Origin: Acidimicrobiaceae bacterium
Lineage (GTDB): Bacteria; Actinomycetota; Acidimicrobiia; Acidimicrobiales; Ilumatobacteraceae
Reading direction: 5' to 3'
Assembly (NCBI GenBank): GCA_003569125.1
Contig: BGOG01000002.1
Span: 1-64,000, forward strand
Length of the DNA stretch: 64,000 bases
The number at the start of each line of letters is the position of its first letter. The stretch's first letter is position 1. The notes below the pieces were generated by a model that worked only from the letters and a program-made list of their open reading frames with translations, made no database searches and was not told the DNA's origin. Made by a program: the position numbers and the translations under genes. Positions 1 to 64,000 of this stretch are shown one piece after another.

Positions 1-637
1 GATCTAACAAGTCTGTGTCGACCATGCCCATTACGGCATCTTCTGGGCTGATGTCTTCGTTTGGTACGAGGTCACCCAAAGTTGCATCGCCGTCTTCGCC
101 AATCGTCTTGTCGAGCGAAACAGGAGTCGTCAAACGATGAAGTTCTGCGTTCATCGCACTCAGACCTTCGGCATCGCCGGAACCTTGACGAAGCGCGGCG
201 CGAAGTGTTGCCGAGCGATCTCCAGGAATTCTGATGAGACTTGCTTTTTGATCTAGCGCACGACCAATTGCTTGGCGAATCCAAAATGTTGCATATGTCG
301 AGAATTTAAAACCACGACGCCAGTCGAATTTGTCGACAGCGTGTTCGAGGCCGAGGTTTCCTTCTTGGATTAAATCGAGGAGGTCCATTCCTTGTGGAAG
401 TGGATATCGCCGAGCAATCGAAACGACCAATCGAAGGTTCGAACGAATGAAACGATCTTTCGCTCGCGCAGCATTGCGCATGTCGGCGCGAAGTGCAGCA
501 CCGCGCTGACCTTTTTCGATTGCCTTTTTGGCGTCGCGACCCGCTTCAATTGCTTTTGATAGATCTCGTTCATCTTCGGCGTTGAGCAGGGCGACCTTGC
601 CAATTTCGTTGAGGTAGATACCGATTGAGTCAGACAT
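1..637 (-). CDS. Sigma-70 family RNA polymerase sigma factor, partial
   Basis: The minus-strand frame begins with ATG at 637 and is open through base 1, so about 212 N-terminal residues are present and regions 3-4 lie outside the window. It starts directly with region 1.2 (YLNEIGKVALLNAEDERDL), followed by region 2 around residues 70-135 with RSNLRLVVSIARRY, DLIQEGNLGL and the promoter-melting helix FKFSTYATFWIRQAIGRAL. A region 3 entry reads LIRIPGD where the family usually has a histidine after IP. There is no long acidic region 1.1, which suggests a group 2-type alternative sigma rather than the housekeeping factor. No Shine-Dalgarno sequence is obvious. The gene is divergent from nadD. 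Confidence 0.9.
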   Translation of the reverse strand, partial: MSDSIGIYLNEIGKVALLNAEDERDLSKAIEAGRDAKKAIEKGQRGAALRADMRNAARAKDRFIRSNLRLVVSIARRYPLPQGMDLLDLIQEGNLGLEHAVDKFDWRRGFKFSTYATFWIRQAIGRALDQKASLIRIPGDRSATLRAALRQGSGDAEGLSAMNAELHRLTTPVSLDKTIGEDGDATLGDLVPNEDISPEDAVMGMVDTDLLD

Positions 638-804
638 GGGGGTGTTTGGTCTTTCTTGGGGGATTAGGGGGTATTCGGGGGACTAATGATGATAGGGCAT
701 CGATGTGATTTGGTCAAGGGCTAAGTGATCTATTTCATAAATATTTTCAGCCAGGTTAAGGGGCATACGGGCACGCAATTATGGCCAACAGATACGCAAA
801 CTCA

Positions 805-810
805 TACACT
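805..810 (+). promoter_or_regulatory. -10 element of nadD (leaderless)
   Basis: TACACT lies exactly 6 nt before GTG 817. This spacing recurs in front of many starts in the window and would place the transcription start at or next to the start codon. Confidence 0.45.
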
Positions 811-816
811 TTGATA

Positions 817-1452
817 GTGCCAATGCGTGTCGGGTTGTTCGGGGGAACCTTTGACCCACCGCACCTTGGGCATCTTGTGACGGCAGTCAATGTGCGCCAT
901 GTGCTGAAACTCGACATTGTCGTGCTGATGGTGGCCAACGATCCATGGCAAAAACACGGGACTCGCGAAGTCGCAAGTGCAGTTGATCGACTGGCGATGG
1001 TTCAAGCCGCAATCGAAGGTGTAGATGGGCTTGTTGCCGGCGATGATGAAATTTCGCGAGGCGGCCCAAGTTTTACGGCGGATACTTTAGAGGTCATGAG
1101 CAGGCGTTACGCGGGCGCAGAACTTTTCACGATCGTCGGGGATGACGCGGCCGCAAAATTCGGGTCTTGGCAACGGGCAAGTGAAATCGCCAAACTTTCA
1201 ACTTTGGTAGTTGTCGACCGACCAGGCTCTCCGTTGGTACCACCAAGTGAGTTTGTCTGGAACCGAGTCGAAGTTCCGAGGCTCGAAGTGAGTTCAACCG
1301 ATTTACGCGAGCGTTTTGTCGACGGTCGACCGCTCGACTATTTGGTTTCAAATGAAGTGCTCAAAGTTATTGCCGATCGCAATTTATACGGCGTCGGAAA
1401 ACGCGGCAACCGAAAACACCGTGCCGAAGAAAACGGCGCAGGAAAATCATGA
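817..1452 (+). CDS. nadD: Nicotinate-nucleotide adenylyltransferase
   Basis: NadD transfers AMP from ATP to nicotinate mononucleotide, giving deamido-NAD+ in NAD biosynthesis. The N-terminus carries the nucleotidyltransferase signature GLFGGTFDPPHLGH with the ATP-binding T/HxGH pattern. The C-terminal region has the second signature VSSTDLRERF (SSTxxR), which contacts the phosphates. Length (about 211 aa) is normal. I chose GTG 817, two codons before ATG 823, because a TACACT hexamer lies 6 nt upstream; ATG 823 is the conservative alternative. The 3' end overlaps the next gene by 4 nt. The order nadD, LCP-like, rsfS is a familiar actinobacterial arrangement. Confidence 0.95.
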   Translation: MPMRVGLFGGTFDPPHLGHLVTAVNVRHVLKLDIVVLMVANDPWQKHGTREVASAVDRLAMVQAAIEGVDGLVAGDDEISRGGPSFTADTLEVMSRRYAGAELFTIVGDDAAAKFGSWQRASEIAKLSTLVVVDRPGSPLVPPSEFVWNRVEVPRLEVSSTDLRERFVDGRPLDYLVSNEVLKVIADRNLYGVGKRGNRKHRAEENGAGKS

Positions 1453-2669
1453 CAGCGATTCCGCAAAGACAAAAAAAGCGTCTGCTCATCGCCTTGTGTT
1501 GTGGCATCGCATCTGCGTTGATTCTGCCCGCTGGTCTCGTAATCGGCTACAACTCGGTGCTCAACTCAAACAGTGGCACCAATGTCAATGACATCAAGGT
1601 CTTAAAAATACTCGACACGCCGGTTGCGCTTTTGGCAACTGTCAATGATTCGAATGAAATCACAACCGTGAGTGTGATCGCTTTGGCAGGCGGCAGTTAT
1701 GGCGGGACGATTATTTCAATCCCATCAAGAACCCAAGCAGAAGTTGCGCAAGGCGAAGCGCCACGAAGAATATTTGATTCGTATATCAATGGCGATCCGA
1801 CTGCGTTCGTCGCCGACGTCGAGGGGTTGCTCAACGTAACGATCTCGGCGGTTGGCATTTTGAATCGTGATGACTTGCTTAGGTTGCTCGGTCCGGTTGG
1901 TCCAGTCGAGATACTTCTCGATTCTGATGTGCGCAACACAACCCAAGATGGTGCAACTTTGACCGTTGCGAAAATTGGCAAGACAACGATTGACACATTT
2001 TCGTTGGTCAGCATTTTGCTTGCACGACAAATTGATCAGAGTGAAGCGGCAAGATTCAATCACCATAAATCCGTGTGGACAGCGATCGCCAACACTGTTG
2101 GTCTCGGGCTGAGACTTCAAAGTTCGAAAGCCGACCTGCTTGAAACACCTTTAGATTTTGCAAGTTTCATGCAGCGTTTATTCAACGGCCCGATTCAATT
2201 TTGGCAGTTTGCGGCGACTGCCGTTCCCATCGGCATCGATAATCCGAACGGTCTAGATATGTTCAGCCTCGATCCATCAGAAGTCACGATGATCATGGCG
2301 AGCGTCGCGCCAACTTCGGTCACCGGCTCGGGCGTGGCAGGCGCTCTTGGCGTTCAGGTCGACAGTCCATTCAACGATCCGGCGGTCAGTCGTGAGATCG
2401 TGCGTCGGCTCGTGGCGATCGGTTTCGATGTTGCACTCGTGCGCGAAGTGCCCGGCCCACCTCAAGATACGACCGAACTCAGATATGTCGATTCGAATCT
2501 TTTGGCAGATATCGGCCTCAAGGATTTCATTGGTGACTTTGAGACTGCTCAAACTCGCGAACGCGCCCAAGGTATTGATCTGCAAATTGTTTTAGGCAAG
2601 TCTTTCGTCGCGTTTGCAAAAGACAATCCAGATCTTCCTGCCACTACTGTTGTGCCTCCAGAAGAATGA
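1449..2669 (+). CDS. LCP/LytR_C-like envelope protein
   Basis: The 406-aa protein has a cytoplasmic Lys/Arg-rich start, one transmembrane anchor (about residues 12-35) and an extracytoplasmic domain. Residues about 70-200 resemble the LytR-CpsA-Psr fold (SVIALAGG, IISIPSRT), followed by a LytR C-terminal-type segment (about 290-380). LCP enzymes attach glycopolymers to peptidoglycan, but the usual SIPRD phosphate-binding arginine/aspartate motif is degenerate here (SIPSRT), so a catalytic role is doubtful. It overlaps nadD by 4 nt (ATGA) and rsfS by 4 nt, so the three genes are translationally coupled. Assignment is to family only. Confidence 0.65.
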   Translation: MTAIPQRQKKRLLIALCCGIASALILPAGLVIGYNSVLNSNSGTNVNDIKVLKILDTPVALLATVNDSNEITTVSVIALAGGSYGGTIISIPSRTQAEVAQGEAPRRIFDSYINGDPTAFVADVEGLLNVTISAVGILNRDDLLRLLGPVGPVEILLDSDVRNTTQDGATLTVAKIGKTTIDTFSLVSILLARQIDQSEAARFNHHKSVWTAIANTVGLGLRLQSSKADLLETPLDFASFMQRLFNGPIQFWQFAATAVPIGIDNPNGLDMFSLDPSEVTMIMASVAPTSVTGSGVAGALGVQVDSPFNDPAVSREIVRRLVAIGFDVALVREVPGPPQDTTELRYVDSNLLADIGLKDFIGDFETAQTRERAQGIDLQIVLGKSFVAFAKDNPDLPATTVVPPEE

Positions 2670-3040
2670 GTACTTACACACCACAACCAGACGCCTTGCG
2701 CATTGCCAAAGTTGCCGCGCAGGCTGCCGACGAAAAGCAAGCGACTGATGTGACTGTTTTAGATGTCGGTGAAATTTTGGCGATTACTGACTTGTTCGTC
2801 GTCGCGAGTGCAGGCAACAAGCGTCAGGTGCGCACGATCTGCGATGCAATCACCGACGCGGTTCGTCGTGAAACAGGTCGCTCGCCATTATCTAGCGAGG
2901 GCGTAACCGAACAGCAGTGGATTTTGATTGATTACGGCAGCGTTGTCATCCATGTTTTTGATGACGAAACTCGGAGGTTTTACGAAATTGAGCGCTTGTA
3001 TCGCGATGTGCCAGCAGTCAGTTGGCGCCTCGTCGGCTAG
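2666..3040 (+). CDS. rsfS: Ribosomal silencing factor RsfS
   Basis: RsfS binds ribosomal protein uL14 on the 50S subunit and blocks subunit joining when nutrients are short. The 124-aa protein has the family core: AADEKQATDVTVLDV, ITDLFVVASAGNKRQVRTI, the WILIDYGSVVIHVF strand and the REFYEIERLY-like ending (RRFYEIERLYRD). Length is typical. It is the third gene of the nadD operon and overlaps the preceding stop by 4 nt. It converges on the methyltransferase gene with only 8 nt between them. Confidence 0.95.
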   Translation: MSTYTPQPDALRIAKVAAQAADEKQATDVTVLDVGEILAITDLFVVASAGNKRQVRTICDAITDAVRRETGRSPLSSEGVTEQQWILIDYGSVVIHVFDDETRRFYEIERLYRDVPAVSWRLVG

Positions 3041-3048
3041 TAACTCAG

Positions 3049-3726
3049 CTAATCAATTGGTCGAGTTGCGACAATAAAAAACTGTTTGCCGTAAAGTCGC
3101 CAAAAAATTGGCACCGCCAAATAAAGTTTTACCAATAGCGGATGCGAAAAGCGTTGTGAGCGAAAAGCCAACGGCAAAAATCTCGGTATTATTCTTTCGC
3201 ACTTCAAATCGACGGCGGCCAGGTGTTCTTCGATCGTGCGGTCGCTAAGCGCAAGCAGATGGTCGGCAAAGTCGTAATACTCGTTGGCGCTAAAACGAAA
3301 GTTGGGTCCCATGATCGCGAGCTTGCCATTTGGCTTCAGTGCCTGTCGTATTTGCATCAAATATCGGTAGACATGATCGGGCGTCGGAAGATGCTCCAAG
3401 AAATTTGAAACAAAAATCAGGTCGAAGTGCTCTTTTGGCAGGTCGGCGACGGCGATGTCTCCGAAGCGAGTCGTAATGCCATTCGGCCATGACTTTCTCT
3501 GGTCGATCAGATCGCACGCCCATCGTTCTTCGGCTTTAGATGCGACTATGAACTCTCCGAGCCCTGCTGCCGGGTCAAGCACGATCTTCGGGTTTCCGAG
3601 TTGGCGTTCGATCCAGTCAGTGATTATCGCCCAAGTCTCGGCTTTCTTGGCTTGTGCCAACCACGCAAACCTAAATTTGTAAACCTTGGCAAGATCAAGA
3701 TTGTCGTTTGATTTTTGCCATGACAT
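3049..3726 (-). CDS. Class I SAM-dependent methyltransferase
   Basis: The 225-aa protein has a Rossmann-type methyltransferase core: motif I IVLDPAAGLGEFI near residues 48-60, an acidic strand end (ACDLID), the post-I region FDLIFVSNFLEHLPTPDHV (motif IV), and LKPNGKLAIMGPNFRFSANEYYDF (motif V/VI). A hydrophobic C-terminal stretch (LYLAVPIFWRLYGKQFFIVA) is typical of methyltransferases found in polysaccharide or glycolipid loci. The substrate cannot be told from the sequence. A TAGTCT hexamer sits 8 nt before the ATG. The gene converges on rsfS and is upstream of, and opposite to, the tRNA gene. Confidence 0.8.
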   Translation of the reverse strand: MSWQKSNDNLDLAKVYKFRFAWLAQAKKAETWAIITDWIERQLGNPKIVLDPAAGLGEFIVASKAEERWACDLIDQRKSWPNGITTRFGDIAVADLPKEHFDLIFVSNFLEHLPTPDHVYRYLMQIRQALKPNGKLAIMGPNFRFSANEYYDFADHLLALSDRTIEEHLAAVDLKCERIIPRFLPLAFRSQRFSHPLLVKLYLAVPIFWRLYGKQFFIVATRPID

Positions 3727-3794
3727 TAAAAGACAGACTAGTCGTTGAAAGTGTTCGCAAAGTCAGTGATCGGGTAGCGTGGTGAAGTCTTTAA

Positions 3795-3867
3795 GGGGCT
3801 GTAGCTCAGTTGGTAGAGCGCTTCCATGGCATGGAAGAGGCCAGGGGTTCGATTCCCCTCAGCTCCA
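3795..3867 (+). tRNA. tRNA-Ala (GGC)
   Basis: A 73-nt cloverleaf: acceptor arms GGGGCTG and CAGCTCC pair over 7 bp including G3:U70, the alanine identity pair. The D-arm has the AGCTCAGTTGGTAGAGC pattern, the anticodon stem CTTCC/GGAAG encloses ATGGCAT (anticodon GGC), and the T-arm is AGGGGTTCGATTCCCCT. CCA is not encoded. It reads GCC/GCU alanine codons. Confidence 0.97.
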
Positions 3868-3875
3868 CAATTGAT

Positions 3876-5360
3876 ATGAGTAAATTTAATGGCATGAACA
3901 AGATGCGTATACCCAGTGCAAAACATGATTTTGGGTTCCGCAGAATATTTCTTGCAATTTTTGCTTTAATAATGGTCTGGAGCACGATGCTTCCTTTATT
4001 TGCAGGGCCAGATGAACACTCAAATTTCATAAAATCCGCTGCTGTTATTCGGGGCGAACTAGTTGGCAAAAATATTCCTGCATCGCCAGAGATGTTCTAC
4101 TGGACGACTTCAGTGGATATTGATCCGCGTTTTAGTACAGCACTTGCTGGGCCAGCGTGTTTTATTTTTGTGAGTGAAAAGCCCGCATGTGATGTGCCTG
4201 TTGGGTCGATTGCGATTGTCAGCGATCCACCATGGACACAGGTGGGTCGGTATCCGCCATTCGTTTTTTTGGTTTCGGGAGTCGGCACAATCTTTGGTCC
4301 GAGAGATTTGTCGGCATTTGCTTCGCGCTATGTCGTGGGCGCGCTTTGTGCACTGTTTCTTGCCGTATCAATTCACGGATTGCGCAGGCGATCACGCACT
4401 GTAGTTGGTGTGTTGCTAGCCGTAACCCCTGGTGTCATTTTTATCTCGGCAGTTAATAACACGAGCGGCGTTGAGATCTGCTCGGCTGTGCTGCTGTGGA
4501 CACTCTTGCCCGATCTTTTGGCTGGAGAAAAAATGTCTCGTCTTGAAGAAATCGCAATTGGCGTCGCCGGCGTATTTTTAGTTGGCGCAAGACCACTTGG
4601 ATTTGTTTCGTACGGCATCGTTCTCGCATTGATTGTTTGCGCAACGTGGTCTCGTAAAATTAATTTACGATCACTGCTTCATCGTAGATGGCTGTTATCT
4701 GCACAGATAGTCGCGATAGTTTTTTCGATTTGGTGGTTTGTTTGGATATACAGCTTTCAAACTTCGCCAAGTTATGTCGGAGACATTCCAGGGATGCCAC
4801 GTGGTGAATTACTGCTAGAAATATTGAGGCATCTGCCAGATGTCATCAAACAGTCGTATGGCAACTTTGGCTGGCTTGATACACCGACACCACCATTAGC
4901 GATGTATTTAGCGTTTGCTATGGCGTTCGTCGTAGTTGGTTTGCAATTGAAAAAGGTTTCGCAAGGCACACGGCTTATCGCACTAGCGACTGTCGCCTCA
5001 GCCATTTTATTTGGGGTTTTAATAGATTTTCAAATGTATTCGTTTGTGCATGGTTTTGGTTTGCAGGGCCGACACATCGAGCCACTTTTGGTTGGTGTGC
5101 CGATTGTTTTATTCGCTCGCGATGACTGGCGCGCTAAACATGAATATTGGGTTGCATCAGTTTGGGCAATTCTTATGATTTGGTGTGGACTGGCAGCGTT
5201 GAGAAGATATTCCGTGGGTATTAAATCCGGAAACCATTTCGAGTTATTTACTAATCCGCTTTGGACACCAAACATTGGCATTTTTCTTGCATTGGCGCTG
5301 CTTGTTGTTGCGGCCTCTGCAGTGGCTTTGGTTTCGGTGCATCCCGATCAAAAAATATAA
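3876..5360 (+). CDS. DUF2142-like polytopic membrane protein
   Basis: An approximately 494-aa membrane protein with about 9-11 hydrophobic helices. Near the N-terminus, after the first helix, it has FAGPDEHSNFIKSAAVIRGEL, matching the PDE-x-x-H pattern of DUF2142 proteins, which are GT-C-like and often found in surface polysaccharide loci. No enzymatic activity has been assigned from the sequence. An in-frame ATG lies further upstream but inside the tRNA, so I chose ATG 3876, 9 nt after the tRNA. The gene looks more AT-rich (TTT, ATT, AAA codons) than nadD or pnp. Together with the collagen-like and pentapeptide genes it suggests an accessory segment beside the tRNA. Confidence 0.75.
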   Translation: MSKFNGMNKMRIPSAKHDFGFRRIFLAIFALIMVWSTMLPLFAGPDEHSNFIKSAAVIRGELVGKNIPASPEMFYWTTSVDIDPRFSTALAGPACFIFVSEKPACDVPVGSIAIVSDPPWTQVGRYPPFVFLVSGVGTIFGPRDLSAFASRYVVGALCALFLAVSIHGLRRRSRTVVGVLLAVTPGVIFISAVNNTSGVEICSAVLLWTLLPDLLAGEKMSRLEEIAIGVAGVFLVGARPLGFVSYGIVLALIVCATWSRKINLRSLLHRRWLLSAQIVAIVFSIWWFVWIYSFQTSPSYVGDIPGMPRGELLLEILRHLPDVIKQSYGNFGWLDTPTPPLAMYLAFAMAFVVVGLQLKKVSQGTRLIALATVASAILFGVLIDFQMYSFVHGFGLQGRHIEPLLVGVPIVLFARDDWRAKHEYWVASVWAILMIWCGLAALRRYSVGIKSGNHFELFTNPLWTPNIGIFLALALLVVAASAVALVSVHPDQKI

Positions 5361-5401
5361 TTTTAAATACTCGCAATTTGAAATTAGCCAGAAAATAAAA
5401 A

Positions 5402-5439
5402 TCGGGTTGTTAGTTCGATTGCTCGAACTAACAACCCGA
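5402..5439 (-). terminator. Strong intrinsic terminator of the collagen-like gene
   Basis: A perfect 17-bp inverted repeat with a TTGC loop (arms 5402-5418 and 5423-5439). Read on the minus strand it is followed by a T-rich run (complement of 5390-5401), so it fits termination of the collagen-like gene that ends at 5467. No T-run follows on the plus strand. Confidence 0.85.
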
Positions 5440-5466
5440 AAGTAAATTAGTTATTAGAAGTTCAGA

Positions 5467-6083
5467 TTATTTGCGGTAGCAAATTGCCGAAACATCTTTT
5501 ACTGTTACCACGCACATCCATGAGCCGGAGCCGTCTGTTGTTGCGCTTGATGCGGTGACAGTTGTGTTTCCAATTGTTGTCATTCCAACACCAGGAGCAA
5601 GAGTGATCAAGCCGGTGCCATTATTCACAATTGTGAACTCAAATGTCGTTGTGGCTTTCTCGCCCTCAATAGCAGTAAGTGCTGAAACTGCTGTAGGCAT
5701 GGTCAATGTGATTGCCGCTGTTTGGCTCGTCACGATAATGCGGTTTACAAGAACCTCATCTACTGTAAGTGTTCGAGAAGTGCTCGCATATGTTACGAAT
5801 GCGTTTGGAAATGCTGACGCATTCTTTGTAGCTCCACCCATTGCTGGACCTGCTGGACCTGCTGGACCAGTTGCACCAGTTGCACCAGTCGCACCCTTTA
5901 GTGACGAAGTTACATCTGACTCACTTGCTGAACATGCACTTGCCATTCGCATAGCACCAGTTTTTTGTTCGCACATACGGTGTTGTTCGCCCCTGCTGAA
6001 ACGCCACTGACTGCCATTACACCAGCTCCGAGGATCACTCCTACGGAAACCAGCAATACTGATTTCTTGAATTGATTCAACAT
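5467..6083 (-). CDS. Secreted collagen-like repeat protein (frameshifted at an A6 run)
   Basis: The start is ATG 6083, with an AAGGA ribosome-binding site 10 nt upstream. This frame encodes a classic signal peptide (MLNQFKKSVLLVSVGVILG, then AVSGVSAGA). After TVCANKK the frame must shift by one base at the run 5961-5966 (six T on the plus strand, seven expected) to continue as TGAMRMASAC, a short collagen-like stretch GATGATGATGPAGPAGPA, and a C-terminal beta-rich domain of about 110 residues ending in MCVVTVKDVSAICYRK. The VCANKKTGAMR region matches the cell-surface module that often precedes Gly-X-Y repeats in actinobacterial secreted proteins. Likely extracellular. The shift could be a sequencing error or genuine slippage. 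Confidence 0.75.
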
Positions 6084-6308
6084 TTTTGTTCATTCCTTTT
6101 TTGTTTTGACGCAATCGTTCTCAAAATCAGTTTTCAACTTTGAAATTGACTGCTTGGTTGGATTACAGATACGCTAGTGTGTTGCTTTTTATTTAGTGCG
6201 AATCAAGAACCTGTGACATTGCTCATAATTAGCCCTTTTTGAGGCTGAGCATGGGGGCTGAATTTAGTTGAATTGGCAAGGCAATGTGCTCGGTTTGGGT
6301 TTCTGCTC

Positions 6309-6314
6309 TAGGGT
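6309..6314 (+). promoter_or_regulatory. -10 element of the pentapeptide gene (leaderless)
   Basis: TAGGGT exactly 6 nt before GTG 6321; no ribosome-binding site is present. The rest of the 6084-6308 intergenic stretch shows no gene or clear structure. Confidence 0.45.
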
Positions 6315-6320
6315 TTTAGG

Positions 6321-6815
6321 GTGCGGATTGTAAAAGTTTTAATTTTTTTGATCCCTATCTTTCTGATTTTTGGCTATTGGGCATCCACCACGCCAGTGTT
6401 GACCACTCGCATCAATGGCTACGAAATCGCGCCATTCGTGGTTCTTGTCGACGCAGATTTAGAAGGGACGATATTAAAAGGCGCAGATCTTCATGGCGTA
6501 GTTCTAAACAAGGCAAATCTGAAGAACTCAATGTTGGCAGATTCGAATCTGTCTGACGCAAACTTGACCGGTGCCGACTTGTCTGGTGCCGATTTGTCCG
6601 GCGCTGACTTGTCGGGAGCCGAGATGTTTTCTGCCAATCTTGAGGGCGCGAACCTTAAAGGCGCGAACCTCAGAGGCGCCAACTTGCGTGGCGCGAACTT
6701 GCGTGGCGCGCTGATGTCTGACGTCGATATTACAAACGGAAATTTAACCGGCGCGGATATGTACGGGACCGTGTTGACTAATTCGGTGATGCCAGATGGA
6801 AAAATTCACAACTGA
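6321..6815 (+). CDS. Membrane-anchored pentapeptide-repeat protein
   Basis: A 164-aa protein with an N-terminal transmembrane helix (VLIFLIPIFLIFGYWAS, about residues 6-22) and then about 20 A(D/N)LxG-type repeats from residue 44 to 150, predicted to form a right-handed quadrilateral beta-helix outside the membrane. Repeats are regular (LSGADLSGADLSGAE, LRGANLRGANLRGA) and the DNA repeats too, so copy number could vary. Function is unknown; some family members protect DNA gyrase, but this one is membrane-tethered and that role should not be assumed. GTG start, leaderless by the -10 rule. Confidence 0.85.
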   Translation: MRIVKVLIFLIPIFLIFGYWASTTPVLTTRINGYEIAPFVVLVDADLEGTILKGADLHGVVLNKANLKNSMLADSNLSDANLTGADLSGADLSGADLSGAEMFSANLEGANLKGANLRGANLRGANLRGALMSDVDITNGNLTGADMYGTVLTNSVMPDGKIHN

Positions 6816-6827
6816 CGAACCACCGAC

Positions 6828-6833
6828 TAAGTT
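6828..6833 (+). promoter_or_regulatory. -10 element of the SDR gene
   Basis: TAAGTT 7 nt before ATG 6841, again predicting a leaderless transcript. Confidence 0.4.
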
Positions 6834-6840
6834 CTAGCTG

Positions 6841-7608
6841 ATGGTTACGTCGCCGAACTCGCAAGATTTTTCGCTGACAAATTTGCGGGCACTGGTAACT
6901 GGTGGCGGCTCGGGTATCGGCAAGGCAATCGCCGACGCGATGAAACAGGCTGGCGCGCGCGTTGTCGTTTGCGATGTCAACAACAACACAAAGCCGAATT
7001 ATGTTTGCGATGTTTCGAAAACTAGTGATGTCAAGGCGATGTTTGCAGCGATCGGCCGTGATCTTGGCGGCTTAGACATTTTGGTGAATAACGTCGGCGT
7101 GCCTGGGCCTACCGCGCGCGTAGATGAAATGGATGCTGATGCATACGACGAGTGCGTGCGGATAAACCTTGGCGGCACATTTCGCTGCACAAGTGCGGCC
7201 GTGCCGATGTTGTTGCAGACTCGTGGTTCGATCATCAATATCTCGACGAGTGCCGGAATCTTCGGCTACCCGTTGCGTTCGCCATATGTTGCCGCCAAGT
7301 GGGGGATCATCGGCTTGACAAAATCTTGGGCAATGGAGCTCGGTGAAGACGGTGTGCGTGTTAACGCGATTTGCCCTGGATCAGTCAGTGGCCCACGGAT
7401 GGATGGTGTAATCGAGCGCGAAGCCGCCGCAACCGGGGTCACCTCGCAAAGTATTCGCACAGGTTATGAGAATCAAGTTTCGATGAAAACTTTTATCGAC
7501 GCTTCCGACATTGCAGCTTCAGCGGTGTTTCTCAGTTCACCAGCAGCGAGGTTTATCACTGGCCAGGTGTTGCCAGTCGATGGCAACATCGAAACGATGC
7601 GCGCCTAG
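6841..7608 (+). CDS. SDR family NAD(P)-dependent oxidoreductase
   Basis: A 255-aa classical short-chain dehydrogenase. The cofactor motif is VTGGGSGIGKAIADA (TGxxxGxG), NNVG lies near residue 85, the catalytic Ser is in INISTSAG, Tyr and Lys in YVAAKWG, and the PG motif in NAICPGSVSGPRMDG. An acidic residue (VVCDV) at the end of beta-2 suggests NAD(H) preference. The C-terminal GQVLPVDGNIE is standard. The substrate is unknown. It lies directly upstream of the ABC transporter ATPase and may belong to the same pathway as the aminotransferase and oxygenases downstream. Confidence 0.9.
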   Translation: MVTSPNSQDFSLTNLRALVTGGGSGIGKAIADAMKQAGARVVVCDVNNNTKPNYVCDVSKTSDVKAMFAAIGRDLGGLDILVNNVGVPGPTARVDEMDADAYDECVRINLGGTFRCTSAAVPMLLQTRGSIINISTSAGIFGYPLRSPYVAAKWGIIGLTKSWAMELGEDGVRVNAICPGSVSGPRMDGVIEREAAATGVTSQSIRTGYENQVSMKTFIDASDIAASAVFLSSPAARFITGQVLPVDGNIETMRA

Positions 7609-7628
7609 TATTTTTCGGGGGATAACTC

Positions 7629-8688
7629 ATGTCAGCGATTGAACTTGACGGCGCGGTGACGCTAAAAACTTATGCAAGTCGTATGGCGACCGAGTTGTGG
7701 TCAACGATGTCTCGCTAGAAATAAAAGCCGGTGAGTTTTTTCGATGCTTGGGCCGTCTGGTTGTGGCAAAACAACTACCTTGCGAATGATCGGTGGCTTC
7801 GAACAGCCTGACGCCGGAAGCATTTTCATAGATAATCGTGACGTGACTCGCGATGAACCAGAAGAGCGACCCCTAAACACTGTTTTTCAAAATTATTCGT
7901 TGTTTCCACATTTGAATGTTCAAGAAAATGTCAAGTTCGGTCTACGGTTCGAAAATTCATTCACAAAAAGTGCTAAGTCTGCTGAGACTCGTGTGGGTGA
8001 CGCCCTTGATCTCGTACAACTGGGCAGTTTTGGTGAGCGTCGCGTGCATCAACTTTCGGGCGGAGAACAACAGCGAGTCGCTCTTGCTCGCGCACTGATT
8101 CTCGAGCCGAGCGTTTTGTTGCTCGATGAACCACTTGGTGCACTCGACGCACAGTTGCGAGCCAGACTGCAAGTCGAACTCGCGACTCTGCAACGGCAAA
8201 TCGGCATCACCTTTATATACGTGACGCACGATCAACAAGAAGCATTCACGATGAGCGACCGTATTGGTGTTATGCGTGACGGCAAGATGATGCAAGTTGG
8301 TGCGCCGCGCGAACTCTACGAAAAGCCGAACTCGGTTGAAGTCGCACAGTTTGTTGGTGCGGCTAACTTGATCGCCGGGCGTGTCACCTCGCGGGGTGTT
8401 GTCGAGTTCGCCGGCGAAAAGTTCGTCGCCCCAGAGTCTGCGCCACTGGGTGATGGGATGATGATGATTCGACCTGAACGCATTCGCATTGGTGTTGGCG
8501 TTCACAAGGCGACGGTTGAAAGAGTTACATTTGCCGGTTCAAGTTTGCGTGTAGCGCTCAAACTTGGTGCCGTCACGATCAACGCCGAAGTGCCGAACGA
8601 TGAGACTTCTGCGAGTCTAAATGCGGGTCAAGAGACGATGATTGATGTTTTGCCCGATGCCGTGCGAGTGTTGCCGCTCGCTGACTAG
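7629..8688 (+). CDS. potA: Polyamine-type ABC transporter ATP-binding protein (two frameshifts)
   Basis: The ATPase subunit of a PotABCD-like importer. The intact reading from 7744 shows Walker A GPSGCGKTTT, signature LSGGEQQRVALARAL, Walker B VLLLDEPLGALDAQLR, the H-loop VTHDQQEAFTMSDR and a C-terminal TOBE-like region. The missing N-terminus is present upstream in other frames: MSAIELDGAVTLK, then CKSYGDRVVVNDVSLEIKAG, then EFF before MLGPSG. One A is missing at 7664-7668 and one T at 7736-7741. Both fixes are homopolymer additions, so sequencing error is favoured. A GGGGGA ribosome-binding site precedes ATG 7629. The cognate permeases and binding protein are on the opposite strand just downstream. 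Confidence 0.85.
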
Positions 8689-8704
8689 CTGACTAGCTGA
8701 CTAG
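8681..8704. repeat. 8-bp tandem repeat at the potA stop codon
   Basis: Three perfect copies of CTGACTAG, the first containing the potA stop. They place stop triplets in all forward frames. A T7 run at 8725-8731 follows, between the convergent genes, and may help termination. Confidence 0.8.
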
Positions 8705-8729
8705 CTGATTTGCTGGTTAATTAATTTTT

Positions 8730-9614
8730 TTAGTTATCTATCTGTGTGACATCGGCAAGTGCCGCACGTAACCCACCGCGTTCTCCATGTCGCTTGCGCC
8801 AAACCGACATGCCAAACAAGCCGAGAATCAGCACAGAAAAAGATGTCAGCACCAAAAGTGTCGCCAGTGCGTTGAGCGCTGGTGTGGCGCCACCTTTGAC
8901 CGAAGAATAAATTCGCAGTGGAACTGTTTCTGAACTCACGCCTGCCGATAAAAAACTGGTGATAACAAAATCATCAATCACGGTCGCGAATACGACCACG
9001 AGACTTGCCATCACCGAGGGCCAAAGCATCGGCATCAAAACAAAACGAAGCGCTTGCCACCGCGTCGCACCCAGGTCGCGTGCCGCTTCTTCGAAAGACG
9101 AGCCAATTGAAACGAGGCGTGCGCGAACAATCACAACGACGCTCGCCAATGAAAAGGTGACATTGCCGAGCAACTGCGCAGCGAATCCAAGTGGCACGGC
9201 GGTAAACAGCCGGGTGAAAGTTATTAGCAGTGCCGCACCGACGACTATTTCCGGGGTGATCAACGGCGCAGATGTCAGGCCCTGCACCAAATTGCTGCCG
9301 CGTCCACGAATGCGTTGTGAGCCGATCGCCAGAGCGATGCCAAGTGGTGTGACGACAAGCAGTGTGGTGAACGCCAAAACCAGTGAGTTGATGATCGCGT
9401 TGCGTGTTTCGGCATTATGAAAAATTGATGCATATGGATCCTGCCACCACCAACGCAGTGAGAAGCCTTGCCAAACGGTTCGACTTCGACCGTCGTTGAA
9501 AGAATAAATCACGGCGATGATCACCGGCACGAGACTCCAAATTATGTAACCCCAGATCACAAAAACCAGCGCAGAATTTTTGCGACGTTTCACGGTCGGG
9601 TTCATAAAAATCAT
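8730..9614 (-). CDS. potC: ABC transporter permease, PotC-like
   Basis: A 294-aa permease of the binding-protein-dependent transport family with six predicted transmembrane helices. The cytoplasmic EAA loop reads EEAARDLGATRWQALRFVLMPML, which docks the ATPase. A hydrophobic start (LVFVIWGYIIWSLVPVIIAVIYSFNDG) is typical of PotC. It overlaps the upstream permease gene by 4 nt. With potA, potB and potD it forms a complete importer of the spermidine/putrescine class; the true substrate may be another small cation or amine. Confidence 0.9.
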   Translation of the reverse strand: MIFMNPTVKRRKNSALVFVIWGYIIWSLVPVIIAVIYSFNDGRSRTVWQGFSLRWWWQDPYASIFHNAETRNAIINSLVLAFTTLLVVTPLGIALAIGSQRIRGRGSNLVQGLTSAPLITPEIVVGAALLITFTRLFTAVPLGFAAQLLGNVTFSLASVVVIVRARLVSIGSSFEEAARDLGATRWQALRFVLMPMLWPSVMASLVVVFATVIDDFVITSFLSAGVSSETVPLRIYSSVKGGATPALNALATLLVLTSFSVLILGLFGMSVWRKRHGERGGLRAALADVTQIDN

Positions 9615-10492
9615 CTCGCGGTCTGACGCGCTTGCATTCGGGTGCTACGTAAATAAAACGACATAAATAAAAGTAAGAACATGGACAATGCGATCACGAG
9701 CAGCGCACCGTTTTGCGGTTGAGTACTTGCATTCAAAAAGAAGTCGATTTGATTTCCGATCATTTCGGTGCTGGGTGAGCGCGATAGCAAATCATTCGTG
9801 TAGTAGTCGCCGAACATCGGCAAGGCGATCAAGATACCAGCAGCGACCAACCCCGCTTTCGACATCGGCAAAGTCACCAATCTAAATGCTTGACCAGAGT
9901 TCGCGCCTAGATCGCGCGCGGCATCGACCAGTCGCCAGTCGAGACGCTCAAGTGTCGCGTAGAGCGGCAAAATCAAAAACGGAACGTATCCATAAACCAA
10001 ACCAAGAATTACGGTGATCGGTGAGCCGTCGAGCCAGTTGTAGTTGACGCCGAAAATTCTCATGAACCGGGTGAACAAACCATCTGCGCTGAGCAAATTG
10101 ACCCAAGCCAACATCCGCATCAAATAATTGACCCAAAATGGCACGATGATCAGAACCAAAAGCAAAAGTTTTCGTTTGCCGGCATGTCGCGCCAAAAAGT
10201 ATGCGATCGGAAACCCGATGACAAAACACAAAATCATCGCGCAAACGACAAACAGAATTGTTCGAACCGCAACACCTCGCAGTGGACCAGTTGCCAAACT
10301 TGTGAAGACTTGTTGGGCTTGGGTGAAATCCCAGGCGAGCGGGTTCCATTGCGGCGTTGCGTCTCTGAAAATCGGATCAATCGTGCCGAAGGCGACGCAA
10401 GCCACCGCATAAAATGGCACCGCGAAGAGTGCAAGCAACCACGCAGTGCCGGGTAACGCGAAACCTGCCCAAAGGCGAGGTGAATTTTTCAA
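9611..10492 (-). CDS. potB: ABC transporter permease, PotB-like
   Basis: A 293-aa inner-membrane permease with about six helices, starting with GFALPGTAWLLALFAVPFYAVA. The EAA-type loop is DAARDLGANSGQAFRLVTLPMS. It follows the binding-protein gene by 3 nt and overlaps potC by 4 nt, so potD-potB-potC form a tight operon. It is expected to heterodimerise with the PotC-like subunit. Confidence 0.9.
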   Translation of the reverse strand: MKNSPRLWAGFALPGTAWLLALFAVPFYAVACVAFGTIDPIFRDATPQWNPLAWDFTQAQQVFTSLATGPLRGVAVRTILFVVCAMILCFVIGFPIAYFLARHAGKRKLLLLVLIIVPFWVNYLMRMLAWVNLLSADGLFTRFMRIFGVNYNWLDGSPITVILGLVYGYVPFLILPLYATLERLDWRLVDAARDLGANSGQAFRLVTLPMSKAGLVAAGILIALPMFGDYYTNDLLSRSPSTEMIGNQIDFFLNASTQPQNGALLVIALSMFLLLFMSFYLRSTRMQARQTAR

Positions 10493-10495
10493 GGG

Positions 10496-11716
10496 TTAGC
10501 CCGCCGTGAAGGCTGTCCATTGCTCGAGCCAGAGAGAATCAACTGCTGGTTCAAGCAAAACTTGGGCGAGGCCCGCATCGTATTTCTCGGGCGTGACGAG
10601 TGCTTCGATCAGCGACTCAGGAATCGTTCCGGTTGAGATCAGTAGGTCGACTGTGATCGATTCGAGTGCCGGCTGATAGCCGACATACTGTCGATTCAGT
10701 AGCGCATTATCCGTGTCGCTTAAAAAGTTGATCAACTGATGCGCAAGCACCGGCGATTTTGCACCCTTTGCAACACACATGAAATCGTTCTTGGCGACTG
10801 TTTTTTCTGGGTACCAAAAGCCGAGCACATCGGGTGAAACACCTTCCGGCAGGTATTGCAGAGCAGTGAACAGATCGCCTGACCAAGTGAAGTTGATGTC
10901 ACGATTGCCAGACGAAAGTTCTTGATACGCCAAGATGTCAACTTTTGGATTCGTTGCTTCGCGCATCGCCACAAGATCATCACCCGCTTTCTTGATGATT
11001 GCAGCATCAGTCGTGTTGGCGTCAAAGTTGCCTGCGCGAAACATCGCCATCGCAAGTGTGTCGCGATACGAATCGAGCACACCAAGTTTGCCGCTATGCA
11101 CCGCATCCCAAAGAGTGTCGTATCCATTTTCTGTGAATGCATTTTTGTCGATGCGATCAGTTCGGTAGCCGATGCCATTGCCATAGATCATGTATGGCAC
11201 CGTGTATTGCGCATCTACGTCGTAATACGGGCTCTGTAATCCTTCGATCACATTGCCGAAATTCGAAATGTATGACTTGTTCAGCGGTTGCAAAATATCT
11301 GCGGCAATTAATTTTGCCAGTCCCGTGTCGGTCATGCCAATGATGATGTCCGGTTTGAAAGTTCCGTTTCGCAACTTCGCGATCGCAGCTTCTTCCGTGT
11401 CGTAGATGCTGGTCGAGACTTTGCAACCAAACTGTTTTTCAAAAATTGAAATTGATTCTGGGTTTTGATAGTCGGCCCAGTTAAGAATCTCAAGCGTGCC
11501 CGATTCGCTAGCCAAACCGTCGGCGATTGGTTCTGTTGTGATTGGCAATTTGATCGGCTTGTCAGGCGTACCGATTGCCAGACCGTCAACTGTCGTAGTT
11601 GATTGACCACCACAGGAGGCAATGATCGAGCCACCAATTGCGATTGCGCCGGAAGTGATTGCTAGGTTGCGCAAAAAATCGCGACGACACATGGGTCTAA
11701 ACGGTTGGTTGGTCAT
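10496..11716 (-). CDS. potD: Extracellular substrate-binding lipoprotein, PotD-like
   Basis: A 406-aa solute-binding protein. The N-terminus combines a twin-arginine motif (CRRDFLRNLAI) with a lipobox (SIIASCGG), so it is probably Tat-exported and lipidated. The mature part begins with LEILNWADYQNPESISIFEKQFG, typical of the PotD/PotF family, and has ligand-binding-type segments such as VPYMIYGNGIGYRTD. It is first in the potDBC operon and divergent from the aminotransferase gene. A TAAGTT hexamer lies 6 nt before ATG 11716, predicting a leaderless mRNA. Confidence 0.92.
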   Translation of the reverse strand: MTNQPFRPMCRRDFLRNLAITSGAIAIGGSIIASCGGQSTTTVDGLAIGTPDKPIKLPITTEPIADGLASESGTLEILNWADYQNPESISIFEKQFGCKVSTSIYDTEEAAIAKLRNGTFKPDIIIGMTDTGLAKLIAADILQPLNKSYISNFGNVIEGLQSPYYDVDAQYTVPYMIYGNGIGYRTDRIDKNAFTENGYDTLWDAVHSGKLGVLDSYRDTLAMAMFRAGNFDANTTDAAIIKKAGDDLVAMREATNPKVDILAYQELSSGNRDINFTWSGDLFTALQYLPEGVSPDVLGFWYPEKTVAKNDFMCVAKGAKSPVLAHQLINFLSDTDNALLNRQYVGYQPALESITVDLLISTGTIPESLIEALVTPEKYDAGLAQVLLEPAVDSLWLEQWTAFTAG

Positions 11717-11720
11717 CGCC

Positions 11721-11728
11721 TAAACTTA
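11721..11728. promoter_or_regulatory. Shared bidirectional -10 for potD and the aminotransferase
   Basis: TAAACTTA contains TAAACT reading rightward (7 nt before GTG 11734) and TAAGTT reading leftward (6 nt before ATG 11716). Both genes would be transcribed, leaderless, from one overlapping element in a 17-bp intergenic gap. Confidence 0.5.
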
Positions 11729-11733
11729 GCAAT

Positions 11734-13122
11734 GTGAAATCGCTCGACCAAATAATCGAAACTGAAGAGCAGATCTTTCTGAATCGCGTTCCAAAGTCGG
11801 TTGCGCTGCATCAAAGAGCCTCTAAATCGATACCCGGCGGTGTGCCCTCAAGTTGGGCGAGTTCGCGACCGACACCGGTTTGGGTGAGTCACGGCGAGGG
11901 TGCCTATGTCTGGGATGTAGACGGCAATCGGTATATCGACTTTCATGCGGGTTATGGTGCCAACATCGTTGGTCATGCCAACCCGAGTGTGGTTGCCGCT
12001 GTGCAGAAACGGGTCACGCAGGGCACGCACTTTGCCCAACCAACACCCGACTCAATAAGCGTTGCCGAAGAGTTGTCGCGCAGATTTGGTTTGCCGCAGT
12101 GGCGTTTTTGTAATTCGGGTACCGAAGCGACGATGGACGCGGTGCATCTGATGCGAGCAATCACGGGTCGCGATTTGATCGTCAAAGTTGAGGGCTCATA
12201 CAACGGACATCACGACGCGGTCGCGATCTCAATTTTTCGATCAGCCAAAGAGTTGGGGCCTTCAGACGAACCGTGGCGCACACCCGGTGCCGGAATACCC
12301 CAAGCAATTGCTGATTGTGTTCGTATTGTTCCGTTCAACGACATTGATGCTTTGAGTCGTGTGTTCGACGAGCACAAAGGTCAAATCGCGGGAATGATTT
12401 TTGAACCGATTTTGATGGGCGCGGGCATCATCGTGCCCCAGCCTGGTTATCTCGAAGCGGTAAAAGAGTTGGTTCATCGACATGGTGGGCTCTTGGCATT
12501 CGATGAAGTAAAAACCGGATTGGTTATTCACGCTGGTGGTGTCACGGCGATGTACGGCGTTGTACCCGACATTATTTGTCTCGCCAAAGCGCTTGGCGGG
12601 GGGTTGCCATGCGGTGCGATCGGTGGAACAACCGAGGTCATGTCGGCGATCACCGATGGTCGTTACAACCAGGTCGGCACATTCAACGGCAACCCGTTGA
12701 CGATGGCGGCTACGCGAGCGGTGCTAACCGAAGTGTTGACCGACGATGCATATGCGCGAGCCAATGATGTTGGTGCGTATGTTTTGAAAAATGCGGTTGA
12801 TATTTTGCAGAGTCATGGACAAGGAGCGCACGGGTATCAATTCGGATTCAAGGTTTCGGTCGTATTCAGCGCCGAGCCTGCAAAAAACTATCGCGACTTT
12901 CTCGATGTCAGCACTGGTGCGATGCATTTGAATTATTTGATGCAATTCAACGGCGGGGTATTTTTGGCACCGTGGGGCAAGAGCGAATCTCTCACGATGT
13001 CGGTAGCCCACACTCGCAGTCACGGCGATGTGTTCTTGGAGAATCTCGCTCAACTCGCGGTCGTCATCGAGCAAATGAGCGAGCGCACCTCTGAAGTTTT
13101 CGCAGTCGGAAGCTTCAATTAA
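11734..13122 (+). CDS. Class III aminotransferase, glutamate-1-semialdehyde aminomutase-like
   Basis: A 462-aa PLP enzyme of fold type I. Motifs: FHAGYGANIVGHANP near the start, the phosphate-binding NSGTEATMDAVHLMRA (about residues 128-143), EGSYNGHHD, the cofactor aspartate in LLAFDEVKTG and the Schiff-base lysine in CLAKALGGGLPCGAIGG. This resembles HemL, but divergent HemL-like enzymes act on other amines and amino acids. Its place beside a polyamine-type importer, Rieske oxygenase and PhyH dioxygenase argues for a role outside heme synthesis. The start is GTG 11734; an ATG two bases earlier runs straight into TGA. It overlaps the convergent oxygenase gene by 8 nt. Confidence 0.85.
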   Translation: MKSLDQIIETEEQIFLNRVPKSVALHQRASKSIPGGVPSSWASSRPTPVWVSHGEGAYVWDVDGNRYIDFHAGYGANIVGHANPSVVAAVQKRVTQGTHFAQPTPDSISVAEELSRRFGLPQWRFCNSGTEATMDAVHLMRAITGRDLIVKVEGSYNGHHDAVAISIFRSAKELGPSDEPWRTPGAGIPQAIADCVRIVPFNDIDALSRVFDEHKGQIAGMIFEPILMGAGIIVPQPGYLEAVKELVHRHGGLLAFDEVKTGLVIHAGGVTAMYGVVPDIICLAKALGGGLPCGAIGGTTEVMSAITDGRYNQVGTFNGNPLTMAATRAVLTEVLTDDAYARANDVGAYVLKNAVDILQSHGQGAHGYQFGFKVSVVFSAEPAKNYRDFLDVSTGAMHLNYLMQFNGGVFLAPWGKSESLTMSVAHTRSHGDVFLENLAQLAVVIEQMSERTSEVFAVGSFN

Positions 13123-14218
13123 TTTCGGCGCGGTACCGACGAATTAGTTGGTGGCAGTAGCGCTCGATTTTCGTGTGATACGCGCGAACAAACGATTTTG
13201 ACGAGACACCTCGCTGAACACGCTCGCAAACTGCGATGTCTTGTCGGTTGACCATGTCGCTAAATGAAATCGTCGGCTCAAGATCTAGAGACTTGTCGTC
13301 GACCACACTTTTTGGAAATAAATAATCTGTATAGATGGTTGTATGGGTCGGTGACCGCGGCACGTATCTGGTCAGCACCGCCACAGTCGGCGAGATGTCG
13401 ATCAACATGTTTGGATACACGAAGGCACCAAATACCGAGTAGTCATCCAGATCTTGCATCGCTGGCAATAGATCCAAAGTTTCATTTTGATCGTGCGATA
13501 GCGATGTCTTGCCCGGCGCCAAACTTGCACCCCAGTCTTGACGGTCTGCTTGAATAGTTCTGCCCGTCTTGTAGACCGGCACGAGATCAACAAGTTCCGG
13601 GTGAACAACCGCACAGTGCAGACACTCGCTGTAATTTTCAGCCAGCACCTTCCAGTTTGCTTGAACTTCGTCGACCGTCGTGCGAGCATTGACCAGAGAG
13701 TGCATCTCGAACTTTTCTAGTTCGCGCGGGCGAGAGTAATGCGAGTCAAGCCATTCAAGCAGAGGCATTGCATTCGGGTCCAGCGAAACGAAAATGCATC
13801 CTTGCCATTGGTCGACTTGTACCGATTTTAAATTCAGTGCTTCTCTGTCGATTGAATCTTTTTCGTGTAGCGGTGTCGCGACCAACGCACCCTCAAGTGA
13901 GTAACTCCATGCGTGATAAGGGCAAGTGATTGCCGCACCGAAACCAGAACCACTGGCGTCACAAAGTTGTGAACCACGATGTCGACAGACGTTGTAATAG
14001 GCACGAAGTTGACTTTCACGGTTACGCAGAATCAAGATACTTTCGTTACCGACTTCTACAACGAGTCGGTCGCCAATCTGAGCGAGTTGATCTGACCTGC
14101 CAGCGAAACACCAATTCGTGCCGTAGATCTTTTGCATCTCAAGCGCGAAAATTTCCGGCGAGTTGTATTCTTCGCGAGTGAAACTTTCGCTTAGGCCTTC
14201 AATCTGATTCTCGCTCAT
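13115..14218 (-). CDS. Rieske non-heme iron oxygenase, alpha subunit
   Basis: A 367-aa oxygenase. The Rieske [2Fe-2S] site is CRHRGSQLC followed by TCPYHAWSYSLEG (CxH...CxxH, about residues 75-100). The catalytic mononuclear iron site is ENYSECLHCAVVHPEL with two histidines, plus a downstream acidic residue in NRQDIAVCERVQ. The ENYxECxHC pattern is shared with enzymes that oxidise quaternary amines (glycine betaine, carnitine), which would suit the transporter nearby; this is inference. A reductase partner is not in the window. The start ATG 14218 overlaps the PhyH stop (ATGA), and a longer upstream reading is disfavoured. Confidence 0.88.
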   Translation of the reverse strand: MSENQIEGLSESFTREEYNSPEIFALEMQKIYGTNWCFAGRSDQLAQIGDRLVVEVGNESILILRNRESQLRAYYNVCRHRGSQLCDASGSGFGAAITCPYHAWSYSLEGALVATPLHEKDSIDREALNLKSVQVDQWQGCIFVSLDPNAMPLLEWLDSHYSRPRELEKFEMHSLVNARTTVDEVQANWKVLAENYSECLHCAVVHPELVDLVPVYKTGRTIQADRQDWGASLAPGKTSLSHDQNETLDLLPAMQDLDDYSVFGAFVYPNMLIDISPTVAVLTRYVPRSPTHTTIYTDYLFPKSVVDDKSLDLEPTISFSDMVNRQDIAVCERVQRGVSSKSFVRAYHTKIERYCHQLIRRYRAEIN

Positions 14219-15096
14219 TTTTGCCACCCCAGCCCCGTCGGTACGTCTTCGTAGTCGACTGTCCAAAGTCTGCCACCATTTAATTCTGAAGCGTCGTAGC
14301 AGCGATAGCCAAGAAGTTGTTGCTGTTGTTTTGTGAAAGTTTTCGCGCGTTCTTCGGTTACGCCGAGGCAGCCCGCTTCTTCTGGTGTCAACCAGCCGTA
14401 TAGATATGACATGTGCAAACCGTATCGAGGTTCGTTTTTTGTTTTATTGGCACCAGCACTGTGCATCGTTTTCCCGGTGTAGATCATTCCACTTCCGGCT
14501 GGCATCACAGCCTGGGTGATTTCGTTGTCGGTCGCGACACGCGAGAAGTCGCTCCAAAGGTGGCTGCCAGGGGCGACTCTCGTTGCGCCGTTTTCTGCGG
14601 TGAAATCTGAAAGCGCAAACATGCAACTAATTTGACAAATCGGTTTGTCTGGGCCGCACATTGATGGCCAATCGTCAGAGTCACGATGCATATATTGCGG
14701 CGCACCACTTGGCATCACGATCATCATCTGTCCCGTGTTCATCCAATAACTGGCGCAATGTGGTTTGAGCAATTCATCAGCGACGCCAATCAATATGGGG
14801 TGCACCAAAATTTCATCGACGAAAGTTTGCGATCTCTGCGCCAGACGCGTGAATCGTTTTGTCTGTTCGCCCCAGAAATAGTTGACGTTCTTATTGTCGA
14901 CTTTTGGGCCAACTGCCGTCGCGCGACTCGTTGGGTCTAGTTCAAGGCGAAGATTTGTGACAGTTTGGGTTGACAGCATGTCGTGCACAATTACGCCGCC
15001 GTCCCGAGCAAGAATTTCAAGAATCTCGGTGAGTGTCGCTGAGTGTGCATTAACGGCGGTGAGGTTGACTTTTGCGTCAAGATTTGATGCGCTCAC
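14215..15096 (-). CDS. Phytanoyl-CoA dioxygenase (PhyH) family protein
   Basis: A 293-aa Fe(II)/2-oxoglutarate-dependent oxygenase. The HxD metal motif is in QYMHRDSDDW (about residue 140), the distal histidine in GKTMHSAGANKT, and the 2OG-binding arginine is probably in NEPRYGLHMSY. The family hydroxylates very different substrates (fatty acyl-CoA, ectoine, mitomycin-like compounds), so no substrate is claimed. It is translationally coupled to the Rieske oxygenase by an ATGA overlap, which implies successive steps on one compound. The GTG start has TAGGAT 6 nt upstream. Confidence 0.85.
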   Translation of the reverse strand: MSASNLDAKVNLTAVNAHSATLTEILEILARDGGVIVHDMLSTQTVTNLRLELDPTSRATAVGPKVDNKNVNYFWGEQTKRFTRLAQRSQTFVDEILVHPILIGVADELLKPHCASYWMNTGQMMIVMPSGAPQYMHRDSDDWPSMCGPDKPICQISCMFALSDFTAENGATRVAPGSHLWSDFSRVATDNEITQAVMPAGSGMIYTGKTMHSAGANKTKNEPRYGLHMSYLYGWLTPEEAGCLGVTEERAKTFTKQQQQLLGYRCYDASELNGGRLWTVDYEDVPTGLGWQK

Positions 15097-15102
15097 GCGA
15101 TA

Positions 15103-15108
15103 ATCCTA
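15103..15108 (-). promoter_or_regulatory. -10 element of the PhyH-Rieske operon
   Basis: TAGGAT on the minus strand, exactly 6 nt before GTG 15096. Confidence 0.45.
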
Positions 15109-15179
15109 TCTAGATGCGCATTTTCAATACATCGGTGAAATAGCGACAATCCAGATAGCCGAGAAGATTTTCTACGAAT

Positions 15180-15185
15180 TAGCCT
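15180..15185 (+). promoter_or_regulatory. -10 element of the LLM oxidoreductase
   Basis: TAGCCT exactly 6 nt before ATG 15192; no ribosome-binding site. Confidence 0.45.
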
Positions 15186-15191
15186 GCACGC

Positions 15192-15989
15192 ATGCGTTTT
15201 GATTTACAAATCAATCCAGGCACATCAATTTGGCCGATCGCCCGTGACGCCGCACTGGCTGCAGAAGCTGCAGGGTTTAAAACTTTGTGGACGGTCGATC
15301 ATCTCGCCGGTGATGTGATGCAAGCGCCCGACATGCCCGAGTGTTTTACATTACTCGGCGCGTTGGCAGGTGTGACTTCGAAGATTGAACTCGGGCCGTT
15401 AGTAGTTAATGTGGGCAATCGTCATCCTGCTTTGTTGGCCAACAGTGTCGCAACGATGCAACAAATTTCTCGTGGTCGTTTTGTTTTGGGTCTTGGTGCT
15501 GGTGCCTCGCCGAACAGTCCGTTTGCAGCCGAGCGTCGGGCAATTGGTTTGCTGCCGCCAGCGAAAATTGCCGACCGTCATGCTGCGCTGGTGCAAGCTC
15601 TTGATGTGATGAACGAAATGTGGAACCCCAATCGCCGTGCCGAACTTGCGGCCTTTCCGATGCCTGAGCCGAGACCCCAAGTAATTCTTGGAGTGAACAG
15701 TGTTGCACTAGCGCGAATCGCCGGTGCTCGTATAAACGGTGTCAATATTCGTGCGAGTCACGAGCGAGCAGGTGAAATACTCGCCGCTGCACAAGATGCA
15801 CACAAAAGTTCGGGCATAGAAAAACCTTTTACTGTTTCGGTGTGGGAGCACTATGACGAAGCGCTATTGCGCGGCGATGACCCGAGACTCGCGACTTGGC
15901 GTAGTTGGGGTGTCGACCGCGCAATTTTGTTGATGTTCAAGTCAGTCGACTTCGCCGCACTCGACCGCGCCGCAAAATACCTGCTCTAA
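15192..15989 (+). CDS. LLM class flavin/F420-dependent oxidoreductase
   Basis: A 265-aa luciferase-like TIM-barrel protein. Visible family segments are AEAAGFKTLWTVDHL near residue 25, ATMQQISRGRFVLGLGAG near residue 95, and QVILGVNSVALARIAGARINGVNI near residue 165. It is shorter than many relatives (300-340 aa), which could reflect a compact subfamily. The F420 biosynthesis enzyme encoded in this window makes F420 a plausible cofactor, but FMN cannot be excluded. The substrate is unknown. It converges on leuS with 4 nt between stops. Confidence 0.85.
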   Translation: MRFDLQINPGTSIWPIARDAALAAEAAGFKTLWTVDHLAGDVMQAPDMPECFTLLGALAGVTSKIELGPLVVNVGNRHPALLANSVATMQQISRGRFVLGLGAGASPNSPFAAERRAIGLLPPAKIADRHAALVQALDVMNEMWNPNRRAELAAFPMPEPRPQVILGVNSVALARIAGARINGVNIRASHERAGEILAAAQDAHKSSGIEKPFTVSVWEHYDEALLRGDDPRLATWRSWGVDRAILLMFKSVDFAALDRAAKYLL

Positions 15990-15999
15990 AAAGCTAGAG
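15984..15999. terminator. Short inverted repeat spanning the LLM/leuS convergent stops
   Basis: CTCTA (15984-15988) and TAGAG (15995-15999) flank a 6-nt A-rich loop and cover both stop codons. The 5-bp stem makes it only a possible bidirectional terminator. Confidence 0.3.
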
Positions 16000-18867
16000 G
16001 ACGAAGTTGATAAGGCGTTTTGGAACGACGACGATTTTGGCGGGGGTGGCGCCTGCAAGTGCAGAGATAACTTTCGGGTCGGCGAGCGCGAGCCCGCGCA
16101 ACTCGTCGTCTGAAATATTTGCACTAGCCGATAGCCGCGTGCGAAGTTTGCCGTTCACTTGAACGGGTATCTCGATCATTTCGCTGACCAACATCGCCGG
16201 GTCGGCAACCGGAAAATTCGTATAAGTGATCGGCGATTTGACGCCAATTCGCTGCCAGAGTTCTTCTGCAATATGCGGACAAAGTGGCGACAACATCTGA
16301 ACAAGTGGCACTGCAATTTCGCGAGGTGTTGAGCCAGTTGCGTTTACATGAACAGTCAGTGCGTTGTTTAGTTCGATCAGTTTTGATATTGCGGTGTTAA
16401 ATCGCAGGTTCTCCATATCTTGGTGCACGCCTTGAATGCATCGATGTAACGCACGACGCAACTCAAGTGGCGCTGGGTCATCTGAAACATGCAACTCATT
16501 AGTTTCTTCGTCCACTAAGTTGCGCCAGATGCGTTGCAAGAATCTCTGCATGCCGACGACATCTCGGGTGTTCCACGGACGGCTGGCATCGAGTGGGCCA
16601 GTACTCATTTCGTAGAGCCTGAAAGTGTCTGCGCCGAACTCGTCGTACATTTCGTCGGGTGTGACAATATTTTTTAGGCTCTTGCCCATTTTGCCGTATT
16701 CGCGTTGAACGATTTCACCCTCGAATGAATATTTTCCATCGTGTTCGACGACTTCGCCAGCCGGCACCGTTTGTCCGCGTTCATCGCGATATGCGTATGC
16801 CTGAATGTATCCCTGATTGAAAAGTTTATGAAACGGTTCTTCACTCGAAACATGACCGAGATCAAACAAAACTTTGTGCCAGAAACGCGAGTAGAGCAAA
16901 TGCAAAACCGCGTGCTCAACGCCACCGACATAAAGATCGACTCCGCCGGTGTGGCCGGCTGTCTTTGGTCCCATCCAGTAGCGCTCAACTTCGGCGTCAA
17001 CGAATCGCTCGGTGTTCGTCGGGTCAAGATAGCGCAACTCATACCAACACGAACCGGCCCATTGTGGCATCACGTTGACTTCGCGTCGATAAGTTTTTGG
17101 TCCGTCGCCAAGATCAAGGGTCACATTCAGCCACTCAGTCACGCGAGCCAACGGTGGCAACGGATCGGTTAGTTGATCATTCGGATCGAGTGTTTGCGGT
17201 TTGAAATCCATCAATTCTGGAAGTTTCACAGGCAATAAGTTGTCTGGCACGGAGCACGGCATGTCGTGTTCGTCGTAAACAATTGGAAACGGCTCACCCC
17301 AATATCGCTGTCGTGAAAACAGCCAGTTACGAAGTTTGTAGGTAATCGCAGATTCACCGTGATTATTTTTCTCAAGCCAAGAGTTGACGAGCAGTATTGC
17401 CTGACTCATTGTGCGCTCGCCGTCAAGCGAAATATTTTTGTTTGATGAGTTCGTATAAGTTCCTTCGCCGACAAATGCTTGTGGCCAAGTTGCGCAATCA
17501 GCAGTTGGTGTAATCTTGTGGTTCGCAAACCACGAATCTGGTGGCATCTGAATCGCCACGATCGGAAGTTTGTAGGCGCGTGCAAATTCAAAGTCGCGTT
17601 CATCGCCAGATGGCACCGCCATGATTGCGCCCGTGCCGTAACCCATCAAGACATAATCGGCAATCCACACTGGTATCTGTTCGCCGGTAACCGGATTAGT
17701 TGCAGTTGCTCCCGTATCAACGCCGGTCTTCTTGCGATCGTCATTTTGACGCTCGTTGTCGTTCAATTTTCGCGCCGATTCGCGATATTTTTCAACCGCG
17801 GCGCGTTGCGCGCTCGTCGTCAGCAAGTCAACCATCGGATGTTCTGGGGACAAAACCATAAATGTCGCCCCGAATAATGTGTCAGGTCGAGTCGTGAAAA
17901 CTTCAATCTCGCCGGCGCTCGAACCAAATCGCACGCGAGCACCGGTGCTGCGACCGATCCAATTGCGTTGCATCAACTTGATTGAGTCTGGCCAGTCGAG
18001 GCGATCCAAGTCGTCTAGCAATCGATCGGCGTATGCGGTGATTCGCATTGTCCACTGTCGCATGTTGCGTTTGAAAACGGGATAGTTGCCGATGTCGCTG
18101 CGACCTTCGGCGGTAACTTCTTCGTTCGCCAAAATAGTGCCGAGACCAGGGCACCAGTTGACGGGCGCGTTTGCGAGATAGACCAAGCGATAATCGTCAA
18201 GAACTTTGCGTTGTTCAAGTTTCGAAATTTGGCTCCACTCGGCGCCTGCATGTAATCCTCCGAGTTTGCGGCTGCCGGTAGCAAACTCTTTTTCGAGTTC
18301 GCTGATATCGCGCGCTTTCTTGAGTTTGTCGTCATACCAAGAGTTGAAAATCTGCAAGAAAATCCACTGCGTCCACCGGTAATAACTTTCATCTGTCGTG
18401 CTGATGCTGCGACGCTGATCATGTGCAAGACCGAGACGACGAAGTTGTCTGCGCATGTTGGCAATATTCGACTCGGTGTTGATTCGTGGATGAATGCCCG
18501 TGACGATTGCATGTTGCTCGGCGGGCAAACCAAAAGAGTCGTAGCCGATCGAATGCAAAACATTTTTGCCGGTCATCCGCTTGTATCGACCAAAGACATC
18601 GGTCGCGATATAGCCGAGTGGGTGGCCAACATGTAGACCTGCGCCAGACGGATACGGAAACATGTCGAGAATAAATAATTTCTCGCGACCCGCAACTGCC
18701 GCCTTATCGGCCAGTGGCCCTGCGGTATTTGGCGCTTCAAAAGTGCGATTGTTCTCCCACAGGTTCTGCCATTTCTGTTCGATGCTGGCAGCCAGCAAAG
18801 CGTTGTAGCGATAAGCCGGGATTGACCCCCCGCGCCCCGCCTGTGGTGTGTCTGTTGTTGAGCCCAT
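15994..18867 (-). CDS. leuS: Leucyl-tRNA synthetase
   Basis: Charges tRNA-Leu with leucine. The 957-aa class Ia synthetase has the HIGH-type motif in GAGLHVGHPLGY (about residue 76) and the KMSKS-type motif KMGKSLKN (about residue 726). The CP1 editing domain lies between, with FTTRPDTLFGATFMVLSPEHP and GTGAIMAVPSGDERD, and the leucine-specific region is followed by the anticodon-binding domain. Slightly longer than the E. coli enzyme (860 aa), as in other actinobacteria. Start ATG 18867 has GGAGGT immediately upstream, too close for a normal ribosome-binding site, so a leaderless start from the shared -10 is more likely. Confidence 0.97.
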   Translation of the reverse strand: MGSTTDTPQAGRGGSIPAYRYNALLAASIEQKWQNLWENNRTFEAPNTAGPLADKAAVAGREKLFILDMFPYPSGAGLHVGHPLGYIATDVFGRYKRMTGKNVLHSIGYDSFGLPAEQHAIVTGIHPRINTESNIANMRRQLRRLGLAHDQRRSISTTDESYYRWTQWIFLQIFNSWYDDKLKKARDISELEKEFATGSRKLGGLHAGAEWSQISKLEQRKVLDDYRLVYLANAPVNWCPGLGTILANEEVTAEGRSDIGNYPVFKRNMRQWTMRITAYADRLLDDLDRLDWPDSIKLMQRNWIGRSTGARVRFGSSAGEIEVFTTRPDTLFGATFMVLSPEHPMVDLLTTSAQRAAVEKYRESARKLNDNERQNDDRKKTGVDTGATATNPVTGEQIPVWIADYVLMGYGTGAIMAVPSGDERDFEFARAYKLPIVAIQMPPDSWFANHKITPTADCATWPQAFVGEGTYTNSSNKNISLDGERTMSQAILLVNSWLEKNNHGESAITYKLRNWLFSRQRYWGEPFPIVYDEHDMPCSVPDNLLPVKLPELMDFKPQTLDPNDQLTDPLPPLARVTEWLNVTLDLGDGPKTYRREVNVMPQWAGSCWYELRYLDPTNTERFVDAEVERYWMGPKTAGHTGGVDLYVGGVEHAVLHLLYSRFWHKVLFDLGHVSSEEPFHKLFNQGYIQAYAYRDERGQTVPAGEVVEHDGKYSFEGEIVQREYGKMGKSLKNIVTPDEMYDEFGADTFRLYEMSTGPLDASRPWNTRDVVGMQRFLQRIWRNLVDEETNELHVSDDPAPLELRRALHRCIQGVHQDMENLRFNTAISKLIELNNALTVHVNATGSTPREIAVPLVQMLSPLCPHIAEELWQRIGVKSPITYTNFPVADPAMLVSEMIEIPVQVNGKLRTRLSASANISDDELRGLALADPKVISALAGATPAKIVVVPKRLINFVL

Positions 18868-18875
18868 GACCTCCG

Positions 18876-18882
18876 TATCCTA
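18876..18882. promoter_or_regulatory. Symmetric bidirectional -10 for leuS and rbfA
   Basis: TATCCTA gives TATCCT rightward and TAGGAT leftward. Each hexamer ends 9 nt before its start codon (rbfA ATG 18891, leuS ATG 18867), within a 23-bp gap that has no room for separate promoters. Confidence 0.5.
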
Positions 18883-18890
18883 AACGGCGT

Positions 18891-19316
18891 ATGGCTAATC
18901 AACGACGACGCCCGAAATCAGCAAAAACTGACACCCGACGACGCTTTGCAAGAACGGCACGGCTAAGCGAAACATTGCGCGAGGTGATCGCCGACGAACT
19001 CAGCAAAATTGATGACGACCGACTTGGTTTTGTGACGATTACATCGGTTGATGTCGACTCTGAAATGAATCGCGGCATCGTTTACTACGACTCGATTCAA
19101 GGCGAAGATGGCGATGAACAGATTCTCGAAGCTTTGAATGAATATCGCAAGCGCCTACAGAGCGTGATTGCCGATCAAGTGCGTGCACGACGAACGCCGA
19201 TTTTGCAGTTTCGCCCAGACGATGCGATTCGTGCGGCGCAACGTATCGACGAAGTATTGCGCCAAGATGAAATACGGCGCAAAGAACTTTTTGGTGACAA
19301 GAAATCTGAGGATTAG
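18891..19316 (+). CDS. rbfA: 30S ribosome-binding factor A
   Basis: RbfA is a KH-type factor needed for maturation of the 16S rRNA 5' end and cold adaptation. The 141-aa protein has the family pattern: RLSETLREVIADELSKIDDDRLGFVTITSVDVDSE, the central strand YYDSI, and the RRTPILQFRPDDAIRAAQRIDEVL ending. A basic N-terminal extension (RRRPKSAKTDTRRRFARTAR) is present. It starts a rbfA-truB-ribF cluster, with 5 nt to truB. In many bacteria infB and nusA precede rbfA; here leuS lies upstream on the other strand. Confidence 0.95.
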   Translation: MANQRRRPKSAKTDTRRRFARTARLSETLREVIADELSKIDDDRLGFVTITSVDVDSEMNRGIVYYDSIQGEDGDEQILEALNEYRKRLQSVIADQVRARRTPILQFRPDDAIRAAQRIDEVLRQDEIRRKELFGDKKSED

Positions 19317-19321
19317 TTTTC

Positions 19322-20200
19322 GTGGCTCGGCGTAGGCCACCAACTCGACACGGGCTAGTGATAGTCGACAAGCCATCAGGCATGACAAGTCATGATGTGA
19401 TCAATGTTTTGCGCAAGCAACTCGGTGAACGACGAATCGGTCATGCAGGCACCCTCGACCCCGACGCAACCGGAGTATTACTAGTTGGCGTTGGTTATGT
19501 GACTCGACTTTTGATTTTTTTAACTGGTCTCGACAAAACATACACAGGACAAATTGTTTTAGGATCTTCAACTTCGACACTTGACTCGTCAGGCATCGTT
19601 ACCGCCACGCATGACATGTCGGCAGTGACACTCGAAGAAATAAAGCGAGTCGTCAAAGAAAAATTTGTCGGAGAGATTAAACAAATTCCACCGATGGTTT
19701 CAGCGTTAAAAATTGATGGTGTTCGACTGCACGAACTAGCCCGCCAAGGAGTCGAAGTTGAGCGCAACGAGCGAACTCTGACTATCTACGACTTCAATGT
19801 GCTGGCGATGCCACAACCTGGTGTCGTTGATGTTGAAGTGCGTTGTTCGTCCGGCACATATATAAGGTCACTTGCCGATGATCTTGGTCGCGCACTCGGT
19901 GGCTCAGCGCATCTGCGAAATTTGCGACGAACGGCAGTTGGTACTTTTTTGCAAACCGAGGCTTCGCCGCTAGATGCCGTCATCGTGCACGAGCCGGTCA
20001 CGGCGGTGCGAACGATGAGTCGGGTCGTTGCTAACGACGAGATGAAAGCGATGATTAAAAATGGTCGAGAGTTGGAAAAGTTCGACACACCAGACCCTTG
20101 GGTTTTGGTTGACGAGACGAATGCGGTTTTGGCGATCTATGTGCAAAGCGCTACAGGTCGGGCAAAGCCAAGTGTCGTAATGGCCAACGCAGTATCGTGA
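19322..20200 (+). CDS. truB: tRNA pseudouridine(55) synthase
   Basis: Makes pseudouridine 55 in the T-loop of tRNAs. The 292-aa protein begins with the GLVIVDKPSGMTSHDVI motif and has the catalytic aspartate in GHAGTLDPDATGVLLVGVG, then KQIPPMVSALKIDGVRLHELARQG and the CSSGTYIRSLADDLGRALGG motif. The C-terminal RNA-binding tail is short. The start codon is GTG. It lies 5 nt after rbfA and 6 nt before ribF. Confidence 0.97.
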   Translation: MARRRPPTRHGLVIVDKPSGMTSHDVINVLRKQLGERRIGHAGTLDPDATGVLLVGVGYVTRLLIFLTGLDKTYTGQIVLGSSTSTLDSSGIVTATHDMSAVTLEEIKRVVKEKFVGEIKQIPPMVSALKIDGVRLHELARQGVEVERNERTLTIYDFNVLAMPQPGVVDVEVRCSSGTYIRSLADDLGRALGGSAHLRNLRRTAVGTFLQTEASPLDAVIVHEPVTAVRTMSRVVANDEMKAMIKNGRELEKFDTPDPWVLVDETNAVLAIYVQSATGRAKPSVVMANAVS

Positions 20201-20206
20201 ATTTCA

Positions 20207-21160
20207 ATGATCATCGTTGACGACACGAGTTTTGATTTTGGCCAAGGGGCGAAATCGCGTCGCAGCGTCGTAACCATCGGCGCCTACGACGGTGTACATC
20301 GTGGCCATCAAGCCGTAATTGAACAAGTTCGCCAGCAAGCACAAATATTTGATGCGCGAAGCGTGGTCGTGACTTTTGATCGTCATCCCGCAAGTATCGT
20401 GCGGCCAGAATCGGCGCCACTGTTGTTGACGGACTTGGATCAAAAACTTGAGTTGCTTGCCAATACTGGCATTGATGCAACTTGCATCGTCAAGTTTGAT
20501 GAAGCCTCGAGTCGTGAAGAGCCAAGTGATTTCGTGAGGCGAGTCTTAGTTGACGGATTATCAGCCAAGCGAATCATCATCGGCGAAGACTTTCACTTTG
20601 GTCATAAGCGGGGTGGCAATGTCGCGATGCTCCGCGAACTGGGCCCGAAGTTTGATTTTGATGTGTCGCCAATCGAGTTGATCAGCCGTGGTGACGGCGT
20701 CGATGAACCAGTCAGCAGCACGGCGATTCGTCGCGCGTTGGCTGGCGGGCAAGTCGAACTCGCCACGCAGTTGTTGGGCCACAATTTTGAGGTGCGGGGA
20801 GTCGTCGTGCAAGGTGACCAACGGGGTAGAACTATCGGTTTTCCGACTGCGAACATCGAAGTACCCCGAGCCATTTGTATTCCGGCGGATGGTGTGTACG
20901 CCGGCGTTCTGACGCGCGCCAACAACGCAAAGCATGTTTGCGCGATCAACTTGGGTCGCCGACCGACTTTTTATGAGCACGCCGATCATTCGATGCTTGA
21001 GGCACACCTTCTCGACTTTTCAGGCGACCTGTACGGCGAAAAAGTCAAAGTTCTATTCACACATTTTTTGCGTGGCGAGCGCAAGTTTGAAAATATCGAC
21101 GCGCTTAAAATGCAACTCAAGCACGACATCGAACAGACTCGCGCCGTTTCAACCGTTTAA
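20207..21160 (+). CDS. ribF: Bifunctional riboflavin kinase/FAD synthetase
   Basis: Converts riboflavin to FMN and FAD. The 317-aa protein has the N-terminal FMN adenylyltransferase domain (GAYDGVHRGHQAVIEQV, IIGEDFHFGHKRGGN, SSTAIRRAL) and the C-terminal riboflavin kinase domain (VVQGDQRGRTIGFPTANIEV, GVYAGVL, the INLGRRPTF motif and LEAHLLDFSGDLYGEKVKV). Last gene of the rbfA-truB-ribF cluster, converging on fbiC. FMN and FAD supply links it functionally to ribE and the flavoenzymes in this window. Confidence 0.97.
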   Translation: MIIVDDTSFDFGQGAKSRRSVVTIGAYDGVHRGHQAVIEQVRQQAQIFDARSVVVTFDRHPASIVRPESAPLLLTDLDQKLELLANTGIDATCIVKFDEASSREEPSDFVRRVLVDGLSAKRIIIGEDFHFGHKRGGNVAMLRELGPKFDFDVSPIELISRGDGVDEPVSSTAIRRALAGGQVELATQLLGHNFEVRGVVVQGDQRGRTIGFPTANIEVPRAICIPADGVYAGVLTRANNAKHVCAINLGRRPTFYEHADHSMLEAHLLDFSGDLYGEKVKVLFTHFLRGERKFENIDALKMQLKHDIEQTRAVSTV

Positions 21161-21170
21161 ATCAACGGTT
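21151..21170. terminator. Inverted repeat between ribF and fbiC
   Basis: AACCGTT and AACGGTT (7-bp perfect arms, 6-nt loop) cover both convergent stop codons. It may act as a weak bidirectional terminator; no long T-run follows. Confidence 0.4.
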
Positions 21171-23553
21171 AATGAGCGGCAAACTCGGCGTTTTTGTCAT
21201 AGAGAGTTGAGCGTTGGCGCAACGTTCGACCAATCGGTTCAACTATTTCTCTGAACGATTGTTCGGTCATCTCTTGACCGTGGCTCGCGCCAGCAGCACG
21301 AGAAATATTTTCGTTCATCAATGTGCCGCCCATGTCGTTGCAACCCGCCTGCAATAATTGCCTCGCGCCGGCCTGACCAATTTTTGTCCACGACACCTGG
21401 ATATTGTCGATCAAGCCGTGATACGCGATGCGTGCAATTGCGTGCATCAACACCGTCTCTCTGAAGGTTGGTCCGCGACGTGATTTGTGTTGCAGATAAA
21501 TCGGCGACGCCATGTGCACGAACGGCAAACCCACGAATTCGGTGAATCCACCAGTTTCTTTTTGTAGGTCTCGGGTTCGCACGATGTGCTTGGCCCAACT
21601 TTGTGGGTGCTCAACAGAGCCGAACATGATCGTGATATTCGAGCGCAGGCCCGCTTTGTGAGCAACTCGATGACACTCGAGCCATTCTTCGGTGTTGATT
21701 TTGTCGGAGCAAATAATCGCCCGCACATCATCGTCTAATATTTCGGCTGCAGTGCCAGGCAGTGAAGCCAAACCCGCATCTTTGAGACGCAAAATATATT
21801 CGTGCAGCGGTTCGCCGAGTCTCTTTGCACCCTCGGTGACTTCAAGCGCGGTGAAACCGTGAATGTGCATCTGTGGCACGGCATCTTTGACGGCGCGTGC
21901 GACATCAATGTAATAGTCGCCGTCGAAATCAGGATGGATGCCACCTTGCAGAGTCACTTCTGTGGCGCCAAGTTGCCATGCTTCACTGGCGCGCAATGCA
22001 ATATCATCCAGCGTCAATAAATATGGCGTGCCACGCAGGTTCAAACTGAGCGGACCCTTAGAGAATCCACAGAATTTGCATTTGAACGTACAAACATTTG
22101 TGTAGTTTATGTTTCGGTTGTGTACCCAGGTCACGACATCGCCGACGGTTTGTTTGCGCAACGAGTCGGCGAGTGAGGCGACTGCATCAACTTCACGCCC
22201 GCGCGCGCCAAACAGAGTAATGATTTCATTTTGATCAACTTGCTGACCGAGTTCAACACCGCGCAACACTTCGGCAACCCGACCAGTTTTGATCTTCTTG
22301 CCGTCATTGCGATCGCTAATCAAAACAGGTGGGGGATTATTCGCACCCGAATACCACTGCGTCGATCGGTGCCCGATCAAAATAACTTCGGCACCGTCGT
22401 GTACGACATCGGCAGCCGTGACTTTTTCTGGCCAGACCTGGCCAGGGTCATCGCGACCCAAACCCTCGGCGTCGCTGCGATCCAAGACTTTGAAGTGCAA
22501 CGCGTCGTCGAGCCATTTTGTCGGAGCAGTTGCAAATTCAGGATAAATAGTCAGCCGTGGCGCCAAAACTTTTTCGCGAGTCTCTGTTGCCTTGCGCAAG
22601 GTGTCGAGCGATGGCCAAGGGCGTTCAGGGTTGACATGGTCGGCTGTCACCGGTGAAACGCCACCCCAGTCGTCGATGCCAGCGTCGAGCAAAACTGCGA
22701 AGTCGTCGCTCAGGTTCGGCGGCGCTTGCAAGTGAATTTCTGGGGGCAGGATGATTCGCGCTGCGGCGATTGACCACAAGTATTCGTCTTGTGGGCACGG
22801 CTTTTCGTGTTGCATGATCGTCAGAGGTTTCGGCAAAAAGTTCTGCACAATGACTTCTTGAACATGACCGTATTTTGCGTGTGAAGCGGCGATGGCTTCA
22901 AGAGCGGCAATTCGATCTTGGCGGGTTTCGCCAATGCCGACCAAGATGCCGGTAGTGAAAGCGATTTTCAAATCGCCGGCGAAGTTGAGTGTGTCGAGTC
23001 GGCGCTGTGGTTGTTTGTCGGGCGCACCGCGATGACAATCTAGGTCGTCGCGCAATGTTTCGATCATCATGCCTTGTGATGGTGAGACGTGCCGCAACAT
23101 CTCTAGTTCATCGCGATACAAAGCGCCGGCATTGGCGTGTGGCAACAAACCAGTTTCTTTGAGTACGAGTGCCGCCATGTCATGCAGATAGTGCACGGTG
23201 CTGTCGTAGTTATTTTGTTTCAGCCAGTCGCGTGCGACTTCGTAGCGCAACTCTGGTCGCTCGCCAAGTGTGAAAAGTGCTTCATGGCAACCAACTTTCG
23301 CACCCTGCCTTGCGATTGCGAGAACTTGTTCGGCAGAGAGGTAAGGGTTTTCTAATCGCGCCGGTGGTTGAGCGAAAGTGCAGTATCCACATTTATCGCG
23401 ACACAACATCGTTAGGGGTATAAAAACTTTTGGCGAGTACGTGACTCGACTTCCGAAAGTTTCATCGCGAATCGCGCGCGCGCGACTCATCAACTCGGGT
23501 GTCGGAATTTCGGCGATTGACGCATCAAGTACGCGACGGCTCTCAGGCAACAT
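21169..23553 (-). CDS. fbiC: FO synthase, fused CofG/CofH (F420 biosynthesis)
   Basis: Two radical-SAM halves in one 794-aa chain, together forming the deazaflavin FO from tyrosine and 5-amino-6-ribitylaminouracil. The CofG half has the cluster CRDKCGYC (about residues 53-60); the CofH half has CTFKCKFCGF (about residue 488) followed by a GATEVTLQGGIHPDFDGDYY region. The single-chain form is characteristic of actinobacteria. I chose ATG 23553 because GGAGGG lies just upstream; a TTG 16 codons earlier is possible. F420 made here would serve the LLM enzymes in this window. Its ribitylaminouracil substrate comes from the riboflavin pathway, matching the nearby ribE. Confidence 0.96.
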   Translation of the reverse strand: MLPESRRVLDASIAEIPTPELMSRARAIRDETFGSRVTYSPKVFIPLTMLCRDKCGYCTFAQPPARLENPYLSAEQVLAIARQGAKVGCHEALFTLGERPELRYEVARDWLKQNNYDSTVHYLHDMAALVLKETGLLPHANAGALYRDELEMLRHVSPSQGMMIETLRDDLDCHRGAPDKQPQRRLDTLNFAGDLKIAFTTGILVGIGETRQDRIAALEAIAASHAKYGHVQEVIVQNFLPKPLTIMQHEKPCPQDEYLWSIAAARIILPPEIHLQAPPNLSDDFAVLLDAGIDDWGGVSPVTADHVNPERPWPSLDTLRKATETREKVLAPRLTIYPEFATAPTKWLDDALHFKVLDRSDAEGLGRDDPGQVWPEKVTAADVVHDGAEVILIGHRSTQWYSGANNPPPVLISDRNDGKKIKTGRVAEVLRGVELGQQVDQNEIITLFGARGREVDAVASLADSLRKQTVGDVVTWVHNRNINYTNVCTFKCKFCGFSKGPLSLNLRGTPYLLTLDDIALRASEAWQLGATEVTLQGGIHPDFDGDYYIDVARAVKDAVPQMHIHGFTALEVTEGAKRLGEPLHEYILRLKDAGLASLPGTAAEILDDDVRAIICSDKINTEEWLECHRVAHKAGLRSNITIMFGSVEHPQSWAKHIVRTRDLQKETGGFTEFVGLPFVHMASPIYLQHKSRRGPTFRETVLMHAIARIAYHGLIDNIQVSWTKIGQAGARQLLQAGCNDMGGTLMNENISRAAGASHGQEMTEQSFREIVEPIGRTLRQRSTLYDKNAEFAAH

Positions 23554-23706
23554 GGCCCTCCAAAAGGGGTAGGTGAAATTATGTTGAGAGCGCTCGACCA
23601 AGCTTCTTCACCGTGTTAGAGAGGTGATGAAACTTGTATTTGCCGTGCCCTCTAACCGTAGCGCCGAACTTGGCTTCTGCGCAAGCGCTATTTATGGCGC
23701 ATCGGA

Positions 23707-24475
23707 TTATTTAGCGAGGGCGCGAAACAAGGCGCGAACGTTTTGTCCTGAAATCGGCACGCGATGACCTGTGCGCGAGATGAAGCCGAGTTGCACGCCG
23801 GTCGATGGGTCAAGCACCGTAAAAACTTGTTCGTGCCCGTCGGCATCAACGATTACATCTGTGAGCAACGGCACTTTTGCTTCGGCTAGCGCTTGCTGCA
23901 CGAAGCCGGCATTCAATACTTCGATCGCAATGTGTTGAACACCAGAACCGTGCGCCGCCAAGTGAGCGTCGACACTCGGGTCGCCAGGGCCAACCAGAAC
24001 CACAGTGACGCCCCCTGCATCTGCTGTGACTATCGCCGAATCTTGGGTGCGTGTGGTTTTGAAACCTAGTGATGTGAGAAAAGCCATCGCCGAATCTAAG
24101 TTGGCGACGGCGACAACGACATGGTCAATGCGACAGGCAACAGTGTCGAGTGCAGTTTGCGGAGTTGATCCTGAAGCGTCTGCCGTTTTGCTCGGGGCGG
24201 TCTCATTGAGTTCTTCGGCAATTTCGATTCGGTGTGTTTCTGAAAGCAAAATCCGAAAAAGTTGCTCGGTGAAATCTGGGTCGACATTATTGTCGATCGC
24301 CCATTGACGACGCACAGTCAAACTTCGCGAACACGTTGCGGCTGAATAACTGCCGTGGACGTGCCAGCTTTGACTTCGGCGACTTGGCGACAAACCTGCA
24401 TTCGTTCGGCGAGCAACTTGACAATTGCTAGATCTATTTCATCAATTTTTGGCGCAGTTGAGAGAGATCGCTCAT
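23707..24475 (-). CDS. Chorismate mutase (AroQ-like)/VOC-domain fusion protein (two frameshifts)
   Basis: The frame ending at 23707 holds a single VOC/glyoxalase domain (CRIDHVVVAVANLDSAMAF to TGVQLGFIS) preceded by a helix typical of AroQ chorismate mutases (LTVRRQWAIDNNVDPDFTEQLFRILLSETHR). The rest of the mutase domain lies upstream in other frames: MSDLSQLRQ, then KIDEIDLAIVKLLAERMQ and CRQVAEVK, then RVREV. Restoring one A at 24446-24450 and one T at 24320-24322 (plus-strand T5 and AAA) joins them. Arginines and lysine equivalent to E. coli R11, R28, K39 and R51 are retained; the glutamate after R51 is replaced by Val. ATG 24475 overlaps the ribE stop. The function of the fusion is not known to me. 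Confidence 0.7.
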
Positions 24476-25077
24476 CTTCGCCACCATCTATTGCGCGACG
24501 AACTCGGTACGTTTACCGCTGACGAACTCATACGTGCGATGTGCTTGGCCATCATGTCCATTTCGATATTTACTTTGTCGCCAACTTTGCGTACTCGCAA
24601 AGTCGTCACTTCTGTCGTGTGTGGTATCACCGCAACACAAAACGTGTCGGCTGTTAAATCAAAAGCCGTCAGGCTGATGCCGTCAACAGTGACCGAACCC
24701 TTTTCTACTATCAAGTGCATCAAATCGCGGGGTATGCGAACCACAAGATTGGGCACGGGTGAGACAATTTCGCCGACTGCATCTACATGGCCCAAGACGA
24801 GATGTCCACCGAGTCGATCGCCGAGCGCCATTGGTCTTTCGAGGTTGACCACATCACCAACATTGAGCGCACCAAGATTCGTGCGCGAGAACGTTTCGTC
24901 GCTGACATCGGTCATCCACGAATTTTGATCGAGTTCAACAACGGTCAGACAACAACCGTTGACCGCAATCGATGAGCCAACTTTCGAGCCACTTAGAACG
25001 GTGCTGGCCGCGATGCGCAGCCGTGAGCCGTTTCGTTCGGCAACGCTGCCAAGTTCTTCGACGATTCCAGTGAACAC
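24472..25077 (-). CDS. ribE: Riboflavin synthase, alpha subunit
   Basis: Dismutates two 6,7-dimethyl-8-ribityllumazines to riboflavin. Two lumazine-binding repeats are visible: MFTGIVEELG to the GCCLTVVEL region, and GHLVLGHVDAVG to the GSVTVDGISLTAF region, plus the VIPHTTEVTTLR motif. The last 17 residues (MSSSAVNVPSSSRNRWWRR) do not look like the family; a +1 frame reads YEFVSGKRTEFVAQ and stops at 24488, so one base may be missing near 24533. The start is GTG 25077 with TAGTGT 6 nt upstream. No FMN riboswitch core was recognised upstream. Confidence 0.93.
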   Translation of the reverse strand: MFTGIVEELGSVAERNGSRLRIAASTVLSGSKVGSSIAVNGCCLTVVELDQNSWMTDVSDETFSRTNLGALNVGDVVNLERPMALGDRLGGHLVLGHVDAVGEIVSPVPNLVVRIPRDLMHLIVEKGSVTVDGISLTAFDLTADTFCVAVIPHTTEVTTLRVRKVGDKVNIEMDMMAKHIARMSSSAVNVPSSSRNRWWRR

Positions 25078-25083
25078 GCTCTG

Positions 25084-25089
25084 ACACTA
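25084..25089 (-). promoter_or_regulatory. -10 element of ribE
   Basis: TAGTGT on the minus strand, exactly 6 nt before GTG 25077, predicting a leaderless ribE mRNA and so no 5' riboswitch. Confidence 0.45.
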
Positions 25090-25183
25090 CTTATTGAAAA
25101 GGCTTAATGCGGGGTGGTTTCGCTGAGAATGTGCCGTAGATTGAAGGGGTCGATTAGGGCTCATCCTCTGATTAGATGCCACT

Positions 25184-25218
25184 GACCAAAAGGTCGGGGC
25201 GACCAGTTCTCTCACTGG
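25184..25218 (+). promoter_or_regulatory. Competing small hairpins in the rpsO leader
   Basis: GACC-AAAA-GGTC (25184-25195) and GGTCG-GGG-CGACC (25192-25204) cannot form together, and a third arm pair CCAGT/ACTGG (25203-25207, 25214-25218) also overlaps. Such mutually exclusive stems are seen in S15 autoregulatory leaders, but short stems occur by chance. Confidence 0.3.
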
Positions 25219-25260
25219 CTAGAAACCTCTGCTGGTGAGACTTCGAAAGGCAAAATCAAA

Positions 25261-25524
25261 GTGGCGATCACTCCAACTAAAGATGTCATCAGCAAGCATG
25301 GACAGCACGCGACAGACTCGGGCTCACCAGAAGTACAAATTGCACTTCTCACCGAGCGAATCAACAGTCTCACCGAGCATCTCAAGAGCCATGTCAAAGA
25401 CCACCACTCACGTCGTGGATTGTTGATGATGGTTGGTCGTCGTCGACGAATGCTCGATTACGTCCGAGACCGAAACATCGAGAAGTATCGAAAGCTTCTC
25501 GAAGATCTTGGCTTGCGTCGATAA
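25261..25524 (+). CDS. rpsO: 30S ribosomal protein S15
   Basis: An 87-aa S15 (uS15) with the family hallmarks [41 protein letters not shown] and the [19 protein letters not shown] ending. S15 binds the central domain of 16S rRNA early in 30S assembly. The GTG start has CGAAAGG about 11 nt upstream. The rpsO-pnp order is conserved across bacteria, and S15 often represses its own mRNA. Confidence 0.97.
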
Positions 25525-25581
25525 ACGTTCGCCACTAAAAAATAATAGAAACAACATAAACCAATCGAACAATCTGTAGTT

Positions 25582-25657
25582 GGTTGTCAGTTGAGGATTT
25601 CGCGAACTGTTATAAAAAGTTCCGCGAAATAGTCCACGAAGTTCTCAACTGGGAACC
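25582..25657 (+). promoter_or_regulatory. Long stem-loop leader of pnp (probable autoregulatory site)
   Basis: Nested complementary arms: GGTT (25582-25585)/AACC (25654-25657), CAGTTGAG (25588-25595)/CTCAACTG (25644-25651) and ATTTCGCGAACT (25597-25608)/AGTT-C-CGCGAAAT (25618-25630) with one bulged C. In E. coli a similar double-stranded leader is cut by RNase III and then degraded by PNPase to limit pnp expression. The same role here is inferred from position and shape. Confidence 0.65.
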
Positions 25658-25724
25658 GACAATTTGTTCGGCACATAGACCTGTAATCCCGTAAAAGAAC
25701 GGCACAGGTACGAAAGGAAGCATC

Positions 25725-28208
25725 ATGGCCGAGGCCATTTCAGTAAGCGGTCCAATTTCAGGGACCGATAGAACACTCACCTTCGAGACGGGCAAACTCG
25801 CTTTGCAGTCGCAAGGAGCAGTAGTAGCAAAAATCGGAAAGACAACAGTGCTGGCAACAGCAAACGCCGCAAAGGGCGTGCGTGACGGCATCGACTTCTT
25901 TCCGTTGACAGTTGACGTCGAAGAGCGCGCATACGCAGCCGGAAAAATCCCTGGTTCGTTTTTTCGCCGCGAAGGTCGACCAAGTCAACAGGCAATTCTC
26001 ACATGTCGATTGACCGATCGTCCGTTGCGACCAGCATTTCCAGACGGTTATCGCAATGAAACTCAAGTTGTGATCACCGTTATTGGTGCGGACCAAACTA
26101 ACCCTCATGACGTGCTGGCAATTAACGCAGCCTCGGCATCTTTCATGATCTCGGGTATTCCGTTCGATGGTCCGATTGGTGCCGTGCGTTTGGCATACAG
26201 CCAAGAAGGCACATGGATCGCACATCCGACTTTTGAAGAAGGCGACGAGTCGACATTTGAATTGGTCGTTGCTGGTCGTGAACTCGACAACGGCGACGTA
26301 GCCGTGATGATGGTTGAAGCAGGCGGAACCGAGAAGAGTTTCTCGTATTATGCAGCCGGCGCACCAAAAGTTAACGAAGAAGTTATTGCAAGCGGATTAG
26401 AAGCCTGCAAGCCGTTCATCAAAGAGTCGATCAAACTTCAGCGACAACTTGTTGCAAGCGTGATTGCAACTCGTGGCGCAATCGAGCCGCTCAAGTTCAC
26501 ACCAGTGCTTGACTACAGCGAAGAATTATTTGCAGCCGTTGAAGCCGCAGCAACCGCAAAGTTGCAACCAGCAATTCGTATCGCGCTCAAGAGCGAGCGC
26601 AACGAGGCGATTGATGCAGCAACAACGGCAACACTTGCTGAACTTGCAGAGAAGTTTCCTGCTCAAGAGAAGCAAATCAAAGAAGCAGTTCGCTCATTAA
26701 CCAAAAAATTAGTGCGCAAGCGCGTCGTCGACGAAGGTATTCGTATCGACGGTCGTGGACCTGCTGATCTTCGCCCGGTTTCGGCTGAAGTTGGTTTGAT
26801 CTCAACTGCACACGGCACGGGGTTGTTTCAACGTGGTGAGACACAAGTTCTCAACGTTCTGACGATGGCAATGCCAAAGATGAACCAGATGATCGACTCG
26901 ATTACCCCTGAGACATCCAAGCGTTACATGCACGACTACAACATGGCTCCATGGGCCAACGGAGAAACTGGTCGAGTCGGCACACCAAAGCGCCGCGAAA
27001 TCGGGCACGGTGCGCTCGCTGAGCGTGCGTTGTTTCCGGTTGTGCCGAGTCAAGAAAAGTTTGCCTACACACTTCGTTTAGTTAGCGAAGTTTTGTCATC
27101 AAACGGTTCGACATCGATGGCGTCGGTTTGTGCATCAAGTCTTTCTTTGATGGATGCTGGCGTGCCGATCATCGCACCAGTCGCAGGTATCGCGATGGGT
27201 TTGATATTTGATCAAGGCAAGTACACGGCGTTGACAGACATTCTCGGTGCAGAAGATGCTTTCGGCGACATGGACTTCAAAGTCGCAGGCACCTCCGATG
27301 CAGTTACTGCATTGCAACTTGACACCAAAATTGAAGGCATCCCGAGTGATGTTTTGGCCAAGGCTTTGCAGCAGGCCAAAGAAGCACGCTTGAAGATTCT
27401 TGATGTGATGAACTCTGCAATCAATGCGCCACGCGCAACGGTTAATGAGAGTGCGCCAAAAATTGTCACGTTCACGATTCCACTCGACAAAGTCGGCGAA
27501 GTAATTGGGCCAAAGGGCAAAGTTATCAACACGATTCAACAAGAGACCGGCGCCGAAATCAACGTGTCCGATGACGGTGCAACCGGCATCATCACAATTG
27601 GTTCGCCAGACAACTCAAAAGTTGAAGACGCCAAGGCTCGCATTTTGGCGATTGTTGATCCACCGACTGCAGAACTCGGTGCGGTTTACACGGGTCGTGT
27701 CGTCAACACAGCAGCGTTCGGCGCGTTTGTGAACATTCTTCCCGGACGAGATGGCCTCGTGCACATTTCGAAACTTGGCAACGGACAACGCGTGGCGCGA
27801 GTCGAAGATGTACTCAACATCGGCGATGAAGTGCAAGTGCGTGTCGATGACATCGACGATCGCGGCAAAGTCAGCCTCAGCCTGATCGGTCCAGATGGCG
27901 AAGTCATCAAGGGCTCGGCTGGTGGTTCGTCAGGTGGATCAAGTGATGGCGGCGATCGAGGCCCGCGCCCAGATCGTGGCGATCGTCCGCGCTCAAATGA
28001 TCGCGGCGGACGAAACGATAGAAACGATCGTCCGCGTTCGAATGATCGTGGTGGTCGTGGTGACCGTAACGATCGTCCGCGTTCGAATGATCGCAACGAT
28101 CGCGGTGGACGTAATGACCGTAACGATCGCACTCGCAGTGCGCCATCAGATGCAGTCAGCGTAAGTTTCGAAGAAGAGTTTGACCGCGACTTGCGAAACG
28201 ATCAATAG
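25725..28208 (+). CDS. pnp: Polyribonucleotide nucleotidyltransferase (PNPase)
   Basis: The phosphorolytic 3'-5' exoribonuclease of the degradosome. The 827-aa protein has two RNase PH domains (first with RTLTFETGKLALQSQGAVV; second with RIDGRGPADLRPVSAEVG, FQRGETQVLNVLT and MGLIFDQGKYTALTDILGAEDAFGDMDFKVAG), an alpha-helical linker, a KH domain (GEVIGPKGKVINTIQQETGAEI, about residue 590) and an S1 domain (GAVYTGRVVNTAAFGAFVNI, about residue 650). After S1 comes a 95-residue Arg/Asp/Asn/Gly-rich tail. A clear AAGGA site precedes ATG 25725. RNase J is also encoded in this window. Confidence 0.98.
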   Translation: MAEAISVSGPISGTDRTLTFETGKLALQSQGAVVAKIGKTTVLATANAAKGVRDGIDFFPLTVDVEERAYAAGKIPGSFFRREGRPSQQAILTCRLTDRPLRPAFPDGYRNETQVVITVIGADQTNPHDVLAINAASASFMISGIPFDGPIGAVRLAYSQEGTWIAHPTFEEGDESTFELVVAGRELDNGDVAVMMVEAGGTEKSFSYYAAGAPKVNEEVIASGLEACKPFIKESIKLQRQLVASVIATRGAIEPLKFTPVLDYSEELFAAVEAAATAKLQPAIRIALKSERNEAIDAATTATLAELAEKFPAQEKQIKEAVRSLTKKLVRKRVVDEGIRIDGRGPADLRPVSAEVGLISTAHGTGLFQRGETQVLNVLTMAMPKMNQMIDSITPETSKRYMHDYNMAPWANGETGRVGTPKRREIGHGALAERALFPVVPSQEKFAYTLRLVSEVLSSNGSTSMASVCASSLSLMDAGVPIIAPVAGIAMGLIFDQGKYTALTDILGAEDAFGDMDFKVAGTSDAVTALQLDTKIEGIPSDVLAKALQQAKEARLKILDVMNSAINAPRATVNESAPKIVTFTIPLDKVGEVIGPKGKVINTIQQETGAEINVSDDGATGIITIGSPDNSKVEDAKARILAIVDPPTAELGAVYTGRVVNTAAFGAFVNILPGRDGLVHISKLGNGQRVARVEDVLNIGDEVQVRVDDIDDRGKVSLSLIGPDGEVIKGSAGGSSGGSSDGGDRGPRPDRGDRPRSNDRGGRNDRNDRPRSNDRGGRGDRNDRPRSNDRNDRGGRNDRNDRTRSAPSDAVSVSFEEEFDRDLRNDQ
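27955..28140 (+). repeat. Degenerate tandem repeats encoding the PNPase R/D/N/G tail
   Basis: Repeated coding units for NDRPRSNDRGGR-like peptides at irregular 12- to 30-bp spacing. The repeats are similar in DNA as well as protein, indicating expansion by slippage. An acidic end (FEEEFDRDLRNDQ) follows. Confidence 0.8.
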
Positions 28209-28220
28209 GCTTCGGCTGAG

Positions 28221-28988
28221 ATGACAATTCGCGTCGGTGTTATTGGTGCTGCGGGGCGGATGGGTCTAACGGTCTGCGCCGCAATCGCAGCCGACAAAAA
28301 TCTAGAACTGGTTGCGGCAGTTGATTCTGCCGCTTCTGGTTCAGTTGTTGAAGGCTTAACAATTGCCAAAGATCTGCGGGCGTTAGCCGATGCAAAAGTC
28401 GAAGTTGCTGTCGACTTCACCGTCGCTGCCGCTTCGCGAATTAACTTGCCTTGGTTAGCAATGCACAATGTTCATGCAGTTGTTGGCACGACTGGTTTTA
28501 CCGATGCAGATATTGCAGAGTTTAAGAAGATGTTTACATCTAGCAACTGCATCGTTGCGCCGAACTTTGCTATCGGCGCAGTATTAATGATGCGCTTTGC
28601 CGAAATTGCTGCGCCATTTTTCGACACGGCCGAGATAATAGAAATTCATCACGATGGCAAAGCAGATTCGCCGTCCGGCACGGCGATCGCAACTGCCAAT
28701 CGCATTGCTGCGGCCAGCAGTACTTGGGCTAAAGATCCAACAACGCACGAAGCGATTGCTGGTGCACGAGGTGCAAAATCGCCGGCCGGCATACCGATTC
28801 ATGCAGTTCGCATGCGCGGCGTTGTTGCCAATCAAGAGGTCGTATTAGGCACGCAAGGTCAAACACTCACAATTCGCCACGACACGATCGATCGCGCAAG
28901 TTTCATGCCCGGCGTTGTATTGGCGTGCAAAAAAATTGCCGAGCACAAGGGCTTCACCCTCGGCCTCGACAAATTTTTGGGAATTTAA
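28221..28988 (+). CDS. dapB: 4-hydroxy-tetrahydrodipicolinate reductase
   Basis: Second dedicated step of lysine/diaminopimelate synthesis. The 255-aa enzyme has the nucleotide-binding motif VGVIGAAGRMG, the substrate loop VVGTTGF, the APNFAIGA segment, the catalytic EIIEIHHDGKADSPSGTA motif and the HAVRMRGVVANQEVVLG strand. It follows pnp by 12 nt and is probably cotranscribed. dapA lies 7 kb away in the same orientation. Confidence 0.97.
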   Translation: MTIRVGVIGAAGRMGLTVCAAIAADKNLELVAAVDSAASGSVVEGLTIAKDLRALADAKVEVAVDFTVAAASRINLPWLAMHNVHAVVGTTGFTDADIAEFKKMFTSSNCIVAPNFAIGAVLMMRFAEIAAPFFDTAEIIEIHHDGKADSPSGTAIATANRIAAASSTWAKDPTTHEAIAGARGAKSPAGIPIHAVRMRGVVANQEVVLGTQGQTLTIRHDTIDRASFMPGVVLACKKIAEHKGFTLGLDKFLGI

Positions 28989-29013
28989 TTAATTATTTTC
29001 GCTGAAGCGATTA

Positions 29014-29631
29014 TTAACGCAACGAGTTGATCGCTGCGTCGTAGTTTGGCTCGTTGGCGATTTCGCTGACGAGTTCTGTGTGCAGCACCTTGCCCTTTTC
29101 ATCGGCGACGACGACTGCGCGCGCCAAAACACCCTTGAGCACACCGCTCATGAGATTGACGCCGAATGCCACACCAAAATTTGATCTGAAAGACGAAGCG
29201 GTTTTGACATTGCTCAGACCTTCCGTGCCGCAGAATCGACCTTGGGCGAATGGCAAGTCGGCAGACACGCAGTAAACATCTGTATTTTGCAGCGATGATG
29301 CAAGTTCGTTGAACTTGCGAGTGCTCGTCGCACAAGTCGGCGTGTCGATGCTTGGAAAGATGTTGAAGATCACGCGTTTGCCGGCGATGTCTTTGTTGCT
29401 GATGTCTTGCAGTGCGCTAGTAGTAAGCGAGAACTTCGGCAAAGACTTGCCAGTTGCTGGCAATTTGCCGCTTACAGAAACTGCATTGCCACCGAGAGTC
29501 ACAGTTGCACCAGGCTTCATCGTTGATTTTTTCGTTGATTTTTTCTTGCTCGACTTAACCGCCTTTTTTGAAGCGATCTTCTTTTTTGCGCCGGTTTTTT
29601 TCGCTGATTTTTGTTTCTTCTTTGATGCCAT
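29014..29631 (-). CDS. tpx: Thiol peroxidase with a lysine-rich N-terminal tail
   Basis: A peroxiredoxin of the Tpx class. The core has GKSLPKFSLTTSALQDIS, the peroxidatic Cys in FPSIDTPTCATSTRKFNE, and the resolving Cys in ADLPFAQGRFCGTEGL. Family length is about 165 aa; this protein is 205 aa because residues 2-40 form an Ala/Lys/Ser tail (ASKKKQKSAKKTGAKKKIAS and onward, KSSKKKSTKKS) resembling histone H1-like C-termini. Start ATG 29631 has AAGGAG 7 nt upstream. The tail could bind DNA, RNA or polyphosphate; this is inference. Confidence 0.92.
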   Translation of the reverse strand: MASKKKQKSAKKTGAKKKIASKKAVKSSKKKSTKKSTMKPGATVTLGGNAVSVSGKLPATGKSLPKFSLTTSALQDISNKDIAGKRVIFNIFPSIDTPTCATSTRKFNELASSLQNTDVYCVSADLPFAQGRFCGTEGLSNVKTASSFRSNFGVAFGVNLMSGVLKGVLARAVVVADEKGKVLHTELVSEIANEPNYDAAINSLR

Positions 29632-29654
29632 GAAGTTCTCCTTGTTCAATTTTT

Positions 29655-30245
29655 CTAGTTAGATTTTGGTCGACCCTTGCGGGCTGATTGTATAGATGAT
29701 GCTACGAATAATCCGCCCACAACCCACCACTGATAGCGCTCAATGTATCCCAAAAAGTCTTTGATCTGATCTTCGAATAATTTTCCGCCGCGCCACAGTA
29801 AAGCGAGTTTTATCAAGATACCGATAATCAACAACGGCACAAACTTTTGCGGCGCCATGCGTCGATGTCCTAGAAGCAGACAGACGATATTGCTGCCTGG
29901 CATGAGTACCAACATCACCGAGCCGGCCTTGTCGACGGCTCGTTCTGTCCATTTATATATCGAAGGAAGTTCACCCAAGTTGCCCTCGACCCAGCCAAGA
30001 GCCTTGGTTCCGTACCAACGGCCGACTAGATAAAGCGCGATGCCCGCGATAAGCACTCGTATGAAACCAATAGTCAGGTAACTGGTCAAATCGATGTAGG
30101 GCACAGAGCCAAATAAATTGCGGTTTCGCGAGCTCAGCAAAAGCACAAGCCGTGGGCGTTCATCGACCAATGCCGGGCCAATGTTGCTACCGATTGTGCC
30201 GATCACGAACAACATGGTTGTGATCATCAGAACTGCCTTGCGCAT
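29655..30245 (-). CDS. DedA/VTT-like integral membrane protein
   Basis: A 196-aa protein with four or five hydrophobic helices (LMITTMLFVIGTIGSNIGPAL, IGFIRVLIAGIALYLVGRWYG, AGSVMLVLMPGSNIVCLLLG, FVPLLIIGILIKLALLW, WWVVGGLFVASS). The pattern YLVGRWYG...PGSN...LLLGHRRM.PQKF resembles the VTT/DedA fold, whose members flip lipids or support membrane homeostasis, but similarity is weak. TAGCCT lies 7 nt before ATG 30245. Confidence 0.6.
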   Translation of the reverse strand: MRKAVLMITTMLFVIGTIGSNIGPALVDERPRLVLLLSSRNRNLFGSVPYIDLTSYLTIGFIRVLIAGIALYLVGRWYGTKALGWVEGNLGELPSIYKWTERAVDKAGSVMLVLMPGSNIVCLLLGHRRMAPQKFVPLLIIGILIKLALLWRGGKLFEDQIKDFLGYIERYQWWVVGGLFVASSIQSARKGRPKSN

Positions 30246-30252
30246 TCGTCTA

Positions 30253-30258
30253 AGGCTA
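30253..30258 (-). promoter_or_regulatory. -10 element of the DedA-like gene
   Basis: TAGCCT on the minus strand 7 nt before ATG 30245. Confidence 0.35.
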
Positions 30259-30304
30259 TCCGAATTGCTAAATTTACTTCTGAAGCTTTAACAATTTTGG
30301 GGGG

Positions 30305-31936
30305 ATGATGAAGGGTTTAATGCAAGACACACCACTGACCATGGTGCATATTTTCGAACGTGCCGAAAAGTACCACTCAGAAAAAATCATCACCACGGCA
30401 ACTGCAGTTGGTAAAGATCGCATCACTTATGGCGAGTGGGCAGCGCGCACCCGTCAACTTGGCGGAGCACTCGACAAACTAAAGATTTCTGGCGACGGGC
30501 GAGTCGCGACTTTCGCATGGAACACAGCGCGACACCTTGAACTTTATTTTGCAGCACCGTGTACGGGCCGCGTTGTGCACACATTAAACATTCGTTTGTT
30601 CCCCGAGCAACTTACATATATCGCGAATCATGCCGAAGACGAAGTTATTTTTGTCGACCGCTCACTGTTTGGTTTGATCGCACCATTGTTGCCAACATTC
30701 AAAACCGTCAAGCATCTTGTCGTGATGAACGACGGCAAGGGTGATGTACCAGATTCTGTCGATGGCATGCAGATGTACGACTACGAAGAATTGATCAAAG
30801 GCGTTTCGGGAGTTGAGTTTAAAATTACTGATGAAAATCGCGCTGCAAGTATGTGCTACACGAGTGGCACCACAGGCAACCCAAAAGGTGTTGTCTATAG
30901 TCACCGTTCAACTTTCATGCACACCATGGGAGCGATGATGGTCGACTCGCTCGGTGCGCGCGAGAGCGACATCATCTTGCCCGTTGTGCCGATGTTTCAT
31001 GCCAACGCATGGGGGCTCGCACACGCTGCAGTCGCATGCGGTGCGAATCTTGTTTTGCCTGGCCCAGATTTATCAGGCAAAGCACTTGCAAATTTAATCG
31101 TCGAAGAAAAAGTGACTGTGGCGGCAGGCGTTCCAACCATTTGGATGAGCGTGCTGCCCGAACTCAAGGGTCGCGATACTTCTTCGTTGCGGGTAATCCC
31201 TGTTGGTGGAAGCGCGGTACCAAAGTCGTTGAGCGAGGCCTACCGCGAAACTGTTGGTTTGCCGATTTTGCAGGCGTGGGGGATGACCGAGACGAGTCCG
31301 ATTGCGGCGACTTGCAACTTGTCGCTGGCCGATCAGAAAAAGTCAATCGAAGAACAAGCAGAGTTGCGCACGACAGTCGGCACAATTAATTTTGGCGTCG
31401 ATTGTCGTGTTGTGTTGCCCGGCACTACGACGCCGGTGCCGTGGGACGGCGAAACAAGCGGCGAGCTGCAATGTGCCGGTTCGTGGATTGCATCGACGTA
31501 TTACAACGATGCCCGCGCTGGTGAGAGTTTCACCGATGACGGTTGGCTACGCACTGGCGATGTTGCGACAATGGATTCTTCAGGTCGCATTCGTCTTGTC
31601 GATCGCACAAAAGATCTAATTAAAACTGGCGGAGAATGGATCTCGTCGGTTGAAATTGAAAACGAACTGATGTCACATCCAAAAATTAAAGAAGCAGCAG
31701 TTGTAGGTGTGCCTCACCCAAAGTGGTCAGAGCGACCGCTCGCGTGTGTTGTGCTCAACCCTGGCGAATCGCTAACTAAGGATGAAGTGCTTGATTACAT
31801 TCGACCACGGCTCGCCAAGTGGCAAGTGCCAGATGATGTGGTGTTCATCGATGAAGTGCCGAAAACCAGCGTGGGTAAGTTCTCTAAAAAAACTCTGCGC
31901 GAAAAATATGCAGATTACGTCTTGCCAACTGCCTGA
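30305..31936 (+). CDS. Acyl-CoA synthetase (AMP-forming)
   Basis: A 543-aa ANL-superfamily ligase activating a carboxylic acid to its CoA thioester through an acyl-AMP. Motifs: the P-loop [18 protein letters not shown] (about residue 190), the GWGMTE-type motif [45 protein letters not shown] (hinge), and the catalytic lysine region [15 protein letters not shown] near the C-terminus. Medium/long-chain fatty acids are the usual substrates of this subgroup. A run of six G before ATGATG probably serves as the ribosome-binding site. The end overlaps the glnQ-like gene by 22 nt. Confidence 0.93.
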
Positions 31937-32655
31937 ACCCGGCGCAAGAACTGCTTGGTTCGCTCGTCGTTTGGATTGTTGAAAATCTGTTCAGGTTGAC
32001 CCTGTTCGGCGATTCTTCCGGCATCTAGAAAACAAACCCGATCGCTGATTTCGCGAGCGAAGTTCATCTCGTGGGTCGCGATCAGCATCGTTATGCCGCT
32101 GCCCTTGAGTTCGCGCACGACGTCTAGCACTTCGCCAACAAGTTCGGGGTCGAGCGCCGAGGTTATTTCATCGAGCAACAGCACTTCTGGGTTCATTGCC
32201 AGCGCACGAACTATGGCGACTCGTTGTTGTTGGCCCCCCGAAAGTTGATCCGGATATGCGTCGATCTTTTCGACAAGACCGAATCGGGCGAGCAACGATT
32301 CTGCTATTTCATTTGCCTCGTTTACTGGCTTGCTGAGCACCTGGGTCAGCGCGAGCGTGATGTTGCGTCGCACACTCATGTGCGCAAACAAATTGAAACT
32401 TTGAAACACAATGCCAATTTTTTGGCGAATAGGGTCTGGATCTCTGCCGACCTTCGAGATTTCGTCACCGTCGAGAAAAATTGCACCATCATCGATTGGT
32501 TCCAGCAGGTTGACGCAACGCAGCAAAGTTGTTTTGCCTGAACCGCTTGAGCCGATGAACGAAACGACCTCGCCAGCGCGCACTTCAAGGTTGAGGCCAG
32601 CAAGCACTTTTCGCTCTGCGAAACTTTTGTGAACGTTATCTAGCCGAAGTTTCAT
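31915..32655 (-). CDS. glnQ: Polar amino acid ABC transporter ATP-binding protein
   Basis: A 246-aa ATPase: Walker [15 protein letters not shown]-loop [13 protein letters not shown], signature [15 protein letters not shown], Walker [15 protein letters not shown], and H-loop ATHEMNFA. The GlnQ/HisP type is supported by the GEVL..V..L...G.TM pattern. Start overlaps the permease stop by 4 nt. Convergent with, and slightly overlapping, the acyl-CoA ligase. Confidence 0.93.
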
Positions 32656-33320
32656 CGCACCCTCGTCGCCGAAGTGCGTTTGCGTTCACGTGCGAGTAGA
32701 AAATCAGTTGTTCGTGTTAGCGGAATCGTGATCATCAAAAAGATAATTGCAGCACCAACATACGGCGTGAAGTTTGCAAATTTGGCTTTATCAATGTTGG
32801 CTTGGCGCAGTATTTCGATTGGCCCGATCAGGCTGACGAGCGCGACATCTTTCTGCAGACTCACTAGATCGTTCATCAAGGGCGGTACGACGCGGCGAAT
32901 CGCCTGAGGCAATATAACGAAGCGCATCGTCTGTGAGTTCGACAAACCCAGCGATCTAGCTGCGGCGCGTTGCGATTCGTGCACACTGTCGATGCCGGCG
33001 CGAAAAACCTCGGCAATATATGCACCATAAGTAAGAACCAGCGCGATCGACCCCCACAGCAGTGGCGAGTTGAATGGCCTTTCGAGGCCGACACCAGGCA
33101 CACCAAATCCGATCAAATAGATCCACAAAATGACTGGTACGCCACGCATGATGTCGATATACCCGATGACGAAAATACGTATCGGAAACAGCGCCGGGTT
33201 TCGTGAACTTCTGGCAATTGCCAAAACTAATGCCAAAGCAATAATCGCCGGAGTTGACCAGGCGAAAATTTTTATATCCAGAACAAAAGCATCCAGTAAA
33301 CGCGGGAGCGAATCAATCAA
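32652..33320 (-). CDS. Polar amino acid ABC transporter permease (N-terminus probably extends upstream)
   Basis: A permease of the HisM/GlnP type with the EAA loop [29 protein letters not shown]. From TTG 33320 the protein is 222 aa, but the same frame stays open upstream to about 33530 and encodes a basic stretch (YERRQRQRSS), a transmembrane helix (IIAALSTVVVVGVLFVTV) and [16 protein letters not shown], the normal N-terminus of actinobacterial relatives. No ATG, GTG or TTG exists in that upstream stretch, so either a rare start is used or the sequence has an indel near the binding-protein stop. The true gene probably spans about 32652-33490. Confidence 0.85.
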
Positions 33321-33499
33321 TCTCTCGCCGTTAAAAAATGATTCTTTGACGCGGCCCCATCGGGGCAGTCGTGGAACAGTAACAAAAAGTACGCCAACAA
33401 CAACGACAGTGCTCAGCGCAGCGATGATGCTGCTGCGCTGGCGCTGTCGTCGTTCGTATTGCTGGCGTTGAGTTCTTGTTTCCGTACTGGCGAGTGTTG

Positions 33500-34363
33500 C
33501 TAGTCGAGGCTGATGACTGGTGCGTTTGTCTTGTCGGCCAGCCAGGTCTTTTCAATTTCGGCCAGTTTGCCCGACTCTTTCAATGTTGCAAGAGCCTTGT
33601 TCACGCAATCCACGAGTTTGTTGTCTTTATCGAACAACAAACCGAAATTGTCGGCGGCGACTGCAGCGCTCAACGGAAACTGGCCGATAACTTTTGATCC
33701 TTCAATTTCGACAGCACTTATATAGAAGGCAGTTGGCAAGTCGACAACAATCGCGTCGATTTGTTTTGCTTCAAGTGCGGCCTTGGCACCGGCGTTGTCG
33801 TCGTAAATAAACGGCTCGTTGCTTGGCTTGATCACGTTAAGGATGAAATCAAGACTTGTCGTGCCAGATTGCGCACCGAACTTCAAGCCTTTGAGTTCTG
33901 AAAGTTTTGTCGCGCTGGCAACAGGCGAATCAGCAAAACCGACAACTGCTTGATTCGTCGAATAATACGGGTCGCTGAAACTTACGGTTGCCTTGCGCTC
34001 TTCGGTGATCGAATACTGCTGCAAGTTGAAGTCGAAGTTCTTGGCACCTGGTTGAACTGCTTCGTCAAATCCGGTACGAACCCAAACTATATTTTCGTTG
34101 GTGTAACCCAGTTCGCCCGCAACGGCGTAAGCGATTGCCGCTTCAAAACCTTCGCCGGATTCTGGTTTATCGCCGACCACCCATGGTTCAAAAGCTGGCG
34201 TACCAGTTGCGATCGTCAATTTGCCCTCACTGATAGTCGGGCACTCCGACACAGCCGCATCGCTGCCGCTTGAATCATTGCTGCCGCAACTTGCCAATCC
34301 AAGAGCAGCGATACTGCCCACCAGAATTGCGAGACGCTTTGCGCCTTTGAGTGAAATCATCAT
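33500..34363 (-). CDS. Amino acid ABC transporter substrate-binding lipoprotein
   Basis: A 287-aa SBP_bac_3-type periplasmic-style protein. The signal peptide ends in the lipobox GLASCGS. The mature domain shows the family segments KLTIATGTPAFEPWV, GFEAAIAYAVAGELGY, FDFNLQQYSITEERKATVSFSDPYY and LKGLKFGAQSGTTSLDF. The order binding protein, permease, ATPase is a complete importer operon. It is divergent from the TetR gene, with an inverted repeat between. Confidence 0.92.
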   Translation of the reverse strand: MMISLKGAKRLAILVGSIAALGLASCGSNDSSGSDAAVSECPTISEGKLTIATGTPAFEPWVVGDKPESGEGFEAAIAYAVAGELGYTNENIVWVRTGFDEAVQPGAKNFDFNLQQYSITEERKATVSFSDPYYSTNQAVVGFADSPVASATKLSELKGLKFGAQSGTTSLDFILNVIKPSNEPFIYDDNAGAKAALEAKQIDAIVVDLPTAFYISAVEIEGSKVIGQFPLSAAVAADNFGLLFDKDNKLVDCVNKALATLKESGKLAEIEKTWLADKTNAPVISLD

Positions 34364-34429
34364 ATTTAATTAGCCTTTCGTTTGGTAACGGGTTGTTCTG
34401 AATCTAGTACTGTCAATGCCACCGAGCCT

Positions 34430-34454
34430 AATCCCGACTAATTTTGTCGGGATT
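34430..34454. promoter_or_regulatory. Perfect 9-bp inverted repeat between the ABC and TetR genes
   Basis: AATCCCGAC (34430-34438) and GTCGGGATT (34446-34454) with a 7-nt T-rich spacer. It lies between divergent genes and could be an operator for either. Confidence 0.5.
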
Positions 34455-34466
34455 ATAAATCGTTAC

Positions 34467-34500
34467 TTGACAATGAGACAATTAAAGTCTTATTGTCTCA
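34467..34500 (+). promoter_or_regulatory. TetR promoter with embedded palindromic operator
   Basis: A -35 TTGACA (34467-34472), 18-nt spacer and -10 TATTGT (34491-34496) stand 6 nt before ATG 34503. A perfect palindrome, TGAGACAAT (34474-34482) and ATTGTCTCA (34492-34500), occupies the spacer and overlaps the -10. This is the usual layout of an autorepressed TetR promoter. Confidence 0.75.
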
Positions 34501-34502
34501 CT

Positions 34503-35102
34503 ATGACTTCGCACTCAATTTCTCTGCCTGTCTCGCGTATCAGCGAGATGGAGTCACGGGTTTTAGACGCGACGAAAGTTGCGATCGACAAGTGGGGTGT
34601 GTCGCGATTTACCGTCAACGACGTTTGCGAATTAGCGGATGTCTCACGAGCGACTTTATACCGAATGTTTCCCGGTGGAAAAGAAATTTTGCTCGAAGCG
34701 CTGCACGTGCGATCGCTCGACGAGTTTTTTCAGACGCTTTTGTCGCGCGCACAAGACGCAACATCACTTGAAGATTTGCTCGTGCGTTGTGTTGTTGCAG
34801 CGACAACAGAACTTCGCGACGACGAACACTTGGCGATGATGTTGGCGACAGAACCAGGCACGACTTTGATGCAATTCACGATTGACGGATTGTCGCGAAT
34901 CGTTCGCGTAGCTTCGTCGTACCTTGCACCTCTGGCTGGTCAGTTCATAGCGAAACGAGAAGCCGATGCATTGGTCGAAGTTTTGGCCCGACTTGTAATC
35001 TCGTACTTTCTCACCCCGTCCGAGCATTTTGATTTTACAAATGAAGTAAGTGTCAAGAAATTCTTGAATACGCATATCAACATCCATCAATTCACCAAAT
35101 AA
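34503..35102 (+). CDS. TetR family transcriptional regulator
   Basis: A 199-aa regulator with a TetR-type N-terminal helix-turn-helix: VLDATKVAIDKWGVSRFTVNDVCELADVSRATLYRMFPGGKEILLEAL (about residues 18-65). The C-terminal half is helical and presumably binds a ligand. I chose ATG 34503 because the promoter's -10 lies 6 nt before it; an earlier in-frame ATG would fall upstream of the promoter. The palindrome overlapping the promoter indicates autoregulation, and the diiron protein gene 36 bp downstream is the obvious second target. Confidence 0.9.
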   Translation: MTSHSISLPVSRISEMESRVLDATKVAIDKWGVSRFTVNDVCELADVSRATLYRMFPGGKEILLEALHVRSLDEFFQTLLSRAQDATSLEDLLVRCVVAATTELRDDEHLAMMLATEPGTTLMQFTIDGLSRIVRVASSYLAPLAGQFIAKREADALVEVLARLVISYFLTPSEHFDFTNEVSVKKFLNTHINIHQFTK

Positions 35103-35138
35103 AACAATTAATTAATCAACCAACAAGTAGAGGAAATT

Positions 35139-36266
35139 ATGTCAATCACAGAAAAGCAAAATCAAGACATCATCGGCCGCGATCAAATCAACAATATTGA
35201 GGCGATCCTCAGTATTCCGGTCACGCCGACCAACGAAATTGAACATGTAGTCAAAAATAATGCCGACACGATTTTCACATGGGATTATTCGTTGACTCGA
35301 CCGCCATTGCGCAAACTTTATGAGAAAGCCAAGACAAGTCAATGGAATGGCACCACAGATTTGCCGTGGGACACGGCAGTTGACATAGAAAAGACAGTTG
35401 CCGCCGATCAGGCCGCAATTGGTAATGGAGTAGACCCAAGTTGGTATGCCGATACAAAACTTGCAACTTGGGGCGACAAAGAATGGCTCGAGTTTGGTAT
35501 TCAAAGTCGCAAGTGGATGCTTTCTCAATTTCTCCATGGTGAGCAGGGCGCGTTGATTTGCACCGGCAAAATCGTCGAGACCGTGCCGTGGTACGACGCG
35601 AAGTTGTACGCCAGCACCCAGGTCGTAGACGAGGCACGACACGTTGAAGTGTTTGCGCGTTATCTAGACGAAAAACTTGAAGGTGGCTACCCAATTAATG
35701 CTCACCTTGGGTTGTTGCTCGACGACATCGTCAAAGATTCGCGCTGGGACTTGACGTATCTCGGAATGCAGATCATGGTTGAGGGTCTTGCGCTTGCGGC
35801 CTTTGGTTATTTGCATCAACTAACTGGTGAACCGTTGCTCAAAAAACTTCTCCGTTATGTAATGAGCGACGAAGCCCGTCACGTGGCGTTCGGTGTCTTG
35901 AGCCTCAAAGAGGTTTATGACGGCATGAGTGATGCAGAAATCATGGAGCGACAAGAGTTTGCATACGAAGCCAGCATTCGTATGCGTGACCGCTTCTTGC
36001 AACAAGAAGTTTGGCAATACATGGGTGTCGATCCGAAATCGGTTATCCCATTGCTGATCAACGATCCAACTCGCAAGATATTTCAGCAAATGTTGTTCGC
36101 CAAAATTGTGCCGAACTGCAAGAAGCTCGGGTTGCTTGACCGCAACGATTTCTGGTTGCGTCATCGCTTTGAAGAGATGGGTGTAATTCAGTTCGAAGAC
36201 TGGGAGAACACCGGCGATGAGTATCTCAAATTTGAAATCGGTAACGAGGTTGAAGCGGCGCACTGA
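35139..36266 (+). CDS. Ferritin-like diiron protein (possible oxygenase)
   Basis: A 375-aa mostly helical protein with two diiron-type motifs, VVDEARHVEVFARYL (about residue 167) and SDEARHVAFGVLSLKEVY (about residue 245), each giving ExxH. Preceding helices supply candidate glutamates (GEQGALICTGKIVE, MVEGLALAAFGYLH). This is the ligand arrangement of AurF-like N-oxygenases, acyl-ACP desaturases and R2-like oxidases. The family cannot be settled by eye. A clear AGAGG ribosome-binding site precedes ATG 35139. Probably controlled by the adjacent TetR regulator. Confidence 0.8.
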   Translation: MSITEKQNQDIIGRDQINNIEAILSIPVTPTNEIEHVVKNNADTIFTWDYSLTRPPLRKLYEKAKTSQWNGTTDLPWDTAVDIEKTVAADQAAIGNGVDPSWYADTKLATWGDKEWLEFGIQSRKWMLSQFLHGEQGALICTGKIVETVPWYDAKLYASTQVVDEARHVEVFARYLDEKLEGGYPINAHLGLLLDDIVKDSRWDLTYLGMQIMVEGLALAAFGYLHQLTGEPLLKKLLRYVMSDEARHVAFGVLSLKEVYDGMSDAEIMERQEFAYEASIRMRDRFLQQEVWQYMGVDPKSVIPLLINDPTRKIFQQMLFAKIVPNCKKLGLLDRNDFWLRHRFEEMGVIQFEDWENTGDEYLKFEIGNEVEAAH

Positions 36267-36305
36267 TTTGCGCGAATTTCACATAGCCGTGAGTTCTTGA
36301 CTGGC

Positions 36306-36311
36306 TAGCAT
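36306..36311 (+). promoter_or_regulatory. -10 element of dapA
   Basis: TAGCAT exactly 6 nt before ATG 36318. Confidence 0.45.
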
Positions 36312-36317
36312 CTAACC

Positions 36318-37220
36318 ATGCCAAGATTCGGTCAAGTACTCACTGCAATGGTCACCCCGTTCGATAAAAACGGAGAACTTGATCTAGATGGTGTGCGTCG
36401 TCTCGCGAAGTGGCTGCAAGATAACGGCAACGACGGGCTAGTTGTTGGTGGCACAACCGGTGAAGCATCGACACTCACCGACGATGAAAAACTCTCGTTA
36501 TTTACCGCCACTGTTGAAGCGGTGACGATCCCGGTTATTGCGGGGACGGTCACGAACGACACCCGCCATTCGATACACCTAACGAAGCAGGCTTCAAAAC
36601 TCGGCATCGCTGGCGTGCTTGCGGTTGGCCCTTATTACAACCGACCATCGCAAGCCGGAATCTTGGCGCATATGACCGCAGTTTGTGGCGCGACAACCCT
36701 GCCGGTTGTCGTTTACGACATCCCAATGCGTACGGGTCGAAAAATTTCAACTGCGACACTCGTCAAACTTGCCAACGAAGTAAAAAATGTTGCGGCGCTG
36801 AAAGATGCGAGCGGCAATCCTGCCGAAACCGCGATGTTGATGACACAAGTGCCAAAAAGTTTTGAACTTCTCAGCGGGGATGATGGTTTGACGCTTCCAC
36901 TCATGGCGATTGGCGCGGTTGGCGTTATCGGCGTCGCAACCCACTGGACAGGTGTCGACCACCAAGAGATGTTCAAAAAATGGAAAGCCGGCGATGTATC
37001 CGGTGCCCGAGCGGTGAACGCAAGAATGTTAGAAAGTTTCGCATTTGAAACTGGCGACGAGAATCCAAATCCATTGCCGAGTAAAGCGATGATGAATCAT
37101 CTCGGTTTGGCAGTCGGCGATGCGCGATTGCCAATGGGTCCGCCACCGAGTGGTCTGGCCGAGCGTGCGGCAAAAGTATTCGGCAATTTGCAGGCAGCGC
37201 GTGCTGCCGCAAGTCGCTAA
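36318..37220 (+). CDS. dapA: 4-hydroxy-tetrahydrodipicolinate synthase
   Basis: Condenses aspartate semialdehyde and pyruvate, the first step of the lysine/DAP branch. The 300-aa TIM barrel has TAMVTPFDKNGELD at the start, GGTTGEASTLTDDEK, the catalytic tyrosine in AVGPYYNRPSQAG, and the Schiff-base lysine in VAALKDASGN. It is followed by the RNase J gene after 11 nt, a pairing common in actinobacteria. The ATG is leaderless by the -10 rule. Confidence 0.97.
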   Translation: MPRFGQVLTAMVTPFDKNGELDLDGVRRLAKWLQDNGNDGLVVGGTTGEASTLTDDEKLSLFTATVEAVTIPVIAGTVTNDTRHSIHLTKQASKLGIAGVLAVGPYYNRPSQAGILAHMTAVCGATTLPVVVYDIPMRTGRKISTATLVKLANEVKNVAALKDASGNPAETAMLMTQVPKSFELLSGDDGLTLPLMAIGAVGVIGVATHWTGVDHQEMFKKWKAGDVSGARAVNARMLESFAFETGDENPNPLPSKAMMNHLGLAVGDARLPMGPPPSGLAERAAKVFGNLQAARAAASR

Positions 37221-37231
37221 CAGATCATTTA

Positions 37232-38602
37232 ATGTCAAAACCAGTTCGGATCTCATTTCTTGGCGGGCTCGGCGAAATAGGTCGCAACTGCATGGCGATT
37301 GAGCAAGATAAAAAAATCTTGTTGATCGATTGTGGCTTGATGTTTCCAAAAGCCGAACACGGCGACGATATCGATGTGATCATCCCAGATTTCACATGGC
37401 TGCTTGAAAATAAAGAGCGAATAGTTGGTTGTGTAGCGACACACGGTCACGAAGATCATGTTGGTGCATTGCAATATTTATTGCGAGATGCTTCGTTTCC
37501 GTTATACGGTTCGGCACTGACATTGGGTTTGGCACGAAATCGAATTTCTGAGGCCCGTCTGACTGAGAAAACCAAGTTCATCGAAGTTGATGACAACGAT
37601 CGGGTCAAGATTGGCCCATTTGAAGTTGAGTTCATACCGGTCACTCATTCTGTTCCGCATGCTCACGCCATTGCTTTGCATACCGCGCAGGGCGTGATCG
37701 TTCACTCGGGTGACTTCAAACTTGATCTGACTCCAGTTGACGATCGACGCACCGATCTTGCACGGCTGGGTTCTCTGTCTTCAAATGAGGGTATTCGGTT
37801 GTTGATGCTCGACTCGACGAATGCCGGCGAGCGCGGGCACGCGCCGAGTGAGTCGGATGTCGGCGTCGTGTTGCGACAACTGTTCAATGACCATCGAAGC
37901 AAACGGATTATCACCGCAAGTTTCGCGAGTCATATTCACAGAGTTCAACAAATCGCTGATGCGGCGATTGAGTCCGGAAGAGTGGTCGTGCCACTCGGGC
38001 GGTCGATGATCAACAACATTCGATTGGCGAGAGATCTGAAAGTTTTGACGATTCCCGAGAAAAGTCTGGTTAGTTCTGACTCGCTTGGAAAATACGACGA
38101 TGAAGAAATTTGTATTATCTCAACCGGTTCGCAAGGCGAAGCGATGTCTGCATTGACGCTTTTGGCGAAAGGCGACAGTCGCTACGTCAAGGTGGGAGAA
38201 AATGACACTGTCGTGTTCTCGAGCCACGCAATTCCGGGTAACGAGCACAATGTCAACAAAGTCATCGATGCACTATTACGTCGTGGTGCGACGGTCGTGC
38301 ATTCGGGTATCGCCGATGTGCACGCGACGGGTCACGCACAGGCAGAAGATCTGAAAATGTATTTGAGCATTACCGAACCCGAATGGTTTATTCCGATTCA
38401 TGGCGAGTATCGGCACATGGTTGCAAATACCGAGTTGGCGAAAATTATGGGTGTAGCACCAAGCAATGTATTGCTGTGCGAAGATGGTGATGTCGTTGAA
38501 CTTACTGACAAGAATCTAGATTTTGACGGTCGAATACCAGCCGAGTTTGTCGTGCCAGTGAAACTGCAGCGGGGCGGCAAAAGCAAAAAGGCCAAGCGTT
38601 AG
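37232..38602 (+). CDS. rnj: Ribonuclease J, C-terminally shortened
   Basis: A metallo-beta-lactamase/beta-CASP RNase with 5'-3' exo- and endonuclease activity. Motifs: FLGGLGEIGRNCMAIE, the zinc site THGHEDHVGAL, VHSGDFKLD, the beta-CASP region TASFASHIHRVQQI, STGSQGEAMSAL and the terminal HATGHAQAEDLKMYLSITEPEWFIPIHGEYRHM. Relatives are about 550-560 aa, but this protein is 456 aa and ends with a basic tail (KSKKAKR) just after the beta-lactamase domain. The C-terminal dimerisation/RNA-binding domain is therefore absent. Downstream sequence in any frame does not encode it. Confidence 0.95.
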   Translation: MSKPVRISFLGGLGEIGRNCMAIEQDKKILLIDCGLMFPKAEHGDDIDVIIPDFTWLLENKERIVGCVATHGHEDHVGALQYLLRDASFPLYGSALTLGLARNRISEARLTEKTKFIEVDDNDRVKIGPFEVEFIPVTHSVPHAHAIALHTAQGVIVHSGDFKLDLTPVDDRRTDLARLGSLSSNEGIRLLMLDSTNAGERGHAPSESDVGVVLRQLFNDHRSKRIITASFASHIHRVQQIADAAIESGRVVVPLGRSMINNIRLARDLKVLTIPEKSLVSSDSLGKYDDEEICIISTGSQGEAMSALTLLAKGDSRYVKVGENDTVVFSSHAIPGNEHNVNKVIDALLRRGATVVHSGIADVHATGHAQAEDLKMYLSITEPEWFIPIHGEYRHMVANTELAKIMGVAPSNVLLCEDGDVVELTDKNLDFDGRIPAEFVVPVKLQRGGKSKKAKR

Positions 38603-38604
38603 TC

Positions 38605-38649
38605 AGCAGTGCACTAATAAGCCCTGCACTAGTCAGCCCTGCACGAGTA
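38605..38649. repeat. 15-bp imperfect tandem repeat after the rnj stop
   Basis: Three 15-bp units (AGCAGTGCACTAATA, AGCCCTGCACTAGTC, AGCCCTGCACGAGTA) begin 2 nt after the stop codon. Not part of a gene; it lies in the rnj-ftsK gap. Confidence 0.75.
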
Positions 38650-38689
38650 ATCGACCTGGCTAGTCCCTGATTGCTAGATGCTCGATTGG

Positions 38690-38695
38690 TAATCT
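38690..38695 (+). promoter_or_regulatory. -10 element of ftsK
   Basis: TAATCT exactly 6 nt before GTG 38702. Confidence 0.45.
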
Positions 38696-38701
38696 ATTTT
38701 C

Positions 38702-41107
38702 GTGGCAAAAGCGGCGAAATCTAAATCTGCCCGGTCTAAATCTGCGTCATCTAAATCTGGGTCGTCTGGGGCTAAACGAAAATCACCGCGCTCATCGTCT
38801 CATTTGAGCACCTATCGAGAACACGACCAAGATGACGACCCAGTGAAATATCGATACAGGTCGGACGATCCGTTGTTCGGTGGTTTGTTTGAAGGTCGTT
38901 CACATGAGTTTGGTGGCCTAGGTTTGATTGCGCTCGGGGTTTTGCTCGTTTTGTCTCTCTACTTAGAGTCGGCGGGGTTATTCGGTAGAGCATTAGACAG
39001 CACCCTTTTATTTTTGGTTGGCGGCGGAAGGTATTTTTTGCCAGCCCTAAGTTTTGGTCTTGGAATCGCTGTTGCAATTCGAAAAGATTGGCAATATCGA
39101 TCTCGTAACGCAATTGGCTGGGCGTTATTTTCAGGGGCGCTACTCGGTTTCACAAATATTTACTCCGGCGACACTGCAAAAAATCCTGCTGGATGGATCG
39201 GGTGGCTCTTTAGCGAACCAATCACGAGCTCATTTTCTGATACGGGGGCAACCGCACTGTTGGCGATGTTGTTGGTCGGTTCAGTGATGCTAATCACCGG
39301 CAAATCTGTTCCGCAGTTATGCATCTTGATTTGGAGATTCGTTGTCGGGGCAAACACTTATGTCGCGCAAAAAAGCAGAGTCCAACCAGACGCAATCGAA
39401 GTTGACACCGACCAGGATGATTTTGACGGAGAACCGGCGCAATTATTTGATTTTGAGCTGGATCCGGACAATCAAAATGCAGACGACGAAGATGTTTTAG
39501 AAACAGAATTTGTCGAAGATCAACCAAAAACCAAACGCGGGCGCAAACGGCGCGAGCGAGCAAAAGAAAAACTAAAACCAGTCAAGGGCGAGTCACAGGA
39601 GATTCCGCTCGGGCCGTCTGGGCAGCCGAGTGTTTGGACACTTCCTGAAATTGAGTCCCTGTCTTTGACGAGCAACAAGAAAGCGAACGAGCAAACAATT
39701 CGAGATCGTGGCGATCAACTAGTTGCAGCACTGGCATCGCATGGTGTCGAGACCGTGCTCGTCGGTTACACCCGGGGGCCAACCGTTACTCGCTACGAAC
39801 TTTCACTCGGCGACGGTGTCAAAGTTGCCAAAGTTACTTCTTTGTCTCGCGACATCGCGTACACGATGGCGGCAACAGATGTGCGAATTCTTGCACCGAT
39901 ACCAGGCCGTTCGGCAATTGGTATCGAAGTGCCGAATGAACTTCGCGAACTTGTCTCAATCGGAGATCTCTTGGTTTCGCAAGAGGCACGCACGGCAAAT
40001 CATCCGCTTGATGTTGCGGTCGGCAAAGATATTTCGGGCCGCTCGGTTTTCTTGAATATTTCTACGACGCCCCACTTGTTGATCGCCGGTGCCACGGGTG
40101 CAGGTAAATCGAGTGCGATCAATTGCATCATCACATCTGTATTGATGCGTGCGACGCCTGATCAGGTCAAGATGATCCTTATCGATCCAAAACAAGTCGA
40201 GATGGGGCAATACGCACGCTTGCCACACTTGTTGACTGCTCCGGTTACGAATCCGAAAAAAGCCGCCAACGCACTTGGTTGGGCGGTAAAAGAAATGGAG
40301 CGTAGATACGACGTTCTTGTTGAAGCTGGTTTCCGTGATATTGCCGGTTATAACGCCGCGTACGATCGTGGAGAAATGACGGTTGAGTCAGGTCAACCCG
40401 CGGATAAAAAGTTTGAGCGAATTCCGTATGTATTGATCGTTGTCGATGAGTTGAACGATTTGATGATGGTTGCCGCACGAGACGTAGAAGATTGCATCAC
40501 GCGAATCGCCCAAAAAGCACGCGCGGTAGGTATCCACTTAATAGTCGCAACACAACGGCCGAGCGTGAACGTAATAACCGGCGTGATCAAAGCAAATATT
40601 CCGGCGCGCATGGCATTCGCTGTTTCAAGTCTCACCGATAGTCGAGTAATTTTGGATCAACCTGGTGCGGAGAAACTGATTGGAATGGGCGACATGTTGA
40701 TGTTGCCGGGTAATACTTCTGTTTCGCAACGCCTGCAGTCTGCATGGGTCAGTGAAAGTGAAGTGAAAAAAGTCGTGGGTCACTGGCGACGACAAGCGCC
40801 AGAGGTCGTCTATGTATCTGGTGTCGAAGGTGAAGCAAATGACAAAAGTAGCGGTTCGGTATTCGGCGGAAGCAGTGGCGATGAAGGCGATGATGAATTG
40901 ATGCGTCAAGCGATGGAGTTGGTTGTTCGTACGCAACAAGGCAGCACTTCGATGTTGCAGCGCAAACTCAAAGTTGGTTTCGCTCGTGCCGGGCGTTTGA
41001 TGGACATGCTTGAGCAACGTGGTGTAGTCGCAGCAAGTGAAGGCTCAAGACCTCGCGAAGTTTTGATGACCGTCGAAGAACTAGAACTGATTCAAAAGGC
41101 GAGTTAG
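38702..41107 (+). CDS. ftsK: DNA translocase FtsK
   Basis: Moves chromosome ends through the closing division septum. The 801-aa protein starts with a basic Lys/Ser repeat (KSKSARSKSASSKSGSS), has about four transmembrane helices (residues 75-200), an acidic linker, the alpha/beta motor with Walker A GATGAGKSSAIN (about residue 462), Walker B VLIVVDELNDLMM and ATQRPSVNVITGVIKANIPAR, and a C-terminal gamma winged helix (STSMLQRKLKVGFARAGRLMDMLE). Start GTG 38702 is leaderless by the -10 rule. A short 17-bp repeat underlies the N-terminal Lys/Ser segment. Confidence 0.97.
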   Translation: MAKAAKSKSARSKSASSKSGSSGAKRKSPRSSSHLSTYREHDQDDDPVKYRYRSDDPLFGGLFEGRSHEFGGLGLIALGVLLVLSLYLESAGLFGRALDSTLLFLVGGGRYFLPALSFGLGIAVAIRKDWQYRSRNAIGWALFSGALLGFTNIYSGDTAKNPAGWIGWLFSEPITSSFSDTGATALLAMLLVGSVMLITGKSVPQLCILIWRFVVGANTYVAQKSRVQPDAIEVDTDQDDFDGEPAQLFDFELDPDNQNADDEDVLETEFVEDQPKTKRGRKRRERAKEKLKPVKGESQEIPLGPSGQPSVWTLPEIESLSLTSNKKANEQTIRDRGDQLVAALASHGVETVLVGYTRGPTVTRYELSLGDGVKVAKVTSLSRDIAYTMAATDVRILAPIPGRSAIGIEVPNELRELVSIGDLLVSQEARTANHPLDVAVGKDISGRSVFLNISTTPHLLIAGATGAGKSSAINCIITSVLMRATPDQVKMILIDPKQVEMGQYARLPHLLTAPVTNPKKAANALGWAVKEMERRYDVLVEAGFRDIAGYNAAYDRGEMTVESGQPADKKFERIPYVLIVVDELNDLMMVAARDVEDCITRIAQKARAVGIHLIVATQRPSVNVITGVIKANIPARMAFAVSSLTDSRVILDQPGAEKLIGMGDMLMLPGNTSVSQRLQSAWVSESEVKKVVGHWRRQAPEVVYVSGVEGEANDKSSGSVFGGSSGDEGDDELMRQAMELVVRTQQGSTSMLQRKLKVGFARAGRLMDMLEQRGVVAASEGSRPREVLMTVEELELIQKAS

Positions 41108-41152
41108 TACGCGAATCAATACGGTTATCTAACATAGATAGCATTACAACCC

Positions 41153-42437
41153 GTGACACAGCGCTTCTATCTTGAGTCGCTTGGTTGTCCAAAGAACGAT
41201 GTTGACTCGGACAAAATAATCGGAACGTTGATGCTCGACGGTCTAGAGCGAACTGATGATGCGAGTTTGGCTGATCTTGTTGTCGTCAATACTTGTGCGT
41301 TTATCGAAGACGCCCGAAGAGAATCAATCGACACGGTTTTGGCACTTTCGAAACAGCGCAAAGATGGTGCGCGAGTTGTCGTGACTGGGTGCATGGCCGA
41401 GCGATATGGGTCTGAACTCGCCGAATCGTTGCCCGAAGCTGACCACATTGCGGGTTTTGGGGTGCCGATAACGCTGACGAAAAAATCGCTGGCGGTGTCT
41501 GGTGAGCAGATACCTGCGTTTGATTTATTGAACTTGCCGCGACCAAAGTCGAGTTCGCCATGGGCATATATCAAGATCGCCGAAGGCTGCGATCGTAATT
41601 GCGGTTTTTGTGCGATACCTAGTTTTCGTGGTCCGCAACGCAGTCGTGATGTTGAGTCGATACTCGCCGAGGTCGAACAACTTGGGGCCAAAGAGATCGT
41701 TCTCGTAGCACAAGATCTTGCCAGTTACGGCAAAGACCGACCCGAAGAACTCGGCGCAGGTTCAATCGTTGAATTAGTCAATCGTGTCGCCAGCAAGGTG
41801 TCGCGCACTCGGTTGCTATATCTCTACCCGAGCGATTTGAGCGATGCATTGATTGACGCGATTTGTGCAACTGGCGTGCCGTATTTTGATCTCTCACTGC
41901 AACATGTATCGAAACAACATTTGCGCCGAATGCGCCGATGGGGCGACGGTACGCGCTTTTTGAATCGCATCGAAGATATTCGCAAACGCGAGCCACAGGC
42001 AGCGATGCGCAGTAATTTCATCGTTGGATATCCGGGCGAAACCGAAGAAGATCACGATGAACTGTTGCAGTTCATCGAAGACGCACAACTTGATTGGTGT
42101 GGTTTCTTTGGTTTCAGTCCAGAAGATGGCACCTATGCTCTGAACTTGCCCGACCATGTTGATAAATCACTAATGAACGAGCGCCTCAGCGAACTCCGCG
42201 AAATGCAAGATGCAATCACTGCCCGTCGCCGGGACGATTTAATTGGGTGAGACGCTCGAAGTACTCGTAGATTCGCCTGGGGTAGGCAGAAGTCATCTTG
42301 AAGCCCCCGAAATTGACGGAGTGATTCATGTCAGCGAGACTTTAGAAGTGGGAAGTTTTGCACGAGTTGAGATTGCTGATGCACTTGGGCCAGACCTATT
42401 GGCGGTTGGCGCCGCGCCAGATGCAGCGAGTCAGTAG
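41153..42437 (+). CDS. rimO: Ribosomal protein S12 methylthiotransferase (frameshifted before TRAM)
   Basis: Radical-SAM enzyme that methylthiolates an aspartate of S12. It has the MTTase N-terminal domain (FYLESLGCPKNDVDSDKI, NTCAFIEDARRESID, GCMAERY), the radical-SAM cluster CDRNCGFCAIPSFRG and the PSDLSDALID to YPGETEEDHDELL region. One frame ends at 42250 just after RRDDLIG, and a second continues IGETLEVLVDSPG through the C-terminal TRAM domain to 42437. Removing one G from GGG at 42245-42247 restores a single protein. GTG start; TAGCAT lies 8 nt upstream. Confidence 0.93.
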
Positions 42438-42440
42438 ATC

Positions 42441-43006
42441 ATGCCCGTAGATCCAAATGCTCTAGCAACTTGGGCCAATGCGGTCACGGTTTCGCGAATC
42501 TTGGTTTCACCACTTTTGTTTACGGTCGTCTCACTCGACAACACGGGTTCTTGGCTGCCGCGTGGTTGTGGTTTGCGCTGTGCGTGAGTGATGTTTTAGA
42601 TGGATATTTAGCGCGGCGACATGGCGCAACCAAGAGTGGTGCATTTCTTGACCCACTCGCCGACAAAGTGCTCGTGCTTGGCGCAATGTTCACGCTCGTA
42701 AATCGCGGAATGTTTTCGATTTGGCCGGTTGTGATTATTGCGATTCGTGAAGTCATCGTCAGCGTTTATCGCGTCGTGGTCGGCGCAAAAGGGGTTTCTG
42801 TTCCGGCGAGTCGAATTGCAAAAGTTAAAACTCTGAGTCAACAAGTATCGGTCGGCTTTGCTCTCGCACCATTCAGCGCCCGCGATATGACTTATGCATG
42901 GAAGATAACACTGTGGTTGGCAGTGGTTCTGACAATCGTCAGCGGAGTGCAGTATGCGGTTCGGGCGTTCAAACCCCGAATGATTTTGCGGCGGGTCACG
43001 AAATAA
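42441..43006 (+). CDS. pgsA: CDP-diacylglycerol--glycerol-3-phosphate 3-phosphatidyltransferase (frameshifted)
   Basis: Makes phosphatidylglycerophosphate at the membrane. The CDP-alcohol phosphotransferase motif is SDVLDGYLARRHGATKSGAFLDPLADKVL (D-x2-D-G-x2-A-R-x8-G-x3-D-x3-D). ATG 42441 begins MPVDPNALATWANAVTVSRI, a typical first helix, and reads to TGSW, after which AAAWLWFALC continues in another frame. One G is missing at GG 42553-42554. Several helices and a basic end follow. The stop and the cinA start overlap (TAATG). rimO-pgsA-cinA form one operon. Confidence 0.9.
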
Positions 43007-44241
43007 TGCGTTGCAGTGTCGTCGCGATTGGTACCGAACTTTTACTCGGGCAAATTGTTGACACGAACTCGTCGTGGCTGGGAGAGCAACTTGCCGCCGC
43101 TGGAATTGATTCGCTGTTTCAAGTAAAAGTCGGCGACAATCTTGGTCGTATCGTCGCTACTTTGAAATCGACACTCGAGCAAGCAGATGCAGTAATTATT
43201 TGTGGTGGTCTTGGGCCCACCCATGATGACATTACTCGCGAGGCAATCGCCGAAATAATGGGAGTCGAATTAGAAATGAACGATGAAGTTGCGTTGGTAA
43301 TCGAGCAGATGTTCACTGCGCGCAACCGCCGAATGCCCGAAAATAATTTGCGCCAAGCGATGGTGCCACGTGGCGCCAAAATTATCGAGCAGCGTCGCGG
43401 TACCGCACCAGGTTTGATATGCCCAGTCGGCGACAAAGTTATGTATGCGGTGCCTGGCGTGCCGTTTGAACTTTATGAAATGTTCGAGCGAGCGATTTTG
43501 CCTGATTTGTTAACACGAAGCGGTGAAGCATCCGTAATTAAAAGCCGCGTATTGAGAACTTGGGGTGACAGTGAAAGCGGACTCAATGAAAGACTTGTCG
43601 GCGTGATCAGCGAACTCGAGAAAATTGGCAATCCGACGCTTGCGTTTTTGGCGAGCGGCTGGGAAGGAATCAAGGTTCGACTAACCGCTAAAGCAAATAC
43701 TGAGCAAGATGCGATGAAGTTGATCGATGTCTGGGATGCGAAAGTTCGCGATGAAGTTGGCGACATAATTTTCGGCGTTGATGGCCAGACAATGGAGACA
43801 GTGGTCTTGGATATCTTGCGTAAAAAGAATCTCACTCTGGCGATAGCCGAATCGGTAACTGGTGGTCTGGTAGCGGGGCGACTCACCGCCGTGCCTGGTG
43901 CGAGTGATGTTTTTCGAGGTGCCGTCGTCAGTTATGCGAGTGAGGTGAAATACGAAGTTCTCGGAATAACCAATGAAATAGTTGTGAGCGAGGCGGCCGC
44001 CAAAGAAATGGCTATCGGCGTTCGAAAAGCATTGGGAAGCGATATCGGGCTCTCCTTAACCGGTGTTGCTGGCCCTAGTGAGCAGCAGGGTGTAAAAGTC
44101 GGCACGCTTTGTGTCGGCATCGCGATGCCTGACGGGTCTGTGAAATCAATGACGATGCATCTGCCGATCGGTCGCGAACAAATGCGTCAGTTATCGGTGA
44201 TTAGCGCACTTAATTTTCTTAGAAATGAATTGATTAAGTAA
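43006..44241 (+). CDS. cinA: CinA family protein (nicotinamide-nucleotide amidase)
   Basis: A 411-aa two-domain CinA. The N-terminal MoCF-like domain has SVVAIGTELLLGQIVDTNSSWLG and CGGLGPTHDDITREAIA. The C-terminal CinA domain (about 250-411) has LAIAESVTGGLVAGRLTAVPGASDVFRGAVVSYA and the SLTGVAGP motif. The C-terminal domain deamidates NMN in pyridine nucleotide salvage; the N-terminal part is linked to ADP-ribose hydrolysis. I chose ATG 43006 because it overlaps the pgsA stop and begins at the conserved motif. Confidence 0.95.
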   Translation: MRCSVVAIGTELLLGQIVDTNSSWLGEQLAAAGIDSLFQVKVGDNLGRIVATLKSTLEQADAVIICGGLGPTHDDITREAIAEIMGVELEMNDEVALVIEQMFTARNRRMPENNLRQAMVPRGAKIIEQRRGTAPGLICPVGDKVMYAVPGVPFELYEMFERAILPDLLTRSGEASVIKSRVLRTWGDSESGLNERLVGVISELEKIGNPTLAFLASGWEGIKVRLTAKANTEQDAMKLIDVWDAKVRDEVGDIIFGVDGQTMETVVLDILRKKNLTLAIAESVTGGLVAGRLTAVPGASDVFRGAVVSYASEVKYEVLGITNEIVVSEAAAKEMAIGVRKALGSDIGLSLTGVAGPSEQQGVKVGTLCVGIAMPDGSVKSMTMHLPIGREQMRQLSVISALNFLRNELIK

Positions 44242-44249
44242 CTAAGTTT

Positions 44250-44324
44250 TCTAACAGCCTGTCTTCATCGCGTGCACGACGCCTATTGGGGGCCCCGAAA
44301 ACCCTGGGTCAGCCATTTGTTAGA
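44250..44324. other. Unexplained 75-nt intergenic element closed by a 7-bp stem
   Basis: TCTAACA (44250-44256) pairs with TGTTAGA (44318-44324). The interior is GC-rich, including a GGGGCCCC palindrome and a possible GCG/CGC mini-hairpin. Length and closing stem recall a tRNA, but no D-loop, T-loop or anticodon arm fits on either strand. Confidence 0.35.
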
Positions 44325-44363
44325 GACGAGCGGTAGCCTTAAGTAGTTCGTTACACCCGAGTA

Positions 44364-45683
44364 ATGACGAGAAAAGCAATCAGGCTTATTGTGGCAAACA
44401 TTCTTGTAATTGGTGCCGGTGGGGTTGGAGGTGGTATGGCCTCAATCGCTGAAACTCGGAGTTTCTTTGATTCGTTCGTTTTGGCCGATATCAACTCTGG
44501 TCGGGGTGATGAGATCATCGCCAAACTTGAAGATCCGGGTCGTTTCTCGTCTGCCAAAGTCGACGCCCGTAGTAAAACAGATATTCTCGCGCTAGCCCAA
44601 CGGGTGAAAGCCGATGTGATCGTCAACGCCTGTGACCCGCGTTTGAACGAGCCGATTTTTGAAGCGGCTTTCGAAGCGGGCTGTACCTACCTCGATATGG
44701 CGATGAATCTGAGCAAGCCGCACCCAACTAATCCGTATGAAGAAGTGGGCGAGCCACTCGGCAAAGATCAAATATCGTCGGATGAACGATGGAAAGAAAA
44801 AGGATTGCTCGCGCTCGTCGGAATGGGCGTCGAGCCCGGCCTTAGCAATGTGTTTGCGCGATATGCATCTGATCACTTGTTTGACACGATCGACGAGATC
44901 GGCGTGCGTGACGGCTCGAACTTGTCGATTGACGGTTTAGATTTTGCGCCGACATTTTCGATTTGGACAACTATTGAGGAAACTCTAAACCCACCTGTCG
45001 TCTGGGAGAAAAAACGAGGTCTGTTTACGACTGATTGTTTCAGTGAGCCGGAGATTTTTCACTTTCCGGCGGGTATCGGTGCATATGAGTGCGTTAATGT
45101 TGAACACGAAGAAGTGATCATGATTCCACGCGAGATCGATTGCAATCGGGTGACATTCAAATACAGTCTCGGCGCAGAATTTATTGACTGGCTTAAAACT
45201 TTCGCATACTTGGGTCTTGACAGCAACGAGAAAATTCGCGTTGGTGATGTTTCGGTTTCACCGCGAGATGTGTTGGCAGCCGTACTACCTAATCCTGCAA
45301 AACTTGGTCACTTGATGCACGGTCGAACTTGTGCAGGCACTTGGGTCAAGGGCACTTACGACGGCAAGCCGCGAGAGGTTTATCTTTATCACGTTGCCGA
45401 CAACGAAACGACAATGCGTGATTGGGGATCTCAAGCGGTGTTGTGGCAAACCGCGATGTGCCCGGTAGTTGCCCTTGAGTTGCTGGCCAACGGAAGTTGG
45501 AAAGGCACTGGTGTGCGCGGACCAGAAGCGTTTGATGCCGTGCCGTTTTTGAATCTGCTCGGCGAATACAACACGCACCACGGAATCATGGAGATGGGAC
45601 CTGGTTTGTGGCCGAGTCCAAAACCGACTGGTCAACCAGGTTGGGATCGTCCGGTCAAGCGCGCAATTTTGCCTGGTGTTTAA
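44364..45683 (+). CDS. Saccharopine dehydrogenase-like oxidoreductase
   Basis: A 439-aa enzyme with an N-terminal Rossmann fold (NILVIGAGGVGGGMASI), VIVNACDPRLNEPIFEAAFEAGCTYLDMAM, and a C-terminal part with GHLMHGRTCAGTWVKG, REVYLYHVADNETTMRDWGSQAVLWQTAMCPVVALELL and GVRGPEAFDAVPFL. This is the saccharopine/carboxynorspermidine dehydrogenase group, acting on amino-acid or polyamine intermediates. The choice cannot be made by eye. A polyamine role would fit the Pot-type importer elsewhere in the window, but that is speculative. TACACC lies 6 nt before ATG 44364; GTG 44391 is the alternative start. Confidence 0.85.
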   Translation: MTRKAIRLIVANILVIGAGGVGGGMASIAETRSFFDSFVLADINSGRGDEIIAKLEDPGRFSSAKVDARSKTDILALAQRVKADVIVNACDPRLNEPIFEAAFEAGCTYLDMAMNLSKPHPTNPYEEVGEPLGKDQISSDERWKEKGLLALVGMGVEPGLSNVFARYASDHLFDTIDEIGVRDGSNLSIDGLDFAPTFSIWTTIEETLNPPVVWEKKRGLFTTDCFSEPEIFHFPAGIGAYECVNVEHEEVIMIPREIDCNRVTFKYSLGAEFIDWLKTFAYLGLDSNEKIRVGDVSVSPRDVLAAVLPNPAKLGHLMHGRTCAGTWVKGTYDGKPREVYLYHVADNETTMRDWGSQAVLWQTAMCPVVALELLANGSWKGTGVRGPEAFDAVPFLNLLGEYNTHHGIMEMGPGLWPSPKPTGQPGWDRPVKRAILPGV

Positions 45684-45723
45684 GTCGCGCTCGATTATCA
45701 GTTCTCGATAACGCGCGCGAGAA

Positions 45724-46674
45724 TTATTTGCCCGCGAGAATTTTAATAACTGGCGCAAAACTATTGACATCTTCGCCGCCGACGATGATGTAAGACAATC
45801 CCCATCGCTCGCGGCGCGCGAGCAGATCTTCGGCGATTTTTGCGGGTGGTCCCATCAACGCAAACGGTGAGTCGGCGACCATTTTTGGCTCGACTTTAAA
45901 CATATTCGCCGTGCCATTGATTGCCTCGTCGGCATTGTCGCGAATGTTGACCAAGAAAGTTCGAATGTTCATTTCAATTTTTGACATTCGATCGCCAGCA
46001 GCCCGAGTCACGAGGTCGATTTTTTCGGATACTGCTTCAGCGCTCATGTGAGAAATAGTCTCGGCATTTACCACGCCATCTTTCATCGATGGATTAATGC
46101 CGACAATGTCGGCAAGTTGTGCGGCGAGTTTGAGAACTCTCGGTCCGCCGCCGCCAATCAAAATTGGTGGACAAGGTCTTTGCACGGGCATCGGCGCAGA
46201 AACATAATCAGTAATTTTGTAGTGCTGGCCGGTAAATGAAAACTTTTCACCGGTCATTGCTTGCTTGATAATTTCGAGTCCTTCGAGAAAGCGATCGATG
46301 CGAACTCCCGGACGATCGTAAACGATGCCAGATTGTTCGTAGTCTGTGGCCATCCAGCCCGCGCCAATACCAATTTCAAGGCGACCGTCTGACAGAAGAT
46401 CCATGGTTGCCAATTCTTTAGCGAGAACAACCGGGTGCTTGTAGTCGTTGTCCCAAACGAGTGCACCGATTCGAAGTTTCGTGGTCGCATCGGCGGCGCT
46501 CATTAGTGCGGGCACTGGCGCGAGTTGATCGGTAAAGTGATCGGGCATCGTCAACGAGCTAAAGCCAAGATCTTCTGCAGTTTTGGCGAGATCAACCCAT
46601 TCTTTTCGTGAGTCGGCTTTACTGGCCTGAATGCCAAATCTAAATGGGCGAATTATTGGTTGCGAATTTGTCAT
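45724..46674 (-). CDS. LLM class F420-dependent oxidoreductase
   Basis: A 316-aa luciferase-like protein: RFGIQASKADSRKEWVDLAKTAEDLGFSSLTMPDHF at the start, the KLRIGALVWDNDYKHPVVLAKELATMDLLSDGRLEIGIGAGW core, and RPCPPILIGGGGPRVLKLAAQLADIVGIN. It resembles the actinobacterial F420-dependent group with the PFRFG start and DYKHPVVLAKE segment. Substrate unknown. TAATAT lies 6 nt before ATG 46674. Convergent with the saccharopine dehydrogenase-like gene, divergent from the PBP gene. Confidence 0.88.
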   Translation of the reverse strand: MTNSQPIIRPFRFGIQASKADSRKEWVDLAKTAEDLGFSSLTMPDHFTDQLAPVPALMSAADATTKLRIGALVWDNDYKHPVVLAKELATMDLLSDGRLEIGIGAGWMATDYEQSGIVYDRPGVRIDRFLEGLEIIKQAMTGEKFSFTGQHYKITDYVSAPMPVQRPCPPILIGGGGPRVLKLAAQLADIVGINPSMKDGVVNAETISHMSAEAVSEKIDLVTRAAGDRMSKIEMNIRTFLVNIRDNADEAINGTANMFKVEPKMVADSPFALMGPPAKIAEDLLARRERWGLSYIIVGGEDVNSFAPVIKILAGK

Positions 46675-46680
46675 TTGAAA

Positions 46681-46686
46681 ATATTA
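46681..46686 (-). promoter_or_regulatory. -10 element of the LLM gene
   Basis: TAATAT on the minus strand exactly 6 nt before ATG 46674. Confidence 0.5.
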
Positions 46687-46739
46687 CTCGTTGGGTTCAA
46701 CCCGCGCCGTTGTTGAGACCCACGAACTTCTATTGCAAG

Positions 46740-46745
46740 TAGATT
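46740..46745 (+). promoter_or_regulatory. -10 element of the PBP gene
   Basis: TAGATT exactly 6 nt before GTG 46752. Confidence 0.45.
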
Positions 46746-46751
46746 AGATGT

Positions 46752-49046
46752 GTGGTGAAGAAGATTCTTCGCGCAATAAGCACTCCCAAAGGTTTGTTCA
46801 TTGTGCGACTCGTGGCCGTGATGCTTGCAGGCGCGATGTTCATCGCGGCAACAGTTACGGCGATGGCCCCGCGATTGTGGGGGATATTGAACGCTCACAC
46901 CGAGATACCGCCGACATTGAACGGATTCTCGGGTCTGGCCGAGCGTAGTTATGTATTCGACGAAACTGGTAAACAAATCGGCGTTTACCAGTTGGAGAAC
47001 AGTCAGATTCTCAATATTGACAAGATTCCAGTTGATGTCGTGGCAACGATCTTGGCCCTTGAAGACAACGAATTCAACAGCCATAAAGGTGTCAATCTTC
47101 GTTCGTTCACGCGGGCGATCTTGTCAAATACGCAAACTGGCGCCAAACAGGGTGCGAGCACGATCACGATGCAAGTCGTCAAGAACGAGTTTCTCGCGGG
47201 CTTTGAGCGCAATGGACGGTACAAAGTTTTGCAAGCGCGCTATGCCACGATGCTCGAGAAGCAAGTTCCGAAGCGCACGATTCTCGAGAGATATCTCAAC
47301 ACGATTTACCTTGGCAACAATACGTACGGCTTGCAGGCGGCAGCCGAAAGATATTTTGGTAAAAGTGTCGGCGAGTTGACATTGCTTAATGGTGCATTTT
47401 TGGCAGGCTTGATTCAGGCACCGTCAAATTATGACCCGATCTCTCACCCCGATAGTTCGCGCGCCCGATATCTCGAAGTACTTGACCGGCTCGTCACAAC
47501 GGGAATGCTAAGCCAAGACGAGAGAATCAAAATTGGCGACAAACCTGCGATTCCTGAAGCGCTGGCCAAAGTCGAGAATTCAAATCTTGAGCGAACTTAC
47601 TTCACAGAATTCACCAAAGAATTTTTGCTTAATCGCAGCGATGTATTGGGTCTTACATATCAGCAAAGATACAGCGCTTTATTCAGGGGTGGTCTGAAGA
47701 TTTACACGACGCTCAACTTAAATGCCCAAGCCGCGGCCGAAGAGGCGGTCAAAAATCAGTTGCCGGTAAACAAAGCCGGAATACAGGCGTCGCTGATTTC
47801 GCTGGATTCAAAAACTGGTGCGATTCGGGCAATGGTCGGAGGCCCTGGTTTTAAAGCCGGTCAGAGTGAAGTTAATTTGGCGTTGAGTCGCCGACAAACT
47901 GGGTCGAGCATCAAATTTTTTATTCTTGCCACCGCTCTGCAAGCCGGCGTGCAGCCAGATGACTTGATCGATGGAACTCTGCCGTGCACGTTACCTAATC
48001 CAGAAAATTTGGATGAACCGTTTGAAATCACCAAAGGTGTAAGTCAGCCAACTGCCCCACTTCGAGTGATGACCTGGCTTTCAATTAACTGCGCTTACGC
48101 GAAATTATCGCAGATAGTTGGTCTAGATCGTGTGGTGGCCACGATGTATCGCATGGCCGCGTCGGATTGGCTGAACAAAGAAACTTTCACGATCCAGCCG
48201 TATGCGAGTCTTGCAACCGGCGCCAATGAACTCAGCGCAATGGATATGGCATCGGGAATCCAAACTTTGGCGAATTCGGGCGTGCATCGTGAGCCGTACA
48301 TGATCGAAAGAATTGAAGATTCAAAGGGCACGATTCTTTATCAGAACCAGGCAGCCGTCGTCGAACAGACTTTGCCTATTGATGTAGCCAATAACGCGGC
48401 AGACATCATGCGAGGCGTAATCGAGTTTGGCACCGCGCGACGCACGCCACTTGCCGCTGGTCGCCAGGCTGCTGGCAAAACAGGCACGCAAGACAACAAC
48501 ACGAATGCTTGGTTCGTCGGGTTCACCCCGCAATTTGCGACAGCAGTTTGGGTCGGCGATCCGAAGGGCTACACCAAAATGACCTCGCGCAATATTCCAG
48601 AGTTTGCTTCGGTTATCGCCGGTCGTGGAGGAGTGCAGGGCTCGATGTTTCCGGCGATGATTTGGAAGGCGTATATGGATGATGTGCACGAGGGGCTCGA
48701 GAAACTTAGTTTTCCAAAGCCGCCACCATCGACGCGACAACCACTTCGGCTTTATCTGCCCGGCGTTGAGTGTCCGGCGCAAATCATTTCAGGCACGATC
48801 CCCGCTAATACGGTTGCGCTCACTAAAAAAGAAGCCAGATTAACTACAACAACCATTCCCCCAGAAGGCGTTGAGCCGACTGTTGCCAATACTGTGGTGA
48901 TCAGCGTGCTTCCTCCCGACACAACAATCTCGCCGACCGATTCAAACCCGTATTCACCCGTGCCAACCACCAGCCCAGGTTTGTATTTCTTCGATTGCGC
49001 AAAGCCGTTGCCAAGTAATGTGCAAACCGCAACTGGTGCCCCATAG
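46752..49046 (+). CDS. Class A penicillin-binding protein (transglycosylase/transpeptidase)
   Basis: Bifunctional peptidoglycan synthase of 764 aa. One N-terminal membrane anchor (residues about 14-40) precedes the GT51 domain with the catalytic glutamate in LALEDNEFNSHKGV, QGASTITMQVVKNEF, KRTILERYLNTIYLGNNTYG and AAERYFGKSVGEL. The transpeptidase domain has the SxxK site in RQTGSSIKFF (about residue 386), SINCAYA for SxN, and KTGT in AGKTGTQDNNTNAWFVGF (about residue 575). A Thr/Pro-rich C-terminal tail follows. The stop overlaps the next gene's GTG by 1 nt. Confidence 0.95.
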   Translation: MVKKILRAISTPKGLFIVRLVAVMLAGAMFIAATVTAMAPRLWGILNAHTEIPPTLNGFSGLAERSYVFDETGKQIGVYQLENSQILNIDKIPVDVVATILALEDNEFNSHKGVNLRSFTRAILSNTQTGAKQGASTITMQVVKNEFLAGFERNGRYKVLQARYATMLEKQVPKRTILERYLNTIYLGNNTYGLQAAAERYFGKSVGELTLLNGAFLAGLIQAPSNYDPISHPDSSRARYLEVLDRLVTTGMLSQDERIKIGDKPAIPEALAKVENSNLERTYFTEFTKEFLLNRSDVLGLTYQQRYSALFRGGLKIYTTLNLNAQAAAEEAVKNQLPVNKAGIQASLISLDSKTGAIRAMVGGPGFKAGQSEVNLALSRRQTGSSIKFFILATALQAGVQPDDLIDGTLPCTLPNPENLDEPFEITKGVSQPTAPLRVMTWLSINCAYAKLSQIVGLDRVVATMYRMAASDWLNKETFTIQPYASLATGANELSAMDMASGIQTLANSGVHREPYMIERIEDSKGTILYQNQAAVVEQTLPIDVANNAADIMRGVIEFGTARRTPLAAGRQAAGKTGTQDNNTNAWFVGFTPQFATAVWVGDPKGYTKMTSRNIPEFASVIAGRGGVQGSMFPAMIWKAYMDDVHEGLEKLSFPKPPPSTRQPLRLYLPGVECPAQIISGTIPANTVALTKKEARLTTTTIPPEGVEPTVANTVVISVLPPDTTISPTDSNPYSPVPTTSPGLYFFDCAKPLPSNVQTATGAP

Positions 49047-49752
49047 TGGCTTCGTTAAAACCGCTGCTCGAACTTCAGCGCGTTGATACTGCATTGCTCC
49101 AACTCAAGCACCGTTTGGCAACACTTGAAGAGCGGACAAACCTGACTGCTGCAACCACGGTGCTCGCGGGTTTCAACAAAGAATTAGTTTCGGTGATGAC
49201 TCAACTCAAAGCGGCTCAGCACGACATTGAATTGTTAGAAATCGACAACAAGAAACGTGACTCTTCGATCGCAAAATATGTACAGCAACTCAAGACGATC
49301 ATCGCCCCGCGTGAGGCCGAGGCGCTGCAGCACGAAATCGCAATGGCGACAACCGAGCGCAGCAACAATGATGACAAAGAACTTGCGTTGCTCGAAGTGG
49401 TCGAGCAATTTGATCGCCAGCAAACCGAGTTGAATCATCAGATCGTCAAGCAAACGAAATTATCGATCAAGCCAAGCAGGCTTTGTCTTTGGCGATACAA
49501 CAGTGCGAGCAGTTAAGAATAGAACTAGAAACAAAGCGTGTTGCTGCGTCGGCAGTCATCACACCAGAAATAATCAATCTTTATGATCTGAAACGAAACA
49601 AACGCACCACGCCCGCCGTTGCCGATTTGCACGGCACAACTTGTCAGTCGTGTCACCTTGATCTATCTACGGTTGAGTTGTCTGCACTCAAAAAATCTCC
49701 CGAGGGCGAGGTTCTGGAGTGTCCAAATTGTGATTGCTATCTAGTCGTTTGA
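49046..49752 (+). CDS. Zinc-ribbon/coiled-coil protein, CT398-like (frameshifted)
   Basis: The first frame encodes a long coiled coil (SLKPLLELQRVDTALLQLKHRL to ELNHQIVK), the second continues NEIIDQAKQALSLAIQQCEQ and ends with a C4 zinc ribbon: TCQSCHLDL and ECPNCDCYLV. Joining them needs one extra A at AAA 49452-49454. The whole (about 235 aa) matches the widespread C4-type zinc-ribbon proteins with an N-terminal helical hairpin, often encoded near RNase H-like or Nif3-like genes in actinobacteria. Function is unresolved. GTG 49046 overlaps the PBP stop, so the two genes are coupled. Confidence 0.85.
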
Positions 49753-49781
49753 GATCTGTGAACCGGCTGTTTATCTAGATA

Positions 49782-50261
49782 ATGTTTTTTTGGTTTATTG
49801 CTTCTTCGGTGTGGTCAGTTTGGTTTGTGTTTCGTGACCCAAAATTCGATTATCGATTAGTCGCTATCGCCGCACTTTTGCCCGACTTGGTTGACGGTAT
49901 TCGTGGCGCAATCGGACCGATGCACAGTGTTGTTACCAGCATCGTTGTTTTATTTGCGATCATGATCGCTACCGCGGGTCGACGCCCAAGTCGTCAAAGG
50001 TTATTAGCAATACCAATTGGCCTGTTTATGCACTTAATTTATGATGGGGCATTTGCTGATACGAAAACATTCTGGTGGCCAGTCACGGGTTTTTCGTTGA
50101 GCGATGCAAGGTTGCCTTCGGTTGAGCGCGGGTTAGTGAATCTACCTTTAGAACTGTTTGGCATCGTCGGCTGCGTCGTCGCCTGGCGCTATTTTGCACT
50201 CGATGATAAATCACGGCTCCGCACATTTCTTCGAAGCGGCTCACTTCGGCGCGCTGACTAA
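49782..50261 (+). CDS. Small integral membrane protein
   Basis: A 159-aa protein with about four hydrophobic helices (MFFWFIASSVWSVWFVF, LVAIAALLPDLVDG, VVTSIVVLFAIMIATA, LLAIPIGLFMHLIYDG) and conserved-looking D and H residues at membrane borders (LLPDLVDG, GPMHS, GLFMHLIYDGAF). The DxxD and HxxxD pattern recalls membrane-bound YdjM-type metal-dependent hydrolases. I do not recognise a specific function. It is followed by the convergent rnpB gene. Confidence 0.6.
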   Translation: MFFWFIASSVWSVWFVFRDPKFDYRLVAIAALLPDLVDGIRGAIGPMHSVVTSIVVLFAIMIATAGRRPSRQRLLAIPIGLFMHLIYDGAFADTKTFWWPVTGFSLSDARLPSVERGLVNLPLELFGIVGCVVAWRYFALDDKSRLRTFLRSGSLRRAD

Positions 50262-50282
50262 CGTGCACATCTTTTAAAAACA

Positions 50283-50658
50283 GTGAGTCGGTCGATAAGC
50301 GGGATTTTGTAGTTTCAACAGTTTCCTGTCGATACTGACGACCATCCATCTATGCGGCCTACCCGAGGGTTGCTCGAAAGCAAACGGACAGTTCATGCCC
50401 TCTGCATGGCCTTGCTTCAAGTGACGTACCAAGCCGCAACTGTTGCCAACTGCGCTGGTGCGCTCTTACCGCACCGTTTCATCCTTACCTGTGATAAAAA
50501 TCTTACGAAAATCATCCATCGGCGGTTTATTTTCTGTTGCACGTAATATCAGGTCGCCCCGACCTGGCTTTCGCCAGCACTTTGTCCTGCGAAGTCCCGA
50601 CTTTCCTCAATGTTGCGATGCAAGCACCACATCACTGCGGTCGTCTGACCGACTCACC
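50283..50658 (-). ncRNA. rnpB: RNase P RNA, bacterial type A
   Basis: Catalytic RNA that trims tRNA 5' ends. On the minus strand the 5' end GTGAGTCGGTC pairs with the 3' end GACCGACTCAC (P1). The universally conserved GAGGAAAGTCGGGACTTC segment (P2-P3-P4 start) follows, then CAGGACAAAGTGCTGGCGAAAGCC. The 3' half has ACAGGAAACTGTTGAAACTACA and the closing P1 strand, then TTTTTAAAAG. Length 376 nt is normal. Short open frames within it are spurious. This accounts for the 423-bp protein-free gap. Confidence 0.96.
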
Positions 50659-50684
50659 GTTGGTTTAAGTGTATTGGCGAAGTT

Positions 50685-51494
50685 TTAGGCTTTGCAGGCG
50701 ACAAAGTCGTATACAAGCGAGTTAAGGCTTGGTGTTTCAAGAAGCAGGGTAGTTCGGGTGCCGTCAGGCTTTGGCTTGCCGACTACAAGTTGAATATTCG
50801 CGAGCGATCCAAATGCCGCCGGAACGGCCGCGATGTTTGGTTTGCCGGTCTTGGCATCTGACGTTGGACCAACATTTTTTAATCCAGGATTCAAAATCTG
50901 CGCAAGTATCGCCGCGTGTCTGGCTTCTTGTTGACCGATTCGAATCGCATCGGCGCGCAACATTGGATCGGTGAGCAGTGCAACCACACCTTGGTAGGTT
51001 TGCGCCGCAAGATTTTCGACGGCATGTGCGAGTGCAACGACATCAATGGCCTGATTCGGATTGTCATCGGCTGTAATCAATTTCAGTGCGGGCGAAATGT
51101 ACGACTCGGTGATTCGAGTATTGCTGCATCGAAATTCTTTTGCACCAAGTTTTACTGCCAACGAATTGACCGCATCGGCGTGTTCGCTGTGGTCAGCCGA
51201 AAATCGCTTGGCGATCTCGACGACTTTCCGAAGATCGCCTTTTAAAACGCCGAGGTCAAGTGCGGCAGCGTAAGTTTCAATTGCGTTGTACTCGAGCGAT
51301 GCAGCAGTGCGCAGCAACACCGCATCGGTCACCTCAGCTTCGGCCAGAGGTGTCGTGACTGGCGATTGCCCAAGAATCGTGATCGCGTCGTCGTCTACGA
51401 CCTCGGCTTGTTTGCCACATGTAGCAAGTACTAGCCCTGAAGCGAGTGAGACTCCACTCATTCGAAGAAGGTCGCGTCGAGAAAAAGTACTCAT
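50685..51494 (-). CDS. Tat-exported ferritin-like domain protein
   Basis: A 269-aa protein. The N-terminus has a twin-arginine signal (SRRDLLRMSG) ending with a possible lipobox (VLATCG). The mature part carries a four-helix ferritin-like domain: LLRTAASLEYNAIETYAAAL, SADHSEHADAVNSL, AHAVENLAAQTYQGVVALL and the final motif GQQEARHAAILAQILN. E and ExxH residues could bind a diiron centre outside the membrane. The substrate is unknown. It overlaps the upstream ferritin-like gene by 4 nt and shares its EARHAAIL motif, so the two are paralogues in one operon. Confidence 0.85.
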   Translation of the reverse strand: MSTFSRRDLLRMSGVSLASGLVLATCGKQAEVVDDDAITILGQSPVTTPLAEAEVTDAVLLRTAASLEYNAIETYAAALDLGVLKGDLRKVVEIAKRFSADHSEHADAVNSLAVKLGAKEFRCSNTRITESYISPALKLITADDNPNQAIDVVALAHAVENLAAQTYQGVVALLTDPMLRADAIRIGQQEARHAAILAQILNPGLKNVGPTSDAKTGKPNIAAVPAAFGSLANIQLVVGKPKPDGTRTTLLLETPSLNSLVYDFVACKA

Positions 51495-51949
51495 GATGCA
51501 ACCAACGCCGTGGTGTTGTTGTCTAATGCCGCCGAAAGGTTGGTTGTCGTCTGGCTGGCAAGTATCGCCGCGTGCCGGGCCTCTACCGTGATCATCGACG
51601 CCAAGAGTGCGGCAACTTTCGCCGATTCGATCGTCTCGATTGCTTTGTTGTGACTAGCGATCATCGTATTTTCGATCTCCAAGAGTGCCGACCAGATGTT
51701 CTGTGCCTCAGAAAGTTTGGCAACAAAACTCTCATAAATTACTTCGTCGCGTTTGTTCGCCGCATTTTTCGACAACAATCCATTCAATGTTTGCTCATAA
51801 GCCACATGGTGAGCATGAAACTGTTCGAGCAAAGCACGTTCGTCATCGCCCAGTGATTTTCGGCCGACAACGTTCACATACACGTCGCGGGTCGTGAGTT
51901 CTAAAGTTTGCGCGAACGCGAGAAGTTTGGTATCAGTCTGAGAAAGCAT
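51491..51949 (-). CDS. Ferritin-like domain protein
   Basis: A 152-aa helical protein with LAFAQTLELTTRDVYVNVV, FHAHHVAYEQTLNGLL, LLEIENTMIASHNKAIETI and TVEARHAAILASQTT, giving E and ExxH ligands in a four-helix order. It has no obvious signal peptide. Two consecutive ATGs exist; the second, 51949, is favoured because TAGATT lies 6 nt before it. It may partner the exported paralogue encoded just downstream. Confidence 0.8.
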   Translation of the reverse strand: MLSQTDTKLLAFAQTLELTTRDVYVNVVGRKSLGDDERALLEQFHAHHVAYEQTLNGLLSKNAANKRDEVIYESFVAKLSEAQNIWSALLEIENTMIASHNKAIETIESAKVAALLASMITVEARHAAILASQTTTNLSAALDNNTTALVAS

Positions 51950-51955
51950 CATTTA

Positions 51956-51961
51956 AATCTA
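51956..51961 (-). promoter_or_regulatory. -10 element of the ferritin-like operon
   Basis: TAGATT on the minus strand exactly 6 nt before ATG 51949. Confidence 0.45.
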
Positions 51962-51968
51962 GACGAAT

Positions 51969-53432
51969 TTAGAAGTCAAGACTCGATAATGATGCAATCC
52001 ACCCGCGCGAACGGTCGATCGCCTCGTGCCATTGTGCACGGTCAAGTTTTCGTGTGGGGATCACGATTTTTGCGGGTTTCGCCGTACTCGTGGCTTGGCC
52101 TATAGATGACCAAATGCCGACAGCAACACCTGCCAGAAACGCGGCGCCAAGAGTTGTGGCTTCTGCTACCGATGAGATCTCGATATTTAATCCAGTTGCA
52201 TTGGCCAAAGACTGAGTGAATGTCTGATTCTGGCTCATGCCACCGTCAATGCGCAACGATTTCACCGAAAGTTTGGTGTCGGCAATTACCGCCTCAAGCA
52301 GGTCGGCGCCGCGATGAGCGATGCCTTCAAGAACGGCGCGAACAATGTGGGCGCGAGTCGTGCCGCGAGTCAAGCCGAGCAGGGTGCCTCGAGCGCCGTA
52401 ATCCCAATGTGGTGTGCCAAGACCGAAGAGTGCAGGCACAAAAACCACACCGCCAGAATCTTCGACTTGCGCCGCGACTTGATGACTTTCTTGACTCGTC
52501 GAAATCAGTTGCAGATCATCACGCAGCCATTCGATGTTCGTGCCCGCTGAAAGCATGATCGCCTCAGCCGCCCAATATGTTGTCTGCTCATCGCTGTAGG
52601 CCACGAGCGGGTAACTGCCGTGTGCTGATCGCTGCATTCTTGTGGGGCCGGCGGTTCCGGTAAACACATCAAGCATTCCACCAGTGCCAAAAGTGATTTT
52701 GGTGGCACCACTATTTATGCATCCTTGACCAATCAAAGATGATTGTTGATCACCAATCAGCGATGCGATCACGGGTGCGCCCGGCAGGGCAGTTGCCTTG
52801 CCGATCACGCCAGTTGACTTGACAATTTTTGGTAGCAAAGAAATATCGACTTTCAGCAGATCGCAGATTCGCTCAGACCACGAAGAAGCGTCAAGGGTGC
52901 ATAATCCCGTGGCTCCTGCATTGGTCGAGTCAGTCACATGTAGTTCGTTGTTCGAAAGCACAGAAGCAATCCACGAATCAACTGTGCCGATTCGTACGTC
53001 GGTAAGATCAAGATTCTTTGCTACGACATAGTTTTGAATCATCCACGCTGCTTTCGTGGCGGTCTGGTTTGGTGCAAGTTTGATTGAGTGTTCAGATGCC
53101 GCAGTGATGCAATCAAAAACTGTTCGTAAGTCTTGCCAGCCAAGTGCGGGGCCAAGTGGTTCGCCGGTTGACTTGCTCCACATCACTGTCGATGCGCGTT
53201 GGTTGGTTATGCCGACCGCTTTTATTTTATCCGAGTTTTTGGATTGTGTGATCGTCGCATTGCACACCCGCAAAACAGCATCACCCATTTTTCGGGGATC
53301 AAATTCAACAAGACCCGGAGCGGGGGTGTCGGGTCGGCACGATTCGTAATTTAAAAAATTTACCGAACCGTCTTCGCGCACGACGGCGGCACGCAAACCA
53401 CTGGTGCCGACATCGACGACCAGAATGCTCAA
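51969..53432 (-). CDS. glpK: Glycerol kinase-like FGGY family carbohydrate kinase
   Basis: Phosphorylates glycerol to sn-glycerol 3-phosphate. The 487-aa protein has the ATP-binding start VVDVGTSGLRAAVV, GITNQRASTVMW with the glycerol-kinase-type NQR, and GWQDLRT. The C-terminal half has TFGTGGMLDVF, GGVVFVPALFGLGTPHWDYGARGTLLGLTRGT and the FGGY signature LRIDGGMSQNQTFTQSLANATG. Some residues differ from E. coli GlpK (VDVGTSGLRAA instead of LDQGTTSSRA), so activity on another polyol is possible. The glpD context strongly favours glycerol. It sits 4 nt after the flavoprotein gene. Confidence 0.85.
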   Translation of the reverse strand: MSILVVDVGTSGLRAAVVREDGSVNFLNYESCRPDTPAPGLVEFDPRKMGDAVLRVCNATITQSKNSDKIKAVGITNQRASTVMWSKSTGEPLGPALGWQDLRTVFDCITAASEHSIKLAPNQTATKAAWMIQNYVVAKNLDLTDVRIGTVDSWIASVLSNNELHVTDSTNAGATGLCTLDASSWSERICDLLKVDISLLPKIVKSTGVIGKATALPGAPVIASLIGDQQSSLIGQGCINSGATKITFGTGGMLDVFTGTAGPTRMQRSAHGSYPLVAYSDEQTTYWAAEAIMLSAGTNIEWLRDDLQLISTSQESHQVAAQVEDSGGVVFVPALFGLGTPHWDYGARGTLLGLTRGTTRAHIVRAVLEGIAHRGADLLEAVIADTKLSVKSLRIDGGMSQNQTFTQSLANATGLNIEISSVAEATTLGAAFLAGVAVGIWSSIGQATSTAKPAKIVIPTRKLDRAQWHEAIDRSRGWIASLSSLDF

Positions 53433-53436
53433 CTTG

Positions 53437-54949
53437 TTATCGCTTCGTTTTAACTTCGCCGCGACTTGATTCGATACCCAATTTGCCTGGATTCAAGGTA
53501 TCTTTCGGGTCGAGTGCATTTTTGATCGCAGTCAGAACTTCATGCGCGGGCCCAAGTGCACGCTTGATAAATTTTGCACGGTTGATCCCGACTCCATGAT
53601 GGTGCGAAAGATTCGCGCCCGCATCAAGTGCCGAGTTTTGTGCCGCATTCCAAATCGCCGCGTAGCTCGCCTCGATCGCCTCGAGTGTTTTTGTTTGTGG
53701 TTCTGCTACAAACGTAAAATAGATACAGGCGCCGTCGATGTAACTGTGCGAAATATGACAACTCGCACTTCTGGCACCAGTTACGGCCATGATTGACTTT
53801 TTTACGGTTTCGGCGACATGATTTACTTTTGACCAGACAACGGCGACTTCCATCGTGTCGATCACGAATCCTTTCTTCGACAAAACTTGCAATCCGCTCG
53901 TGTCGTTGCGATGGCTCATCCAATGCTCGACAAGTGCCACATCCGCTGGTTGGGCATTATTTGCGTGGCAAGCATTATCGACGACCTGCATCATCGCATC
54001 AATCAAAATTGGCTCACCTTCGTCGAGCACCAATAGTGCGCACTGTTTTCCGTCACCGCCATGGGCACGTTTGCTTTCGCGCTCGTCGTAAAGACGCAAG
54101 ACCGCAGGTGTGGCACCACTACGAATAGAAATTCGCATCGCCTCAACCGCATCAGCAAACGAACCAAACATGTATGCAGCCCGTCGTTGCGCAGGGGCGA
54201 TCGGATGCGCGCGCAACCACACTTTGCTGATTATGCCAAACGAACCTTCGCTACCGATGAACAGCGAACTGAGATTTGGGCCGGCTGCGCCTGCGGGTTC
54301 GGTGCCCGTGAGAATCACCGAGCCGTCGGCGAGAACAACTTCGAGACCAGCCACCATGTCGTCGATTTTTCCGTAACGAGTCGAAAACTGTCCCGCTCCG
54401 CGAGACCCGATCCAGCCGCCCAACAGTCGAGATATCGAACGATTGCGGAAAATGTCCAACCGAAAGATGATGTTTTTCGCGCAGTACGGCTTCTAGATCC
54501 GGACCAAAAGTTCCGGGTAGAACCTCAACGAGTCCCGAAATTTCGTCGACACCAACGACCCCAGCCAGTGATGTCATGTCGATCACGACGCCACCAAATA
54601 ACGGTACCGCTGCCCCGCAAACACCGGAGCGTCCACCAGATACTGTTACTGGTACTAAGTTTTTCGAACACAACTCGACAATCTCGCTTATATGTTTGGT
54701 TGATGTCGGTCGACAAATCACGTCTGCACGCCGCGCCGTTTGTGCGTTTAGCGACCAGTGCATCGTCAGCGGCCACCAATCTCGTGAATGCTCGACACGA
54801 TCGGCAAGATCGCTGGATGTCGGGCATACCTTTTTCAAATCGGCGATCAATGATTCGGATAGTGGTGTATCGGTCGTTTGAAAGCGGTCGGTGATCTGAC
54901 CGATATCTGTTGAAAACTCAATCGGCGGTGTCGGGCGTGTGGTCGTCAT
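53437..54949 (-). CDS. Alkyldihydroxyacetonephosphate synthase-like FAD flavoprotein (frameshifted)
   Basis: The first frame (from 54949) has RRADVICRPTSTKHISEIVELC, VTVSGGRSGVCGAAVP (FAD-binding PCMH fold) and GTFGPDLEAVL, ending HFPQSFDISTVG. The second continues GGWIGSRGAGQFSTRYGKIDDMV to the end. One surplus G at GGG 54419-54421 (CCC on plus) explains the break. STVGGWI, SHSYIDGACIYFTF and the active-site-type HHHGVG are hallmarks of AGPS, which exchanges the acyl group of acyl-DHAP for an alkyl chain in ether-lipid synthesis. Bacterial members near glp genes may act otherwise. Middle gene of glpD-AGPS-glpK. Confidence 0.85.
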
Positions 54950-54957
54950 GTCTTTCC

Positions 54958-56613
54958 TTAAACGGTTACTGAGGCTTCATCTTCGAGTGAACAAGAGTTG
55001 GCGAATTCCAGCACTTGGTTATTGATCTCTTGCTCTGACCATTTGAGAAGAGGAGCCACTAATTCGGCGACATTTTTCGCATTGGCGACGGTTGCGCGTC
55101 GATTAATTATTCGGCTTCGAGTTCGACGCGAAAGAATATCGTCGAGCGTTATCGCCATCTCGTGGGTAACGGCGAAAATCGCCTCGGCACGCAAGTAGGG
55201 CAGACCCGGAATCAATTGTTCACCAAGGTTGGCGTCTTGATCGATTAATTCGAGGATAATTTGCGCCTCACTGCCGAACCGCGCAAAAAGGTGTTGATCA
55301 CGAGCATCACTGTTTTTTACTGTTTTGGTGCTGGCACCGACGAATGACAAGCCCTTTGTTTTGCAGCGACCAGTTTTTCCGAGCGACATCAGCGCTTGGT
55401 CAACGGCATCTTCGGCCATTTTGCGATAGGTCGTAAGTTTTCCACCAGTGACGGTGATCATCCCAGATTTTGTCGTTGCAACTTTATGTCGCCGCGAAAG
55501 ATCCGCGGTGCGAGAATTAATTTTTTCACCACTCACACTTTTCACGAGCGGTCGAAGCCCAGACCAAACAGCGGTGATGTCGTCTCGTGTGACATCGGTT
55601 GTGACAGCGGCATTGAGCGCTTTGAGTACATAGTCGATGTCGGTGCTGGTGCACTGCGGGTCGTTGATCGCACCTTGATAATCGGTATCGGTCGTGCCCA
55701 CGTATGTGTACTGATAGGTGCCATCAAAATTAGAAATCCAGGGCACGAGAAACAAACTTCGCTTGTCACCCGGTACGGGAATCACGACAGCGATGTCATT
55801 GCGAACTTTCTTCCAAGGCACGGTGAGATGCACACCTTTTGCTGGTCGAATGCTGTCTGGGTCATAACCGAGATCGGTCGTGAGAATTTCATCCGACCAA
55901 ACGCCGGCTGCGTTGATCACTAGCCGCGCATTGATTTCGAAAGTCTCGGCATCGTGTGTCGTGACTTGAACTCCGTTCGTGACACCGTTGTCGTCGTGCA
56001 AGATTTTGTCAACAGACGTGTAGTTCGAGATAATCGCACCGTGGCTAATTGCGGTGCGGGCGAGTGCGACACAGATTCGTGCGTCGTCGGCCATTGCGTC
56101 GTAATACACATACGCCGACCCGAGACGCTCGCGTTGCATCGTCGGTAAATGTGTAAATGCTTTGTCGGCCTTGAGGCGACGATGAAACTTTCCGATTCGC
56201 CAACCGCCTGTCAAGTCATACATCCACATTGCCGAGCCGAGTGCGCGCGCAATTTTCTTTGAGACGACACCATTTCGATTAAGAATCGGGATCATGAACG
56301 GCAAAGTTTGCACCAGGTGTGGGGCGTTGCGTTTGAGTCTTTGGCGTTCGTGCAAGGCTTCGTAGACGAGGCGAACTTCACCCTGTTGCAGATATCGAAG
56401 ACCGCCGTGAATCAATTTGCTGCTCTTCGAAGAAGTGCCAGAAGCCAGATCGTCCCGCTCGACTAACGCAACGCTCAGCCCGCGAGATGCTGCGTCTAAT
56501 GCGACACCCAGACCGGTAACGCCACCGCCGATCACAACGATGTCGAAAGTTTGCGCCCTTAATTTTGCAAGATTCTCGATGCGATTTTGATTCGGATTAA
56601 TCGGTTGGGGCAT
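54958..56613 (-). CDS. glpD: Glycerol-3-phosphate dehydrogenase/oxidase
   Basis: FAD enzyme oxidising sn-glycerol 3-phosphate to DHAP and passing electrons to quinone. The 551-aa protein has the dinucleotide motif VVIGGGVTGLGVALDAASRG, LVERDDLASGTSSKSSKLIHGGLRYL and LVINAAGVWSDEI in the FAD domain. A C-terminal helical domain (AEAIFAVTHEMAITLDDILSRRTR) is also present. ATG 56613 is chosen over the upstream GTG 56619 because TAGGCT ends 6 nt before it. It heads the glpD-AGPS-glpK operon. Confidence 0.95.
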   Translation of the reverse strand: MPQPINPNQNRIENLAKLRAQTFDIVVIGGGVTGLGVALDAASRGLSVALVERDDLASGTSSKSSKLIHGGLRYLQQGEVRLVYEALHERQRLKRNAPHLVQTLPFMIPILNRNGVVSKKIARALGSAMWMYDLTGGWRIGKFHRRLKADKAFTHLPTMQRERLGSAYVYYDAMADDARICVALARTAISHGAIISNYTSVDKILHDDNGVTNGVQVTTHDAETFEINARLVINAAGVWSDEILTTDLGYDPDSIRPAKGVHLTVPWKKVRNDIAVVIPVPGDKRSLFLVPWISNFDGTYQYTYVGTTDTDYQGAINDPQCTSTDIDYVLKALNAAVTTDVTRDDITAVWSGLRPLVKSVSGEKINSRTADLSRRHKVATTKSGMITVTGGKLTTYRKMAEDAVDQALMSLGKTGRCKTKGLSFVGASTKTVKNSDARDQHLFARFGSEAQIILELIDQDANLGEQLIPGLPYLRAEAIFAVTHEMAITLDDILSRRTRSRIINRRATVANAKNVAELVAPLLKWSEQEINNQVLEFANSCSLEDEASVTV

Positions 56614-56619
56614 TGGCAC

Positions 56620-56625
56620 AGCCTA
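56620..56625 (-). promoter_or_regulatory. -10 element of the glp operon
   Basis: TAGGCT on the minus strand exactly 6 nt before ATG 56613. Confidence 0.45.
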
Positions 56626-56734
56626 AGGCAAGGTGAGTTATCGCCCTGAGTCTGAGCGTTGTTGGCAAAGCAAAATAGCCATAAGTCACATCAATTGTTA
56701 GTTAGCATGACTTGCAAATTAGAAATGGGCTAGA

Positions 56735-56740
56735 TATTCT
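56735..56740 (+). promoter_or_regulatory. -10 element of the Fur-family gene
   Basis: TATTCT 7 nt before ATG 56748. Confidence 0.4.
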
Positions 56741-56747
56741 CATTGTC

Positions 56748-57224
56748 ATGCGCACACCAACTGAACTTGCCCAAGTGTTTCGTGAGAAACAATTGAAGCT
56801 CACCCCGCAGCGCCAACTTTTGTTCAACTTGTTGCACGACAACGAGAGTCATCCGACTGCCGAGTCGTTGTTTGAAATAGCCAGCAAACAAATGCCCGGC
56901 ATCTCGCTTCGAACCATCTACCAAACTCTTGGAGAACTGGCCGAAATGAAAGAACTGCAACTCGTAGATATCGGCAACGGCGCAACGAGATTTGATCCAA
57001 ATATGAGCGAGCATCAACATTTTGTTTGTGACTCGTGCGGCGCGATTCATGATGTCGACATAACCTCGGCTCCGAAGCTGCGTGCGGGTAGTGCCGATGG
57101 TTTCGCAGTTGAAGAAATTGGCGTCGTGTTTCGAGGGCGTTGTGGCCGTTGTAATCAGGGCGACCAATCACGGCAAACAACCAAAAGATCTCCTGGTCTC
57201 CAGGCGAAAAATAAGGCAAGTTAG
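56748..57224 (+). CDS. Fur family transcriptional regulator
   Basis: A 158-aa Fur/PerR-like regulator. The winged helix includes LKLTPQRQLLFNLLHDNESHPTAESLFEIASKQMPGISLRTIYQTLGELAEM. The dimerisation domain has DPNMSEHQHFVCDSCGAIHDVD with metal-binding histidines, and the structural zinc cysteines CDSC and CGRC. A lysine/arginine-rich tail follows. Adjacent rubrerythrin and Fe-S genes suggest a PerR-like peroxide or iron sensor. I chose ATG 56748, near the conserved domain and 7 nt after a -10. Confidence 0.92.
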   Translation: MRTPTELAQVFREKQLKLTPQRQLLFNLLHDNESHPTAESLFEIASKQMPGISLRTIYQTLGELAEMKELQLVDIGNGATRFDPNMSEHQHFVCDSCGAIHDVDITSAPKLRAGSADGFAVEEIGVVFRGRCGRCNQGDQSRQTTKRSPGLQAKNKAS

Positions 57225-57252
57225 AGCAATTTAACTTGCAGTAATTAAACAG

Positions 57253-57288
57253 CAACCAAAATAACAACCAAAATAACAACCAAAATAT
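57253..57288. repeat. 12-bp tandem repeat in the rubrerythrin leader
   Basis: Three copies of CAACCAAAATAA (last ends AT). It lies between the Fur gene and the rubrerythrin ribosome-binding site, so it is in the 5' UTR or promoter region. Confidence 0.8.
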
Positions 57289-57303
57289 TAGAGGAGAATC
57301 ATC

Positions 57304-57723
57304 ATGGCCAAACTAAATGGCACCAAGACACATGAGAATCTCAAGGAAGCGTTTGCTGGCGAGAGCCAAGCGAATCGACGCTACTTGTGGTTCGCACAGA
57401 AGGCAGACATCGAGGGTTATCCAGATGCAGCGGCGTTGTTCCGTTCAGTCGCCGAAGGCGAAACCGGACACGCGCACGGTCACTTGGATTATCTTGCAGA
57501 AGTTGGCGACCCAGCATCTGGCGAGCCAATCGGTGACACAGCAGACAACTTCAAAGCGTCAGTCGCAGGCGAGACCTACGAGTACACACAGATGTACCCA
57601 GGTTTTTCCAAGACTGCACGCGAAGAGGGATTCACAGAAATCGCTGACTGGTTCGAAACTCTTGCTCGCGCAGAGAAGAGCCACGCCGGTCGTTTCGGTG
57701 ATGGTCTCAAAGCCCTGGGCTAG
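57304..57723 (+). CDS. rbr: Rubrerythrin, short form without rubredoxin domain
   Basis: A 139-aa diiron peroxidase. It has the two-helix-pair ferritin-like domain: [26 protein letters not shown] (E with the ANR pattern), [16 protein letters not shown] (ExxH), [17 protein letters not shown] and [13 protein letters not shown] (ExxH). The C-terminal rubredoxin CxxC module of classical rubrerythrin is missing, as in sulerythrin-like proteins, so electrons must come from another protein. A strong AGAGGAG site precedes ATG 57304. It lies between the Fur regulator and the Fe-S protein gene. Confidence 0.95.
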
Positions 57724-57790
57724 AAAGACAGCTATAGAGATAGCTAATTAGATAGCTAGTGAACTAGTCAGTTAATTCAAGTAAAAGTTA

Positions 57791-57829
57791 GTGATGGTGT
57801 CGTTTGTTTTTGGCGAGCGACACCATCAC
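57791..57829 (+). terminator. 12-bp inverted repeat after rubrerythrin
   Basis: GTGATGGTGTCG (57791-57802) and CGACACCATCAC (57818-57829) form a perfect 12-bp stem with a 15-nt loop, followed by AAAAATTT. No good T-run follows, so it may instead be an mRNA-stabilising or attenuating hairpin between rbr and the Fe-S gene. Confidence 0.6.
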
Positions 57830-57872
57830 AAAAATTTAAATTCCCCATTTGATTTTGAGAGATAATTAAAAA

Positions 57873-59219
57873 ATGACGATCATCTACGATCCACTACACC
57901 CAAAATATCTTGACGAAGCCGATACTCGCGAAGAGTTGACCCGCGTTTACGACTTGTGTCATGGTTGTCGACTCTGTTTCAAGTTCTGCCCGTCGTTTCC
58001 AACTTTGTTCAGCTATATCGACGCACACGATGATCAAGATGCTGGCAAGATGACACCCGCGCAGCAAGATCATGTCGCCGACGAATGTTTTCAATGCAAA
58101 TTGTGTTATGTAAATTGCCCCTACACACCCGGAATCCACGAGTGGGCATTAGATTTTCCGAGATTGATGTTGCGTGTCGACTCGATGCGTCGGGCGAACG
58201 GTCAAGTTTCGATGCGCAGCAAAATTACAACGGCAATGCTGGGTCGTACCGATGCACTCGGCATGGCTGCGACATCATCTGGTCCGATTGCCAACAAAGT
58301 GATGGGTGCCAAGCCTGGTTCGTTGATTCGCAAAGCGGTTGAAGCAACTGCCGGCGTTTCGAGTGTTCGTCTGTTGCCCGCATTTGCACGGCAAAGATTC
58401 TCGACCTGGTTCAATCGCCGAACAAAAAGTCAAATCGTAAAGGTTCAAGGCAAAGTGACCGTATATCCGACTTGTTTGGTTGAATATCAAGAGCCAGCGA
58501 TTGGTCATGCACTCGTCAACGTCTACGAGCGCAACGGCATTGATTGTTCGCTCAGTGACGCCGGATGTTGCGGTGCGCCGTTTCTGCACAGCGGTGACAT
58601 GGATCAGTTCACAAAAGTTGCGGCCAAGAATGTCGCGACACTTGCGGCTGAAATTCGAAAAGGTACTGACATCGTCGTGCCTCAGCCAACATGTGGTTAC
58701 GTATTGAAAAAAGATTACCTCGACTACGTAGGCGGTCCAGATGCACAACTCGTGGCGGCAAACACCTACGACGCCGCCGAATATTTAATGAAGGTGCACA
58801 AGACCGAAGGCTCTTCGTTGGACACGAATTTTGTCGGCGAGATTCCAGAGTCGATCACATATCACACACCGTGTCATTTACGGGCACAAAATATCGGTCT
58901 GAAGAGCCGCGATTTGATGAAGTTGACTGGCTCAAAAATAAAACTCGTGCAACAATGCTCGGGTATCGACGGAATGTGGGGGTTGCGTGCAGAAAATGCA
59001 GAACTGTCTCTTCCAATCGCTCAAAAACTAGGTGAGATGATTCGCGATGCCGACTCTGAAGTCGTCGCGGGTGACTGTCATTTGGCAAACACCGCAATTA
59101 CAGAGCAAACAGGTGAGACTCCGCTTCACCCATTGCAAGTAATCGCAAAGGCCTACGGAATCAAACCAGAAACAAGAAAACAAGAAAAATCAACGCCATC
59201 AGGAGGCAACACAAAATGA
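57873..59219 (+). CDS. Heterodisulfide reductase/GlpC-like (Fe-S)-binding protein
   Basis: A 448-aa protein. The N-terminus has two [4Fe-4S] ferredoxin motifs, LCHGCRLCFKFCPSFP and CFQCKLCYVNCPYTPG. Two CCG domains follow: SDAGCCGAPFLHSGDMDQF, and the region from YHTPCHLRAQNIGLKS to CSGIDGMWGLRAENAELS, VAGDCHLANTAI. These resemble GlpC and HdrB/D electron-transfer subunits. With rubrerythrin and DUF3501 it forms a recurrent cluster thought to reduce peroxide, this protein probably delivering electrons to rubrerythrin (inference). The stop overlaps the next start (ATGA). Confidence 0.92.
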   Translation: MTIIYDPLHPKYLDEADTREELTRVYDLCHGCRLCFKFCPSFPTLFSYIDAHDDQDAGKMTPAQQDHVADECFQCKLCYVNCPYTPGIHEWALDFPRLMLRVDSMRRANGQVSMRSKITTAMLGRTDALGMAATSSGPIANKVMGAKPGSLIRKAVEATAGVSSVRLLPAFARQRFSTWFNRRTKSQIVKVQGKVTVYPTCLVEYQEPAIGHALVNVYERNGIDCSLSDAGCCGAPFLHSGDMDQFTKVAAKNVATLAAEIRKGTDIVVPQPTCGYVLKKDYLDYVGGPDAQLVAANTYDAAEYLMKVHKTEGSSLDTNFVGEIPESITYHTPCHLRAQNIGLKSRDLMKLTGSKIKLVQQCSGIDGMWGLRAENAELSLPIAQKLGEMIRDADSEVVAGDCHLANTAITEQTGETPLHPLQVIAKAYGIKPETRKQEKSTPSGGNTK

Positions 59220-59826
59220 AAACAGATACAGCATCGGCCAGTCGTAAATTGACGATGGCGACATCTTGGATCATCGGGCGTACGAGCGCATTCGTGAGTC
59301 ACGTCAAAAAGAAGTCTTTGAAATCAAGCGTCGTCGTCGTATTGCACTCGGCACGATGATGACGGTGATGTTTGAAAACCGGGAGACGATGCAGGCGCAA
59401 ATTCAAGAGATGTTGCGTGTTGAAAAAGTTTTGACCGACGAAGGGGTGCTCGAAGAACTTAAGGCATACAACCCACTTATCCCCGAGAAAGGCCAGCTTT
59501 CTGCGACTTTGTTCTTAGAACTCACAACCGATGCGCAGGTGCGCGAGTGGTTGCCGAAACTAGTCGGCATCGAGCGGGCTATCGCGATCAAGTTGCCAAA
59601 TGGAGAAATTGTTAATGCAATCGTTGACGAAGGCCATGCAGAGCAATTGACGCGCGAAAACGTAACCGCCGCTGTGCACTACATCCGCTTCGAATTCACA
59701 CCCGCGCAGATTGAAGAATTCGCCAAAGGCGATGTTCAATTGGTTTCGGTTTTGCCGAATTACATAGAAGCCACAGAACTCGCCGAGTACACGGTTTCTG
59801 AACTACTAACAGATCTCCGGGATTGA
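59216..59826 (+). CDS. DUF3501 family protein (frameshifted near the start)
   Basis: The ATG 59216 overlaps the previous stop and has AGGAGG 9 nt upstream. It reads MKTDTASASRKLTM, then the frame shifts: DILDHRAYERIRESRQKEV continues to RRRRIALGTMMTVMFENRETMQAQIQEMLR and ends TVSELLTDLRD. One G is missing at GG 59257-59258. The restored protein is about 203 aa. DUF3501 proteins have no known activity but recur beside rubrerythrin and CCG-domain Fe-S proteins, exactly as here. Confidence 0.88.
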
Positions 59827-59932
59827 CGCCATTTAATAGTTCTCACGCACGAATATCACTGATTTTTCGGATTGGCGCAGTGATGCGCTGAAGCCTTAGT
59901 CTCTCGTCTGGTACGAGAACAAGGGGGTTCAA

Positions 59933-60172
59933 GTGCACGAGTTCGACATAACTTGGCGTGTAAATAGCGCATGCCAAGGCCTTGATCCGGATATTTTTTA
60001 TCCCGATAGCGAGGATAATTGTGAGCAGGCGATTTCGATCTGCAAAACATGCGAAGTGCGCATAGCGTGTCTTAACTATGCACTCGACACGCGCGAAAAA
60101 CAAGGAGTTTGGGGTGGTGCCTCGGCGCGCGAGCGTCGCAGATTGCTTCGTGTTGGTCGGCGAATCGCCTGA
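59933..60172 (+). CDS. WhiB family transcriptional regulator
   Basis: A 79-aa actinobacteria-specific [4Fe-4S] regulator that binds the sigma factor. The four cluster cysteines are C14 (SACQG), C37 and C40 (CKTC), and C46 (IACL); an extra C30 is present. The turn motif is GVWGG, followed by the basic helix ASARERRRLLRVGRR. GTG 59933 has AAGGGGG 5 nt upstream. Its position after the redox cluster suggests iron/redox-responsive control, but targets are unknown. The 106 bp before it (59827-59932) show no other feature. Confidence 0.95.
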   Translation: MHEFDITWRVNSACQGLDPDIFYPDSEDNCEQAISICKTCEVRIACLNYALDTREKQGVWGGASARERRRLLRVGRRIA

Positions 60173-60184
60173 GCGAGAATTAGC

Positions 60185-61249
60185 GTGAGCGAAATTGAAC
60201 TGGCTGGCGGATGGCCGCAAGTTATTTCGCAGTTGTTGTCTCGAAAAGATTTAACTGCAGGTCACGCAGGTGCCGCGATGCGCTCGGTGCTTTCGGGTGA
60301 GGCGACACCATCCCAGATAACAGCATTCATTATTTCGCTCAGGGCGAAAGGTGAAACAGAAATAGAACTCGAAGGAATGTTGGCCGAGGTGCGTCGGGCA
60401 GCAGAGCGAGTTGTCTTGAGCGATGAAATCGCGCATCGCACTCTCGACATCGTAGGTACCGGCGGAGATCACAGTTATTCGGTCAATGTTTCGACGATGG
60501 CTTCGATCGTCGTGGCGGGTGCAGGCGTGCCAGTTTGCAAACACGGCAGCCGAGCATCTTCGTCGAAGAGCGGTGCTGCTGATGTGCTTGAAGCACTTGG
60601 TGTGGCGATCGAGTTAGACGGTCCAGGTGTTACTCGCTGTGTCGAAGAGGCTGGTTTCGGTTTCTGTTTCGCACAACGATTCCATCCTGCGTTTCGATTT
60701 ACCGGTCCATCACGACGCGAGATTGGCGTGCCGACAGTGTTTAATTTGCTTGGACCAATGGCCAACCCTGCCCCAGTTTCCTTCATGGTGGTTGGTGTCG
60801 GAGACCCAAAGGCGGCAACTGTGATGGCACACGCGCTCGTCACTCGCGGTGTGAATCGCGCATGGATAGTGCATGGGCATGGCGGGATGGATGAACTTTC
60901 ATTGAGTGGCAGTAGTCCGGTTGTCGAAATGATCAACGGCAAGTTGCGCGAATTCGAGATCGACCCCAAGTCTCTTGGTCTTGGTTTCGCTGAAGTTTCC
61001 GCTGTTCGTGGTGGCGAGCCGCGAGATAATGCAAAAATGTTTCGCGAGATGTTGGACGGCGCAATAGGCCCGATCAGAGACATTGTTTTGCTCAACGCCG
61101 CGGCAGGAATCGTCGTTGCCGGAAAAGCCGACGATATGCAACAAGGTGTCGAAATTGCCGCAGCATCAATAGATTCGGGTTCGGCGCGAGACGTGCTTGA
61201 TGAAGTTATTCGTGTAAGTGTTGATGCCGCCAAACATATGGCGCACTAA
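60185..61249 (+). CDS. trpD: Anthranilate phosphoribosyltransferase
   Basis: Tryptophan biosynthesis, joining anthranilate to PRPP. The 354-aa protein has LTAGHAGAAMRSVLSGEATPSQI, the PRPP loop DIVGTGGDHSYSVNVST, KHGSRASSSKSGAADVLEALG, GFCFAQRFHPAF and RREIGVPTVFNLLGPMANP, then VHGHGGMDEL. All the hallmark segments are intact. GTG 60185 lies 12 nt after whiB and is probably cotranscribed with it. Confidence 0.97.
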   Translation: MSEIELAGGWPQVISQLLSRKDLTAGHAGAAMRSVLSGEATPSQITAFIISLRAKGETEIELEGMLAEVRRAAERVVLSDEIAHRTLDIVGTGGDHSYSVNVSTMASIVVAGAGVPVCKHGSRASSSKSGAADVLEALGVAIELDGPGVTRCVEEAGFGFCFAQRFHPAFRFTGPSRREIGVPTVFNLLGPMANPAPVSFMVVGVGDPKAATVMAHALVTRGVNRAWIVHGHGGMDELSLSGSSPVVEMINGKLREFEIDPKSLGLGFAEVSAVRGGEPRDNAKMFREMLDGAIGPIRDIVLLNAAAGIVVAGKADDMQQGVEIAAASIDSGSARDVLDEVIRVSVDAAKHMAH

Positions 61250-61270
61250 AATAATTGAACGACAATTCTT

Positions 61271-62122
61271 ATGAACACCACTAACGACTCAGTAGCCGTG
61301 CGCGTGCCGGCAAGTTCGGCAAATATTGGCCCTGGCTTCGACGTGCTGGGTATGGCATTGTCGTTGCATCTTGAGGCGGGCTTTGGTACTTCGCCTGCTG
61401 ACTCGATCGAAGCGTCACAAAATCATCCAACTCTTGTTGCCTTTAGGCATAGCGGTGGCACCGGCCCATTGTGGGTACGTTCGCAAATGCCGATGGGTAA
61501 AGGCTTGGGTTTCAGCGGCGCCGCGCGTATCGCCGGCGTATCACTTGCCCACGCTCAAAAAAATGGTACGGATGAAACTGTTTTCCAAAACGCCCATCGC
61601 GAAATCTTGGCGATTGCCACCGAACTTGAAGGACATCCGGACAATGTTGCGGCGTCGCTGCTGGGTGGCGTGGTGGCGAGTGTTGCAGGTTCGACAGTTC
61701 GAATACCGACGCTGCTCGACCCTTCAATAATTGTTTGGGTTCCACAACAGCAGACTTCTACCAAAGAATCTCGCACCAAACTTCCGGCGAACGTGCCATT
61801 TGCCGACGCCGTATTCAACATCGGACGCACGGCGCTACTCGTTGCTGCGTTGGCTGCAAATGATATTTCGGCACTTCAAATTGCGACGCAAGATCGACTG
61901 CATCAAGATGTTCGATTAAAAAAAGTTCCTGAGTCTCAAGAGGCTCTTAATAGTTTTTCTCGTGCTGGTGCTTGGTGTGCGTGGCTGTCTGGTTCTGGGC
62001 CAACAGTGGCTGCGATGTGTGACGGCACCGATGCACAGCGAATCGCCGACGCTCTGCCAGATCATGGTTCGACGATGGTCTTGCGAATCGCCGAACACGG
62101 GGCACAACTTCTCGCCATCTGA
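61271..62122 (+). CDS. thrB: Homoserine kinase
   Basis: GHMP kinase phosphorylating homoserine in threonine synthesis. The 283-aa protein has RVPASSANIGPGFDVLGMAL at the start, the ATP loop MPMGKGLGFSGAARIAG (the usual GLGSSAA is GLGFSGAA), EGHPDNVAASLLGGVV, and the C-terminal SGSGPTVAAMCDG motif. Length is slightly below E. coli ThrB (310 aa). It follows trpD by 21 nt. Confidence 0.95.
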   Translation: MNTTNDSVAVRVPASSANIGPGFDVLGMALSLHLEAGFGTSPADSIEASQNHPTLVAFRHSGGTGPLWVRSQMPMGKGLGFSGAARIAGVSLAHAQKNGTDETVFQNAHREILAIATELEGHPDNVAASLLGGVVASVAGSTVRIPTLLDPSIIVWVPQQQTSTKESRTKLPANVPFADAVFNIGRTALLVAALAANDISALQIATQDRLHQDVRLKKVPESQEALNSFSRAGAWCAWLSGSGPTVAAMCDGTDAQRIADALPDHGSTMVLRIAEHGAQLLAI

Positions 62123-62194
62123 TTACTCTGCTACACCCATTGGGCAGTATTCACGTAGTCATTAATTAGAACTACTAATTAGAGGAGCAGAAAC

Positions 62195-62437
62195 GTGAAA
62201 GATTTCCCCAGAATCGCCGTCACCAGCCAAGAATCACCAAGTGACGGGTCACTTGAAATTAGTTGTGAGACCTGTGTGATGCGGGCGAGCGTCGCTTGTG
62301 ATGATTGCGTTGTCTCGTTTTTCTGTGATGAATCAGGCTCATCGGCCGTGGTTTTGAACCTCGAAGAACAAAGAAATCTGCGAATGCTGGCAAATGCCGG
62401 AATGGTGCCTACGCTTCGGCATCGTGCAGTCAGCTAA
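62195..62437 (+). CDS. Small Cys-rich protein of unknown function
   Basis: An 80-aa protein with LEISCETCVMRASVACDDCVVSFFCDE: two CxxC pairs and an extra Cys within 22 residues, suggesting a small zinc-binding knuckle. The remainder is unremarkable (LNLEEQRNLRMLANAGMVP). I do not recognise the family. GTG 62195 has a strong GAGGAG site 8 nt upstream, which supports real translation. It overlaps the start region of queG. Confidence 0.75.
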   Translation: MKDFPRIAVTSQESPSDGSLEISCETCVMRASVACDDCVVSFFCDESGSSAVVLNLEEQRNLRMLANAGMVPTLRHRAVS

Positions 62438-63594
62438 AAAACCCGAGACCAAACCTGGCGAGTCAACGCTCAAATCGCCAACGGCGAAAACCCCTGCCGT
62501 CTCATCGAACAGATACGCGGAACAATTAATCGAACTCGGTGTCGCCTCTGGCTTGCACCGTGTGGGCGTGACCAGTGCCGATGTTTTGAATCGTGCCCGA
62601 GAAGTGCTCACCGCAAGAAAATCTCTCGGTTTGCACAATGAGATGCAATTTACATATCGCAATCCAATCAGAAGCACAGATCCAACTAGCACGATGCCAG
62701 CCGCTCGGTCGATAATTGTCGGCGCGCGATCGTATGCAACGCAGATGCCGATCAAACCCGATGAAGTTTCTGCACGGGTTGCCCGTTATGCGTGGGCTGA
62801 CTATTACGAACTTCTTCGTTTCGGCCTCGGGCAAATCGCGACACAATTAAAAGCCGACGGTTGGCGGGCAATTGTTCTGGCCGATGATAATTCGATCGTC
62901 GATCGCGAAGTCGCATATCAGGCTGGTCTGGGTTGGTATGGCAAGAATGCCAATCTTTTGATTGAGGGTGCCGGAAGCTATTTCGTTCTCGGCAGTGTTG
63001 TGACCGACGCGCCGCTGCAACCATCAACAAAAACCGTCAAAGACGGTTGTGGCTCGTGTCAAAGATGCATTGATAACTGTCCGACGCAGGCGATAATCGC
63101 ACCAGGCGTCGTTGATGCAAGAAAATGTTTGGCATGGTTGTTGCAAAAACCCGGAGTATTCGATTCTGCGTATCGTGTCGCACTCGGCGATCGTCTTTAT
63201 GGATGTGACGACTGCCAAGAAGTTTGCCCGCCGACGGTTCGCAATGCAATCGTCGAACAGACGCAAGGCAAAACTCGGGCATGGGCAAGTGTGATGTCGG
63301 TGCTTGAATCTGATGACGAGATTCTGCTGAAAAATTTTAAGGCCTGGTATATCGCCGATCGTGACCCAAAGTGGCTTCGTCGTAATGCTTTGATAATTCT
63401 CGGCAACATCGGCGATGCTTTGGATGAAAGAACACAAATAGTTTTGAAGCGCTATCTGATAGACCGCGAACCGATATTGAGAGCGCATGCAGTTTGGGCA
63501 ACAGCCCGTTTAGGTTTGCATAATTTGCTGCCAAGTCGCGATGATCGACCCAATTGTTCAAGCCGAACTCGACACATTGCCGAGCGTAAAGTAG
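62394..63594 (+). CDS. queG: Epoxyqueuosine reductase (frameshift near the 3' end)
   Basis: Reduces epoxyqueuosine to queuosine in tRNA, using cobalamin and two [4Fe-4S] clusters. Motifs: ASGLHRVGVTSADVL, RVARYAWADYYELLR, VDREVAYQAGLGWYGKNANLL, the cluster motifs GCGSCQRCIDNCPTQAI and YGCDDCQEVCPP, then a HEAT-like tail (WLRRNALIILGNIG, LRAHAVWATARLG). One frame runs on to 63740 with non-homologous residues, while a +1 frame reads DPIVQAELDTLPSVK and stops at 63594, 6 nt before the next gene. One surplus base near 63530-63547 explains this. The start may be GTG 62424 rather than ATG 62394. Confidence 0.92.
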
Positions 63595-63600
63595 CAACAG

Positions 63601-64000
63601 ATGAAGCATCTACTTGTAACGAACGATTTTCCACCCAAAATCGGCGGCATTCAGAACGTTCTTTACGAGTGGTGGCGCCGTCTGCCGCCCGAGAATTTTG
63701 CTGTGTTGACCAGCCCCTATCGCGGTTCGCAAGACTTTGACGCAGCGCAAAAGTTTTTGATCAAGCGGATTCCTGAGCCAGCACTGTTGCCGCATCCGAT
63801 AATGGCACGACGCATAAATCAGATGGCTCGAGAAGTCGGCGCAGAGTTGGTCGTGCTTGATCCCGCCGTGCCGCTTGGCATTGTCGGGCCATGGCTGGAT
63901 CTGCCGTATGCAGTTATTCTGCACGGAGCCGAAGTAACGGTGCCTGGCCGACTGCCGGTGACTTCAAAATTGCTCAGCAATGTTTTGCGCAAGGCTTCAA
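63601..64000 (+). CDS. GT4 family glycosyltransferase, partial
   Basis: The frame from ATG 63601 is open to the window edge (133 codons). It begins MKHLLVTNDFPPKIGGIQNVL, the classic GT-B/GT4 N-terminus of mannosyl- and glucosyltransferases, then VLTSPYRGSQDFDAAQ and AVILHGAEVTVPGRLP, a GT4 acceptor-side pattern. Phosphatidylinositol mannosyltransferases of actinobacteria share this start, but the donor-binding domain is beyond the window. It overlaps the wrong-frame extension of queG and follows the corrected queG stop by 6 nt. Confidence 0.88.
   Translation, partial: MKHLLVTNDFPPKIGGIQNVLYEWWRRLPPENFAVLTSPYRGSQDFDAAQKFLIKRIPEPALLPHPIMARRINQMAREVGAELVVLDPAVPLGIVGPWLDLPYAVILHGAEVTVPGRLPVTSKLLSNVLRKAS

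Follow-up and report, generated by a model that had tools for sequence, protein, structure and literature searches.

A lysine-rich N-terminal tail on the thiol peroxidase of one clade of uncultured aquatic actinobacteria and its putative role as a nucleic-acid tether

The tpx locus and its product

The window (the whole stretch of 64,000 nucleotides analysed here) belongs to a host assembly of 1.78 Mb in 40 contigs, estimated as 78% complete. Open reading frame and profile matches identified a thiol peroxidase gene (tpx, 29631..29014, minus strand) whose 205-amino acid frame opened at an ATG at 29631, with a ribosome-binding site, AAGGAG (29638..29643, minus strand), 6 nt before it. The product comprised a lysine-rich tail (residues 1-37; 29521..29631, minus strand) and a Tpx core running from an internal methionine, Met38 (29014..29520, minus strand). 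Lysine made up 17 of the 37 tail residues, arginine, aspartate and glutamate were absent, and the tail was predicted to be disordered, residues 1-37 scoring pLDDT <50 in an AlphaFold2 model. A preliminary description of this DNA had reported about 40 residues of Lys/Ala/Ser ahead of a normal Tpx core and a firm start with AAGGAG 7 nt upstream; tail, core and start all held, with small corrections to the spacing and to the tail, which has 37 residues.

Residues 42-204 scored 219.7 bits with the NCBIfam thiol peroxidase profile NF001808, whose cut-off is 123, and the core also matched Pfam Redoxin (105 bits). Its 10-residue blocks were mostly modelled at pLDDT 83-97, with one at 69, and the best PDB match of the predicted fold was itself a Tpx (TMt 0.93, E 6e-23). 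Cys100 (29332..29334, minus strand), within a PSIDTPTC motif, and Cys134 (29230..29232, minus strand) were invariant in 44 aligned relatives; by position we take them to be the peroxidatic and resolving cysteines, respectively, carrying these roles over from E. coli Tpx. Solved Tpx (PDB 6udg, 2xpd, 1qxh, 4je1) thus share with the window protein the whole core, both cysteines and the predicted fold, core identity in the fold alignment being 51-58% for the 20 that matched best. The 24 solved sequences that were matched all aligned from residue 42 or later, leaving the tail uncovered. Judged from profiles and the model, the core is that of a normal atypical 2-Cys thiol peroxidase, with predicted thioredoxin-dependent peroxidase activity.

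A VTT-like membrane protein gene (29655..30245, minus strand; Pfam 26.4 bits, below the cut-off of 33.9) was situated 23 nt upstream of tpx, and dapB (28221..28988, plus strand), identified by profile matches, was its convergent downstream neighbour. Elsewhere in the window we noted an FtsK with a short basic Lys/Ser/Ala N terminus (38702-41107, plus strand), a protein that we take to be polynucleotide phosphorylase-like with an Arg/Gly/Asp/Asn-rich repeat tail (25725-28208, plus strand), and a class A RNase P RNA (50280-50656, minus strand).

Distribution of the tail

A search of 221 genomes of the family returned 118 with a Tpx match at E <=1e-40, and 81 of these were inspected at the 5' end. 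In the host genus (g1), 21 genomes matched Tpx and all 19 with a readable 5' end were tailed, the other two being cut by contig ends. Its sister genus (g5) had 15 matches, and the tail was found in 12 of 12 readable genes; one of the others was cut by a contig end with tail residues still visible (L197), one was masked by a run of N (L222) and one was split (G199, see below). All 31 readable Tpx genes of the two genera were therefore tailed. In each, a sequence resembling a ribosome site preceded the ATG of the tail, which was also where the best ribosome-site match lay.

Beyond these two genera the tail was not seen. In the next genus (g47) a Lys-rich extension was lacking in 26 of 26 matching genomes, and translation there likely starts at the core methionine (MAQTSFGGT and similar), some loci having further in-frame start codons upstream. 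The extension was likewise lacking in seven of eight g9 matches and in 12 matches from other genera; in one g9 locus (L254) a ribosome-site match stood before an upstream ATG, which led into sequence that was not Lys-rich. Scanning of named genomes, in which 80 of 422 loci were kept, gave 19 tailed loci (largely of the same species as the family set) and four truncated at contig ends; the other 57, which came from many phyla, showed no Lys-rich extension. An even draw of 396 genomes across the phylum yielded 21 Tpx matches, all read, of which only the host genome (G000, g1) and G032 (g5) were tailed. The preliminary description had proposed looking for the tail in homologues: it was present, with the best start, in every readable orthologue of the two sister genera, and missing as a Lys-rich extension from g47 and from distant homologues. 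Within the genomes searched, Lys-tailed Tpx is, on gene reading, restricted to one clade of uncultured aquatic actinobacteria.

Composition of the tail and selection on it

Thirty-one distinct tails were pooled, counted from after the initial methionine up to the residue preceding ATVTLGG, with which the core begins; by this measure the window tail has 41 residues. They ranged in length from 24 to 54 and comprised 1144 residues: 49.5% Lys, 16.7% Ala, 10.2% Ser, 8.0% Val, 6.7% Thr and no Asp or Glu, with zero to two residues of F, I, L, M, W or Y per tail. Composition was thus kept while sequence and length drifted, and the histone-like lysine composition described earlier is conserved throughout the clade. 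At the 4.4% Lys of the sampled proteome, and treating residues as independent, at least 18 Lys in 38 residues would arise by chance at about 5e-15 per stretch of that size. Both AAA and AAG were used for lysine, and one species had no AAA and 18 AAG, so it is the protein, not the DNA, that is kept. Ten close, disjoint pairs gave a pN/pS of 0.07-0.60 for the tail and a dN/dS of 0-0.075 for the core; the tail ratios are rough owing to gappy alignments, and the species are related, so that counts are not independent events. These ratios indicate that selection acts on the tail as protein, more loosely than on the core.

Origin of the tail at an existing locus

Wherever flanks were long enough, the order VTT-tpx-dapB was common to g1, g5 and g47, and to several further genera without the tail. 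dapB was not detected in the available stretch of two g47 or other loci (e.g. L239); a g9 locus with long flanks (L022) had VTT upstream and no dapB found, and neither gene was found in six shorter g9 stretches. In a FastTree phylogeny of the three proteins from 77 loci (rooted on one untailed locus, L208, with local supports only), 27 g47 loci from 26 genomes formed a clade (support 0.998) that was joined to the tailed clade (0.99). G199 was the first branch inside the latter (0.944), the other 30 loci, including the unread L222, forming a clade (0.993). The tree omits L020, L021, L023 and L027-L030, removed by name, and L223 and L224, whose cores are short; two genomes enter it twice (L202/L247 and L203/L258). 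Since untailed g47 has the same neighbours, the simplest account is a single addition of the tail to a locus already present in the ancestor of g1 and g5, with retention thereafter.

G199 was exceptional in that its Lys-rich stretch was a separate, Lys/Ala-rich 109-aa ORF (L225 485-814) preceded by AAGGAGG and overlapping the Tpx core, which started at a GTG at 808 in another frame. Codon bias trained on named genes assigned coding to the tail frame up to about 720 and to the core frame from about 811, with no clear winner between. This arrangement, in one genome, may represent an ancestral two-gene stage on the way to fusion, a split that came later, or an error of the assembly. More speculatively, and as a scenario we consider doubtful, a free-standing histone H1-like gene may have been inserted immediately ahead of tpx, with fusion of the two genes following, G199 preserving the overlapping two-gene stage before fusion. 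A soluble peroxidase would thereby have become a nucleoid-resident, lineage-specific nucleoid protein that couples the removal of peroxides to the chromosome, within a broader acquisition of Lys tails in this clade that also included GyrA.

Similar tails on other proteins

We took a census of 862 kb of the host assembly (48.5% of the genome), in which a longest-ORF caller gave 826 ORFs of at least 100 aa. Only four had at least 14 Lys in 38 residues: a DksA/YteA-like protein (20), Tpx (18), GyrA (15) and CarD (14); a Ser/Thr kinase followed with 11. On this sample of the genome, a tail typical of the whole proteome was rejected. The 372-aa DksA/YteA-like protein (L158 10382-11500; G000 contig C2) carries its 20 Lys in Glu-containing LELKKK repeats, has 16 in its own N-terminal tail, and its C-terminal part matched below curated cut-offs. 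Just upstream of it a Lys-rich, H1-like reading was seen by eye, apparently frame-broken near a run of A. GyrA (L175 7304-9904; contig C1; 1098 bits against 902) is extended at its N terminus by some 60 residues rich in Lys, and CarD (L191 3477-3968; contig C12; CarD_C 30.4 against 23.1), whose reading frame is broken in this assembly, has a Lys/Ala/Pro C-terminal tail. Searches of the host genome with an exact motif for the start, or with the amino acid sequence of the tail, recovered only tpx itself; such searches miss the Lys-rich proteins that the census found.

The GyrA tail followed the distribution of the Tpx tail among the genomes compared. A basic N-terminal tail was found on GyrA in 3 of 3 g1 and 4 of 4 g5 genomes, some of these tails being short or containing acidic residues, with a weakly basic start in the one g9 genome. 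It was absent from the four g47, one g38 and one g39 genomes examined, and the GyrA search of G033 gave no match at threshold.

The Lys-rich ORF of G199, used as a query against seven genomes of the family, had 27 matches, most of them weak. Of 11 that were opened, two proved to be Tpx tails, L278 contained no frame rich in Lys, and the remaining eight were assigned by a Pfam scan. Above cut-offs these comprised CarD (G199), topoisomerase I (G198 and G147), translation initiation factor IF2 (G198), Ku (G147; L285 610-1644), an NYN-RNase plus S1 protein (G176; L281 502-1728) and a WYL/PafC-type regulator (G199; L282 1549-3255), the last of the eight being a short Lys-rich protein (G199) with no family match. 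Three of these eight tails weakly matched the histone H1-like family HC2 below cut-off; the Tpx tail alone and the G199 Lys-rich ORF had no Pfam family at E up to 1. As TopA, Ku and S1-protein tails were found in genera with untailed Tpx (g39 and g47), the use of such tails on nucleic-acid proteins predates the Tpx tail. Among the proteins examined, and by family assignment from their sequences, no small metabolic enzyme other than Tpx has a tail of this style, which is otherwise carried by proteins of DNA, transcription or translation.

Comparison with Dps and other basic tails

Dps may work in a comparable way: it too protects against oxidants and has a basic extension at its N terminus that is flexible, as the Tpx tail is predicted to be. 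It has a ferritin-type fold, whereas the window protein is a peroxiredoxin, matching Pfam Redoxin and AhpC-TSA only and no ferritin-like domain. That the tailed Tpx replaces Dps was considered and rejected: Dps was found in none of the 26 g47 genomes with untailed Tpx (a weak hit in G171 was below cut-off), and G205 (g5) has both proteins, so absence of Dps does not explain the tail. Strong ferritin/Dps hits (E <1e-12) were confined in g1 to G021, which has no Tpx match, and in g5 to G205; weak hits were found in G019 (g1) and in G192, G195, G200 and G201 (g5). In G021 the Dps-type gene lay directly after a KatG-type peroxidase gene (L147). KatG-type peroxidase (PF00141) was encoded by 11 of 28 g1 genomes and was absent from the host genome.

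The Lys/Ala-rich repeats of the tail also resemble those of actinobacterial TopA, HU and histone H1-like tails, and the TopA repeats are themselves said to resemble histone H1 (PMC7398561). Those tails sit on proteins that already handle DNA; the one in the window sits on a peroxidase. The whole tailed Tpx matched neither an HU domain nor a Pfam histone-like family. Among the open-access papers covered through listings and abstracts, none described a tail of this kind on Tpx or on any other peroxiredoxin. The Tpx family and this type of Lys tail are each already known; their combination is new as far as these searches show, and occurs in one clade in the genomes searched.

A putative nucleic-acid tether and its alternatives

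As a whole, the tail is best explained as tethering Tpx to nucleic acid, most likely the nucleoid, a reading to which we assign a probability of roughly 0.6. We infer a tether because similar tails are shared with GyrA, CarD, the DksA-like protein and others, and from the literature on Lys-rich regions, TopA and Dps. DNA-binding proteins are described as enriched for Lys-rich low-complexity regions, with RNA binding by such regions reported too (PMC6821194), TopA is kept on DNA by its Lys repeats (PMC7398561), and removal of the 18 N-terminal residues of E. coli Dps, including three Lys, abolishes DNA binding (PMC13319912). That the tail binds nucleic acid is a claim we hold with good confidence; that nucleoid DNA is its main target also seems probable, if less securely so. 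The preliminary description had likewise held that such tails usually bind nucleic acid and that a peroxidase tethered to the nucleoid or to RNA could protect it locally from peroxides, and the GyrA, CarD and DksA-like tails and the separate Lys-rich ORF of G199 favour tethering by comparison.

The same tail could instead bind RNA or ribosomes and place Tpx in the translating zone, as the reported RNA binding of Lys-rich regions would allow and as the tails on IF2 and on the NYN-RNase plus S1 protein of the family would suggest. We consider this unlikely, as the closest tails in the host genome are on GyrA, CarD and the DksA-like protein, and among the 14 genomes compared the GyrA tail occurs in the same two genera as the Tpx tail. 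GyrA, CarD and DksA-like proteins act on DNA or RNA polymerase. A slightly lower likelihood attaches to a tail that anchors the enzyme to polyphosphate or to anionic lipid of the membrane, where it would act on lipid hydroperoxides. E. coli Tpx prefers alkyl and other organic hydroperoxides, which fits lipid more than DNA and somewhat weakens the DNA reading; short polybasic stretches can bind acidic lipids, and a VTT-like membrane protein is encoded upstream. The near absence of F, I, L, M, W and Y from the tails leaves no hydrophobic anchor, however, and the VTT neighbour is also present in untailed genera.

It is also quite improbable that the tail has no binding role, having arisen either as a low-complexity expansion of A-rich DNA under no or almost no selection, or through an effect of 5' codons on translation. 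Its variable length, drifting sequence and a pN/pS above that of the core would be expected of such an expansion, but the tail was never lost in 31 readable genes, acquired no acidic residue in 1144, mixes AAA with AAG and had a pN/pS below 1 in all 10 pairs. Nor is it typical of the other peroxiredoxin of these genomes, as 11 of 13 second peroxiredoxin hits in g1 lay in 151-153-aa frames with no room for a tail. Least probable by far is a mis-called start with Tpx beginning at Met38, which could be argued from the presence of that methionine in the window species and the lack of a Lys-rich extension in g47. Met38 has no ribosome-site match ahead of it, and the other tailed genes read had no ATG within the tail or at the junction, the ribosome-site match being best ahead of the ATG of the tail; we rejected a mis-called start on these grounds. 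A few other tailed genes had an internal GTG, some with a ribosome-site match of only 4 nt, and in the window species a minor core-only product from Met38 may be made.

Returning to the nucleoid tether, we postulate that a flexible, purely cationic tail of histone H1 type was added to an atypical 2-Cys Tpx in the ancestor of two sister genera, and that it would bind nucleic acid, with chromosomal DNA the likeliest partner, irrespective of sequence. If the enzyme assembles as a dimer like E. coli Tpx, each would sit on the nucleoid with two tails, and would there remove peroxides beside the DNA and the enzymes bound to it. Should the tail bind DNA, these uncultured aquatic actinobacteria would have a peroxiredoxin tethered to the bacterial chromosome, and with it peroxide protection of DNA without the ferritin chemistry of Dps. 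With tailed and untailed orthologues, and one genome in which the parts lie in separate frames, the family would offer a testable case of the relocation of an enzyme by a cationic tether.
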